Shown piece after piece: positions 1 through 64,000 of a DNA stretch of 64,000 nt (its first letter is position 1; each line of letters opens with the position of its first letter). The position numbers and the translations under genes are program-made. A model generated the notes under the pieces. It was not told the origin of the DNA. It was given only the letters and a program-made list of their open reading frames with translations, and did no database searches. Source of the DNA: Cloeon dipterum (taxonomy: Eukaryota; Arthropoda; Insecta; Ephemeroptera; Baetidae); NCBI RefSeq assembly GCF_949628265.1, contig NC_088787.1, forward strand, positions 29,626,501 to 29,690,500. The letters run 5' to 3'.

Positions 1-93
1 TTAATCTCTGCTAAAATTAAAATGCTAGAATAATATTTGAAGCACGCATCAAGCTGTTCAAATCTAAATTTTTCGCAATACTTTTTTTCACAG

Positions 94-3000
94 ATGGAAC
101 GTACGTGAAACGCCTTGGCCCCGAGTACAGTTACCTGGAGCTACAGGACATCATGGAGGACGAAGAAGAAATGCCTCTGGGCGAGGGTCCAGGTAAGCGT
201 CCTGAGCAATGATACACTTGTGAAAAGGTTCCACACTTGGTTTTCAAACACTTTTCACCGACAATCACTATTTTTATATTATCTGATTTTAACTTGTTCC
301 TTCACAATTCCATTTATGCACTTAATGAGCACATTTGCCTCCGTTTTTTTATACACATCTCAATGTTAATATCTTCTTACCAAGTTAACATTATTTTTAT
401 ATAGAAAAGGGAGCTTCTGTACGTATTTGACACGCCTGAGAGCAGTTTTCCTTATGATATTTACACTTTTGCACTTTTAGTCAATTGCTGATCATGAGCA
501 GAAAATGCGAATAGTAGATTATTGAGCATCAGAGGTTTCTAATTTGAGGACATAATCCCGCGGCAAGAGTGAGACTTAGTGAGAAGCAGTGCGAATATTG
601 TAGAATAATTATCAGTTAGAATTTAGAGTTATGGTATTTCTATTCATTTTTTGTGCATTTTTCGATAGAAAAAAAGCAAATTAGTGTTACTTAGCGAATT
701 TTATAAAATTTTCTGCATTGAAACGATTCGCAAGAAATAAATAGCTAACAGAGAACTAAGAGGAAAATATGCCCTCAAATGACCAGCTCAAATTTTGCTA
801 TGATTTCCCAATCGCACTTATTTCTGCATGAATTAACTTTTTTCAATTTCTATTATAAAGTTTACATTTCAATTTTGCGTTCAAACTATTTAATTTTCCT
901 GCCAACTATCTCTCTTCCTGATTTTTGATACTCTATAACCAAACATGGAACTTGTAGGCACGTGTTGCTTCATAGCTAATAGAGCTTATTGAACCGATTT
1001 TGATACGATTTGTCTTGTGCTTGTGCATGTCGCTAAATGGGTCCATCATTCTCTCACACGGACATCCCAGACGTATCTCTCTATCTACTTTTGACCAGAT
1101 TTTTCTATTTACTCATTTATACATAACATTTTTTCCTATATTTACATCAATTGTGTACTTTTAAGCGTAGTTACCACTTTTTATTCGTGTTTTTCTCACA
1201 CACCAGTGCAATAATTAAAACCTGCTATAAAAACTATTATTCTAAATAGTCCAAAGTAGTTGACGTTATGTAATTTTTTTAAAAAAAAGTCGAAACGAGA
1301 GTCGAGCGGTGCAAATGCCGTGGTGAGTTGGTTGGTGGGGCCCTAGACTAGAATTGAGCAGCCAACTGACCAGGGCCTTGACCACAGACGCGCTTTTCTT
1401 CTCGGTGCTAGTGCCTCCCCCGAAACAACTCACCCTCGAGAGGCAGCTCAACAAGTCCATCCTGATCGGCTGGAACGCGCCCGACTGTCCGCCGGGCACC
1501 ATCGACTGCTACCACGTTTACGTCAACGGCGTGCTCAAGACCACCGTCAAGGCTTCCGAGAGGACCAGGGCCCTCGTAGAGGGCGTCGACTCAAACAGGG
1601 TCAGTCAAACGAGTGGTCAAAAGATTCTGCGATGCCCTATAGCAAAGTTTGCGCCTGTAGTTCGTAGAGAAAAAAAAACACGCACACACCGATGAAATTT
1701 GGTTATTTTTTAAAGTTTAAAATTTTCCTAGAAAACTTATAGTTCAATAAACTCGTAAGACACACAATAATTAATATTTTTTTCATCATTGATTTCTTAG
1801 AAACTATTGTTCTTGTGTCTTACTTAGTGAAAGGAACTAAAAGTAGCTCTAGTTGTAAACTCATTTTAATTCCTGTTCATCATGATTCATAATGTGTTAG
1901 TTGGTTCATAATTTTTAACAAATACATTGTTGCATCAGCCGCACAGAATCAGCGTGCGGTCAGTGACCCCAAACCGGCGGACGTCGCGGGACGCTGCCTG
2001 CACAATGGTGGTGGGCAAGGACGTGCCCCTCGGCCCGACCACGGTTAGGGCGTCCAACGTGACTAGCAGTTCGGCGGTCATCTCGTGGCTCCCCAGCAAC
2101 TCAAACTGCCAGCACTCGGTCTGCGTCAACAACGTAGAGGTGCGCACCCTCAAGCCCGGAGTCTACAGGCACACAATCACAGGTATATCTGCAAAACTCA
2201 AATCTCGCCTAAAAATATTTGTGTCGACTTAATCTTGCTGATTTAAAAAATAAACGTGGTGTTAAAACGCCGCTATTTTGTTAGAAAAATAAATTAGCAT
2301 TTTAAAGCAATTATCCAAATTGGTCATCTGGTCTTTATCGTTTCCATATAAAAATCAAGAGGAAGTTAGGAAAGAAAGGGGCATATATAGATTAGAATGT
2401 TTGACTCAAAAGAACACGAAAGAAATTATTAGAATTAAAAACTTTCAATTTTTTGCCCTCATTTTCATTGTGAAAATCCTCTTTCCCTTCATTATCAACA
2501 ATTTCCTTATTTTTTTTTTAAATTATTTAACGGTTCTGCACAAATTTTTGTTGGTTTGCCCTTTGGTCCAGCTGTCATCCTTTTTGATCAAACAGAAACT
2601 ATCTTCGATAATTTATTTAGAAAAGGTAAATTTTGAAATAAAATTAGATGAAACATTTTCATCTCTTGAAATACTGTACATGGAATAATAATATCACACA
2701 CATCATTCTAGCATGTTCCTTTAAAAAAATATAGCAAAAATAGAAAACAGGATTGCATGAGACAATAAATTAGTGTTTATTATTTAATTGTTTTCGGTTC
2801 ATTTTTCGAAGTAATTTTTTTCGCACTACGAATAAAACGATAATTGGCTAATGTGTTTGCTCTCAAAGCAAATTTAAGCAAAAACATAAAACAAATGAAG
2901 GGAAAGGTTTACTAGATATTTTCTGATTTCATAGCTAGAGTTGAAATTTGTCTATAATAATTTCTTCTCTCAGGACTGGCCCCCAACACAACCTATAGAG

Positions 3001-6000
3001 TGACGGTACGGGCGAAAGCGATCAGGGCGCCCTACTTTGATGAAAAATCGAGCAACTTGCGGGACGACCGGCTGGCGTGCCACATCGACTTCCGGACGCT
3101 TCCAAAAGGTAAAGCCGACCCTGGCTTCTCACGCCTTCGTGTTTCAGTCAAGAGTTGTTTCATTCATCAGTTCTGACGCGATGCGGCAAAACTCTTTCAC
3201 ACCTGCAAACAGTTTCGCTCTCGCATTTCGAAAATAATAATTATGAATTTTTTCGTCCACCCAATGACCTGCCATACTAAAATTTATCTTACAATTAAGG
3301 TTTCCATCTTAATGCTGCTGCTTCCCTTTTGAAAATGAAAAAGATCCATATAATGATAGAAACGGAATTCATCCTTGTTGCTTAAAAACTCCCTTCTTTA
3401 TTATTCCGACAAGTTTTCGGGGTCGCATTTCATGGTATAATACACATTAATATAAATTCAAAACAATAATCCTGCAGAATTTTTAAGGAAGTTTTTCATC
3501 ATCGAGGATGAAGTCCGTTTCGATCATAATATGGAATAACCAACCTCGAGTGTTGACGTCAAAACCAATGAAATAAATATTTTCGTTTCATTGAGGCTTG
3601 CCAAAAGTTGAATTCACCGAGCTTTTGCAATCATCTTTTGGCTTTTTGTGCAAACATTTGAGCAACGTCTTTGTACGCATTATCACGCAAGCTTATAATA
3701 GGTAGTTACTGTTAATCACTCAAATGGACCGTAGTATGTGTCCACTAAGGGAATTTAGAAAGTATTAGTGAAGTATAAAAATTGCGTCTGTAGGAATTTT
3801 AATTTTCATAGTCACGATCAATCCGCTATATTGTTACGTTTATGTCCACAAAATCATTCACGGTTGGTCAAAGTTTTCATATTTGGCAAGTCCTCTCACG
3901 AGTTTCAAACTAGTTTCGCCTTTTGAGAGAGCGTAAATTTTTGTTTGGAAGGGTTTCGCGTGTCGCTGATGGCGTATTTTTACATAGTTTTTGAGCAACA
4001 CTGACCCCCATGCTTACATTTAGCCCAGCCCATAGCGCTAACCAAATACTCTGTGTTGCATGCGGCGACTAAAGGCACCAAAGGTGACTACAAGACTATT
4101 TATAAGACTCACTACTGTCTCTCTCTATCTATCTATCTTTCTCTTTTTTCCTTTCTTGATCCCTATCAATCAAATATGGAATCAAATTTTAATAATGCAT
4201 GCCAACCCATTTGAAAACCGTGATGGGCATCACTTTCTCGAAAACTCTCACAGATCACCTGCTCTTTCATCTGAAATCATGTTGTATTTTATTTCATCTA
4301 CATTAGCAAAAACAGTAAAAAAAGCCTTGTTCAAAAAGTAAAACACAGCGCTCGTGGTTTTAGATCTGACAAAATTAATAACCCTCCGTTCAGACCTCAT
4401 TATTTAAAAATTCTTTCTGTCCTTTCTGCTAATTTTCCTTCTTCCGAATGACCCTCTCCTAAAACCAAAATTGCAACCATGTCTAGCAATTTTAGTTTTA
4501 CGGCGAGGCTTCGATTTACGTCCTTAGAGCTGACAGATTCTTTTCCATCAGGTCTTCCTGACCCACCTGTTGACGTGCAAGTGGAAAACGGACCGCAGGA
4601 CGGCACCATGCTGGTCACCTGGATGCCCGTGGCCGGTTCAGGGGCGCCAGTGACTGGATACGCTGTTTACGCCGATGGCAAAAAGGTCACTGATATCGAC
4701 AGTCCAACAGGTTAACTGCATTCTTTTTCAAAATTCTATTCTGCCGGTCATAACATCGATCGTTGAGTTAAATTTCCAATTGAAGAAAAAATCGAAATGT
4801 CAGATTGAAACGGATAGTTTCCTCGACTTTCAGATATTGCTTTGAAATACGCTAGATATTTTGGCGCTGGAATTAATCAATTTTTTTCTCCGCCTGAATA
4901 TCTGATATTTGACACGTCTGGGGTCCGTAGTTTCTTCCTTTCCCTCCACGTAAAACAAGTCTTTTAAATCAATTTTTCTGCAACGCAAAAAGCGCCTGGC
5001 ACTAATCAATTCGGCTAAACACAGCTACAACTATAGAGTAATATAGATTTCTTGTCGCAACTCCGCACTTCACCTTTACTGTTGGCAACATATTTCGAAA
5101 ACAAGTCGGCGCAGATGCTGATCGCGTTTTTTTCCTCCGCAGGTGATCATGCGTTGATAGACATAGTGAAGCTGGTGGGACTGAACCCCAAGCAAGTGAC
5201 CGTGCGCACCAAATCAAGAGACGCTCAGTCAAGTGATAGTTGTCCGACCTCCATTCCGCCGCACGTACTGAGAGGCCAGGCAAGAGGAAACCAAAAAGTG
5301 AGCTTCTCTGAATTGAATTCGAGTAGAAAGTTGACACCTGCAAATCAGGACATGGGCATGAGAGCACAACCTGAAAAATACGGTCGTTACAATCCGCACT
5401 CCGCCATGCCCGCCCACATGGTGAGAAACCGAGGGGGCCGGCAGCAGGTCATCATGGACACTGAGGAGAACCTGAGTGACAAAGAAGTGTACCCGCCCAC
5501 CCACATGAATATCCCCAGTATAGGTAAGCGCCTTTTTCAATTCTGTAGGCTGATTTGATTTATCAGTATATATATTTACGTTATGTTTCATAGATTATAG
5601 TTTATGATCAGCTAATAAGCGCCTTGTGTTACAAATGTAGGCAACCGGCTTTACAGCTTTGGGTCTCAGGTTGCATACTCAAGTCATTCTTCAAACCTAC
5701 TAACTTTTTTCTTCTAAATTGGAGCTAAAATATTGCTACATGGAAATTTGAATACTTTCACGTCTTTTTATTTCATTTCATCAAAGCAGCTTAACTGCCA
5801 GACGAGCAAAACAAATCGAGTTGTTTATTAGTCCTTAGTTAGATTTTGTCACAACGTCTTGATTTCCAAATTTTAATTTGTTCTCATTTCTCCTGATCGC
5901 TCCTAAACACACGGCAAACACACGCACACAGAATTCGCTTCATACCCCGATTCCCTATCATTCTCCCCCGCAGAAATCACCAAGGACACAAACAGTGAAA

Positions 6001-9000
6001 ACTTCAGCGAGGACGACTTCGACCGGCGACGCAACTACGCTCCCCGCTCGCACATGGAGCGCGGCCGGCCGCCCCCGCCGCCCCACATGGGAGGCAGCAA
6101 CTCGCGCCACCCGGACGACTTCTACGGAGGCGAGGGTCGGGGCCGCGACCCCCGGCTCTACCGCGGCGTCCCCGGCCACGATTACCGCGGCCGGGGGGCA
6201 GGTCCGCCGCTGCAGGGCGCCCGCCGGGTGCGCTGGTTCGTCGCCCTGTTCGATTACGACCCTACCACCATGTCGCCCAACCCCGACGCCTGCGAGGAGG
6301 AGTTGCCCTTCAATGAGGGCGACGTCATCAAAATCTACGGGGAGAAGGATGCGGACGGCTTCTATTGGGGCGAGTGCCGCGGCCGCAGGGGCTACGTCCC
6401 CTACAACATGGTCATGGAGACCAATGACTATAAGGTCTGTGAATCGTTTACAAACTCTATTTTGATTTATCTGCCAAATTTTACTCTCAATTGATACAAA
6501 TAAAGAAATTTTAATTTGTGTGAAACTTTTGTTGCTTGACTGAGAGAGTAAAAAGTGTTTAGGATGGTGATATTATATCACCACACTATATAAAATGCTA
6601 TAGAGTTGTATACAGTTCTAAGAAATCAACGTAATATTAGCAAACGAAACATTTCAGAGTCCTTTTATAATGAGAGATGCATTTTATTATTTTAGGCAAA
6701 ATTATAAAAATATAATCTCTGCTGTTTTTTCCCGACAGTAACTATATGGTTTAGATTTATATAATTGAACGTGTTTAGGGCGAAGGTGGTGGTGGCCCAG
6801 TGAGTCACAGAGGTAGGGCGGACAGATGGGGTGATATTTACGCAAACATGCCAGTGAAAAAGATGGTCGCCCTTTACGACTACGACCCCCAAGAGCTGTC
6901 GCCAAACGTTGATGCCGAGGTAAACCTGCAGAAAAATCTTTGAATGTAAAATAACTAAGATCTTTATGATCAAAATCTCTTAAAAAATTTGTCTAGTCAA
7001 GCCTAGAGAACTAAATTTTAGCCTGTTAAAATTAAAAAATGCCAAAAAGATTTAATTGTTCTCTTTGTCTTTCTACAAGTTCTTTTTTATTTTATTATAG
7101 CCTTAAAAAATATGTCTTATTTTTTGGGGTCAGACCAACACCGAGTCTATTCGGTCTGTGCAGAAAGTAATGCAAATTTTTAAAAAAATAGGTTATTCAT
7201 CCTTCTCGTAAACTGTAATATTCACTTATTCACTGCGAAAAACGTCAAAGTTTATTTATACAAATAGATTTATGATGTTATATACGTAGTTGTGTTAATT
7301 ACATCAACGTAGACGCAATTTTTCCAATATTGATTTGTACCCTAACACATCAATTGAGAAATACATTGACCAGATTTTTTAATCCGTTGGAGTGACTTAC
7401 CTGGTGCTTTTCGCAGGTGGAACTGTCGTTCAAGACAGGCGACGTCATCTACGTGTACGGAGATATGGACGACGACGGCTTCTTCATGGGCGAGTTGGAC
7501 GGCGTGCGTGGCCTCGTGCCGTCCAACTTCCTCGCCGAGTCCACCGACCTGGACCACAGGCAGGGTAGGGGTCCCGGGCCGGGCGCCCGGGGCCCCCCGC
7601 CGCCGCCCAGAGGGCCGACCGACCGACGGAGAGGTGAGTGCGGCGCCGTGCGTGCGAGACTCCCTTGACTGACAAGGAACGCGCGACATGACACGAACAC
7701 CAACCAACCAACCAACCAAGTAGACCTCTGGTTCTTCTCGCCACTTTTGTTGCGTTAGAGCCGCTTTTCAAACACCCCAGATTTTTCCTCACCCCTGTCA
7801 ACCACGTGTGAGAATTAATATTGATTTGCAAATGAATGACCTCTGTGATACCCCTGGATAAAAGTCGGCTGATCATTTAAATTTCGATTTCGGCTTTTCT
7901 CGCCATGCTCATACACCAAGAATATATAAAACATAACTAGATGCTGATTTCTGTTATTATGGTGAAAACCGCATGCAAAGTGAACGTAAAACATAAAACC
8001 AAATCAACCCTCTATACACCTCCAGCTAGACGTTAAACGAGCGAAATGATGAATAAATTAAATAGATATATTTATGAAAATCTCGAGACACAAACGACAC
8101 CACAGAAAGACGAAATCAAAGCTACTCTCTCAGATTTTGTTTATGAGTTAAGAACCGTTTTGTGCGCCGCTGGCACCTTTTGGCCGTTGTCTTATTTTCA
8201 ATTGAAACCTCTCTCTTGTCAGTGTTTTTCTCTACGTGTCTGCCCCTCTTTCTATCACTGGTGCCTACAACTCATATATCATATATAATCAATCCTATAT
8301 AGCTCTCTTACACACGATATTATTATATAAATATTTGTTTGTGTTGACGGTCAATAATCCATCAGGCGGGGAGATGGAAGATTGACTGATTGATTGCTGG
8401 TTCTTATGCAAGCAGCGGAGATTCCTCTCGATAGGACGAAAATAATTAAAAAAAAAAACCGTTGAAAACGATTTAGGACTATAGCCGAAAGGTAGCTCGA
8501 AAGGAGTCTGCGCTTGTCTTCCTGTGATTTTTTAACTGTGGCAAAATATCATTATTGAATTTTTAATGTGCTCTCGTTGATGTTTATTGATATACAACCA
8601 GTCAAATACCTACGCCGCCCGCGGAAGCGGGCCTACAGTGTTCAGTGTTCTTTTTCCTTTGTGTGTGCATGCGTTCAACACCTTCCGAGCAATATTTGGG
8701 AGAAAAACGTAACCACCCAACCATTAAAAAAAACCAAATAAATCCGCATATTCCAAAAAGAGTAACTTGGTCGACATTCTGATTATTTGGCGAAGTTTTA
8801 AATTAAAAATAAATCTCTAGAAACTAAACAAGTTACTCTTTTCCCTCTTAAAATGAATGAGCAGGAGTAATTAAAAGGAGCTTTTCCCTTTTTCTCTTTC
8901 TCTATCTCTTGGGAATTGGTTTTGGTGGGCTTTTCTATTCTCTCTATCTAATTGTGGTGCTGCATTCCATTCATTTGTGGTGCTGCCGACCTGACAGCCG

Positions 9001-10487
9001 AGGGGCCACGTAGAGGACAGGTAAGTCGAGACACATTCGGTGTTGATTGCTCTCTTTCTACCAAATTCGTTCTCTCTTTCTCGATGTGTTGGTCTCTTTG
9101 AATTATTCATCATATTGCCTGCACATCTCACTGCTCCGTCTCTCAATCTTTTCCTCCTCTGGAATTTTCCTTGTTCCCCGTAAAACGGTCGACTTGCACG
9201 TGTTTTTTTTAGCGAAATTATTAAACAGAATCTTTTTCTCCTCGCCTCTCTGTACAACTTTTTATTTTTCTCCCGTTGCTACTGCTGCTGGTTTTCAGTT
9301 TGCAACTCTTTCAGACCACATGATGCAAAAACACACACAAACATGATCAGCAAGACTTGTTTTTTCAGACTTCTCATTTGCATATTTTGTACATATATTT
9401 TGATTGGTCTCGATTTGTTTGGGCCGGCATCTTCATCCCCTGGGGTCGGGGAGTGAGTGCACCTCTTTTGCAGAAAACCGCGACCAATCATATGGCCTGG
9501 TGGGGCGGGTCAAGCATGACCAGAGTATTTTTGAAGAACTTATATACTAAATTATATATATATACTGATATATATATATATTATTCTGCATGGTCACCCT
9601 CTCAAACGGAGTTAAATCATACTGTCTCTCAGACAATTATTTTGCTGCTCTGTAGATAATCACACACCACCACTGATACCACCACGTACCACCGAGATTT
9701 GAATCACTACTCGATCTCTGCAAAGAGATTCGTAACAACTGAAATAAATAAACGAGTTGCCAACTAGTTTTGGCAAATCGTTTCTAACTAGCACCCACCT
9801 CAAATTGAGTCGTCCGTAGTGAACAATATAGAATGCTCCACTAGCAAGATCAGAATTAATAAATATAGTGAGTGGAAAATAAGTCGGTGGGATTTTGATT
9901 GCTGGCATCTAAGGGGGAAATCACAAAATCTGCTTTTCGGTGTATTTTTAATCCAAAGGACCGACTCATTTTCTCTTTGAATTGTGTGACATCCCTTTTC
10001 ACTACAATACTTTCAGCACACGCACGCCTCAGTCGGAGGTGCGAGTTGTCGCGTCCACGCCCCCTCCCCCACCAAGCCCCCTCCGTGTGCCGGAGGACGC
10101 AGGCACGCAAAACTAACCAGTGCCGTTTTCTGTGCGTGTCGATTGCAGGACCCTCGAATGAGAGGCGGCGTGTCGCCTCGGAGAGGTGGTAATCTGCGCG
10201 ACATGGAGCCGGCGATGCCCTCTGCGACGACGCCTCCGCAGTCGACGCCGACGACGGCGGCCCCTCCGCCGGTGGCGCCGAAGAAGGGCCTGCCGGCCGT
10301 CGTGCCCGAATTCGTGATCCCGACCAAAGAGTCGCCGACGGCGGCGACGGCGGCGCCCAAGTTCCCAGAGGCGCCCAACTTCATGCAGAAGTTCACCGAA
10401 ATCACCGGCGGCGCCGCCGCCGAGGGGGAGAACCTCATCTCCAAAGGGAAGGAACTCATCTTCAAGAAGTTTGGCCTGGGCAACTGA
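94..10487 (+). CDS. Rbp: RIM-binding protein, C-terminal half (three FN3, two SH3)
   Basis: Presynaptic active-zone scaffold; in the family the SH3 domains bind proline motifs of RIM and voltage-gated calcium channels. The 5' part lies outside the window. Exons read as 94-192, 1412-1599, 1939-2182, 2974-3108, 4552-4710, 5143-5523, 5974-6434, 6779-6919, 7417-7633, 8998-9020 and 10149-10487, all phase-compatible, stop TGA. Exons 2-6 give three fibronectin III modules (for example [13 protein letters not shown] and [15 protein letters not shown]). Exon 7 holds an SH3 domain ([15 protein letters not shown] ... GYVPYNMV), and exons 8-9 hold another ([15 protein letters not shown] ... [10 protein letters not shown]). 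This matches SH3-II and SH3-III of the family, with an acidic linker and an Arg/Gly/Pro-rich stretch before SH3-II. The last exon codes an Ala/Pro-rich tail ending KKFGLGN. Exon 8998-9020 is only 23 nt but is needed to keep the last exon in frame. Family call is firm; the gene symbol is by homology to the fly gene. Confidence 0.93.
8998..9020 (+). other. 23-nt microexon of the RIM-binding protein gene
   Basis: The preceding exon ends at 7633 with one leftover base, while the terminal exon at 10149 must be read in phase 0. The 23 bases here, flanked by an acceptor ending CTGACAG and a donor GTAAGT, convert phase 1 to phase 0 and code AEGPRRGQ across the junctions. If it is skipped, the last exon reads into a stop after about 15 codons. 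The exon is inferred from phase and splice sites and was not recognised by homology. Confidence 0.6.
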
Positions 10488-13400
10488 GACGACGACGCAT
10501 ATCATCACCACACACGGCGCATTTAGATCGATTCCTGCCAATGGCTCCCTCTGGTTGCGTGTTTTTGTGTGTGTGTCCGACCCCGTCTGATGCAGGTCGG
10601 CGATTGAATGATTTACTGCTTGTTTGTTGAGAATGCGCGCGCACAAAAAGACTTGTAGATCGAGTTGTTGTTGTTCTTGTTGAGTGATGAGGCCAAACTA
10701 ACTGACTAACACGCTGTCTTTCCTACTCTTGTGTCTGCGTGCCGACGCCGCCACCTCCAGGCATCTTCACAAATTTCCTGTTCCGTTGATTTTCGTGCAA
10801 CAATTTGTGTTGTAATTCAGAGTTCTAAATCAAGGCAATCACGAAAACATTTTGGTCACAAATTGATTAACAAAATAATTTTTCAAGCTTTTCTTCCAAG
10901 GCGAGTGCATGCAATCAAATGGCAACGTGATACCAAAATGTATCCTGGCCCTGTCTATTAGACTGAATTTTTAATTTTTGGTTTCCATCTACGATGTTGA
11001 GAGAAAAATAAGAAAAAAGTGCAAGTCTAATGCAAAATGAAATGATTGCCGGAATTTGAAACTCGCGATTACATCAAGTTTTTATGAAGAGAGTGGAGAT
11101 CGTTTTCAAGCATTCAAAGTTGTGAAAAGTGAGACTTCTTGCGTTCTAAAATATCATTCAAAGCTTCAAAGTAATCACTCTCCGAAAGTAAAAACTACTG
11201 ACACCAACTCTAAAAAACTAGCGATCTCCGCTCTCCTGTCTCTACTAGAAAAAATTACTTCAATTTCCACGATCAGTCGCTGCGATAATGATGGTGGTAG
11301 AGTTAAAAGTTTCAAGAGCTCCCTTTATTTGAACAATTCGACTTTGAGCACAACGAGAGTGAGATATTGTGTGCTTTTCCAACTTGATAAATGATCACTG
11401 CCTTTTCTTTTACCTCTAACGACTGACGGTTAGTCCGAAAAACTATAGTAGTGTTTGATACAAATTTGAACGGTTGATTTGAAAAGAATATGAAAAACGT
11501 ACCTGGCGCTGCAGAACATCTTGTAAATTTAAATATTGCTTTTTATACGTTGGAGCGTGACTTTGCTCCGCAATAACTTAAGCCAAGAGAAGCATCTTGA
11601 TAGTAGTTAAAACAATCAGAGAGACAAAAAATTCATCAAACCTTGATTTCCCGAACAGAAAATCCGTTTGCCACGTGTAAAAAATTAACATTTTTCTTGG
11701 AGTCCAGCTTTATCATTGAGACTAAGAAGAAGCCGATCCTCGCCCCGATTTTGACCTCCCAGATGCCAACGTTTGGGTTTTAAAGTCCCAAGTGTTGGAG
11801 ATTGTACTATAAAATTGTGTTCTTCCAATTACTTCTAAACAAAAAATCTTAAAATTAAGCATTAAGCGACAAGAGGTTTGAATGAAAGTGTGGAAATGCA
11901 AGGACCACAAACTTGTACGCGAGATTTCACCCAAAGCGCCTGGAAGTGGTGGCCGGAGGCCTCTTTGCATACATAGATGTAATTGTTTGCACTGCAAATG
12001 ATGCAGAATTGTTGAGACGACAAAACTTACAAATCATTGAATTAACTATATCACGTACACACGGCCTGTCTACAATAGAGAAGTGTTTCTCTCGCGTGTG
12101 CATCAGGTCATATTCATATTATTATCGAAGAAAAAGAAAAAAGGAAACCGCGCGTGCTGCATCGATAGCCAACAAAACTGTGTAACGGCGTATTATTGGA
12201 CAAAACACACACACACACACATTCTCTCTCTTTCACACCCACATACACAATTATCGCTAAATCTCAATTATTGCAAACTAAAATGTAAGGTCAGCATGGT
12301 GACTGATTGATATTATATTCAAGGGAACAATAATGATTGTATTTCAAACCAAACGCAGAGTTGCATGCCCTCGGCCTTAAGATGACACACCCATGTTCAT
12401 TCTCATTAATTACGATTCTCAAGAAATTATTAGCAAAGCACGTAAAACACACCGCGTTTAAAACTCGAAATCGATACATATTCCCTTTGTAACACTCGTG
12501 TATTCAAAAACCTGTATGCTAACGAGGTAACAGAAACTGTATCCAGCGCGAAAATTCAGAGCAAAAGACTCTCTCTCTCTATCTCTCTCTCTCTCGACCC
12601 TTGACACAACTCTCACACGATATAATTATAGGAAACACAATTATTACGCGCTCTGAGGATGGTGCCCTATCTCTTCTTCGAATATCCAGCACAAATCTAG
12701 ACGTGGTCTTTCATGAGTGTACTGTAGCCCTCCTCGACAAAAATGCAGAATCTATGAAGCCGGCGGCCGTTGCTTTTGGGGAAATGCCCGCCGGTCTATG
12801 TCTCACACTTGAAAATATTGCATACAAAAGAAAAGTAATTTTCTCTATTTACATGATCATGTTTTCGTCTCAGGGTTCGCCTAAGGAGTTTTGTGGCCCC
12901 TAGGATGCAGTTTGCGTTCCCTTAGTATATATTTGATTCTTAAAAAAACATATCAAATTTGTTTACTTTTCATGTGTTTAGGAAACAGAGAAACGCATTC
13001 GGTACTTTCAAAAAGCGCCAGGGGCTTCAATTTTGTAAAATCAGTTTGATGAATAGTATACATGGCAAAAATGGAAAGTAGACATTTTCTATTTTTTTTT
13101 TCATTTTAATCCTGGCGCTGTTCAACGTTGCTTTTTATTAGTATTTCGCCATCGCCCATTTGCTGTATAAAATCAATCCCATTCTGACACACCCGTGGTG
13201 TGTGAAATCAGCTTTAAAGCTCAAACTTGATTCCCAAAACTCGTGAAATCAGTTTTTTACATTGCATAAATATTAAGCGAATTCCGACGGGCCGGAAATC
13301 CTGAGTTGTCCTCTGTTGCAACCGCGCCGCGTCCCGCACGCCCTCCCAAATTTATCGACATGTGTCCGTGGCCGCGGTGCTCTTCGATGTTACTGAAAAA

Positions 13401-15135
13401 TGCCGAATGTTTGTCATGACGAACTGCAATTGAATATTTTTAGTTACACGATGACTTCATCACGTATGCGTATTGTTTAACGTGACGCGTTTACAAAATT
13501 TTGAGTTTTCCATCGAGTATTATAAGCGACTGTGCCTTTGAATTGCAACACATAAACACACAACACACACACACACACACACTTGAACAATTGTGTACTC
13601 GTGTCATGAGCCCCCAGTGTTGTATCCACCTTTTCTATTACAAAAAAATACACGTACATACATAATGTTGTGCATGCTCTTCATATCCGCCAGCGTAGAT
13701 TAATGAATGGGGCCGCGCAGAGTGTTATACTTATCTTGCTGCTATCGACGAGTTTCCAACAAAATGAATTAGCACTTAATTAACCAGAGCCGTCTCTCTG
13801 CATTTAAATGGCCCATCAAGAGACGAATTATGGACAAAACTGCCGAAATTAGCCACGTTGATTTGCCAAATAGATTCGGCCTGCGTGCGCTTTACGGGGG
13901 AAAAGTACTATAGAATCTATTGCTCCTTTACAAACATACTATCTGATACATTATAGCTTTAGACCCTCCGACTCAGCCTAACAAAGCAAAATAATCGTGG
14001 TTTTCGAAAAGAAACGAGTCACCCTACTCAGCTCGTCGATTTTTGGTTTTCATTTCGGCTGCGAAATCTTTATTCACTCTCCTCTCTAGCTTTACCACTT
14101 TGTTAACAAATACAACATTTCACACACGCATTACATACCCACACAACAAAAACGCGATTACAGCATTGTACATTGAATATATTTTTAGTTGGGGCGGCCA
14201 TTTGAAATGGTCGGCACGCGTCTTTGACGACGACGACGACGACTATACTGAAGTCTATTCGATATCTCGCTCTTGTTCTCTGCTGCTACTGTACATGATA
14301 CTGGTCAATGATTAATCAAGGGGGGTTGAAAACCAGTTACACCCTTTATTATTTGAGACTGTATCTCTCGGTGTTGAATGAATAATAAAAGGTACATGAT
14401 ATACTGTTAATGTTTTTCAGAAACGATGCCTTTTCTTTCTTGTCCCAATCCTGCGCGTGTTTCGAAATGGAAACCGACATTGAAATGATTTGACTGTTCA
14501 AAATAATAAAATTCAGTTTCTCTCCTGGCTATTAAAATGCTGAAATTGCGTCGTATCTTTCTTAGGTTTCAAATACAGAATTGACAACGTCATTTGGAAG
14601 GAAGAAGGATCGATTTCACAGGGAAATTACTTGAATAATTAGATTTCCCAGCACAGTTGAGACCTCTCCTCTCTGCTAGAATTGACGATTCTCCGAAATA
14701 ATTTTTAACAGTGACGCACATTATGGATTTAATAAATTGAAGAAACCACAAATTTTAAAATTAATAAAGTAATTTGGACTCTTAAATGCGTCAAAATAAA
14801 ATTAGAAAAATTCACTTCAATCTGAAAACGCTAACCAGGAAATCAATAAATTTATTTTTAAATTAAGTAATTTTTTACTAAACGAAAGTAACAATCGTAA
14901 CAATGACTCAGTGCAGGATTTGAAACTGGTTTCCACGTGGAACTAATAAATTTTGGCGAGAGGCTGAAATCCAATTCCATCCCCGAAATTAGTTCTCTTC
15001 TCACTGTGCAGTCAACGCAACGTAATGCAATTTGAGCGGTAGCAACTGGTGCGCCGGCAGCGATAAGCCCGAATAAACCAAGCGCCTGCGTCATTCCCGA
15101 GCAGGCAACCCGCAAAACCTGCCGAGCTGCGGACC
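10488..15135. other. No gene seen; likely 3' UTR plus intergenic DNA
   Basis: About 4.6 kb of AT-rich sequence follows the RIM-binding protein stop. It has simple repeats: AC runs near 12202-12222 and 13561-13581, and a CT run near 12570-12597. There are also short GC-richer patches near 10500-10760 and 13285-13400. No frame has a splice-supported exon. Several AATAAA-type signals lie near 14385, 14504 and 14765, and a long neuronal 3' UTR is possible, but its end cannot be placed. Confidence 0.5.
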
Positions 15136-17855
15136 ATGGAGGAGCGGAAAAAGGTGATCGCGGAGGCGGAAGCCGAGCTGGACGAAATTTTGCAACACAC
15201 CTCCGACCTCTCGGAGGCCGACCTGGCCCTCGCCTGCGCCCCTCTACTGGCGGCCCACCGACAATTCGTTCTCAGGAGGGCCGTGCTGCTGCTGGTGGCC
15301 GTCGCCGTGGCCGCCTTGATTGCGACCAACTCAGCCACGGTCAAGCTGCACTTGCACGCAGTTGCCAGGGTTGCTCTCGTTAAGGTTTGAAAAGCACAAC
15401 GATTAAAGGAGTTTACATGTTATATTTTTACGATTAATTATTTCCTCACAGTCCCTTGAATTTTAACAAGATTTTTTTTGAACTTAAAATATTTTCTTGG
15501 ATTTAAATATAATGAACCTGGTTGTAAGAGAGAACAATAATTGCTGAGCAATAATTCCATAATAGTTAAAAAATTAGGACTCAACCATGCTGGTAAAATA
15601 AAATTGTAACGAGTATCCACCTTTAACTTTTATAAAATTCTGGCTTTGATTTTCAATACCGACTAATGCAGTTATGAAATTAATAAGATGAATTTTCTTT
15701 TAAAATAGTAGACTCTCGGTTAAAACGTATTTTGACTAATTAGTCACCAATTGGGTGGTATTTTGTATTTTAGTAGAAATGTTTCTTCGGTTTTCGTTCA
15801 GAAATGTTTCTATACGTAGGTTTGAAATAATTTTTTGTGGAGCATTCGGCAATTGAAATAAATTTGCATCAAATTAAATTTGTTATTTATTTGTTTGTAG
15901 CCGTAAAAATTGAATTTGTTGAGCCTATTTAAAAGCAAAATATTTGAATTTAAGTGTCAAATTAATTGCATGAGATCGTCAATATTTGTTAGCTTTTGCC
16001 AATCTTTTAGCGGTTAACTTTTTTCCAAAAATAAAATTACTTCCTTTATAGTCCCTTTTTAAAATTATAATTGGTGAAATCATTGTCAGTTAAATTTTAA
16101 GGCTGAAGAAAAAATAAATAAAATCATATTTCGATCCAAAGTCTAGAAATGAGAATGGATGATGAAATGATCATTTTTGCATTAAATTTATAAAAGTTAG
16201 CATATTTTTTCATGCAGCTGCTGCCATGGTGGGACTGGCGTCCTCTGCACCGTCAGCGCTGTCTGCTGCCCAATCCGCACTTTTCTCCTCCGCCAGCCAA
16301 TTCTAAGGACGAGTGCCTCTCATGCGAGGCGATCGACCGCGTGGACAGGGTTGCCGACACCTCTTACCAACAACTGCTTGACCGCTTTCTTCAGAGGGAC
16401 GCACCTGTTATTGTTACCGACGCTATGGACACCTGGCCTGCTATGCGAAGCGACAAATTGTGGTTTGACAACTTCACGCAGGTATATATCATCATTAATT
16501 AATTAGGGTGGTTAGTGGAATAAAAATTGCGCTCTTTACATCAAATAACCTTGATGTATATTTGATGTAGACATGGTTATATGATATATTTAAACTTAAA
16601 CATTAACTTATTTAGGATTTTGATTTGTTGGTGTGATTAATTATTGCAAGGAACTGAACGATAGAAAATTTTCTCCTTAATTTACAATGAAATATTTAAA
16701 TTAAAATTTTTCTTTATATTTATACTGTATAATTTTGTTTTGTATTGAAGGTGTATACTGAGGAAAAAAAGCAAGAGGGGAAAAAGCCGAGACCGTGTGC
16801 ATTATCATCAAACATCCGTGCTGGTGCTTCATCTGCCATCCTGATGAAAAAGCTAAACAATCCCCGTCTAGACCATTGGTTTGCTCATTGGTAAAAATTG
16901 ATTTTTATCATATGTATTAAACAAAAAATCACGGATGAAAAACTAAACAGGCTCAACTGTGATGCGTCAGCGATGAAGGCAATGCGTCAGTTTTACCAAC
17001 GGCCGTACTTTTTAGCTTCCTCGGTGGCGCCGGCTCACTTCAATTGGATCGTGCTGTCATCAAACTATTGGGCAAAATCATACAAAAAGGTAGAAATTCT
17101 CATAAAAAATAAAGTGGTTATTTTCGTTTTAGAGATTAATTTTAATGGAAAAAAATTTGCAGCTCAGACTAGAAGCTGGTTTGATCATGGTGCATCAGTT
17201 GAGAGGATCGACCCATTTCCGTCTTGTACCAGTTCCTCTATGTGAAGAGATGTGTACAGAAATCACTGAGACAGTGCGTGAAGGCGAAATATGTGAGTTT
17301 ACGCCTCTTTGATGAAATTTAAAAATTTAAACCTCAAAACTGTTAAATAAGGTAACGCCCTGTGAACACAATATTTTAGTTTCAGAGTAATCTTAATAAA
17401 GCATAATATTTTATGCAAGGTACCCTTGCATAACTGAGTGAACCTTTGTGAAATAATGTTTTTCCAGGTATTGTAAATTGTGGTTGAAGGAATTTAGATC
17501 AAGCATAGTACTTTATTCATAGCTCAAAAAGAACTGAAAATGGTTTTAACTGTCTGCATAATTAAATTATTATAGAAACTACACAATGTACGTGGAGAAA
17601 TTTCGCAACCAAAATTAATTCGATGCAAAATTAATTAAATAAGATGAAAATTGGGGAATTTTTAGATCTAATATATGCAATCAGTACAGAAAATAAACTG
17701 CATAATAATTTAATTTTGATCTTCAATGCCAAAAATTGCGTTTTTCAGTGGTTTTCCTGAACTTTCTATGGGACTTGCACTACTCGTCAGGTAGAGGAGC
17801 AGAAAACATGGCTATTATCACAGAGACCACGTGGGACACCTTCACCGTGTACTAA
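15136..17855 (+). CDS. Type II membrane protein with cupin/JmjC-like domain
   Basis: Six exons (15136-15384, 16218-16481, 16751-16890, 16951-17089, 17163-17292, 17749-17855) close in frame to 342 residues. The start ATG has a good context (GGACCATGG). Residues 1-45 are charged and helical, about 46-64 form one membrane segment (LLLVAVAVAALIAT), and the rest would lie in the ER/Golgi lumen or outside. The second exon carries a CxxC-like DECLSCEAIDRVDR stretch and PVIVTDAMDTWPAM. The latter resembles the N-terminal strand of cupin_8/JmjC proteins, where a residue pair before 'WPA' is common. LVFLNFLWDLHYSSG near the C terminus resembles the late cupin strands. I do not see a convincing HxD iron-binding motif; HFNW stands where it might be expected. 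Enzymatic activity is therefore doubtful. A polyadenylation signal AATAAA lies at 17867. The fold assignment is tentative; the gene model is firm. Confidence 0.8.
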
Positions 17856-18005
17856 ACACTCAAATCAATAAAATCGTCACCCAAATCTAAAAGTTCGTGT
17901 CATTCATTTAAACAAAACAATTGGATTGCAAAAACAACGATTTATTAGTTCGTGAGTGGGGGCCCTCATGTGACACAAATTGAAGCAATTAGAATAATCA
18001 TCAGC

Positions 18006-18720
18006 TCACTGACCCATCTCTCTTCGGTGGCGATCCTCTTCGCTGAACATGGCATTCAGCCTTCGCACAACGGAACGGGCGCGGTCGGCGAGGAAAGAGT
18101 CGATGTCGCCGACCAAGTGGACGAAGTTGGACACGTTGTCGAAGGCGCGCTGCACGCGTGTCGATCGCTCGCCCTAGTGGTTAACATAATTATTCTTAAA
18201 TGAAGTGCAATAATCAAATGGCCAATACAAATTTTTGTGAACAAATAATTTAAATAAATTAGCTTTTAAGTAAAATTTATTGTTTGGGGAAATCAAAGAG
18301 TTTGTAAGCAGCTTAAAAAATATATTGCTTGTAAATTTAGAAAGAACGATTTTTTACCTCTGACATTCTGGCAGCGAAGTTTGGTAGGGAAGGATTTAGT
18401 TTTCTTCTGAGCGCCATCCTGGTTCTAATCAGGTCGAAAAACCTTTCCACTGGCCTGACGAGACCTACTTCCATCGCAGGATAAGGCTTTGGCGTGCTTT
18501 TCAAAGGGAGTGTCTTCAGCAGGTCGTACCTAAGAGGGTTCCTATCGCGATTTACAGTCGGTACCGCTCTACAAACCTGAAAAATTAATTCACACGGCAT
18601 AAGTATGAATTAAAGGAAGTAATATTCTTCCATTTATTCTCCGTGATATAAAAGAAATACCTGAAATGCGATTGACGCGTTGAGGATGATGATGAGAAAG
18701 CTAACTTTGCAAAGCGGCAT
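18006..18720 (-). CDS. Orphan small secreted protein, 148 aa
   Basis: Three exons on the minus strand (18720-18661, 18576-18358, 18173-18006), all phase 0, give 148 residues. Exon 1 is a clean signal peptide (MPLCKVSFLIIILNASIAFQ). The mature part is rich in Arg and Leu, with an amphipathic helical look (VERFFDLIRTRMALRRKLN; RAFDNVSNFVHLVGDIDSF) and one Cys after the signal. A minus-strand AATAAA lies at 17946-17941, so its transcript ends about 70 bases from that of the cupin-like gene, tail to tail. I do not recognise a family. The helical, small, secreted character is loosely like apolipophorin-type proteins, but this is not evidence of homology. Confidence 0.7.
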
Positions 18721-19283
18721 GGCTAGAGAGTGTGGCCTGGCTGGAGGGTTCAATCAAAATGAGCCGTGGTGTTAAATAATTCGAGTCTAATATTGTTTAC
18801 CAGGTCAGACCTGATTTTGCTGTTTAGTCTGAAAGAATATGCGGTCAGCTAATGCTTTCGCGCTCAAGAATTAAAAGCGCAAACAAACAAACAGTGTGCT
18901 AAAATACGAACCTTTCGAAACTTTTTATATTTGACGGAGAGTGATAGGCTAAGGGAATCTTTCGACTCTCATTTAAATATTGTCAAAGGCGTAATTCACA
19001 ATCTAGTGGACTTCAAGCAACAAATTATGATTTTCGTGTCTGTAAATCAGTAATTCGACGTATTTGTTGAGAAAAACCAAACAATCCTAAAAATGTTATA
19101 AATGTGGCTAATTTTCTAACTATAAGATTTTGTAGCGTTTCATTTCATTTAAAAATGCCGTCTTATTGGAACGAGTGCAAGTATTGAAAGTGGTAATATA
19201 CATATTATGCCAGAGGGTGTTCGAGACATCGAAGATACGTTGATTATTCTAAATATGAAATTTCCTCTCATACATAGCAAGTT

Positions 19284-19356
19284 GTTTCCGTAGTGTAGTG
19301 GTTATCACGTGTGCTTCACACGCACAAGGTCCCCGGTTCGATCCCGGGCGGAAACA
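19284..19356 (+). tRNA. tRNA-Val (anticodon CAC)
   Basis: A 73-nt cloverleaf without intron. The acceptor stem GTTTCCG pairs with CGGAAAC, followed by discriminator A. The D arm is TAGTGTAGTGGTTATCA. The anticodon stem TGTGC/GCACA encloses loop TTCACAC, giving anticodon CAC. The T arm is CCCCGGTTCGATCCCGGG. The internal A box and B box (GGTTCGATCC) are intact. A run of six T, four bases past the discriminator, is a standard Pol III terminator. From memory, animal tRNA-Val(CAC) usually has a C-G where this stem has a G-C, which would be a compensatory change. Confidence 0.97.
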
Positions 19357-19406
19357 GATTTTTTAATCTATCTCTGGTGTGGTGACGAGATTAAAAAATC
19401 TGTTTC
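19351..19406. repeat. Perfect 19-bp inverted repeat at the tRNA-Val 3' end
   Basis: GAAACAGATTTTTTAATCT (19351-19369) is repeated exactly in inverted form at 19388-19406, with an 18-base spacer. The left arm includes the last five paired bases of the tRNA acceptor stem, the discriminator base and the T-run terminator. Confidence 0.9.
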
Positions 19407-20606
19407 CTGTTTCTTTGACGGGTTTCTTTACATTTTTCAAAAATTATCGGATTGATATTGGTAAAATCCCTTATTCACTTACTTAGTTTTTGTTTGCTAG
19501 AAAATATTTTAATATTTAGAACTTATTTAGTATACAGTTATCAGATCTTATTAGTTTAAATTTAGTTAGATTAGAACTTATTTTTTGATACGTTTTACAA
19601 ATAAAAAAGATTTGACGAAGGAAAGGCCCAAATTTTTTATTTTGTTAGTCTAATTTGTAAGTTTAAATTGCAAATTTTTTTGAATTATTGGTTTATCGCA
19701 TATGTTTGCAAACTGTAAATTTTACGCAAGGCATATATTCAATTTTTTCTGTTTAAATATTTACGAATTTCGCTCTTCATGTGGTAGCTTGAGCGCCACG
19801 AACCGCGATTCAAAAGCGTGCATTCGATTGGGGGACTCGCTTGAGCGAATTGTGTGCGTCACCGGGGAATGGGGAGCCGGACACCGGAGCACCAGAGAGT
19901 AAATAAGACTTTTTAGCCAGTCGAGTCGGTCCTAGCTCTTTAATAGAGACGAAGCGCTGGATCGCGGTTTCGTTTATTTAGCCGGCTGTGGAATATTTTG
20001 CCTAGATCGAAGCATTGTTTTTACGCATATATAGTGAGTAAAATATATTTTAATTTTACGTCAATCCAAGTTTTTTTCCTTTTAGAATTAAAAGAGAAAA
20101 GATAAAATACAATCTGCTCACTATCGCCAACTTAAATTTTAACCAGTCTAAATATTTCCTGTGTGATCATCTCAACCGCTCTGTATGAAATTTCAAAAGA
20201 AGATAGTCGCAGCTGAGGCTGAACACAAGTCTGTTATTGAGAGAGCAGCTTTCCTTGTGCAGTGGCCAACAAAAGATACGCTCTCTATCAAATATACAAG
20301 GCCGCGGCAGCCAACTAAATTTTTTGTCGGTCTCATTGTCAGAACAATGTGTGGTTATATATGATAAAAAGCTATTCTCGGCTTTCGGGTACTGCACAAT
20401 CAAATCAGTTCACAAAAATATACACCCTTCCTTGATTTTTCTACATTTTACCGTCACTAAAATAATAATAACTATTAATTGTTTTAATTAATTAAATAAA
20501 TAATAAACAATATATTTGTTTATTTGTATATATTTATGAGGAAAATTTTCTCTACAAATGGAATCAAAGCATATAATTACAATTCTTGTATTTTTTAGAG
20601 CGAGAA
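19407..20606. other. Upstream region of the first caspase-NACHT gene
   Basis: Mostly AT-rich. A GC-richer stretch at about 19780-20033 ends in a good donor (ATA|GTGAGTA) and could be a non-coding first exon spliced to the acceptor before 20599. This is inferred only from composition and splice site. No other coding exon was found. Confidence 0.3.
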
Positions 20607-23600
20607 ATGGAGGAAAACAGAATTCCTAAAAAAGCAGTCAATCTTCCCACTAAACAAGTGGAAAATATAGGTAGGTAGACAACATTAGACTATTTAGACG
20701 ATATTTTTAATATAAAACTATCGCAGAGGATAGCACACTCGAAAATGAAGCGAATCTGATCTCTCCAAATGAACCAAACACTTTGGGTTTCTGGAACAAC
20801 AATAAGGAGCAACCTGTAAAAAAGTCAGTTGAAAATAGCAATTATTTTTAATTTTAAAGGCAATATAATTTTTTAATTTTAGTGTCTGTGTGTTGGTGGT
20901 GCACTATGCATTTGCTGGACAGGGAGGAGACCGCTCAGAGGGAGATTCAAGAGATGTTCAAAATTTAAAGGAAACCTTTGCAGTAAACAGGAAATGCAAA
21001 TTCATCGCAATTTCACCTACCAAACTTGATTTTTACGAATTACTGGCTAACAAAGCATCGGACGGCGGCATTGGGAAATTTCAAGAATTGTTTCACCTTG
21101 AAGGTAACTTTTAATATTTTTTTTATTCTGTTAGTCTTACTCTAAAATAAATTTTTGTTGGTAAAGTTTACTCTCGATCGTTATATTATGCAACTCTTCG
21201 GTTTGATTGGAATTGATGAATAGGTGAAGCACCAGACGTGCTGATACTCTGCATTTTGAGCCATGGATTCAGCGGCGGAGTGATCTTGACTGAAAATTCC
21301 GAAAAAATCCATCTCAATGAAGTATTTGGCATAATGAAAACCAACTACTTGAAAGACAGTTTCAAACTGGTGTTTGTATCAGTAAGTTTATGTTCATTTG
21401 ATGTAAATTTATAAATAAAATTTTACTTTCTTAGGCTTGTCGAGGAGCAATTTTAGATATGGCTCTCAATGTCAAAAATGATCAAAAGGCGACTATACCT
21501 TCCACGGTTGAATTGACTACCCTGAACATGGAAAATGAAGAAAATGCGAGTGCCGTGGCTATAAACGCAGAGCCAAACGTGCAAAATTTTGTCATTGTAT
21601 ACTCTTCAGTAGAATGTTAGTAAGAAAAATTTATACACTCTATTTATTAATTTAAAATCGCCTTTACAGCTACTTTTTCCATAAGACTCAACATTGGGAC
21701 CTTACTCATTAGAGCTCTGTGCAAAATCCTAAACAAATTAGATGAAGATGTTGAGCTAGAAGTGCTCCTTAGCATGATAATGAATGATGTACACAGGAAG
21801 ACCATGAAATATGGGTTTGGAAGCACACCGCAAGTGCAGATATTCCCATTCGCCAAACTCACGATCAACAGGTTTTATCTTAATTATATTTTTTGGTTAA
21901 AAATAAAATAAAATATTTTAGATACGATCAAAACCAAAAGGAGTCCGGATTGAAAGACTTTATTTATGATTGGACGTCGATCAAAGGAATATACATGTCC
22001 AGGAGAGAGGCGCACATCTTTTGCAGACAAGATGGTAAACCAACTGCAATAGAGCTGGTTAAACTCGTGGAAAACAATCTCGGATTCGACGCAAGGCTCT
22101 ACAACGAGTATAAAGAGCTGAATAAAGCCGGTATTTCAGTAGAAAAAAGTCTTCCTGTTGGTATATTTTAAAGATTTAAAAAAAATTACAGTTCGGCATA
22201 ATTGCATTATCAACGATTCTGGATGCGTGATGATTTGCATTTTGGCGCCGCTTGCTATTAACGAGGAGACTAGCGAAATATCTGTGGTTGTTAACAAAGG
22301 ACGACAGGTGTCTGTACAGGATTTCCAGTACAATTTGATTCGAAACGATAACACCAAATGGGTGGGGAAGCCCAAAATCTGCATCTTTGCGAACTTTATC
22401 TCCTCTGACACCGACGCATTGGTAAGTAATTTAAATAAAATTTTGAGTCATTTTTAAAGCGTGCTTACCTTAAAAAATTACGTTAGGGAGAGGGAGACAC
22501 TCCTCTTCAATTTGCAAAGAGTGGCACTTATCACAGCGGATACCTCACTCTGATCTTGCCGAATCCAGGTATATACTGTGAAAGTTTGCGAAAACTAAAA
22601 TTTTATTGAGCTCATATTTTTCATAGATGCCATCGAGTTGATTATGAAAGAACTTGGAAACACGAATCTGCTGTCAGGAGGCGTCCACCTGCAGCAAGTA
22701 TTCATGAACATATTGCGCGATTCTAAGAAGCAGGAAGACTGCGCCATCGAGCCGCAGTACTGGAGCACGCTGCAATACCTGCTCGACTTTCCTGCGAATC
22801 AAATGCTCGTTGAACCAACAATTCAGTCAGAAAAAAGTGGGCTCACCTCGAAAATCTCTGGATTTCTTAAAAAGTATTTGAGAAAATTGGTGAAATTGAT
22901 CCGATGTGATTCAACAGGCTTCATGCCAAAAGAAGAAGAAGAAGAAGACGCAGATGTGGTTTGCCTCGTGTCTGCGTTGCCGGGAATGGGAAAGAGCTTG
23001 CTAACGTCGCACTTGGCTTACAAACTGCGACAGATGAACAACTCTATCACTGAAATCGACTTCTTGAAAGAGTCCGATTTTCTTGGCTCTATCACACTTG
23101 CCCGAGTGGAACCAGATGAGCTGGTGGAGCGTTTTAGCGAGTGGAAAGGCGCAAGGAAGAAATTCCAGCCAGGAAAAGAAATCTTCTTGCTGGACGGCTT
23201 CGATGGGATTGATGCAAGCGTGAAAAAGGATGTTTTACAACTGATAAGAAAAATAGCTGACGCAAAACTTCCTCTGTGGGTCACAACGAGACCTCACGAC
23301 GAGCAAATGATCATCGACTGCTTGAACGGTGTCGAAGTAGAAGTTGTGCGAATCGACGAGCTCCAGGCCGAAGACCAGAAACAGCTTTTAAAGTTAAAGC
23401 TCAGCTGCACTGATGAGAAACTCGATCACTATTTGAGCATAATCAGCGAGATGGGTGCAGAAGATTTGCTTAAAAACCCAAGCATCCTGTCGAAGGTCGC
23501 TGATTATTTCAGCGAAGGACCAGAAGACGTGAGACTAGTCGATTTGTGCCACAAAATTGTCAAGGCGATATTATTGGAGGATATGCAGAACCGAGAAGGA

Positions 23601-23939
23601 CTCGGTAGTAATCCTACAATCGTCACTCGGATAAAAAAACGATTATCACGGCTCAAAACGTGTGCCGTGAAACACTTTTTAGAAACGCCTTTGCTGCAGA
23701 ATGATGCGGAGGAAATTGCGAAGATCAACAGCCTTAGCATCGCGATGGTGTTGAACAACCGCATTTTTATTTCGTGCGACACTTTGGCCCAGTTCTTGCT
23801 TGCTTTGCACGTCACAAAAAAGGGCCTAGAAGAGGAAAGTGGCATTCCAGAAGAAGGAATAGAACGAATTCTGCAGTCTGGAAGTTTGGACCGTTGCAGG
23901 AAAATGATTTCCGAGTTGGAAATTCGTGGAGTGAAATAA
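20607..23939 (+). CDS. Caspase / pseudocaspase / NACHT-type ATPase fusion protein A
   Basis: Ten exons: 20607-20670, 20727-20823, 20883-21103, 21224-21381, 21435-21615, 21670-21871, 21922-22130, 22192-22421, 22487-22568 and 22627-23939. They close in frame to 918 residues. After a 53-residue N terminus without CARD or DED comes a caspase p20 region (VCVLVVHYAFAGQGG). It has the catalytic His at about 141 (CILSHGFSGG) and Cys at about 182 (VSACRGA), then a p10-like part (NIGTLLIRALCKIL). A second caspase-like unit follows (VMICILAPLAI ... KPKICIFANF ... GYLTLILPNP) in which both catalytic positions are lost. Next is a P-loop NTPase: Walker A ALPGMGKS (about 598-605), Walker B EIFLLDGFD (about 666-674) and sensor-like LWVTTRPH, as in NACHT/NB-ARC STAND ATPases. 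No WD40 or LRR follows. It probably acts in cytosolic sensing or death signalling; this is inference. AATAAA overlaps the stop codon. The donor at 22130 is the least certain. Confidence 0.88.
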
Positions 23940-26900
23940 ATAATTATAAATGTATAATGCGTTTTAATAGTTTCACATTAGTATTTAATGAAAAAGAGAT
24001 TAAATTGAACTTGATTGATTGGATTCCCCTTCAGACTAATATCAACGATAAACATTAAATATTATCTCCAGAGGTTGTGCTCACAATCAATGCACTTCGT
24101 TTCAACAACACCATTGGCTATCAAGTGCAGAAGTACTTATGTGAATAATATCTTAGTTCGAAATGATAAATGTGAATCTCGTAACGATGACGTCATCGTA
24201 ATTCTATTTGACTTAAATAGGTTAAAAATTTAAGCGATTTATATTCCCTAGCGCGTGAACTAGATTATTATTGTTCAAAGAGGTATTTGGCGCCGTTCAA
24301 CAAAAGCTACCCTGAGAAGTGTTTCGAACTGGCTGATTTAGTACTTTGAGTGATTCAGGATAATTGCATGCGAGCAGGAAACATTCCTTACTGCTGTCAG
24401 AAATCTGGACGAAGTGTTAACATGTGGGTCTACGAATTTACCACCCCTAAAAGACTACCTTAAGGTGCAAATATCTAAGCAATCCGCGAGCACCAAGCAA
24501 TTTGTACTTGGTCGAGCAGAAGGTCAAGCAACTCATGCCTGACACAGTAACACGAGCATTCGGCCGTCTGATCTTATTAACAAAACGTGCTAATTTATTT
24601 TGATGAACACCTCTCTGAATCAGAGCTGTTGATGATGATACAGCAGGGATTACCTGAAGAGTAAAGTGCAGCTGCGAGTGCGTCGCAAACGCTGCAAGAT
24701 CTGCAGCGCAACTTAGACGACATGTATTATGATACTTCTTCAGTTTCCGGCTAGCATGCACGCAATTTTTGAAATCTGTTTGTCGTTCTCCTGCTCAAGA
24801 GTAGAGCCAAAGTGGAAAAACCAAGCTAGTTTTAATAAAAGGTTTCGTAAAATTGGAAAGGCAAAGAGAAAATGACATAATAAGTGAGAATAACAAACAG
24901 TTATTATAAGCGCAGTCAATTAACATAAATTGTAACACACTTGCCAAACCAAAATGAGAAATTAAAAAATCGAGAAGAGATATTAATGAACTGAAAAAAA
25001 TGATTTTGTTCAGACAGTTTGAAAGAAAAATTCATATTTTTTCAAATCATTCCAGAATTTCAATACTTGCTCAATATATAAAATTCAGAACATTATAGGA
25101 GTTGATTTTATTGATTCTATAATTGATTTGTGTTGCTTGAGAATGCCTTCCTTACAGTAGGTGCGAAGTGAATTAAATTAATTTTGATAAGAATGACCGA
25201 AAAGACGAACTATAAAAAACGTCGTGATGTACAACAAGAGGTGGTATACAATTCATTGACATATTGCTTTTAATTATTGCCAGCAGCAAAAAATGCCATA
25301 TTTAGCTCACACATGGCCTCCTTTGAGTTTTAGGTGGGGGACTAACCAACTGTAAGAACCGCAACGGCAGTCTCAAGTGAATAAGCGACAACACAGCACC
25401 ATCGCTCTCGCGTTAAATTGAGAGGTAATTTATGCTAGACCTTTTTTACTAACAAGCTGCATCCAATTAATTTACAAAATAAGATGTCATAATGGAATTT
25501 GAAAAAAAAAATGAAATCGTGTTACTATGTACCCTTTTGTAGTGCAAAAAATAGTACCCTGCTTTTATCTCGAATGGAAGATTTTCAGAATTCTTTGTTA
25601 TTAGTTGATTATACCCGTGCGTGCATATAATTGATTAATAGCGAGCCAATTGCATGCAAATTATACGTATTAAAAGTTTATGGGTCAATTTACAGAATCA
25701 GAATATTTGACAATATTTTTCTGAAAGCCTAAAATCACATTTGCTAACAAGTTAGACTTTTGAAAGGGCCTCAGCTGCCCAAGGTCACGTTAAAAAACAA
25801 AGGCTCTAAAGATTCACGTTGTTTGTCTGCTGTTCTCTTAATAGAGTGAAACGACACGGGCACCGGGGCCAAGGTGGCACTACCAAAAGAAAAGAGGGGC
25901 GCGGTCTTGTCTTAAGGGAACAAAAAAGCCGGGAATCGCGATATTTACTGCAGGAGCAGGCCTCGACAACGGGCCAAAGTGGGACAACGAACTTAAAGAG
26001 GAAAACAGAGAGTTAAATGACACTGTCTATATAGGTAAGCGTATTGTCAGGTTGGGGGCCACAGGCCTGGCTGGCGCCGACGCCAAAGTTACAGGGTGTG
26101 AGGGGTAGCTGCGCTTGCGAGCATGAAGGTACATGGGGTACATGCAAAATATTATTGACGGAAGAGTTTGACACCCAACGAAAAAAAGCACATGCTGCTT
26201 CTCGTCGTTAACCTATATACAGATATAAATTCGATTGATGATTGACAAATAGAGATGAAATTATACAATATATTATATTATAGAACAGTATTAGTTAATA
26301 AGTATTAAGCATTATTTCCGCAATTGCTTATTTATTAAAGTAATTATTGCACAGCATAATAAAAAAATTTAAATAAATTCATAGTAAGAAAAGACAAACA
26401 ATACACTAAAAAATATCACGCTATTATCTTAAGATTTGCTGAAAGTAGGCGCAGAGAGGGATATTCTGATCATATTTATTTGAGTTTAGCAGAAAATTTT
26501 GAGGTTTGACCAAATGACCACCCGCTGGGAAAAATACGGTTGTAAAAAGTGCGAGTCGGCAGTAGCTGTGTGCAAATTGTTCACTAAGCGACTAGCGCTA
26601 AGCTATCCAAATTCCCTCTGGGGACGAGTAATTACGCGAACTCTTCATGAAATCAATAGAAATGTATTTTCAAGTAAAATTTTAGACTTCTCGTAAGATA
26701 AACAGTAATTTTTAAAACAAATAAAAACTTATTGTCGTGTAGTTAAGATTTTTTCAAAACTGAATAGAACTCTTTTATTATTTTGACAAATCCAAACCTA
26801 AACACGCACTAAATGATCAAATAAACTGCAAAAAATGCCATAAAAACACGCGTTTCATTTTGTAACGTGAGAATGAAGTGGATTTAATGGGATTACAACG

Positions 26901-27063
26901 TTCATTTTAGACCCGGCCATTTAAAGTAGATCACTTATTAGCAAAGACATTAATATATAGCATTTAAAAATTGTCATGGGGTAGGAAACACATTTTAAAA
27001 ATTGAATTATGTTAAGTGCATAAAACGGAAAAAAATATTATTGTTTTTTTTTTATTTTTGCAG
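23940..27063. other. Intergenic stretch between the two caspase-NACHT genes
   Basis: About 3.1 kb, mostly AT-rich. Scattered GC-richer blocks occur near 24290-24740, 25330-25430 and 25840-26120. The last contains a good donor (TATATAG|GTAAGC, exon end 26034) and could be a non-coding first exon of the second gene. It has an upstream ATG that stops after five codons. A 16-bp palindrome with a central TGACGTCA lies at 24184-24199. No coding exon with matching splice sites was found. Confidence 0.4.
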
Positions 27064-27078
27064 GACATCCATGGTAAA

Positions 27079-30000
27079 ATGGTGGATGCTTCAGATGGAG
27101 TTGTCACGAAGTTCAAGCCATTTGTTCCAAGTTAGTATACTCTCAATTGTTTTGAAAATCTTATAACTAACACGTTTCCCATGTTTTTGAAAAAGGTGAA
27201 AAAATCGTAGAGTACAGGTCCAACAATATAGGCTTCTGGGATGGAAATGGAAAAGAAGAAATCAAGTAAATGGCAGACAACGCCAAATAAATTTTTCGTA
27301 TTTTAACTCTGGTTATAAAAAAACTTTCAGGAAATTGAGTGTTTTGGTGGTCCACTACGGATTTGCAGGCGTTGAGAAACTTGATCGCCAGAAGGATAAT
27401 CAAGAGGATGTCAATAGTTTAAAGGACACTTTAAGTAAACACTGTCGAGAAGGTAACTACAGAGAAACTTCTGGTCGGAGGGATGAGGTCCTCGGCATCC
27501 TAGAAAATATTGCACAGGGTTGGCAGGATTAATTATTTAATGCTTTTAATCAATAATAATTTCCTTTTTCCACGTTTCTTTCAGACAAAGAAACACCAGA
27601 TTTGTTAGTGGTCTGTATTATGACACACGGAAAATGTAACGGACGCCTGCTAACACATCATCCACATCATGATGCAGACATCCAACAAGGAAACACTAGT
27701 GTCAAGAAACAAAGGTTTGAGGAAATCAGACTTTCCGAAATATATGACAAGCTTAAGGCAGAGAATCTTGAAAATACTGTTAAGCTGGTTTTGGTCCAGG
27801 TACGATTTTTGCGGATTTATTTAAGCTGCTTTGCACTAATTCAGCCTATATCTGTTCAGGCGTGTCGCGGTCTTATTGCTGAAGAAAACTGCTTTGAAAA
27901 TAAGCCAAACGTACAATTTGTAAACGAAAAAATCAAATTTAGCAAAACACTTGGAAGAAAGGACAGCGAATTAAACAATACAAACGCAACAAGGGTGACA
28001 ACTGAGCTGAACTGTAAAAATTTCGTTGTCATGCTATCATGCGTTGAAGGTAATTTAATGAATATTTGTACTTGTTATTCTCTTCCAGAGCAATAAAAAA
28101 CGATTTGCATCAAATCAAGATTTGCGAAAGATACTTCAAGTTTGAAAATGGCCTGGTGGAGTTTGTTGATAAAATAAGAGAGCAGCTTTTCTTCCTTAAG
28201 TTATCCCACTGCTCGACGCCCCGACTGTTGTAGTTGGAGTTCCTCCGCAGTAACTCTAACACAACAACGAAGAATTAACATCAATTTTTCGTGTGTTGTA
28301 TTAGAGTTTCTACAGATGTAATCTCGCCATATATAACATTAGTATTTAATTGAACAATAATTAATTGTTTATTTTCTTTTAGGAACCGTGTCTTTTCGAA
28401 AAGATGGAGAGCCAGAATCGGGGAGCTGGCTTATTCAAACTTTTTGTAGCTGCCTCAATACATTAGGAAGAAATATGGAATTGGAAGAATTTTTGGCGTG
28501 GATTAGTTTTACAATGAAAACAGAATTGATAGAAAAGGAAAATTACGGATCCTCCCCAGAAATCAAATTGTTTCCGCACAGGAAACTGACATTTTCCAGG
28601 TAATTTAATGAAAGATAAAGCATAGTTCAGATACATTTGTGCATCTATTACTGGCTGTCCAATGTCAGAGATTTCAAAAGGTGGTTAAATTAGAGACTTG
28701 AAATGCACAAATTAGCTCAACGGCCGGGCTGGCACACCGGCGCTGACTCGCCACTTGCTATGGTTTCCTTTCCAGCGGCTTAAGGGACAAATGAATGGCG
28801 TTTCAATCGGTTCAGTGAGACAATCAAATATAAATAAAAATGCCACATTGGGCCCAAGCTCTTCTTCTGCAGCCACTTGGGCCCCATGTTATCCGCTCGG
28901 CGATGTTATTTTGGGACCTGGAGAGCTCATAGACTTAATTTTCCACACAGAGTAGAGCATTTCAGTTATTTTTATTTGTTTTTAATTGAAAGATTAAAAC
29001 TGTGTGTCTTTATTTAATGTTTTAAAAGATTAATTTGGGTTATGTTTTCTCTTCTTTTTAAGGAGCGATTGCGCCAATCTAAGTTGCCCACCAGAATCTT
29101 TTTTCTATGACTGGAGGTCAAAATCTGACAAGAAGATAACTACAAGGAAAGCTCATTTTTTTGCTGCTGATGGAAAGGAGGATTGTGTCGCACTGTTGAT
29201 GAAAGCTATGAAGGAGAGATTCGATTTTCTGTGTATGTTTCATGAGACGGTCGCAGACTTGGAATCAGCAGGTTCAAACGTCATAAAATACTTTATTAAT
29301 TTGAAGCTTATCCACATTTATTTTCTCCAGTAAAAAATGGGGATGAACTGGATGGATGTATTCTTATCTGCGTTGTGGGCAATTTGACCACAGAAACAAT
29401 TGAAGGGAAAAATGAAATTTGCATGACGATGAAGGGAAGTTCGATGCCCCTAAAGCATATTATCTCCAAAACAATTTTTCCAAAAACGGAAGACTGGATT
29501 GGCAAGCCAAAGCTCGCTGTTTTCCTTAACAATGAGAATTCGAAGGGAGTCACCAAAGCTTCTCCGAAATACCCTCCATGCGAAACGGTATTTTTACAAA
29601 TTTAAATGAGTAAAAATTTAAATTGATTCATGTACGTGTTTACAGCCTTTCACTTCTAACGAAGGTTCAAGAAGTGGTACCATTCACGAAGGTCTACTGT
29701 CACTGATACTCCCACAAAGAGGTATAGAATGCTTGTCTTTTATAATTGTACCAAATTTTAATAATTGAATTTATTTTTGCAGATTCAGTTCAGCTCTTTT
29801 TAAATACGTTGACCAAATTCGCAGCCTCAAACAATACCAGCTCAACAGTTCAAGAGCTGTTTGTTGCAATGCTGCAATATGCAAAGCCTTATGATCATAT
29901 TAGCCCAGTCATCATAAGCACACTTAGGGAAAGGCTAAAAATTAATTTCCCTTCCACTATTCCCTATAACTTTTTCAAAAAGACCTATGCGGGGACAAAG

Positions 30001-31020
30001 GATAAAATTGTGATTCAAGAAGAGCTCGTTGAGTGGTTCAGCTCAATTTTTTGCTGTCTGAAAAGCGCGAAAAAGCAATCCACCTATGACTGTCCAAGTG
30101 AGCCAAACGAGAAACGTCCGAAAATTGAGACAATTTCAAGGGACCCAAAGATGGCCACTGTTTGGCTTGTGTCATCTCCTGCAAGCACAGGAAAATCTTA
30201 CTTGGCTAATTATTTGGCTAGTACTCGGGTACAGAGTAATGGTGGTGTAATTAAAATTGACCTACGTGGAGCTTATCAATTTTTGGATAAATTTGATTGG
30301 CAACATCAAAATTACGAAACGCTGATAAACGAATATCTGAAGCATGCAGGACAAAATAAATCTCTCGGCGATAACGATATAGTAATTCTAGACTCTTTTG
30401 AAGCGGTAAAAGAAAATCTGCACGAGCATTTTTTCAAAATGATCCAAGATATGGCAGAAAATGAGGTTTTCCTATTGATTACTGCCAGGTCCGAGCTGCA
30501 GGAGAAGTTTCAAAACGCAATCACTGCTCTGACCGTAATTCAAATAGGAGATCTTACTGAGTCAGAGCAATTTGAGTTTCTTTCGCAACAGCTGAAGCCG
30601 AGTGAAAGCGAAAGTGATATTCGTTTTGCCTTAACGGAAATTCGGAAGGCCTACGGCGAAGAATTTACCAGAAAAGTAGGAACTCTCGAAAAACTTGCGA
30701 AGTTTCCTGAATTTGCGAGAGTAAAACCCATTAACATTGACGCAATCAGCAAATATCTTGTTGAGACAACTGTTGAATCTGGCTTGGTTAACAACGGAGT
30801 GATCAGAGGTTTCAATTTTTTTGACAAATGTTTTAATACGATAATGTCCGACCTAAAAAAATGTGCCAATGCTTACATCACGGGTAGCAACGTGACTGAT
30901 ATTCAATCTGATATTGCAGAACTGAATAGACTCGATATTATGGTTATTAACAAGGAAAACCTCGTTCAGCCTGTTAATAAGCAAATTGCATTGTACCTTG
31001 CGAAGCAGCCTAGCAAATAA
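27079..31020 (+). CDS. Caspase / pseudocaspase / NACHT-type ATPase fusion protein B
   Basis: Ten coding exons: 27079-27130, 27196-27265, 27331-27518, 27585-27799, 27860-28049, 28383-28599, 29063-29271, 29331-29587, 29646-29721 and 29783-31020, 903 residues. The start is the first in-frame ATG after an acceptor at 27064; an upstream coding exon cannot be excluded. The first caspase domain is canonical: LSVLVVHYGFAG, His about 118 (VVCIMTHGKCNG), Cys about 177 in VQACRGL, and GSWLIQTFC in the p10 part. The second caspase-like unit (CILICVVGNL ... KPKLAVFLNN ... LLSLILPQRD) lacks both catalytic residues. The ATPase has Walker A SSPASTGKS (about 622-630), Walker B DIVILDSFEA (about 690-699) and a sensor-like FLLITARSE. 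Every intron phase equals that of the neighbouring paralogue. Between domains lies a basic KRPK stretch. A SINE-like repeat sits in the 28600-29062 intron. Confidence 0.88.
28711..28930 (+). repeat. SINE-like repeat, copy 1 (intronic)
   Basis: It begins with a tRNA-like A box (TAGCTCAACGG) and has a B-box-like GTTTCAATCGG about 90 bases on, followed by a GC-rich body (GGGCCCAAGC ... ATGTTATCCGCTCGGCGATG). It shares this order with the repeat at 31155-31440, while the flanking DNA is unrelated. It lies in the intron between 28599 and 29063. The ends are approximate. Confidence 0.6.
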
Positions 31021-31154
31021 TTAGGATATTATGCGAGACACTCGTAATCAAATTGCAGTTTGGTTTGTGCTTTTAGTTTTTTTTTTAGTTATAAAATCGA
31101 ATAAGGTAATAGCGTATCCACCAGAGTAAATAATGATTGTTATTTACACACATA

Positions 31155-31440
31155 ATTGCTCAACGGGCTGGGAGGTGCACCGGCGCCGACTCGCTATATA
31201 CTTGCTGGTTTGCACCTTTCCAGCATGCGTGAGTTGGCTTCACGGGACGAATGTCTAGCGTTTCAATGCAGTCCTCGATGCGGAGGCAAGTGGCCCTTCA
31301 TTGGGCTGGGTCCCTGAAATGTGCGGCCTGGTGCGCCCATGCTATCCGTTCGCGGTGTTATTGGAACCCGGGTTTCAGCATTCGTGCTAGTGCAGTGCGC
31401 ACCCTTCCCGATCCTCGGACAGGGATAAAAAGAGCAAAAA
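31155..31440 (+). repeat. SINE-like repeat, copy 2
   Basis: It has the same head (GCTCAACGGGCTGGGAGGTG), A-box and B-box-like positions (GTTTCAATGCAG) and body (ATGCTATCCGTTCGCGGTGTTATT) as the copy at 28711-28930. It is longer at the 3' side, ending near an A-rich stretch (AAAAAGAGCAAAAAAAATAA). It lies just downstream of the second caspase-NACHT gene. The GC-rich block stands out in AT-rich flanks. Confidence 0.6.
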
Positions 31441-32796
31441 AAATAATGTTGTAATAAACAGGGCTGTGATTTTAAAACGAACGGCCACATTTAAAAAAAA
31501 TAAATCACGCAATTACTCCACTGTTGACTTGTAGACCAAGCCTAAAATAGTCTTGAGCTGTTTCATTATAAAGTGCTCAAAATTGTTTAAATCGCTTGTA
31601 AACCCTATGTATCCCCTGAAACAAGCTCGGATTATTGTATTAACATTTGGAGCATTAATAATGATTAATCTTCAAAATACTGTTATTAATTTCAACTTTT
31701 TCTGATAGCTTTTGATAAACTTTTAAGTTACTTAGAGCTATTTGGTTAAATTATAAATAGTATATTTTATATATACATGAGTGTTTTTATCGTTTAAAAG
31801 CAATTTGTTGCTAATTTTATCGGCTTTGAACCCGTACTATGAATTTTACGTATGTATGTATGTTGTTAGGGATGTTTCAAAAAGTACCCTGAAATTTTGA
31901 GCCAAAAGGTATTTTTCGGGGAACCGGGATTTTGAAAATCGCGAGTCTCCAATAGAAATTTTCAAATGTGCTATATAACCTTTCAAGGTTTATTCTTTTA
32001 ATGTCAAATAAAAAATATTTTTAACTTAGATTATATGCTGATCCTTTTATCGACGAAAGTAGCCTACAATTTTTAATTTTAAATCTTCATTCACAACTAT
32101 AAAACACTAAATGAGAATCAACATACGCTTAAATCTGTTCATATTAAGATATTCTTTTATAAGTAATATAGCGTGTGATCCGTGAACAAATATTGTGTCT
32201 GGCATGCATTTAGATGATAAAATGTTATCAATTTTTTATAAAAGAAAATTATGAAATACAGCCGTATCAAAGTCTCCGGGTTACAGCCGTGACCTCAAAC
32301 GACCCTAGTGAAAGCTCAATCGTATCCAATCACGTGAAGGAAAAATGATGCCCAAAATGTAGAAAAAAATAAAGTTTTAGATGCATTGCAGAGGCTGATA
32401 ATCTAATATAGTGCAATATAGTTGCAAGGCGTTGGGATCACTGTTACGTTTGACTCTCCCGCATATCACATATAATGTAGAAATTTGGCATCATTTTGTA
32501 TGTAATACGTACTTTTGAAACGTATCCAACGTTTCTATTGCAAAAACATCGGTGCGGAGGCTACGCAGGTCTCTTTTTGGGTTGACCTTCTCATCTTGTT
32601 GCACGTGCGAGCATGATGTTATTTTGTTCAAACGAAATTAGATCTAATAGTTTTCTCCCAAGATAACAATGATTTCAATACTTTAATTTACTCTGTTCTA
32701 GCTGTTAGTTGCAAATAGTTTTAATAAAATTTAAATTAAACACAGAAAACACGGAAAATTTCAGATTTATTAAATGGTAAAATACAGTCAGGGGCT
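31441..32796. other. No gene seen
   Basis: AT-rich intergenic DNA between the plus-strand caspase-NACHT pair and the minus-strand apolipophorin gene. Short GC-richer stretches near 31880-31950 and 32270-32345 have no open frame with splice support and no recognised repeat family. Confidence 0.5.
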
Positions 32797-32800
32797 TTAT

Positions 32801-33690
32801 TTACGTAGAGGGTGCAGGGGTGCTGCCGGAGATGGCGCTCTGGATCTGCGCCTGGAAGTACTTGGCGAGCTCGACAGCCTGGTCGACGGCCTGCTTGGTG
32901 GCCTGCTGCACCTCAGCCCTGATGGGCGCCGTCTCGGTCTCGACGTTCTTCGCGATCTTGGAGGCTTCTTCAACGACGGTGGAGACGGCGGTCTGCACCT
33001 TGGTGGACAGCTCGGCGGTGGCCTCCTGGGCCTGCTGGGCGTTCTGCTCGCCAATCAGGCCGCGGAGGGTCGAGTTGAGCCGCTCGGCGGTGTCCTTCAG
33101 CGCCTGGTTATCCTGAGCGGCGTTGTTCAGGTTGTCCACCAAGTTTTGCAGGTTCGTGGTGAAGATCGCGGTCTGGTTGCTCAGGGTAGCTCCCACCTAA
33201 AAACAGGTAAATTATGTTGTTAATGTTCCAATTATTTGTATTTGACAGAAATTAAATATAAAACTGTGCCACAAAAGAAAAAATTAAAAAAATCGACTTA
33301 GGCTGGAGCATTTAAAATTTTCAAACAAAATTTTTTGCAAATATTGAAGTGTAAAAATAATTTTGAAATACTCGTAATAGTCGCAACGTAGAGAAATATT
33401 TCATATTCAAACTTTAATTTTCTTAAAATGGCTCGTAATTACCTTGGCGAAAGCAGCCTTCTGCTCATCTCCAGGGGTGAAGAGCGCGGAAACCTGGTCA
33501 GTGAAGGTCTTGACATTTTCCTGGGCCGTTTTCACAAGCTCCTCGAGCGAAGGAAACTCGGGTGCTTCCCGCCTGACAAGGGCAGCCTGTGGTTTTCAAA
33601 AATTGCGTCTTTAACACGCATTTTGATCTTGATTTTTTTACTGACCTGCGAGATGGCGAAGAGAGCAACGAGCACGACGGCGGTCTTCAT
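32801..33690 (-). CDS. Apolipophorin-III
   Basis: Three exons on the minus strand (33690-33646, 33586-33443, 33196-32801), all phase 0, give 194 residues. Exon 1 is the signal peptide (MKTAVVLVALFAISQ). The mature protein is Cys-free, rich in Ala, Gln, Glu and Lys, and made of long amphipathic helices (EELVKTAQENVKTFTDQV; NLQNLVDNLNNAAQDNQ; ELSTKVQTAVSTVVEEASK; AVDQAVELAKYFQAQI). This is the five-helix exchangeable apolipoprotein of insect haemolymph, which binds lipophorin during lipid loading and also has immune roles in the family. Length fits the usual 180-190 residues. A TATA-like TTAATATATG element lies about 40 bases upstream on the minus strand. An AATAAA overlaps the stop codon, with a second at 32771-32766. 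Confidence 0.95.
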
Positions 33691-33734
33691 GGTGAATGAT
33701 ACCCGCTAGAGAGCAAGATGAGCTTAATATATGC

Positions 33735-35159
33735 TCTAGCAGGGGTCAAAGTCACAAACATAATTATCAATGATGTGGCCGCGGATACAATCGTGTCTGC
33801 CTGAATGAATGCGGGGTGACGAAGGGGAACGAGAGGCGGCGGCATTGACCCTTCTTGGACAATGATCCGCTTCTTTTGTAGATAAAAATGCTCTCGTCTG
33901 GCTCTTGATTATTTTGGTTCATTTGTTGCATTTTTCTTAATATACTATCACCCTCCATTACCAACTGGTTCCATGTTTTAAAATTATTTGGTTTTAATGA
34001 TTTTAATTAAACAGCACCTCTGTTAACAAATTTTTGTAGTGTCTGGGAGAAAATCACAAAAAGAAAACGCAATATTTTCTACGAGCAATCGATATAATTT
34101 TATTGCAGAATAATTTATCTAGGCCAGTGTGTAAAAAGATCATAATTATTATCAGCTATTGATGGGTTTATTATTCTATTCATTTAGTATACAAACATAT
34201 GATTACATTAATTAATCTGTTACAAAGGGAAAGGTTCAAAAGGTGATAAATATCACGTGCTTGACAGATAGTGTATATTTGTGTTCAGCTTTTAGCACTG
34301 TTGTAATTGAATGAGGACTCCACTAAATTAAGTGCAAAATATTCATATACACATTGAAATTAATGGCTCGATCCCTCCCAAAACTTCATTTTATTTAGGC
34401 AGACTGTGCAACACGACAACCTTGCATGTTGCATAACTCTTACTGACGTTACAAATATGTAGTTTAAAGCATATATTTTATCCTAATTACCGAAAAAATC
34501 TTAAATTCAACATCATGTTATGGTACTACATAATTTTAAACTGTAAAAAAGGGTAACATATATGTGTAGTTGCCAGTAAAAGAGAAAAATATCTCAACTC
34601 TCTGCCTGCCTGGCATAATATTGGCGGTAGATCCATGTTTCCCTCAATGCATCAATTATGTCAAGCAAAATGTTGTAAAACTCTCTTCTAGGTGTGTTTC
34701 CATTGTAAATCCGCTGCTCGCTGGGCCAGGAGCTTCTTTCGTCTCTGTTCCAATCATCTGAGCGCACACAGAGGCCAAGACAGATCTAATAAAATTGCTG
34801 ACCTTATTTTTTAAATTCAGATTTACGACCTTTTTTAAATACCTTTAACACGAACTGGAGAAAGATCGTTGTGACAAGAAAATTGCATCCCATTTTCTAA
34901 ATGAAGAGGTGCAGTGAATTTCACGATTTTATTTGCAACGCGCCGTGATGATAAATGAGCTCTGCTATGCAGAATAGGCACTTTCATGATAGTTAGCTGA
35001 CACAGGGACAAAATTGTTTAGAAAACAAAAGCTATAGCCTGCAGTTTTAATTAAGTCTTTATTTCCAGAGCATAACGAGAGTTTTAAATAATTTATGTTG
35101 CTCTTCTTTCAGCGATTTAAAGGACTTTTACTATCTACGTCGATTTTATTTAGGAGTTT
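33735..35159. other. No gene seen
   Basis: Upstream DNA of apolipophorin-III and downstream DNA of the mucin-like gene. It is AT-rich, with no exon with coding composition and splice sites on either strand. Confidence 0.5.
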
Positions 35160-36521
35160 TCAGCATGGCGGACGTTTTCCACAGCTCTTACAAGAGCCAC
35201 TGCAGGGTCCGCACTTGGTGCCCTTTCCCGGACAGCAGCAGTAATAATAGCAGCACTTTTTGTCAGGGCAAGTAGTTTTGGTGGTCTGCAATAGAAAAAT
35301 TATTACAATTAAACGACATGCCCTGTAAAATAAAATATAAAATGAGCGGCGAGACTTACAGTTGGTTCCCACGTAGTCGTCGATTGAGTGGAGGTTGTTG
35401 GACATGTTGTGGTTGTCGTTGGGGTTGGGGTGGTGGTCGTTGAGGTTGTCGTCGTAGTCGTTGGGGTGGTTGTCGTTGTCGTTGGGGTGGTAGTCGTTGA
35501 GGTTGTTGTGGTTGTCGTTGGGGTGGTTGTGGTTGTCGTTTGGCATGTTGTGGTTGTCGTTGGGGTTGGAGTGGTGGTCGTTGGGGTTGTGGTGGTTGTT
35601 GTTGGGGTGGTGGTGGTTGTTGTTGGGGTGGTAGTCGTTGTTGTTGTGGTGGTTGTGGTTGGGGTTGTGGTGGTAGTGGTTGGGGTTGTTGTAGTTGTAG
35701 TTGGGGTTGGGGTGGTAGTCGTTGTCGTTGTGGTGGTTGTGGTTGGGGTTGTGGTGGTAGTGGTTGGGGTTGTTGTAGTTGTAGTTGGGGTTGGGGTGGT
35801 AGTCGTTGTCGTTGTGGTGGTTGTGGTTGGGGTTGTGGTGGTAGTGGTTGGGGTGGTTGTAGTTGGAGTGGTTGTGCTTGTAGTTGGGGTTGGGGTGGTA
35901 GTGGTTGTCATTTCGGTGGTTGTGGTTGGGGTGGTGGTCGTTGGAGTGGTTGTCGTTTCGGTGATTGGGCTTGTGCTTGTGGTTGGCGTGGTCGTGCTTG
36001 TGGTTGAGTTGGTATCCGTGTTATTAAAATCAATTGTCGTGTATTTAGGATTCATGGTGGTCACGGAAAAGCATGTTGGACAAGTTGGACAAGTCTGATT
36101 ACATGGACATGACGTGGTAGTATTTATTTGTTGTTGTTCGGGTTCATCATAGTCCTTCATCTGAATTTCAAATTTTTGGTTTTGGCCTGGTTGTTTTTCA
36201 TCCATTTGCTTCTTCTGCAATTCCAAAATTTGGTTTTGGCTGCGCAGCATATCCGCCCTCCATCCATGCAACCTCGTCCTGGGAGGTTTAAAATAGCCAG
36301 CGAACAGACTGTAGAATCGAGTTTAAAAGAGATATTAAATAAAAGTACAATGCAACTTACTTAGGAATGAAGGTGCGCGTTGGCGGAGCTACTCGTTGGC
36401 CTAAAGTGTCCGAATCGTGCTGCAGGCCTCCTCCATTGGGGGATCTTCCCAGATCAAGCGCAAAGGCTTGAGCTTTGAGGGAGGTGGCGAACAGGAACAA
36501 CACTAGAGCGTTGAAGAACAT
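35160..36521 (-). CDS. Threonine-rich mucin-like secreted protein
   Basis: Three exons (36521-36361, 36278-35360, 35285-35160) close in frame to 401 residues. A signal peptide (MFFNALVLFLFATSLKAQA) is followed by a charged coiled-coil-like stretch (LRSQNQILELQKKQMDEKQ). Next come a Cys-rich turn (SCPCNQTCPTCPTC) and a long Thr/Pro domain built of TTTTTTP units. This domain carries at least two full 28-residue (84-bp) repeats. The C terminus is a compact Cys-rich tail (KKCCYYYCCCPGKG ... CSGSCKSCGKRPPC). Dense Thr runs suggest O-glycosylation, as in mucins, glue or peritrophic proteins; which of these is not known. A TATAAAT element at 36557-36551 lies only about 30 bases before the ATG, implying a very short leader. 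Repeat length may vary between alleles. Confidence 0.82.
35640..35840 (-). repeat. 84-bp coding tandem repeat in the mucin-like gene
   Basis: On the plus strand, TGGTGGTTGTGGTTGGGGTTG recurs at about 35647, 35731 and 35815, exactly 84 bases apart, with near-identical sequence between. In the protein the unit is 28 residues of Thr with spaced Pro. The wider GT/GG-rich tract runs from about 35400 to 36010. Confidence 0.85.
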
Positions 36522-36559
36522 GTCTGAAAATACAAGCGGCAAGCGGCTAGATTTATAGG

Positions 36560-37488
36560 ACGGCTCCGCGTGAGAGAATTGCACTACATTTAGTGATTAG
36601 ATTAATTTTATTTTCAGACCTTGGCTAGCACAAAACTCAAAACCTTGCATTGTTCATGATGCAAGTGAGAGGAAAATCTTACTCAGTCGAAATCTGCCCT
36701 GCGATTTATGTTTTTACTCTAATATCTGTCTGTAGCACTTCCTTCAGATGGTGTTGCAAAAATGCTTTTTTCTATTAATGCGTGTCAGCAAAATTGCTTT
36801 TGTGATTCCAACGATCGAATAACTGTCATAAAAAGGGATAAAATATCTGAGTTGCATAGTTAAATTTCTTTATTGGTATGTAAATATATATATTTTATCA
36901 AGATGAAAGGAAAATAATTAAATATATATTTTAGGGACGTTTTTATTTGCACATAAATTACAGCCTGCAATATTTGGTTAGATATATTATTGTTTTTCTG
37001 AATTTCATTTTTCAAGTAAAACTTTGGGGTATCTATTCTTTTAACGGCAAAAAAGCAAAACACATTTTCCTGCTAAACCACGTGATTTGTCATTTTTTTC
37101 TTTTAGGAAAATTGTAATATTTATTTCATTGCGAAAAAATCTTAAATGACAAACATATTTTTTAGTTTTAAATATTATAAAAAGGAACAAAATTGTAGCA
37201 ATCCGTGCTTGCCTACATATAGCAAATTAAATATAAGCCACACTGATATATGTTTGAAATTTGTTCCACAATAATATGCTTCATGTCTAACAACTCATTG
37301 CATTTGGGCGAAAATTTTCTTTTAGATTTTTTAATATTTGAGAAGTTAAAGATCAGCGTTTAATGAAAGCCATTAACAAACAGTAATTTTCGCTTGGTTT
37401 TAAAATCAATTTAACGGAGGCCCGTGATTTAATTTAATTTTTACAAAAACAAAAATTCAAGAGTCGAATCTTTTTTATTTCTTGTATC
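36560..37488. other. No gene seen
   Basis: Very AT-rich DNA upstream of the mucin-like gene with no recognisable coding exon or repeat. Confidence 0.5.
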
Positions 37489-37920
37489 TGTAGTGGTTGC
37501 GGAGCCTAGCTCCCTCTCCTTTTTCAATTTTGGTCTAGGGTGTTGTTATTAATGATTGTTAGTCGATATTCGTTAGAAATTCGTTAATGCAACAGAGATA
37601 GATTTTAAAATTTAAATTAGTTTTCGCCGGACACTCAAGCCAACAAGTCGCATCTTAATTGTTCCGAGCGTTTAATTGAGAAGGACCCGGCTCATTCGGG
37701 TCCTTGTATACTGTTAGACTTAGTCGCCAAGTGACTGTCGTATAAAGAGAAGATTTGTTGAAGATCCCGCAAGGTTTTATTTTCCACCTTCTAACCCCCA
37801 AAGTGGTGACCCCGACGTGACCAGTTATCTTTTAGTGGCTCTTGCTGCTGATTAAGCGATAATTTGGCCAGCTCGGTGCAGAAGGGTTGGTAGTTGCCCT
37901 CAAGTTACACAATATCTTTG
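37489..37920 (+). mobile_element. LTR-retroelement fossil: LTR plus primer-binding-site-like leader
   Basis: A GC-richer block in AT-rich DNA. A putative LTR of about 312 bp (37489-37800) opens TGTAGTGG and ends CCCCCA. It contains a TATAAAG motif near its end and a perfect hairpin (AAGGACCCG/CGGGTCCTT). It is followed three bases later by TGGTGACCCCGACGTGA, a typical LTR-element primer-binding site and leader start. About 100 bases of leader-like sequence follow; no gag, pol or second LTR is seen nearby, so it is a broken remnant. The superfamily (Gypsy or BEL/Pao) cannot be settled. Confidence 0.55.
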
Positions 37921-38414
37921 ATAAGCTGAGATTTCCCGACAAAAATTTACATAGCAAAATATGATGTTATTTCAAGGCAGGAAAAATAAAAAGAAAAACT
38001 AACAATAAATATTTTCTTGTTGTGTAACAAGGAAGATGCGAAATTTCTCTTCGTCACCATTGAAATTTCATAACAAAAATACTACTTTCTTTATTATAAA
38101 ATCCAGTTATTAATTTTCAATTAAATTGTTAAGTATTTTTAAATCAAATTCCTCGTTCAACAACAGTTGAAATATCAAAATTAATAATATTGTATTGACA
38201 CAATTGAGGTTGTGTGGAGTTGAAGAGAAAAAATAAACTAGAGCAAGAAAAATATATAACAAACTAAATTATCAAAGCTCCGCAGATTAGATTATTTTTA
38301 AGCTATGCAACCAGCGGAGCTGATATATTGTTACCAAGAAGTCTAAATACTTCGTTAACGTTTTACTGTAGGGTTAAAAAAAGTAAAAATCACGTATATC
38401 TATTTTGGTCCTTT
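37921..38414. other. No gene seen
   Basis: AT-rich DNA between the LTR fossil and the 3' end of the next minus-strand gene. Confidence 0.5.
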
Positions 38415-39184
38415 TTATTGTGTCATTGGCAGGTTGTCAATGTACAAAGGTTTGGAAGGTTCTGCAGCTGCATCTTGATCAGGGGGAGGCGGAAGCATCG
38501 CTCGCCCGGTGTTTCTAAGCAAATGATGCACAGGTTTCAACATTGGCGAGACCTCGTCTAGCGTGTACTCGTCGTGGTTGGCAAACGACCGGAACGCCCT
38601 GGATAGAAAATTTCTAGGCCCAACCTCTCCGACCATTGGACCATTAGCTGATGGGGGTGAGTCTTCCCTCACTTCACCAACAAAGCCATCGCCAGCTGAA
38701 AGACGAGAAGAAAAAGTACAAATTTTTAAATCAACGCAATTAAAACTGTTGTACCGTTTGTCAAGTCCCTAGCTGAATTTTGAAAAGGGGAAATTCCTTG
38801 TTTTCTGATTGCGAGTCCAGCTCTGTACCTCGCGAACCTGTCGTCTTGCGGGCTGCTAGGAGTTTTACGAGGGCATTTGTCGTTGACGAGTTGCACCACT
38901 TGTTCTGCTAATTTGAGGTATGGCTTGAGGAAGAAAATAACTTTCGGCTTCAAAATATGACAGGGCTTGGCGAGAAGCATTTTTGCCAAAGTTTTCCTCA
39001 TGAGCAGTTTCGTCGCGAGGGCCTTGCGCTGCAGCTTCGCTTTCAATGGGCGCTGATTGGCGAACAGGTTGCATGAGACAAGATTTATCTGCAAGACCGC
39101 GTTTAAATCATTTCAGCAATTAAATTAGGCAATTCTACTTACAGTGAAAAATACGACGGTTAATTTCAGCAATAGAGATGACAT
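38415..39184 (-). CDS. Orphan secreted protein, 218 aa
   Basis: Three minus-strand exons (39184-39143, 39088-38755, 38695-38415) close in frame to 218 residues. The 14-codon first exon and the start of exon 2 form a signal peptide (MSSLLLKLTVVFFTINLVSC). The next stretch is strongly basic (KAKLQRKALATKLLMRKTLA), followed by a hydrophobic helix (VIFFLKPYLKLAEQVVQLV). The C-terminal part is acidic and Pro-rich (MLPPPPDQDAAAEPS) and ends PMTQ. A TATA-like TACAAAAG lies about 55-60 bases upstream of the ATG. I recognise no family. Its neighbours on the same strand are also secreted proteins. Confidence 0.75.
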
Positions 39185-39840
39185 GATGGTGCGCTGATTA
39201 GGCACTTGAATGAAAAGCTCCGAGTGTTCCCTGCTGCTTTTGTATGCAGTTGAAGACTGTCAGCAAAACATTATTTGTACGCATTCGTACCTCGCAGCAG
39301 CGTACGCAGTATGACAGCGTTTAAAATGTTTTCCAAATTGTGTTGTAAGCTCTTTATATTGTTATAACTGTCCTAAATTTTTAGCTGATTGTGAGTTGTA
39401 TGAATTTATAATAAAATTAAACAAGCCCCAGGCTAACCTACTTATCAAAATCAAGATTAACGGCAAAGGCAGCTGCATCTGAATATTAAATATGCTTGCA
39501 CGAAATTATAGTTAGTAGCTGAATATTATCCAGTTAAGCTTAAAAACATAAATCTAAATTAATATATCAAGATTTTTCAGAAAAAGTGTTTTCTAAAATA
39601 ATAATAAAATAAGACAGATGCGTGAAATAAGAAGTTCAATCAAAGATTCGAAAATCTTGAAGAAAATAAAAAATTTTACACTTTATTTGTTAGTTTTTAA
39701 AATTTACTCAGGGAGTCAAAACATTAAATTCAAAATAAAATAAGCACAGAATTCAGTTAATAATACATTTCAAATTTATTAAAATTGCATAAATTCTTCT
39801 TGAAGAAGCAACAAATATTTATATGAAAAACTACACATGT

Positions 39841-41120
39841 TCACTGGGAGCTTGTGAGTCTGCGGCTAAAAGCTGGTTCTTTACTTCCTTGATAAAGTGC
39901 AGGGAGTGGTCCGTGTTCAACACGTTGAGGAGACCGGTTCAGAGGACGCATTGGCTGATTTCTGAAATTACAAGGCTCATGAAAACAAAACTATTAAATT
40001 TAATTATTTTTAGTATGTAGTACCGCATTTTAATTCCACAAAACATTAAATTTAAAACATCTTGTTCCATTAATTTTCAATTATATTGAATAATTTTTTT
40101 ACCTAAAGCCTGAAGCGCCAGGATGGGCGCGAGGTTGAGCCGTCGGTGATGAAAGATTGGGAGCTGAAGCTTTCGGCTGATGTTGCTTGGCTACTCGGGA
40201 GTTTTCTGGCCTGTTAAAAACATTTTTGGCTTCCAAGCGAGGAAACGATGGCTTGGATGATCTCAGTTGGGCGGAAATCGTCGAGTTCAAACTCCGTTTG
40301 CGATCACCAGAGGCTTCTTTTTGTGTGCTTGCTGCTTCTTCCGAAACCTCAATTCTGCCTCTCGCGCTCTCATCGTCGGTGTTCGATCTGAATGAAGGGA
40401 AATTATGGGCCGCATAAGGATCCCCGGACATTTGATTGTAGAAAATCCGAGAAGACGGGAGTGCTGGGCCATAATAATTGTTCTGGCCGAATCCGAATTT
40501 ATAGGGAGGGTTTGGAAATGAAGCCTGAGCGAACGCAGGGGCAGGTTGAGGTTGGAATGAGCCGAACGGATATGACGGCCTGAATGGATTTGGGTTGGAA
40601 TCGTAGGGTGGCAGATAATTTGCCTGAGGTGGAGCGTCATTCGAGGGTTGGCGTTGAGGCAAGGAAAGCTTGCTGTCTTCTGAATTTTTGCTACTCGGCT
40701 TATTTCTGATGTAGCATTGCCTGCGGCTGCTGCTGAGGGGTTTTCTGTCCGGGGAGGTCTCCCTGCGGGCCCACATTTTGAGTGGCATCTACGAAGAGAA
40801 GGATTCATTAGGAAATAGAAGAGTCAATTTCAATTATTTTTACCTGTGGATCCACAGGAAGAGATAACCCCTCTTTCACGCAGATATTGCAGCCACTTAG
40901 TGCAGCGGCTTCTTGCTAAAATGCACAAAATAAAAAACTGGTTTGCAAATTAGTTATAGATTTACCATGCTTGTGTCCTGATTTACTTCCCTGACATCAA
41001 AATCGGAATTTTCAGCATAGCTTGCCTGAAGAAGAGAGAAATGAAAAAAAATTACATTAAAATTATTAATATAGTTACCGTGACAGCAAAAAGCAAGACA
41101 AATGCTCCTACGGAATTCAT
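39841..41120 (-). CDS. Orphan secreted Pro/Ser-rich protein, 326 aa
   Basis: Five minus-strand exons (41120-41079, 41025-40966, 40915-40844, 40788-40103, 39961-39841) close in frame to 326 residues. A signal peptide (MNSVGAFVLLFAVTASYA) is split by an intron after codon 14, exactly as in the neighbour at 38415-39184. Exon 3 carries two Cys (SGCNICVKEG). The large exon 4 is disordered-looking. It is rich in Pro, Ser, Asn and aromatic residues (NYLPPYDSNPNPFRPSYPFG; FGFGQNNYYGPALPSS), then basic and Ser-rich. This composition resembles structural, cuticular or silk-like secreted proteins, but no diagnostic motif such as a chitin-binding R&R domain is visible. A TATA-like TTTAAAAG lies about 40 bases upstream. 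Family unknown. Confidence 0.75.
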
Positions 41121-41699
41121 GGTGAAATGTGTCTGTAATCTTAAGCTCGTCCCTGCCTTTTAAAGGGAAGCACACACGAGAACAATTTGAGCTGGAAGGT
41201 CAGCTTTTTTTCACTGCTTATAGTTATTCAAAAAGTGCAATTGAAGCATAGCGTTTTTCACGGCGAGTGTTTTGCCTCGCTGGCAGAATTGTGCTGCACT
41301 GCATTTTTCTCAAGGTTGATGCTCCTTTGAAATGAATGTCTGCAAAAAATTGCTAAACTACAAAAAAAACTGCACCAAATTATTTTAATGAAACTTTTGT
41401 ATGCGCGATACACAGCAATCATTAAGATGATGAAATTGTTCAAGAAATTGTCCAAATAGCACGTTTATTGATTCATGGGTCGATCTGAAATTAAGCACAA
41501 GTAAAAAATACAGTTACAACGGCCTTGTCACTCTGAAGGAAAAGCGGCTTGAAGGAGCGGCAAACTGGGACAGTTAATAATGAACGCGTTTTATGGGAAG
41601 TTTGTCAGTTTTGTTTGAATTAATAAATTGTCACGACACGCTGTTTGTGCACGCGAGTGTGGCCAGTTCGCCACCTGCACCTCGTCAACGCAGTTAGAA

Positions 41700-44600
41700 A
41701 TGGTGAGAATTTGGTTTATTTCTGTGTGCTTGTAATTTTGACGCACTATTTATTGTTTGTCCAAAATTGTCATGGTATATTAAATTATATGAAATGAAAA
41801 TTTTAAAGGAATCTAAATTAATCCGGCAATGCAATAAAAATTGGTTCATTTTTTATTTAATTTGTTTTATAATACTTTCTGTTGAGATTAAACAAAAGAG
41901 TGCAAAATAAAAGAAATTCTGTTATTTTCAAAAGCACTTACATTTTTATTTGTATCACGCTGTTGCCGAGCGTGTATAGCCACAAGAACACCGGCTTATA
42001 ACACCACGAAGAGTTGGACAGAATTGTACTTTCATAATAAACGTTATTTTTTTTGTTAACACATTTGACGGGTTTAATCCATATCATTGTAACAAATAAA
42101 ACTAAAAGTAAAAAAATCTTTAAAATTTGAAAGGTGGAAACATCAACGAAAAGGAGTCTGTCGGAGGATCTTCGACCACTTATGCGACTGCTTCGAATTT
42201 CCGGCCACTTTCTGCCTGATTATGAAAAGGGTGGCGTTCTGGGAAAGTCCATCTACTCAGTGATGCACATTGGTCTCGGAATTACTCACTTTATCTTTCT
42301 CGTGATAAAGTTGCTGATGCAATTTGGTGACACGGTCGCTCTTATAAGCAACACCCTTACCATGCTGTTTTTTCTACATGGCATTACAAAGGCAAGTCAA
42401 ATTAATTCTTTTCCTTTTCACAAAAATTATTAATATTTAAGTTAGCGCGTTTTATATTAAATCTCCATTTTGAAAAAAGAAGCTAAAATGCTTAAAATAT
42501 TTTATGAAACTCTTAGGAAGTTTTTTTTAATCATTTAACACTTTTCAGGTATTTAACCATTGACAATTTCATGTCAGACAAAGACTAAAAGTCTGTTTGG
42601 AATGTGCTCCCTTTACATAGCCTGTTCCTCTTAGATTATGTTATTTTACCTTTATTTCACATGTCATATATTAAATTCAAATAGATTTATATTTATTTTT
42701 CTAATGTGGGTCATTCTTTTTACGACGGCCTATTTTTTTGCTGTAATATGTGCCTCTTTTATCTCCCAAAATTTCTTCGAAATTATGTAATATTTTTTTC
42801 AAAACTCGCATGGCGTATAAAACTACTTTAAAAATATTTTCTCAAGTGTAACAGCATCACTCTCAATACTAACCATTACCCAAACTATGGCTATCAAGCA
42901 GTTTTTAGAGGATAAGATTTCAATCCTGTGTGATTAAAATTAAACATAATTGGTTTGATCAGATTTTTTAGTATTCCTTAATGATATCATGAAATTGAAA
43001 AAAAAAACAGCTAGCATTTACATAATAGAAAAATTCCCAGACACAGTTTTTCTTGCAGAGAAAGCAGAAATCGAATAAATAATGCCCGGGTGTTGTGTCA
43101 CACACTCTTGGACTTGTTTTGCAGGTGCTGTATTTCGGCCTAAAACGCAAGCAGTTCTACACGACGTTGCACACATGGGAGAAGAGCCACACGCACCCTT
43201 TATTCGCCGCTTCCGACGCAAAGCACCGAGCGGCGTTCGCGGCCGAGACGCGGCGTTTGCTGCAGCCCATCCTGGCGGCCACGTCCCTCACCGTCTTCTT
43301 CTGGGCCGTCCACCCCTTTGTGGGCGGGGCCGAGCACGTCAGGGTAGCCGCCGCTGCCGCCACTGCACAACCTTCGGCTTTGGGGAACGACACGTTCGCA
43401 AACCTGACGTCGCTGTCGATGGAAGGAGAGGCGTCCAGCATGACGGACGCGGAGCAGCGGGACACCGAGACGCGCACCAAACTGCTCATAAACGCCTGGT
43501 ACCCCTGGGACCCCTACAGCAGCAACCTCGCCTACTTCTGCACTTATCTCTACCAGGTTAGAGAAACTCGTTAAATTGCTTATTTTTAAGTTGTAAAAAG
43601 GAGAATTCCAGATGGAATAAAATTATTTTAACAGGAACTAAAAATTTAACAAGGAGGTTAAGAAAATTAAAAGGATGTCACAATTTTTAGATATTTCTTT
43701 TCATTTTCTTTGGCTGTAGAATCAAACGGAATATTTCCAATTCCATGATAATCAAAACTTTTGCTAGTGATCAAAATTTTGATTTCTATGTTCAAAAGGT
43801 TTTAAATAAAATTAAAGGCTTAAATAGTTTAGATTTAATCCCTGATGTAAATCAAAGCTGGAATATACTCATGCTTAAAAATTCTTAACTTTTGAAGTAA
43901 AAACGTCTAAATCCCTGGCTCTATATATTTGAACATGCATTTTTCCCGTTTTTTTCCAATTCGTTTTACCACGTGTTTGAATAAATCCCTTTATTATTAG
44001 GAGTTCAAGCGGCTTATCTTATAATTAATTTGTCAGCTGTACTGGTTGGTGTTTTGCATCTGCCAAATCAATCTTCTGGACACGCTATTCTGCTCGTGGT
44101 TAATTTATGGATGCGAGCAACTGCGTCACCTCAAGGATGGAATGCAGTGCATGATGCAACTCAGCGCCAGGGACAGACTCGCAACCCTCTCCAGTGAAAA
44201 CGGGTACCATTTGGAAAACGTGGGTGAGCTAACGTAGATAGGGGAAAGTTAATCCTTTCAGTGTTTTGGTTTAGACCAAGAAATAGTTTTGGTTGTCGGT
44301 GGCCCTGAAGGCGGTGCAAAATGTATATTCTTTTCATCTTTTTTCGTTTTTGTCAAGGAAATTACGATTTTTTATTATAAGATTGTGGGATTAATGCGTG
44401 TTTCAGACGAATTAGAGGTTCAGGTGGCGCCGATGGAACCGAAAATGGCATTTCAGAGACTCCGGCGCGTTGTGCCAAAAGAAACTCCCCCAATTCGAAT
44501 AAACCAAACGATTGACTCGTTGATGCTCAAGTTCCCCGGTGCCGAAGTGAATGGGGAGAGCTCCGAAAATAACAAAAAGGGAGTTGTTATCAGGTCGGCC

Positions 44601-45801
44601 ATCAAATACTGGGTCGAGAGGCACAAACACATCCTTAGGTAAGTAGAAAAATAATAACAAAAAACTCCAACGAGATAAAAGGTTAACCAAAGTCATAAGA
44701 ATCTAAATTTCATTAATTGAAAGCTACTTCTGCAAAAGTGACCAAGATACGCCCTGAATAGTAAAGATTGCCTTCATTATAGCGCTTAAGAAACGAGAAT
44801 AAAAATTAAAAATTCAAGCACCTACAGTAATTTTATTTGACTGCATTTTGATTGAAGCTCAAACATAAGCAAATTCATATTTTATTTAAATTCGCGATAT
44901 CACTCGCAGCAGCAGCAACAACAGGCAAGTTTTTTCAGTGATATTCGAGTGCCGATTAAACTGGATTAATATCCGAAATGAGCCAGCGGAGCTTTACGAC
45001 TGTTCAATCTTGAGTTTTTTTTAATAAAAATAGTACATTTTCTATCTGTTTTTGTAGATACATTGAATCAATAGGTGACTCTTATGGTATGGCTCTGCTT
45101 TTGCACATGCTTACCAGCACCGTCACGCTCACACTCCTCTCCTACGAGGCCACAAAGGTAAAATACACACTACTAAAATTAACTAACGATGATAAATGGA
45201 GAAATAGACTTGATTCCTCTTTTTCAATCCTGGAATTAAAAAATGCATCAATCTTGCAGATAACTGGGATCAATTTGCACGCATTCACAGTGATCGGTTA
45301 CCTGAGCTACACTCTTGCCCAGGTCTTTCTGTTTTGCCTGTTCGGTAATCGTCTAATTGAAGAGGTAGGTCCTTCAAACTCTCAAAATACTTTTTTCCTC
45401 AGGCAAGTTACCAAAAAATTAAATTTTGATTTAATAAGTAATTTTTCCTCACAACTGATTAGGTTTTTTCATCTTATGTGCCGATTGGTTGCTTGGAAAT
45501 TTTTTGTTCACTTGATGTCGGTTTGCAGAGCGTTTCCGTGATGCATGCGGCGTACAGTTGTCCTTGGTACAATGGCTCTGAAGAAGCGAAAACCTTCGTG
45601 CAAATCGTGTGCCAGCAATGCCAACGGCCGCTCTCCGTTTCAGGAGCAAAGTTCTTCACCGTTTCCCTCGACTTGTTCGCTTCGGTACAAAATAAAAATT
45701 CAAGTTTGTGCCACGAAAAAATTAAACATGAAATCTTCAATGACTCACAGGTGCTCGGAGCCGTTGTGACTTACTTCATGGTTCTCATTCAACTCAACTA
45801 G
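41700..45801 (+). CDS. Orco: Odorant receptor co-receptor (Orco)
   Basis: Nine coding exons: 41700-41702, 42134-42391, 43125-43556, 44037-44223, 44407-44638, 45058-45157, 45260-45364, 45529-45684 and 45751-45801, 507 residues. Orco pairs with odorant receptors to form ligand-gated cation channels in olfactory dendrites. The C-terminal half is near-diagnostic: [14 protein letters not shown] (putative calmodulin-binding, about 357), [40 protein letters not shown], and [19 protein letters not shown]. It ends in [20 protein letters not shown]. The second extracellular loop is longer than usual and carries NDT and NLT glycosylation sites, making the protein about 30 residues longer than typical Orco. 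The start codon is the last three bases of exon 1 (ATG|GTGAGA), and intron 2 uses a GC donor (AAG|GCAAGT). AATAAA lies at 45868-45873. Confidence 0.96.
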
Positions 45802-46177
45802 AATGTAGACTGACTGCAAAAATGAAGCGCACACCGTCGTGTTAAAATTTTAATCTTGTAACGTTTGAATAAAAACATTGCAATCGCATTTTGTCGAGTG
45901 CAGACAGTTAAGTTGTTGTTTCACGCTCATTGAACAATCATATATGACCATGGAAAATGCAGTTTTATCACACAACAACCTGTTTAACGTCAATGCACCA
46001 GATCAAAAATATTGCACACTCTTTCTTTCTTTCTTTTTTAAACATGTTCTTGCAAAGGAAAAACATTATTTTGTGATGCAATAATCGGCCTGTTTTTTTG
46101 TTTTTGCGTGGGTGGAAATTCCGGAAAAATCCTCAAAAATGAGTGTTTGACACCAATGTTTACTGACGCACCTCTGC

Positions 46178-48379
46178 TTATCGGGCAAACAGCGGGGAGC
46201 TACTGCTGCACACTGCACGCACCGGCCGCACGCGTGAATCGTCAATCGAATCACTGGAAAGCAGACGAGACTGGAGAGTAAGTATTGAGAGACGAGAGTG
46301 ATTGTAGGTTGGAGTGAGTCAGCCCCACCTAGCGTCGGACCGGACTCACATCAAAAGCGACCTCGCCAGGAGCACCCACCAGCGCTTGTAGTCTGTAGTC
46401 TCCTGCGACGACGCTGGCCGTGAACACCGCCTCGAAATGCTCATCAGGATAAACCTTTGACCGAGCCCTCGGCTTTGATTCTCCTTTGAAAAGGTATGAG
46501 TTCACTGACATTTTAATATTTTCCCCTGAATCATTGCAGCCCTTAAATATTTCTTTTTATAGGGAACATTTTCTCACATAACAAAAACACAAAATACTAT
46601 AAATGCGGTTTAACTTCATTTGATCAAAGATGTGCAACACATGTTTATTTACAAAACAAAAAAAGACCAATATTTATCTGTCCACGGTATGAAAAATTCC
46701 TTGGTTGGAAATTTTTATATATTTATTTATGCTTCACAAATTATTACATAACAACAAAGGGCAATGAAAACACAAAATCATCATTTTTTCACTGAAGAAA
46801 TTGGAATATTTAATATTATTTTAGGAAAAGTTTCAAAATAATTCAAAGCAAGATAAATGATATTAAATATGCATTTTTACCAAAATGTTTCGGCCAAGCC
46901 AAGTTGAGATACCGTGATCCTTGGCCGATTTGATCACTAGTAAAAGCCGCTTTGTAAAACTGGTCCTGTGAGAGGAATGTTGTACGCGACGCGTTTTTAA
47001 GTGTATATTTTTTTATAAATATAAAAGTTGATTGCTTAAAATTATTCTACTTTTCTATCTGTATTCTCAATTATCGATTAAGTTTACCATCTAGAATATT
47101 TTTTTCTCGAACAATAAAGACATGATGTTTTTTGTAATTAAATAATGCAAGGTGTATTACGTAAGGGAGCTCATAAAATATCTAGTATTGGCTAACAAAT
47201 GGACAGGTTTAAACGAATAGACAATTATCCGCAACAGGTATGAACTGGAATTAGGTGTGCTCTAGATAATTACCATTCTTAACGTGACTTAAAAAAATGT
47301 GCGTGGGATTTAAGAAGCAGGTGCCAAATTTAGGCTATGAGCAAGTTGTTGAGATTTTTATAATTTCTTGAATAGTTTTTCAAATTCTTCTGTTTACCTT
47401 TATTTAGTTTCGGTTTAAATGTTTTTCCATTAAATTTTTAGCTCTCTGCTCGCAATTAAAAATAAGAATATGTGAATTACAATATAAATGTTCGTGGAAA
47501 TATGCTAATACGTTGAAAATTAGAGTAATAAAGGAAAAACAGGTCTTGATGCAAAAATGCAGTTAAACGGTGCTAACATTTGCATTAAATTGCAGATTGC
47601 GTTTTCTCATCACTCCAAGACTGTAATTTCCAATCATAATTTCCCATTTCCAGTCTACTGGCGTACTCACATTATAATTAAAAAAAAAAACATTTCATCC
47701 AATGGATAAGAAATTGTAAAATTAATTACAATCATATTCATAGCAGCCTTAAACGTAGAAAAATTCCGATCCAGTCTTTGCCTTGCATGCATCAGAGTGC
47801 ATCAGATCTGTAGAAGCACGTGACCGTGTCCTCTAAAACTGGAGAGTTCACTGCCTGGATGATGCGAGGAAAAATCTATGGGACTACAAAGCTGGATAAT
47901 AAATAACATTGAGCTCTCCTTGAATTAACAGATAAAAATTGGATGAAAGAACAGTCAGTTTTTGTGGGATCTTTAAATTGATTTATCGAATGATTTCTCA
48001 CCTGTTCATTTGGAAAATTGCTTTTTTATTATTTTCAAACTACCGTCAGCAGGTTTTTTCTGTGATTTGAGAATAAAAAAGCGTGTAGTCATTCTTTTGG
48101 AATATTCGTTTTATATCACAGGCTTTTTATGAGCGTTGCTCTAACAATTTATTTTTTATGTATTTTGAGCAATTTTTGAAATTCCAGAAATATATTTTTT
48201 CACCTTGGCTTGATAATACTCTAGACAGCGAGTTGACAGGCGGCGCCGACGAAGCACGGCCGCGTGAGTAAACACTAAAGGTAGAGCCGAATTCATGCGG
48301 ATAACTGGTTTTCCTTCCTTGAGTACACGTGAACTGCGCGAGATCTTCTCTGTTCGAGGCGATCGAAGGCGCTTGCCTT
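46178..48379 (-). CDS. Unrecognised gene, 3' exons (partial model)
   Basis: Four minus-strand segments have GC-richer coding composition, GT/AG ends and compatible phases: 48379-48204, 47875-47825, 46483-46350 and 46270-46178, with stop TAA. The read-through product contains KTSYPHEFGSTFSVYSRGRA, SSAPPVNSLSRVLSSQ, FSSHHPGSELSSFRGHG, SKPRARSKVYPDEHFEAVFT, GDYRLQALVGAPGEVAFDS and SIDDSRVRPVRAVCSSSS. It is Ser/Arg-rich and looks mostly disordered, with a possible beta-rich part (EHFEAVFTASVVAGDYRLQA). The 51-nt exon has the weakest donor. The 5' end was not found. It lies between Orco and the transporter on the opposite strand. I do not recognise a family; coding status is inferred from phase and composition. 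Confidence 0.4.
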
Positions 48380-48479
48380 CTAGGATAAAAATAAAACAGA
48401 TTTGAATGAAAATATATTCAAACACCACACATGCAGTCTCGTCAAAATTTGAAACATAATATGCGCTGAGTAGTACTTT

Positions 48480-49712
48480 CATGTGGGAATTCTGCTCATT
48501 ATTTCAAACTCTCTCACTTAGAATTTTGCAGCATAAACAAAATAAATCAAACAAGCATAAATATTTTTCTATATAAAAGCTAGCTGCACATTAAGAAACA
48601 GTAAAGGAGTTTTAACTCTAATTTTCTGTTTCTTGGAATTCCATTACTATCTTTTTTATTTGGATTTGAAACTGGCATTAAATTTTAGGCTATATCGCGA
48701 CAGTTCCTTTAAAGGAATTGTTCGTGTTCAAAGCGCAAAAGGTTAACAGACGAGTGACTTTGAAGCAAAGGCGACTAAATGCTAATCTCATTTGTCGCCA
48801 CCTCTTCTAAAAATACGCCCAATAAAAGTGAAAGCTAACTGGTTAATCTATTTTTGGACGGTACTTGCCGCGGGCAATATGCAAAATTTCGATTTGACCT
48901 AAAATAAACATTTTGCATGATATTTTTATCCTATTTGTTTCAAATCTTTTAAAATTTATTTCAAATCATAAAGTATGCAGGAAATTTTTCGATTAGATTG
49001 GATAATTCTGGATCATGATAATCTTTTTGTTGGATTAATTTATTTTACAATATGTAATAGCGGGTGACACAAATGCACGATTATAACCTTCCGTTCATTC
49101 TGCTATTCTATGCAAACCGCTTGACCGTTTGTCACTGAATAAAATGCTTGAGGTTATGTGGTTGAATTGACACCGCATAAATGTGAAGGAATTCACACCG
49201 ATTCCAACGGCCGATTGCACATTGCAGTTTCTAGCATAACCTCCTTTCAGTTATTTAGTTTCGGTTTCTATTAATTATGGGATTCAACAATTGAAAAGCC
49301 TCCAAGTCTGTGAGGTCAAAATCACTCGTAACTGTGCTTTTATTGTAATTATATAGTTCAGTTATATTTATTAAAGAGTCAAACGGATGGAAATCATACA
49401 AATAAAGCGCAAAGGCTTTTACAGAAAATATTTATTTTCCATGTTTACATTGATAAAATATGTTTACAGGAATGCTTTTTGAAATTTAATCTCTATTTTC
49501 AGCTGCTACACACATTTTCCACGGTTTGTCAAATTTTTGTAAGCCAATACACGATAAATCCCTTGCGTAATACCTAACCTGCAGAGAAAAAGCTATATAG
49601 TACGCTCCTCTTTTGTATGTCACGCCGAGAGGAATTTCTGAAGTGACCTGTGATTTTCTTCTAACCTGCAATTTCCACAGGGAAGTGTGACTAGAACCAA
49701 TCGCTGAAAAAG
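48480..49712. other. No exon resolved
   Basis: AT-rich. It must hold the 5' part of the minus-strand gene if that gene is real, and the 5' UTR of the plus-strand transporter. An acceptor TTTCCACAG at 49680 suggests that a leader exon is spliced just before the transporter start. Nothing else could be supported. Confidence 0.4.
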
Positions 49713-52600
49713 ATGGCACCAAGGTTCACCAGACAGCAATGGGCCACTATCTTTATCATTGGCAGCGTCCACTTTGGCAGCTCCATCTGCATCTCCCTGC
49801 AAGCGCCTTTCTACCCCCAGGAGGTGCGTATATAAAAATAAGAATTATTCTTGACTCTATTATCCGGACCTATAAATGATATAAGTTCCTTTTTAAGGAG
49901 TGTTTTCTTTTGTTTCAACTTCATTCACCTTGCCGCCCGTCCAGAACAGAATATATTTGTAATAAGAAAGACATTAATTTAGTAAAATTTATCCCAACAA
50001 TTTACAGATTATGAGGAACAGTCTGTTTCTCCACATGATATCTTTCTCGATGGCAAAATTTATTCGACTTAAAATTCTTTTGAAATGAGTGAAACGTCCT
50101 GTGAAGGAAAAGTTATGTGTAAAAACTCGTGCTGCATTCGAATTTTCGTTTTGCTATCTGTAAATAGATTTAAAAAATATAAATAAAAGTTCGTGAATTA
50201 TTCTGGGTCACGAACGATAAGCACTTCTCCTTTTAACTAATTACAACGTGATTTTCAGGCTGAGTCAAAAGGCGGCACAGCCACAGAATATGGATTGGTT
50301 TTTGGAGTTTTTGAGCTGGTGGCGTTTTTGAGCAGCCCAATTTTCGGAAAATACGTAGGATAATTTCGGTATAAATAAAAACCAAACAGCATACAAGATT
50401 TTACTTTTCAGCTTGCAGTCACAGGAGCAAAGAGGACACTAAATTTAGGAATCATTGTGGCAGCAGTTTGCTCAATCCTTTTTGGGTATGCCTCGACAAT
50501 TGCTTTAAGACCAATTGGAATTATAATTTTAACCTTTCAGCTTGCTTGATAATTTAGAATCTCACAACTGGTTCATTGGACTGAGTTTCACAATCCGAAT
50601 CTTAGAAAGCCTGGGCGCGTCTGCTGCCCTCACAGCCGCCTTTGCCATCACGGCCGCCGTTTTTCCAGATTGCGTGGCCACAATTTTTGTAACTTATCAA
50701 AATTTTCAAAGGACAAAAATCACTTAAACCTCATTTCAGGCCACCTTAGAAGTGTTTTACGGCGTGGGATACATCGTGGGTCCAACAATCGGCGGATTTT
50801 TGTTTGTGGTTAGTGAGTTTTATATATTAATTGATAACGCAGCGTTAATCGGAAAAATAATTTTCTCGTTGTAGGCCGGTGGATACGTGCTGCCATTCGT
50901 GGTTATGGGCTCGTGCCTTCTCCTGGTCGGAGTTCTCATTTACTTCGTGCTGCCCGCCAACGTGGGCCAGACAACGTCAGACGACACTCAGGACAAAGAG
51001 TGTAAATATATTTTTATCAATTAATAGTCTGTCAACGTGCATTGACCTCAACACGATTAAATTGTTTTAAGGGCATTCAAAACAAACCTAAGAAACCTCA
51101 AAATACTTGCGAATTTTGCCACTATTGATCAGGTTTTTTGAATTATTTTGTTTCAGTTGGAGTTTTTGCCATTTTGAAAGTGCCTTCCGTGCTGGTTAAC
51201 TCCTTGTGCATTGCTGCAGCATCGTCTAGCATGGGATTTTATTCAGCTCTACTGGAACCACATTTGCGACAGGTAAAACTTCTCGCTCATGATTCCAATT
51301 TGCTTTTTGCACTTTTTCAGAGAATTAACTTTTTAAATTTCTGTCTGATTGCAGTTCAAGCTGAGCGATATTGTGCTTTGCATAATGTTTGTCCTCAGTG
51401 GAGGCATGTACGCCCTCGTTTCCCCATTCATTGGCCGACTGTGTGACAAAAATGTGCCGCCCAAATTACTTTCCATGACTGGGTGTGCAGCTGTTTTTGT
51501 TGGTTGTCTTCTAATTGGACCTGCACCGTTCTTTGGAATAGAGGCGTAAGCAATAAAAGTTTATTCGATTTATGGTATTTGATTGCCCCTGTATGAATAT
51601 AAAAGGTTTTATACTTAATTAAAAAAGCCTGGGTTAACATTACTAACCTTTTTCAGATTTATTTCACCTTTGATGAAATTTAATCTGCGTAAGCCAAGTG
51701 TCTTACCATGAACAACACTATATTATTTAAAACATTCCATATATTTCGATTTTTATCACAACATGCTGAGCATTGCTTATTGAATTAATGTTATTATTCC
51801 CGATTTCTCCAAGTCAAAAATCTATATAAGGTGAATTTATTTTCCTATTTTTGTGTTTTGCAGATCTCTTGGTTTGGTGATTGCCGGTTTGATTATTCAC
51901 GGAACTGGCTTGGCCCTGATGCTAGTCTCATGCTTCATTGACGCAATCAAATCTTCAGTGTAAGTGTCCCAAAAATTGATTCCAAACGGAAAATAAAACA
52001 TTAGCATTGTGACAGGTCGGCCGGCTTCAGTGACAGTTTGGCAACTTACGGCCTAATTTCGGGACTGTGGGCCTCCAGCTTCTCCCTTGGCGCCTTCATC
52101 GGGCCTTCCTTAGCCGGTTTCTTGTTTGACAGAGTCGGATTTGCGAAGGCTACCTATTTTGTGCTTGGCACGCAGTTGTTTGTGGTAAGATCCTGCGACT
52201 TAGACAACTGGCACGCATGTGGTGTGTGCGTGTTGCCTACAATGACATAGAATAGGAGGAAATAGAGAAAATTATTCAAATATAGGAACTCGTTGAATAT
52301 TTGATTTCATGATAATTTTCTATTTATTATGAATTTATAATTTGCAGAATTTCGATTAATTTTCGCTTCCCTTTTTAGTTTACCGTGATGCTAATCTTCG
52401 TATGCTGTTACCGAAGAAATAATACCAAAACGGAGATGCTTCTACAAAGTGTTGATGGCGACCAGAGTGAGCGGAGTGCCCTTATCAGTAATGCGCCGAA
52501 AGAAAAAACAAACATACTTGATTTCACGGAATGGGAACTGCCTAGGGGATATGGGGCTGTCACGTCTGTCCCATTGAGAGCAATTGAGGTTTATGGCTAA
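49713..52600 (+). CDS. Major facilitator transporter, SLC18B1-like
   Basis: Eleven exons: 49713-49823, 50259-50354, 50412-50485, 50541-50688, 50740-50808, 50875-51001, 51157-51272, 51355-51545, 51864-51959, 52016-52184 and 52379-52600. They close in frame to 472 residues with about 12 membrane segments. It has the MFS loop 2-3 motif (SSPIFGKYLAVTGAKRT), the helix 5 antiporter-like GVGYIVGPTIGGFLF, and its second-half counterpart (SLGAFIGPSLAGFLFDRVG). These are typical of the SLC18/DHA family, and the overall look is that of MFS-type transporter SLC18B1, which in vertebrates carries polyamines into vesicles. The C terminus is cytosolic, acidic and ends AIEVYG. The substrate here is inferred only. 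AATAAA lies at 52790-52795. Confidence 0.9.
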
Positions 52601-53310
52601 AATGGTGAAGTTTTGCAAATATCTGAGAGTAAAATGTTAACATTAAGTTCCTGAAAAATTTACCAGATTGTAAGAAGAGAGGGAACTGCATAGCCTTAAA
52701 AAGGAATAAAATCATAGTATAAAAGACTTTTCTTAATAATAATGTAAAATATAAACGTTAAATATGATGTGGAGACACACATTTTTGTAAATAAACTCTT
52801 TTAAACTGTGCATCATTTGTGTTTTTCAGGGACAGTCACTCTGTATCCACCTTATTATTTATAAAATATAGCAAACAATATAATTGGGCAAAATTAAATA
52901 TGAGAAAGATGGACCAAAGATCAATATGTTAGCAAATAAATTTAATATTTGTCCACATTTGATGAAAACTTCAGGTAAAGTGTAGTGGTGGCATAACATA
53001 GTTTTATTCTAATAATTTTGTATCATTGAAGATAGTCGGCAGGTTTTCTAAAATGGCAGAATAAACAGGTTTTTGGTTTGTAAAGATATTCAAAATTTAA
53101 TTGAGTATTTATTGATTTCAAATGGGTTGGACAAATTTTGTGAGTGAAAATCCAGATAATTTTTAACCTAATCAATATATAATTATGCAGAACATATTAA
53201 TAGCCCCAGCAATTTTGTGCATATTCTAACCGATTTAAACATTTCAATAAGTTAAAATTATATATACGGCCGTTCTTTTCCTTTGAAACCACTATATTTT
53301 GTTAGTAAAT
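52601..53310. other. 3' UTR of the transporter and intergenic DNA
   Basis: The transporter 3' UTR runs to about 52815. The rest is AT-rich sequence before the convergent aminopeptidase gene, with no coding exon. Confidence 0.6.
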
Positions 53311-56300
53311 TTACGTCCACCAAGTTGCAAATATTGCGCAAATGAGGACTACAGGTGAAAAAAGTGCAACAACTGCACTGCTGTTCACTCTGCTTTCAAA
53401 GAAATCTAAAACGGTTTTTTTGTTGTCTTTTAGCCAAGCAATGTTGTCTTCAACCACAGCGATTGCTGCACGAACGGCTGCCTTAATGTTATCTGGCTCG
53501 TTTGGGTTGTTTGTTAAGAAATCTTCAAGCTGAAAAGTAAAACAAATTACATCGGCTAATTTTCTTAATATAAAAATCAAACCTTCTTTTTCTGCTCGTC
53601 GGTATTTAATTTTGGTGCAATGGCACCAAATAGTCTAGTCACAGATCCAAATGCTTGATATCTAATGAAAAAAATTCAGGCACGGTAAATCGTATAAATT
53701 ACACCCTTGATTTGATCTTACGTGACTTTAATTTCGGCGAATTTGGTGACGAGAAATTCGAGGGCAACATCTACACCCTCCGGGTTTCTGAGGACGCCGA
53801 CAAACGCGTCTCTAGTGTCTTGTGATCGGATCAATGAATCAACCTCTTTGATAGTTTCGTTCAAGACCCTGTAAAAAGCAATTTTTGTTATTATGATACA
53901 TGAAAAATAATGACCTATGTAACCTCTTCAGGAGATCATCAGACGGGGCGCAACCGAGAGCGGTCAAAATCGTGCTCATTTCTGAAGGCATGTGTTGAGC
54001 CTTTGTGTATCTCTCAAACAAAAATTCGAAGTCCTCCGCATTTTGCATTCCGTGGCAGTAAACAACACTCCTCAAGTCAGGGTCGATTCTTTTGGAGCAT
54101 TTTATTGCGTTGTCTTAATCATGTATGATTATAATGTCCTCTCCACTTACGGGTTATAGAAATCTGGCGAGCTGCGTACTTTCCACTCTTGGAATAGATC
54201 TCGTGCGGTACTCTTGCATGTGGAGTATCCTAAATTACAAGACCAATAAAGAGCAAGGTTCCTTCGAAGTCTAGTTACGTGATCATCACTGGTCGAGTAA
54301 GTGAACCCATTAACGTGTTTAAAAAGTGGACCAAGTTTCATTTTGACGTATTCCTGTTGAAGCAATTATATGAATTTCTTTTTAGCAAATGCATCCTCTT
54401 ATTTTAAAAGTTAAACAAAGTATGTACATCGATTCTATTTATGGTTTGGAAATGGTGTAAAAAATATTTCAAACTTAATCACCGTGTAAAACTTTCTGCT
54501 GGCTTCTTCTTCATTAAACAGGCGATCACCAAGAAAACTGAACGCCTTAATAGCAGTGTACCATGGTAAATATGCCGTCTCCTTTTCTAGGTACTCAGTG
54601 GTCGATAAGGCGGTTTCATATCCCGAGTAATTGCCCTTTGCAAGAGCCATCGAATCATCAATCAATTGGGCGCGATTGATTTCCGTAATTTTGTTCCATC
54701 CATCGTCACTATTCAGAGCAGCCAAAATCAATTTCCAGTTGCTCTCGTCGTAATTAACGCGGTAATATCCTATAACATTAAGTATATAGATTAAGATATC
54801 GCGATTTTAGCGTTTTTATAACTATATGTACCAATTTGTTTAGGATTAACAATCAGCCACTCATTTGCTTTAAGGTTTTGCACATTTGTCAGTGTCACAA
54901 TACCATTAGGGGGAGCCCAACTCCTGATAGTAAACGATGAAAAGTCACCAGAATTTTGTTCAGTCACCAGAGTGATTGGAACATGCCACTGGCCAGGAGA
55001 CGGAGGACTTTTTTTAGCGGAGAAGAATCTTTGCTGATATTAAAATATGGATTTAAACAGAAGATTTAAAAAAAAATAGAAAGTGCGACACCTGTTCAAA
55101 ATTAATTTCATTTTTCTCATAATTTCTCGTCACGGTGATCAGCGGGTAACCAGGATTTTCTGTCCATGAGTCCATAACAGTTTTAAGGGAGACTTCAGGC
55201 GGCAAAATATTGTCCGGCATAGTCGATTCGAGAGCAGTCCAAAGATGATCTTTTGTCACAGAACCATATGCACTATAGGCAAGGAGTTAAAATTTAATGA
55301 TCAACCCCCCATAACTTGACACATACTTATCTGTGAGATATTTTTTAATTCCATCTCTGAAAGGAATCTCGCCTATCATGTTGATCAACAGGCGAACAAT
55401 TGCAGCACCTTGTAATATTTTTGTAAATTAACCACGATTCCTTGAATTAAGTTCTAAAGTAAAAAAAACCTTTGTTGTAGGCAATATTATCAAAAACAGC
55501 CGTTGCCGACGCAGGATTAGTGACCGTGGAAGTCATAGGACGTGTGGTATCCCTAGAGTCACTTTCCAATACGGGCTGGAGTTCATCCATGATAAACGCG
55601 TTCTCCAATTGGAAAGAGTTTTCTACCTGCTCGCTTAAATTAGAGGAAAATGTTCTACAGAATGGGAACACTTGCTGTTGCGGCTGTGAAGTATTCAAAG
55701 TAGGTGGCGAATCCTTCGTTTAGCCAGATTTCACTCCACCACTCGGGAGTAACAAGATTTCCAAACCATTGGTGGGCCAATTCATGGGTTACCACAGTTA
55801 CGATTCGTTGTTTGTTGGCCGAGGTTGAGAAAAATTTATCATGCAGCAGATTCACCTCTCTAAATTTGTAGAGTTGAAAAGTAAATTTGGTTAATATGTT
55901 GACTGATTTACCTGTAAGTAATAAGACCCCAGTTTTCCATTGCCCCGGCTGCAAAGTCAGGAAGGGCAATCTGGTCGACTTTCATTTGGGAATCATATGG
56001 GACATCAGTGAAGTTCTCGAGCTTTTCCAGGATCAAAGGGGACACGTTCAACGCGTACGAAGTTGAGCTATCAATGAACTCGCGACGAGCTAGGATCTTT
56101 TAAACAAAAAATATTAGTTGAAACGGGAAAGAATAAACTTTGCATACACCAAATTTGTCGTTAGTTGAATGGCCGATGTAGCCAAAATCGTGCACCGCAA
56201 ATGCGACGAGGTAGGTTGACATCACAACCGATTCTTCAAAATCAACCCAGACCCAGTCTTTGTGGAATTCGTCAACCCTGTTAATCGATTTGATTTAATT

Positions 56301-57128
56301 TTGCTACTGCAAATAGACTTAAGAGATTTAAAAATTTACAATGAATTGGTTGCCTGTAGCACGTCCATGTTGGCAGTTACGTCTCGCAAAGGTTCTCTAG
56401 CGATGTGCAGTTTAAACGTCGCTTTCATTGAAGGCTCGTCAAAGCACGGGAAAGCTCTGCGGGCACCGGTAGGTTCAAACTGAGTTACTCCCAACCACCT
56501 GGAGTGAATAACCATGAATTAAAAGAGCTTCATTAAATACGCGTTTAAAATGTAATACTTTTTCTCTCCGCGGAAATTGATGTAAGAGCTGAGATAGAAT
56601 CCGTCTAATTCGTTGTTGAGTTTTCCAAGATAATTTATTCTTATGTTCAAAAGATCTCCAACGTTAAGAGCAGAAATAACAGGAATATTTAAAAAGTGCT
56701 TGTCGTCTCCGCTCAGTAATGGTGCGCCAATCACTACAGGTGAAGTGACATCTCCGATTTTAGTCACGACAACACTTATTTGCTCCATGTCGTACGCGTG
56801 GAGCTGTATAATTCTAGTTGCTGCTCTGCTTACTTCCGCGGTGATCTCAACCGTGCCGTCGAATCTATTTATGATAAAAAAAATACTGTATTCATTTATG
56901 AAAAAATGACTGTTTATGTTACGTGAATTGTTTTGAGACCACGGGGGCATTCTCGAAATGGGGTGTTATCCATATTTCGTAGGCTTGTGGTATGATTGAA
57001 GTCGGCAACGCATAATCTCCTCCCGCAAGCGGCGCCGCTAGGAGAGGCGCGTTAGGCCCCTCGATAGGACTGCCAACCAGCAAGGTGGCTTGCAGCGCAG
57101 CAAACAAGAGACAAAGTAGATGGTGCAT
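53311..57128 (-). CDS. Aminopeptidase N, M1 family, GPI-anchored
   Basis: Sixteen coding exons on the minus strand, 963 residues: 57128-56923, 56864-56559, 56498-56340, 56277-56148, 56096-55912, 55859-55672, 55622-55470, 55408-55327, 55272-55092, 55033-54832, 54769-54483, 54353-54151, 54088-53924, 53868-53722, 53661-53583 and 53529-53311. It has a signal peptide ([20 protein letters not shown]), substrate-binding GAMEN (about 318-322), and the zinc motif [10 protein letters not shown] with Glu 18 residues later in LNEGFA (H354, H358, E377). It also has an ERAP1-like C-terminal domain ([15 protein letters not shown]). The C terminus [20 protein letters not shown] is a GPI-attachment signal. 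In insects these ectoenzymes sit on the gut brush border, trim peptides and can bind Bt Cry toxins. A 49-nt intron (55671-55623) is needed after EYF. A non-coding first exon probably ends at 57432, with TATAAG at 57504-57499. Confidence 0.95.
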
Positions 57129-57133
57129 CACCG

Positions 57134-58032
57134 CTAAAATAAATTTTCACTGAAAATGATATTCGTGATTCTAGGAAGTTTCTAAATTAACGAGATATAT
57201 AGTATGACTTATTTAAATTTATTGAAATATTTAATCACTATAAACGGCACTAAATTATAGCAGTTTTTAAAATATATTTTAATTTAAATTGGCTTATCTT
57301 CCACTATAGCATAAAAATCTGCTAGTGTTTGACAGGAAAACATTAAATCTTGGAATAAAATTGCATTATATATTTTTTTAATTAAATAATTTGAAATTTG
57401 TAAAAAAATCAAGGTTAAATATTGAAATACCTGTTCACCGTGGTATATCCTTGTGAAAATTCAACCAACTGCAAACTCGTACCACGGGAACAACTCCTCT
57501 TATAACGCCAATGGATGTTATCAGTGAAATAATTAAGTCAATTCAAACAAAACAAACGATATGCAACCATAAATTTACTATGCTATAAATGGGAATAAAA
57601 AGGACTCAACAACTGCCAAGTGATCCTTGGCAAACTTTGATCAACAAATTTTGAGGTAGATAAAGAAGAACAAAAAGATAATAATATTTTGGATTAGTTG
57701 TGCCATAAATCTTTATGATCTCTTGCTTAGTGCGAAGCGCAGAGAGCCTTACGAATTAACCAACTAGACGTATTTTACGGCATGAATTAAGGAGACTTTA
57801 TAACTTTACTGGTAACCGATATATTAAATTGTTTAAAAAATGCTCTGGAAGTTTGATAGTTTGACCAATACTGATCAATACACCCATCTATCATATTTTG
57901 GTGGTTACATACATCATGAAGCGATGAAAATAATAGGGATGGCTAATTAACACCTACGCATATTAAATAGTAGTTGCATTAACTCAATATTTCAAAATAA
58001 TATTACACAGATAAGAAGACTTCTTGAATTGT
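57134..58032. other. Leader intron and upstream DNA of aminopeptidase N
   Basis: 57134-57431 reads as an intron in the 5' UTR (donor CAG|GTATTT, acceptor TTTTAG|CGG). A TATA-type element lies at 57504-57499. The remainder is AT-rich, with nothing recognised. Confidence 0.5.
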
Positions 58033-58287
58033 TTATAAAAGTTGTCTGCAAAAACGGTTGATAACAAGTTTAGCACCGTCAGTGAGGTAACACTCTCGCA
58101 GTACTTGAACCTTCAACAAATTAAGACTCCCATTAATTGTACTTAAGTCGGCACTTTGAAGTTCAAAATTTATTGCTGGAGTTCCACTGATGGAGAGCGT
58201 CGTGACCTTCAGCAGCAGACGACTCATTTGTTGTGGCGATGGCTCAAAAATTGAAATGATAAATAAGTTTAAAATGAAAACGAACAT
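58033..58287 (-). CDS. Possible small secreted protein, 84 aa
   Basis: A single-exon frame on the minus strand begins with a hydrophobic leader (MFVFILNLFIISIFE) and continues with a mixed region ending RECYLTDGAKLVINRFCRQL, with two Cys. A TATATAAT element lies about 95 bases upstream of the ATG, at a plausible promoter spacing. No family is recognised and no splice sites constrain it, so it may be chance. It sits between two aminopeptidase genes. Confidence 0.4.
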   Translation of the reverse strand: MFVFILNLFIISIFEPSPQQMSRLLLKVTTLSISGTPAINFELQSADLSTINGSLNLLKVQVLRECYLTDGAKLVINRFCRQLL

Positions 58288-58389
58288 TGTAATCGTTTTG
58301 TAAAATAGAACAAATTTCGTGTCGAGACGAAATATTATTTAATTTGCACTTTTACTATTTCTTTCCAAGCTCCGCGACATTATATACCA

Positions 58390-61300
58390 CCTAGTTTTCT
58401 CTGCGAAGGATAATAAATGCAGATGGTGGTGAAATATGTAATATATTTTAGTGCATCGAATGTTGTGGTTGGGATTTAAAACATATTTACAGATTGATTT
58501 TACAATGGCCAAAGAAAGGATCGCAATAAGGGTGAATAATTGAACTGCAGAGAAAATTAAGTCAAATAACGCGTTCTTGTACTTTATAGCGGCTGTCTCG
58601 AGTCCTCAGGCCTCTTCAGCAGTACTTGTTGGCCTTCAAAATGAAATTCTCAACCCAGAATTATCTGACTAGGTGCGGCAAGCTTTTAATCGACGCAAGT
58701 AAAAAAATTCCGACTGCTCTCATTTCTGACAATGAGCACGAACAATTTTTTGGCATAATTATAGTAGCCATTTTAAATTCAATATGAATGTAAGTTTAAT
58801 TCTTCAATATAGAATTGATTTTAATTTTAATACTTTTTATCTCATAAATGATTTTCTACTTAATAATTGAAATTCCACTTGTTTGTTCGAGTTGGCGGAT
58901 CAGACTGAAATTTTGTATTTGCTTAATGTGAGGGCTAAAAATTACACGCGACAAAGTGAATTCAAGAGCTATGGGATTCGTTTAATCGCGTGTAATTAGC
59001 AGTGCTGAGTTTCAGTTTTTTTATATCAACTATCTCATTGAGCGTAAAAATGATAACGGGAAAAACCAAAAGCAATGGAATTTTAATATGAATCAACATT
59101 TTTGAAAGTTTTGAATAGTTAAGACCATCAGCTCCACTCCTTAAATCAAGTCACCAATCCAATGATAAGCAATAATAAAAATTCTAGAAGGGTCTCCTCT
59201 AAAGCTACATTACTGAGCGATCGATTTGAATATTCAGATCGACGGGTTCATTATAATCTACATGTCTGTGATTCAAAACGATGATTCTTCCCAAAATGAT
59301 GTAGCCCTGCGCCGAATCTCTTGAAAAGTTGAGATAATGCGCTATAATGAAGCCGCCCGCCGGCTGTGAGGGAAATCCATCTCACCTACGACGCGGTCCC
59401 CAGTAGCTTGAGTGGTGATGCTGATCTGCACTACTACGCTCAAAGTCTCGTCACTGCCGATTTTTCTCTCTCAACTTAATTGATTGGTGCATTAATTTTT
59501 ACTCGTGGACAAACACGCACACTTTCCTTGCAACACGAACATTGCGAAATGTATGCACTCTACGTTTCCTTTATTTGTTAATTTGAATTTTGCAAATGCG
59601 CGGATAGGAATGGAGGAGCTTCTTTTTCTGTACCGTTTTATTATGCAAATAAATATAACTAAACTATAACATAATAACCGTTTAAATGACAAGAAATTAA
59701 AATTTTCATCTTATGAATGGCACAGTTAAACAAGTAAATTTGAATGGTAAAAATGATATCTGTTATCATTACATGAGTTGTTTATTCAACCTTTGACCAC
59801 CAGGGAAAAATAAAATAACAAGATAAACGGATTAACAAATGGTGTGCACGTGTTTAGATAACAAAAAATTGACGTTTGCAGCAGCTTTAGTATTAACCAG
59901 TTCCCCCGCACTCCAATTTGCGACAGAGATAAAAAAATGCCCGTCTCGCTCAGATAAATCAATAGAGTTAGTCATCACCATGAGCAATCAAAGGAATTTT
60001 AATTCGTCGCAACAAATGCCAATTCCCTGAATTTTAGGACATGGTTTATTTTGCCTATCTATCTGCACACTAATAGATAATTTAGAGAGTTCAAATTTCT
60101 AAGAAAGTTACGCATTTTATGCGTATTATGTAATATTTAACGCAAGCACACTGAACTTTGTCAACTTATCATAGATGTCTGCTATTTCAGCATACATATA
60201 ACCAAAATCCGCAAAGTCATTCCAGATATATGTACTACTTGTAATTTGAAATTAAATCTAAAGATTCAATTAAAACTGTGCTTCGCTCGATTTGAAACAT
60301 TTAAAAATATACTACGTTGATTTAGACTCACAGGACAAGCAATTATGACAAAATCAATAATTTCCAAGCAGCAGAGGTAAAGCAGAAGCTCTTACGTAGG
60401 TTAGCTAGGCTGCTTTCTCTGGCTCAAATGACTTATCAGATCCCGTTGTTTGAGGTCCTCATAATCTCGATCGCGTCGAAAAAATAGCTTGCAAAGATTT
60501 TCTTCTTCTAGCTGAATTGTGAGGTACAAATCAAAAATGTTTTTCTTTGACAGCATGCTATCGTAGAAATTTCAGATCCTTTTGTGACTGACTTCCAGGA
60601 AAAAAAACTGACCAATTTCTTCATTTTAAAATGAAATTGACTTCTATCTATTTAGGCTTGACTAAAAGGATTTACAGGCTTTGCTTGACATATATGATGA
60701 TTAATTATCCAATGCAATGTGAAAATAATGAGTCTTGAGTACTAATACCTACATTTATCTTAATGGCAGTCATTATCTCTACGATTTTTTTTAACAAGAA
60801 CTGAACAGCTCATATAGGGTCACTGATGGTATACAAATTGCGGCTATATAATAAGATAATCCGTTTATAGTTAATCTCTTTTTCAGATAATTTGCTACTT
60901 ATAAATACTTTTAAGTAAAATTAATTCATTTCGGATACCTCTGACATCTGAAGGAAAACTACGAAATAGAATGGAGACAGAGGGTTAGAAAAGCCAGTCC
61001 GTTTAGAATATTAAAGAAAAACATTTAGTCGAGTTTTTGTTTGAATGCTCTGACATTCTTGTTCATGCATAAGTTTTACAAAATTAGCAGTTGAATATAA
61101 CATATCGTGAGTTTGATTAATTTTAAAAATCACGTCCACCGAGAATCATAAGATGAAAAGTAAAAAGGCAACAGTGCCAGAAAGCGATTGACTTAGGCAA
61201 ATTCAGAACAAAACACCTGTGCTTCGGGTATCTGGTTATTTTCGCTTGTTTTGTTAAAACACGCAGAGTCCGTGAAATTCATTCAATTCGCATAAATTGA

Positions 61301-61920
61301 AATTCGCATAAATATGCCGACCTCAGCAAAATCGTGTACTATTTTCCTTGCGTTCATGAAAATGTGGGCTGCTATGCCTCCCGCACTACAAGACTGTTCA
61401 ACGGCACAGTTTCCCTTGCTCTGCAAGGCGTCTGTGATGTGTGCTTTTTTGTTTTGTACTAGTCCAAGTATAAGCTCACTCGGGCTTCTTCCCCTGGACA
61501 GTATCTAACAATTAGTCAACTTTTTCTACCAAAAGTATCGCCCTTCCTCACATGAAAAATTTGATTATTGAGCCATTAAAATGTGTTTTGACTGATTGTG
61601 AGGATAAACGTAAGTGTGCTGAGCACTCAAAAACCACATTAGTTGGGGACATTGGCCACTTGACAAAATAATTTAGCCCGCGATATGATTTTTTTCTTTT
61701 TTTTTTAAACAACTTGGATATTATGCATTCATTAATTAAATTTCTTAGATAATATGTTCGTAATCAAACTAGAGCTCAAGGACAGTTTAAAAAAAATCAT
61801 AGTGCCAAAGGGACAATAATAAAATTTGAAGTACGAGTAGCAGTCAGCCGATTGACAGAGTCAACAAACGCAAGATTAATCACATGCAGAGATAAATAGA
61901 AGAGCCGATAAGTGCTACCG
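58390..61920. other. No gene seen
   Basis: About 3.5 kb of AT-rich DNA. It has an 11-bp inverted repeat (ATTACACGCGA at 58941, inverse at 58986) and a moderately GC-rich patch at 61310-61500 that is open in a short frame on each strand but has no splice or start support. Confidence 0.5.
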
Positions 61921-61921
61921 G

Positions 61922-61979
61922 TATAAAACCACAAACTGCACAATCACACACTCGATTCTGTACCTAGCCACTAAAAAGG
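61922..61979 (+). promoter_or_regulatory. TATA box and probable leader exon of the second aminopeptidase gene
   Basis: TATAAAA at 61922-61928 is followed about 30 bases on by a stretch ending in a strong donor (AAAAAGG|GTAAGTG, exon end about 61979). The acceptor TTTTTGCAG at 63113 lies eight bases before the coding ATG. This matches the leader-exon arrangement of the minus-strand aminopeptidase gene. Confidence 0.6.
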
Positions 61980-62117
61980 GTAAGTGAAAAAAGTATAATT
62001 TTGCCGCTTGAGATGTCTTTACTTAACAAATAATTGATTTGTTGCGTTGCTTAAGTTTTAGAATCATTATTTAATTTAGTCCACGCTTGAACTGTGAATG
62101 GTTACCTCGTATTAATA

Positions 62118-62460
62118 TTGTAACAATGTATTGTAGATTGTGCAATGTAGAATTAGCATAGAAATGTAAATTATGAAAATGATTGATTTATTCTTTATTT
62201 TTTTAACACTCTTTTCTATTGTCCCCCTCTTAGTGGAAGATCATTTTTTTTAATTCCAACGTTAGTAGTACCGAAAATTGAGCAGCAGAATTGTTTTTTT
62301 ACTGTCGGAATGAAATCAAAATGAAATACGAGATTGATCACCAAACTAAGAGGGGGACAATAAGAAAGAGTGTTAAAAAATAATGGATAAATCAATCATT
62401 TTCATAATTTACATTTCTATGATAATTCTACATTGCAAAATCTACAATAAATTGTTACAA
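62118..62460. mobile_element. Foldback MITE with TA target duplication
   Basis: The outer about 117 bases on each side are inverted copies of each other: TTGTAACAATGTATTGTAGA on the left, and TTGTAACAATTTATTGTAGA read in reverse from the right. The two arms meet around a roughly 110-base unique centre. TA flanks both ends (62116-62117 and 62461-62462). There is no transposase. The TA duplication suggests mobilisation by a Tc1/mariner-type transposase. The arms differ at only a few positions, so the copy is fairly young. It lies in the leader intron of the aminopeptidase gene. Confidence 0.9.
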
Positions 62461-63121
62461 TAGGATATTTTCTTACTGAAATGCAACTGTTTGTCTGTCA
62501 CTTAGCAGAAAAAGTTCCGACACAAAATTTTAGCTCTGCTTATTTTGCAAACCTCATTTGCGTGAACAAAGGAATCTGTGGAAATTTTCGATTGCAATTT
62601 GCATAATAACTTACGTATTTGAACATGAAAAACGAATTAAATATTTTGTATGCTTTAAATCATATGCACAATCAGGAGCAAGGAAAATTGATCAAATAGC
62701 CTGCAAAATATTTTTCCTTGATTATCAGAAATTTAATTGAACTCGCTCCCTAATGGAAATGTCAATTATTTTTTTTTACCAAAATATATATATATGCAGT
62801 TTGAACCGGTTTTCCCCTAAAGCTCTCAATCATTTACATATCGCGTACCCAGCACACACTTTTTTATCATAACATCAGTCTGTAGTTATCTATTACTCTT
62901 TATTTGGTTACGAAATCGATTTTTTTCTGATTTTACTGTTATGAGTGGCCATGTATTGCAAACTGCGATCTTAATCTACCATTCTGATCTCTCTAGCAAC
63001 AAGGCTAATAATCAATTCATATCGTGATAGAATCGTACCAAAAACATGTTAAATAATTATTTTACATGTTGTTAAATGGAAGAAATAGGATAATTGGTAT
63101 TTAATTTTTGCAGGGTACAAA

Positions 63122-64000
63122 ATGTGGCTGACCCGAATTTTCGCGGTGGCAGTCTTAGCCTTTGCACTGGCAAATGGAACTCCTCTGTGGCTGCGTCCTG
63201 AGCTGCCACTGGATGCAAAGCTCAGCTCGAACCCTCGAGCTTTGGCAGACTACCAGCTGCCTACATCAATTATTCCTTCTCATTATGAAATTGAACTCAT
63301 TCCATTTTTGAATGACAATGTCCCCGAAGGACAGACAGAATTTACTTTCATTGGAAAAGTCATAATTACAGTCACCTGTAACGAAGATGACATCAGTTCT
63401 ATTAAAATGCACGCAAAAGACATGACAATATCTGGCGACGTAACAGTTGAAGCAGATGATGGAACTGGCGAGGTCACAGTATTAGGCTACGTAGAGGAAC
63501 CGACCGACGACAAAGACTTCTTAATAATTAACCTTGCTGCTCCTCTGGAGCAAAAAGATTACAAAATCACCATAAATTACCTCGGAAATTTGAATGGAGA
63601 TTTAGATGGTTTCTACAGAAGTTCTTACGTAGAAGACGGAGTTACAAAGTAATTTTTGAAGAGAAAATTCCTCTGGTTTCTTTAATATAGTTATTTTAGG
63701 TGGATGGCTGTCACTCAGTTTGAATCAACCGGTGCTCGGAGAGCATTTCCTTCCTTCGACGAACCAGGAATGAAGGCGACATTTAAGTTGAAAATTGCCA
63801 AGTCCGCTGATTACAAAGTTCTTGCAAACATGCCATTGGACACCGATGATGAACCTGTCAGGTTGCCTAACAACAAAATACGAAAATAACTGTTTTAAAA
63901 ATATATTTTTCAGTGGATTTGATGGCATGACTTGGGCTGATTTTGCCAATACAGAACAAAGAATGTCAACCTACTTAGTAGCTTTCTCAGTCAACAAATT
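63122..64000 (+). CDS. Aminopeptidase N paralogue, 5' part (cut by window end)
   Basis: Exons 63122-63648, 63700-63861 and 63914 to the window end code the N-terminal beta domain. The signal peptide is [20 protein letters not shown], followed by [20 protein letters not shown] and [18 protein letters not shown]. Next come [20 protein letters not shown] and [11 protein letters not shown], all standard M1 landmarks. Each has a direct counterpart in the minus-strand aminopeptidase ([49 protein letters not shown]), and the intron positions seen agree (phase 2 before KW, phase 2 before the third exon). The GAMEN and zinc motifs would lie beyond the window. The two genes point away from each other. 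Confidence 0.92.

Follow-up and report, generated by a model that had tools for sequence, protein, structure and literature searches.

The insect apoptosome, built from Dark/Apaf-1 with Dronc, employs a STAND switch to activate a caspase; it relies on NB-ARC, WD40 and CARD domains and consists of separate chains. Mayfly chains of the kind described below would join such functions in one protein. Excerpts of published work place a protease on the receptor chain itself in bacteria and fungi (PMC3501461, PMC8195603, PMC12881547), as in bacterial metacaspase-NACHT-WD40 proteins (PMC3501461) and in gasdermin-linked fungal NLRs that carry a protease such as CHAT at the N terminus (PMC12881547). For animals, excerpted text reports LRR-caspase and TNFR-caspase hybrids in amphioxus (PMC2575513), and a caspase domain is mentioned in a figure legend on sponge NLRs (PMC12909245), so caspase-bearing NLR chains may exist in other animals. 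NACHT and NLR genes are reported in the consulted excerpts to be missing from Drosophila (PMC2575513, PMC11508797); passages of a metazoan survey describe arthropod NLRs as having no N-terminal effector domain, and gasdermin E as not found in arthropods (PMC11508797).

The terms caspase, NACHT and ankyrin are absent from the main text of the Cloeon genome paper (PMC7250882). The original prediction knew of no described insect protein with the order caspase, pseudocaspase and NACHT ATPase. In our literature search, no insect caspase-NACHT protein was named in titles and abstract openings with little coverage of subscription journals or bioRxiv. An apparent mention of NACHT in a lacewing paper proved to be nothing but an author's name.

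Domain composition of Genes A and B

We analyzed a window of 64 000 nucleotides (C2:29626501-29690500) from the Cloeon dipterum genome, which was searched as 190 Mb in 10 contigs. Two neighboring genes, Genes A and B, were each modeled with ten exons (Table 1). Gene A was 99% identical to the C. dipterum RefSeq entry LOC135935381. The RefSeq protein P0001, together with P0002 of Neocloeon triangulifer in a spliced alignment, placed the end of Gene A exon 7 at 22130, and an alternative end at 22160 was discarded on the same evidence. A repeat suspected by eye in intron 6 of Gene B was not confirmed by a check. The two proteins were 26% identical over most of their length (E = 2e-68), with identical exon phases in the same order, and a single Neocloeon protein covered 92% of Gene A. 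The last exon of both genes runs from the pseudocaspase interior into the ATPase, so that a split into two genes there must fall within an exon. The shared exon phases and the single Neocloeon protein thus argue, at the sequence level, for the predicted placement of caspase, dead caspase and NACHT ATPase on one chain as opposed to separate transcripts.

Table 1. Features of the window (positions counted from its first nucleotide)
Feature	Position	Strand	Description or basis
tRNA-Val, anticodon CAC	19283-19357	+	directly upstream of Gene A
Gene A (LOC135935381)	20607-23939	+	ten exons, 918 aa; gene model with RefSeq and Neocloeon proteins
Gene A exons 1-5	20607-20670, 20727-20823, 20883-21103, 21224-21381, 21435-21615	+	
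Gene A exons 6-10	21670-21871, 21922-22130, 22192-22421, 22487-22568, 22627-23939	+	
Gene A catalytic His141 codon (LSHG)	21262-21264	+	invariant His column of the alignment
Gene A catalytic Cys182 codon (SACRG)	21438-21440	+	Cys column of the alignment (42/43)
Gene A pseudocaspase-coding stretch	21938-22820	+	residues about 314-546; span counts introns
Gene A exon 10	22627-23939	+	pseudocaspase end (early in exon), linker, NACHT ATPase, winged-helix region
Gene A Walker A (GMGKS, residues 601-605)	22983-22997	+	alignment
Gene B	27079-31020	+	ten exons, 903 aa; presumed start codon; model and alignment with Gene A
Gene B exons 1-5	27079-27130, 27196-27265, 27331-27518, 27585-27799, 27860-28049	+	
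Gene B exons 6-10	28383-28599, 29063-29271, 29331-29587, 29646-29721, 29783-31020	+	
Gene B catalytic His118 codon (MTHG)	27626-27628	+	sequence
Gene B catalytic Cys177 codon (QACRG)	27863-27865	+	sequence
Gene B exon 10	29783-31020	+	pseudocaspase end and divergent NACHT-type ATPase (STGKS, VILDSFE); alignment with Gene A
Apolipophorin-III exon (Pfam PF07464)	32801-33196	-	behind Gene B
Thr/Pro-rich repetitive long open frames	35160-36322	-	mucin-like by eye
Weak odorant receptor match (7tm_6)	45014-45541	+	E = 1.7e-4, under its cut-off
M1 aminopeptidase gene piece	54435-55981	-	
M1 aminopeptidase gene piece	63089-63652	+	

The first unit matched the Pfam C14 profile above the cut-off in both genes (Gene A, 2e-14; Gene B, 3.5e-18) and carries both the catalytic His and Cys, as expected of the full caspase originally proposed. 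Conservation was evaluated in an alignment of 43 family proteins (A3), from which truncated and partial models were omitted, several of those being without catalytic motifs. The His was present in all 43 and the Cys in 42, where P0036 has Ser in its place, and the motif glycine was lost in one protein. At the S1-pocket positions, which were assigned from caspase-3 and where two arginines would go with Asp specificity, the first Arg was found in 36 proteins, with three A-type rows carrying Arg one column off, and the second in 34, being missing in the other nine. Since the Q of QACxG is substituted in most family members, caspase activity and specificity are assumed here. Both motifs were recognized in 28 of the 29 modeled loci (20/20 in the first set and 8/9 in the second). 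The family locus L039 (C4:8631944-8636044), without a recognized catalytic His or Cys motif, is possibly a degenerate or all-dead copy.

A direct profile-profile comparison of the two units by hhalign gave no significant match. The caspase nature of the second unit was settled by a profile search against solved structures (E = 1.9e-10), in which the best 60 of 136 matches were all caspases, and by the predicted fold of this unit alone, for which the 50 matches listed were all caspases or c-FLIP. When the whole predicted model was compared by VIA-align, caspases and NLRC4 filled the list of matches. The catalytic pair is absent, with no His in columns 396-398 and no Cys in columns 444-449 of the 43 aligned proteins, and the second caspase-like unit is thus as devoid of catalytic residues as had been predicted. 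The unit keeps p10 and a dimer-interface strand in the predicted model.

For the third part, a NACHT-type STAND ATPase was anticipated in both genes, and STAND/NACHT profile matches were found in each, falling under the Pfam cut-off (Gene B, E = 0.0097). Pfam scans of Genes A and B revealed no ankyrin repeats and no CARD, PYD, Death or DED domain. In these scans and in those of the last exons of seven family members, no LRR was among the listed matches, no WD40 was found, and NB-ARC appeared once, in L019, below its cut-off. NACHT was above the cut-off in all seven of these exons and ankyrin repeats were found in six, and ankyrin domains were listed for 60 of the 68 mayfly proteins retrieved with one ankyrin-type member. 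Elsewhere in the window, the M1 aminopeptidase pieces on both strands suggest more than one such gene.

A large receptor-like family in mayflies

The NACHT search of the Cloeon genome yielded 101 matches, including 46 on C4 and 34 on C2, and many of them lie within long open frames, 900 to 2700 codons in length and free of stops. At least 58 had a same-strand caspase and/or pseudocaspase match within 6 kb upstream (caspase part in 50, pseudocaspase part in 38), which is a lower bound as part of 196 and 13 of 36 matches were entered, with redundant exons and free caspase clusters omitted. A non-random set of 20 loci, those ranked 2-21 among the NACHT matches, carried both parts with the same exon series in every case and added five to the count. 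Gene A added one, and upstream matches were also found for 9 of 10 loci sampled from the other 37, taken as every fourth of those still unproven with all 10 scored. In total, 73 of the 101 NACHT matches had an upstream caspase and/or pseudocaspase match and one had none within 4 kb, the other 27 being outside the count. The Gene A search pointed to six places beyond the NACHT list (C5:21741194, C3:8346140, C4:20442348, C3:8614571, C3:8620248 and C4:29998680). Clusters of caspase matches without a nearby listed NACHT, at C5:27147932-27160033 and C4:1033374-1039141, are probably ordinary free caspases. The two adjacent genes of the original prediction are therefore both real but do not form an isolated pair; judged by sequence, they are an outlying, ankyrin-less side branch of a receptor-like family with about 100 genes.

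With one ankyrin-type member as the query, 69 proteins were retrieved, of which 54 were from Cloeon (two assemblies, so that some may be one gene counted twice), 14 were from Neocloeon and one was a JGI-source ankyrin protein. The profile search returned five mayfly proteins, one amphibian NLR and one NACHT protein for which no caspase is listed; it missed most known members, including its own query rows P0033, P0042, P0049, P0061 and P0068, and as it scored only the 7991 top word-sharing candidates, its silence on other insects says little. P0072 and P0073 were discarded as candidate distant relatives, since the precomputed Pfam lists mark the former as an ankyrin protein and the latter as a NACHT protein and contain no caspase for either. 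By these searches of limited reach, the caspase-pseudocaspase-NACHT order was found only in mayflies, and no bacterial or fungal caspase-NACHT protein was among the matches listed, the searches reaching relatives that share short words.

A midpoint-rooted tree (rooted for drawing) was built from 52 rows, comprising 41 of the 43 aligned proteins, 10 loci from the set of 20, and Gene B, with some genes represented twice. Gene A paired with P0002 (100/97), and Gene B joined this pair on a long branch (100/99). Neocloeon had a second A-type protein, P0003, which is truncated and was outside the tree, and no Neocloeon counterpart of Gene B was identified. All 36 Cloeon ankyrin-lineage rows, among them the RefSeq rows P0033, P0042 and P0049 without a listed ankyrin, were set apart together by a single branch (100/96), with the Neocloeon rows in separate groups.

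We then compared dN/dS in eight loci picked as close paralogs (28 pairs). The ratio was lowest in the pseudocaspase (0.32) and highest in the ankyrin part (0.74), with 0.42 in NACHT and 0.44 in the caspase, where pairs with L028 reached 0.55-0.82. In sliding windows from seven of these loci, pseudo-p10 windows were among the lowest (0.12-0.14, equaled by one P-loop window), and seven ankyrin-part windows exceeded 1 as point values at low pS (0.036-0.085). Gene conversion among the paralogs is likely.

Proposed mechanism and alternative explanations

We consider it probable that Genes A and B represent the ankyrin-less branch of NLR-like intracellular receptors with their own protease, in which NACHT oligomerization leads to caspase activation with the pseudocaspase as partner. 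At rest, the chain would be monomeric in an ADP state and its caspase an inactive zymogen. A ligand would shift the NACHT to the ATP state, the input for Genes A and B perhaps being another receptor or a host partner, and ATP-state chains would oligomerize so that the tethered caspase units meet. The pseudocaspase would dimerize with the caspase and thereby activate it, in the way c-FLIP-L activates caspase-8, and the active caspase would cleave downstream proteins, with cell death or immune signaling as the outcome and no need for a separate adaptor. Genes A and B may act as helpers, or they may detect conserved self signals, given that both are without the variable ankyrin part and that Cloeon and Neocloeon alike retain A-type genes. 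More tentatively, mayflies, or at least Baetidae, could have evolved a large and fast-turning set of self-contained inflammasome-like receptors, every chain combining a sensor, an ATP switch, a protease and the dead partner that activates it, with A and B as helpers or the founding type. The family may act in immunity or cell death, an immune role being suggested by its pattern of number, turnover and diversification.

The same proteins could instead serve development or tissue clearance, responding to internal triggers of cell death in the subimago moult or in adult gut degeneration. Mayfly adults lose gut function, and Genes A and B, kept without a variable ankyrin part while A-type genes are retained in two genera, would suit such a role; however, the Cloeon ankyrin lineage forms a group of its own and the ankyrin part changes faster, which would be unusual for a developmental pathway, and we regard this explanation as unlikely. 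It also seems quite improbable that the family consists of signaling scaffolds whose caspase units are mainly modules for oligomerization or self-cleavage with no outside substrates. The mostly substituted Q of QACxG, the nine proteins without the second S1 Arg, the Ser of P0036 and the one lost motif glycine are in line with scaffolds, but the catalytic residues are otherwise retained (His 43/43, Cys 42/43), as are both motifs in 28 of 29 modeled loci.

Decaying remnants of a formerly active family are very improbable given the long open frames without stops and, among the eight close paralogs, a dN/dS clearly below 1 for three of the four parts, even if degenerate copies such as L039, without a recognized catalytic pair, may be included. 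We give hardly any credence to an annotation artefact in which separate neighboring genes were fused by the original reading and by gene prediction. The chains are known here from genes alone, but their order and exon phases are common to A and B, one Neocloeon protein matches, the same exon series recurs in 20 of 20 loci, and a single exon covers the pseudocaspase end and NACHT.

Comparison with known systems

On the reading of Genes A and B as receptors with their own protease, NLRC4 and other animal NLRs are the natural comparison. Those receptors combine NACHT, a winged helix and LRRs, whereas no LRR was listed for the scanned mayfly sequences and the caspase is on the same chain; Pfam also gave no CARD, PYD or Death domain in Genes A and B, and ankyrin repeats would take the place of a sensor in their relatives. 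Caspase-8 and c-FLIP-L are separate proteins, whereas the mayfly caspase and pseudocaspase precede NACHT on one chain, and the tandem DED of c-FLIP is absent from Genes A and B by Pfam. Dark/Apaf-1 is similar in leading from a STAND switch to a caspase, but the mayfly chain has NACHT, no WD40 and a single-chain layout.

Bacterial metacaspase-NACHT-WD40 proteins likewise combine a caspase-fold protease, NACHT and repeats, although the protease is of metacaspase type, the repeats are WD40 and no pseudocaspase is named in the excerpted text (PMC3501461). Fungal NLRs, as excerpted, use the protease as the receptor's own signaling module, and protease domains are also fused to repeats, ankyrin among them (PMC12881547); CHAT has a separase-like fold and, unlike in the mayfly chains, no pseudocaspase is described in those passages (PMC12881547). 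The amphioxus hybrids, like the mayfly proteins, are animal receptors with a direct caspase domain, for which the excerpts describe neither NACHT nor a pseudocaspase (PMC2575513).

About 100 caspase-pseudocaspase-NACHT genes in a winged insect, the majority of them with ankyrin repeats, would contradict the excerpted statement that arthropod NLRs have no N-terminal effector (PMC11508797), and the receptor-borne protease design of bacteria and fungi would also have arisen in an animal. The mayfly chain would be a natural single-chain pair of caspase and pseudocaspase in which activation by a dead partner is directly testable. Under the more tentative reading of a set of self-contained inflammasome-like receptors, one mayfly protein would do the jobs of the vertebrate sensor, adaptor, caspase and regulator.
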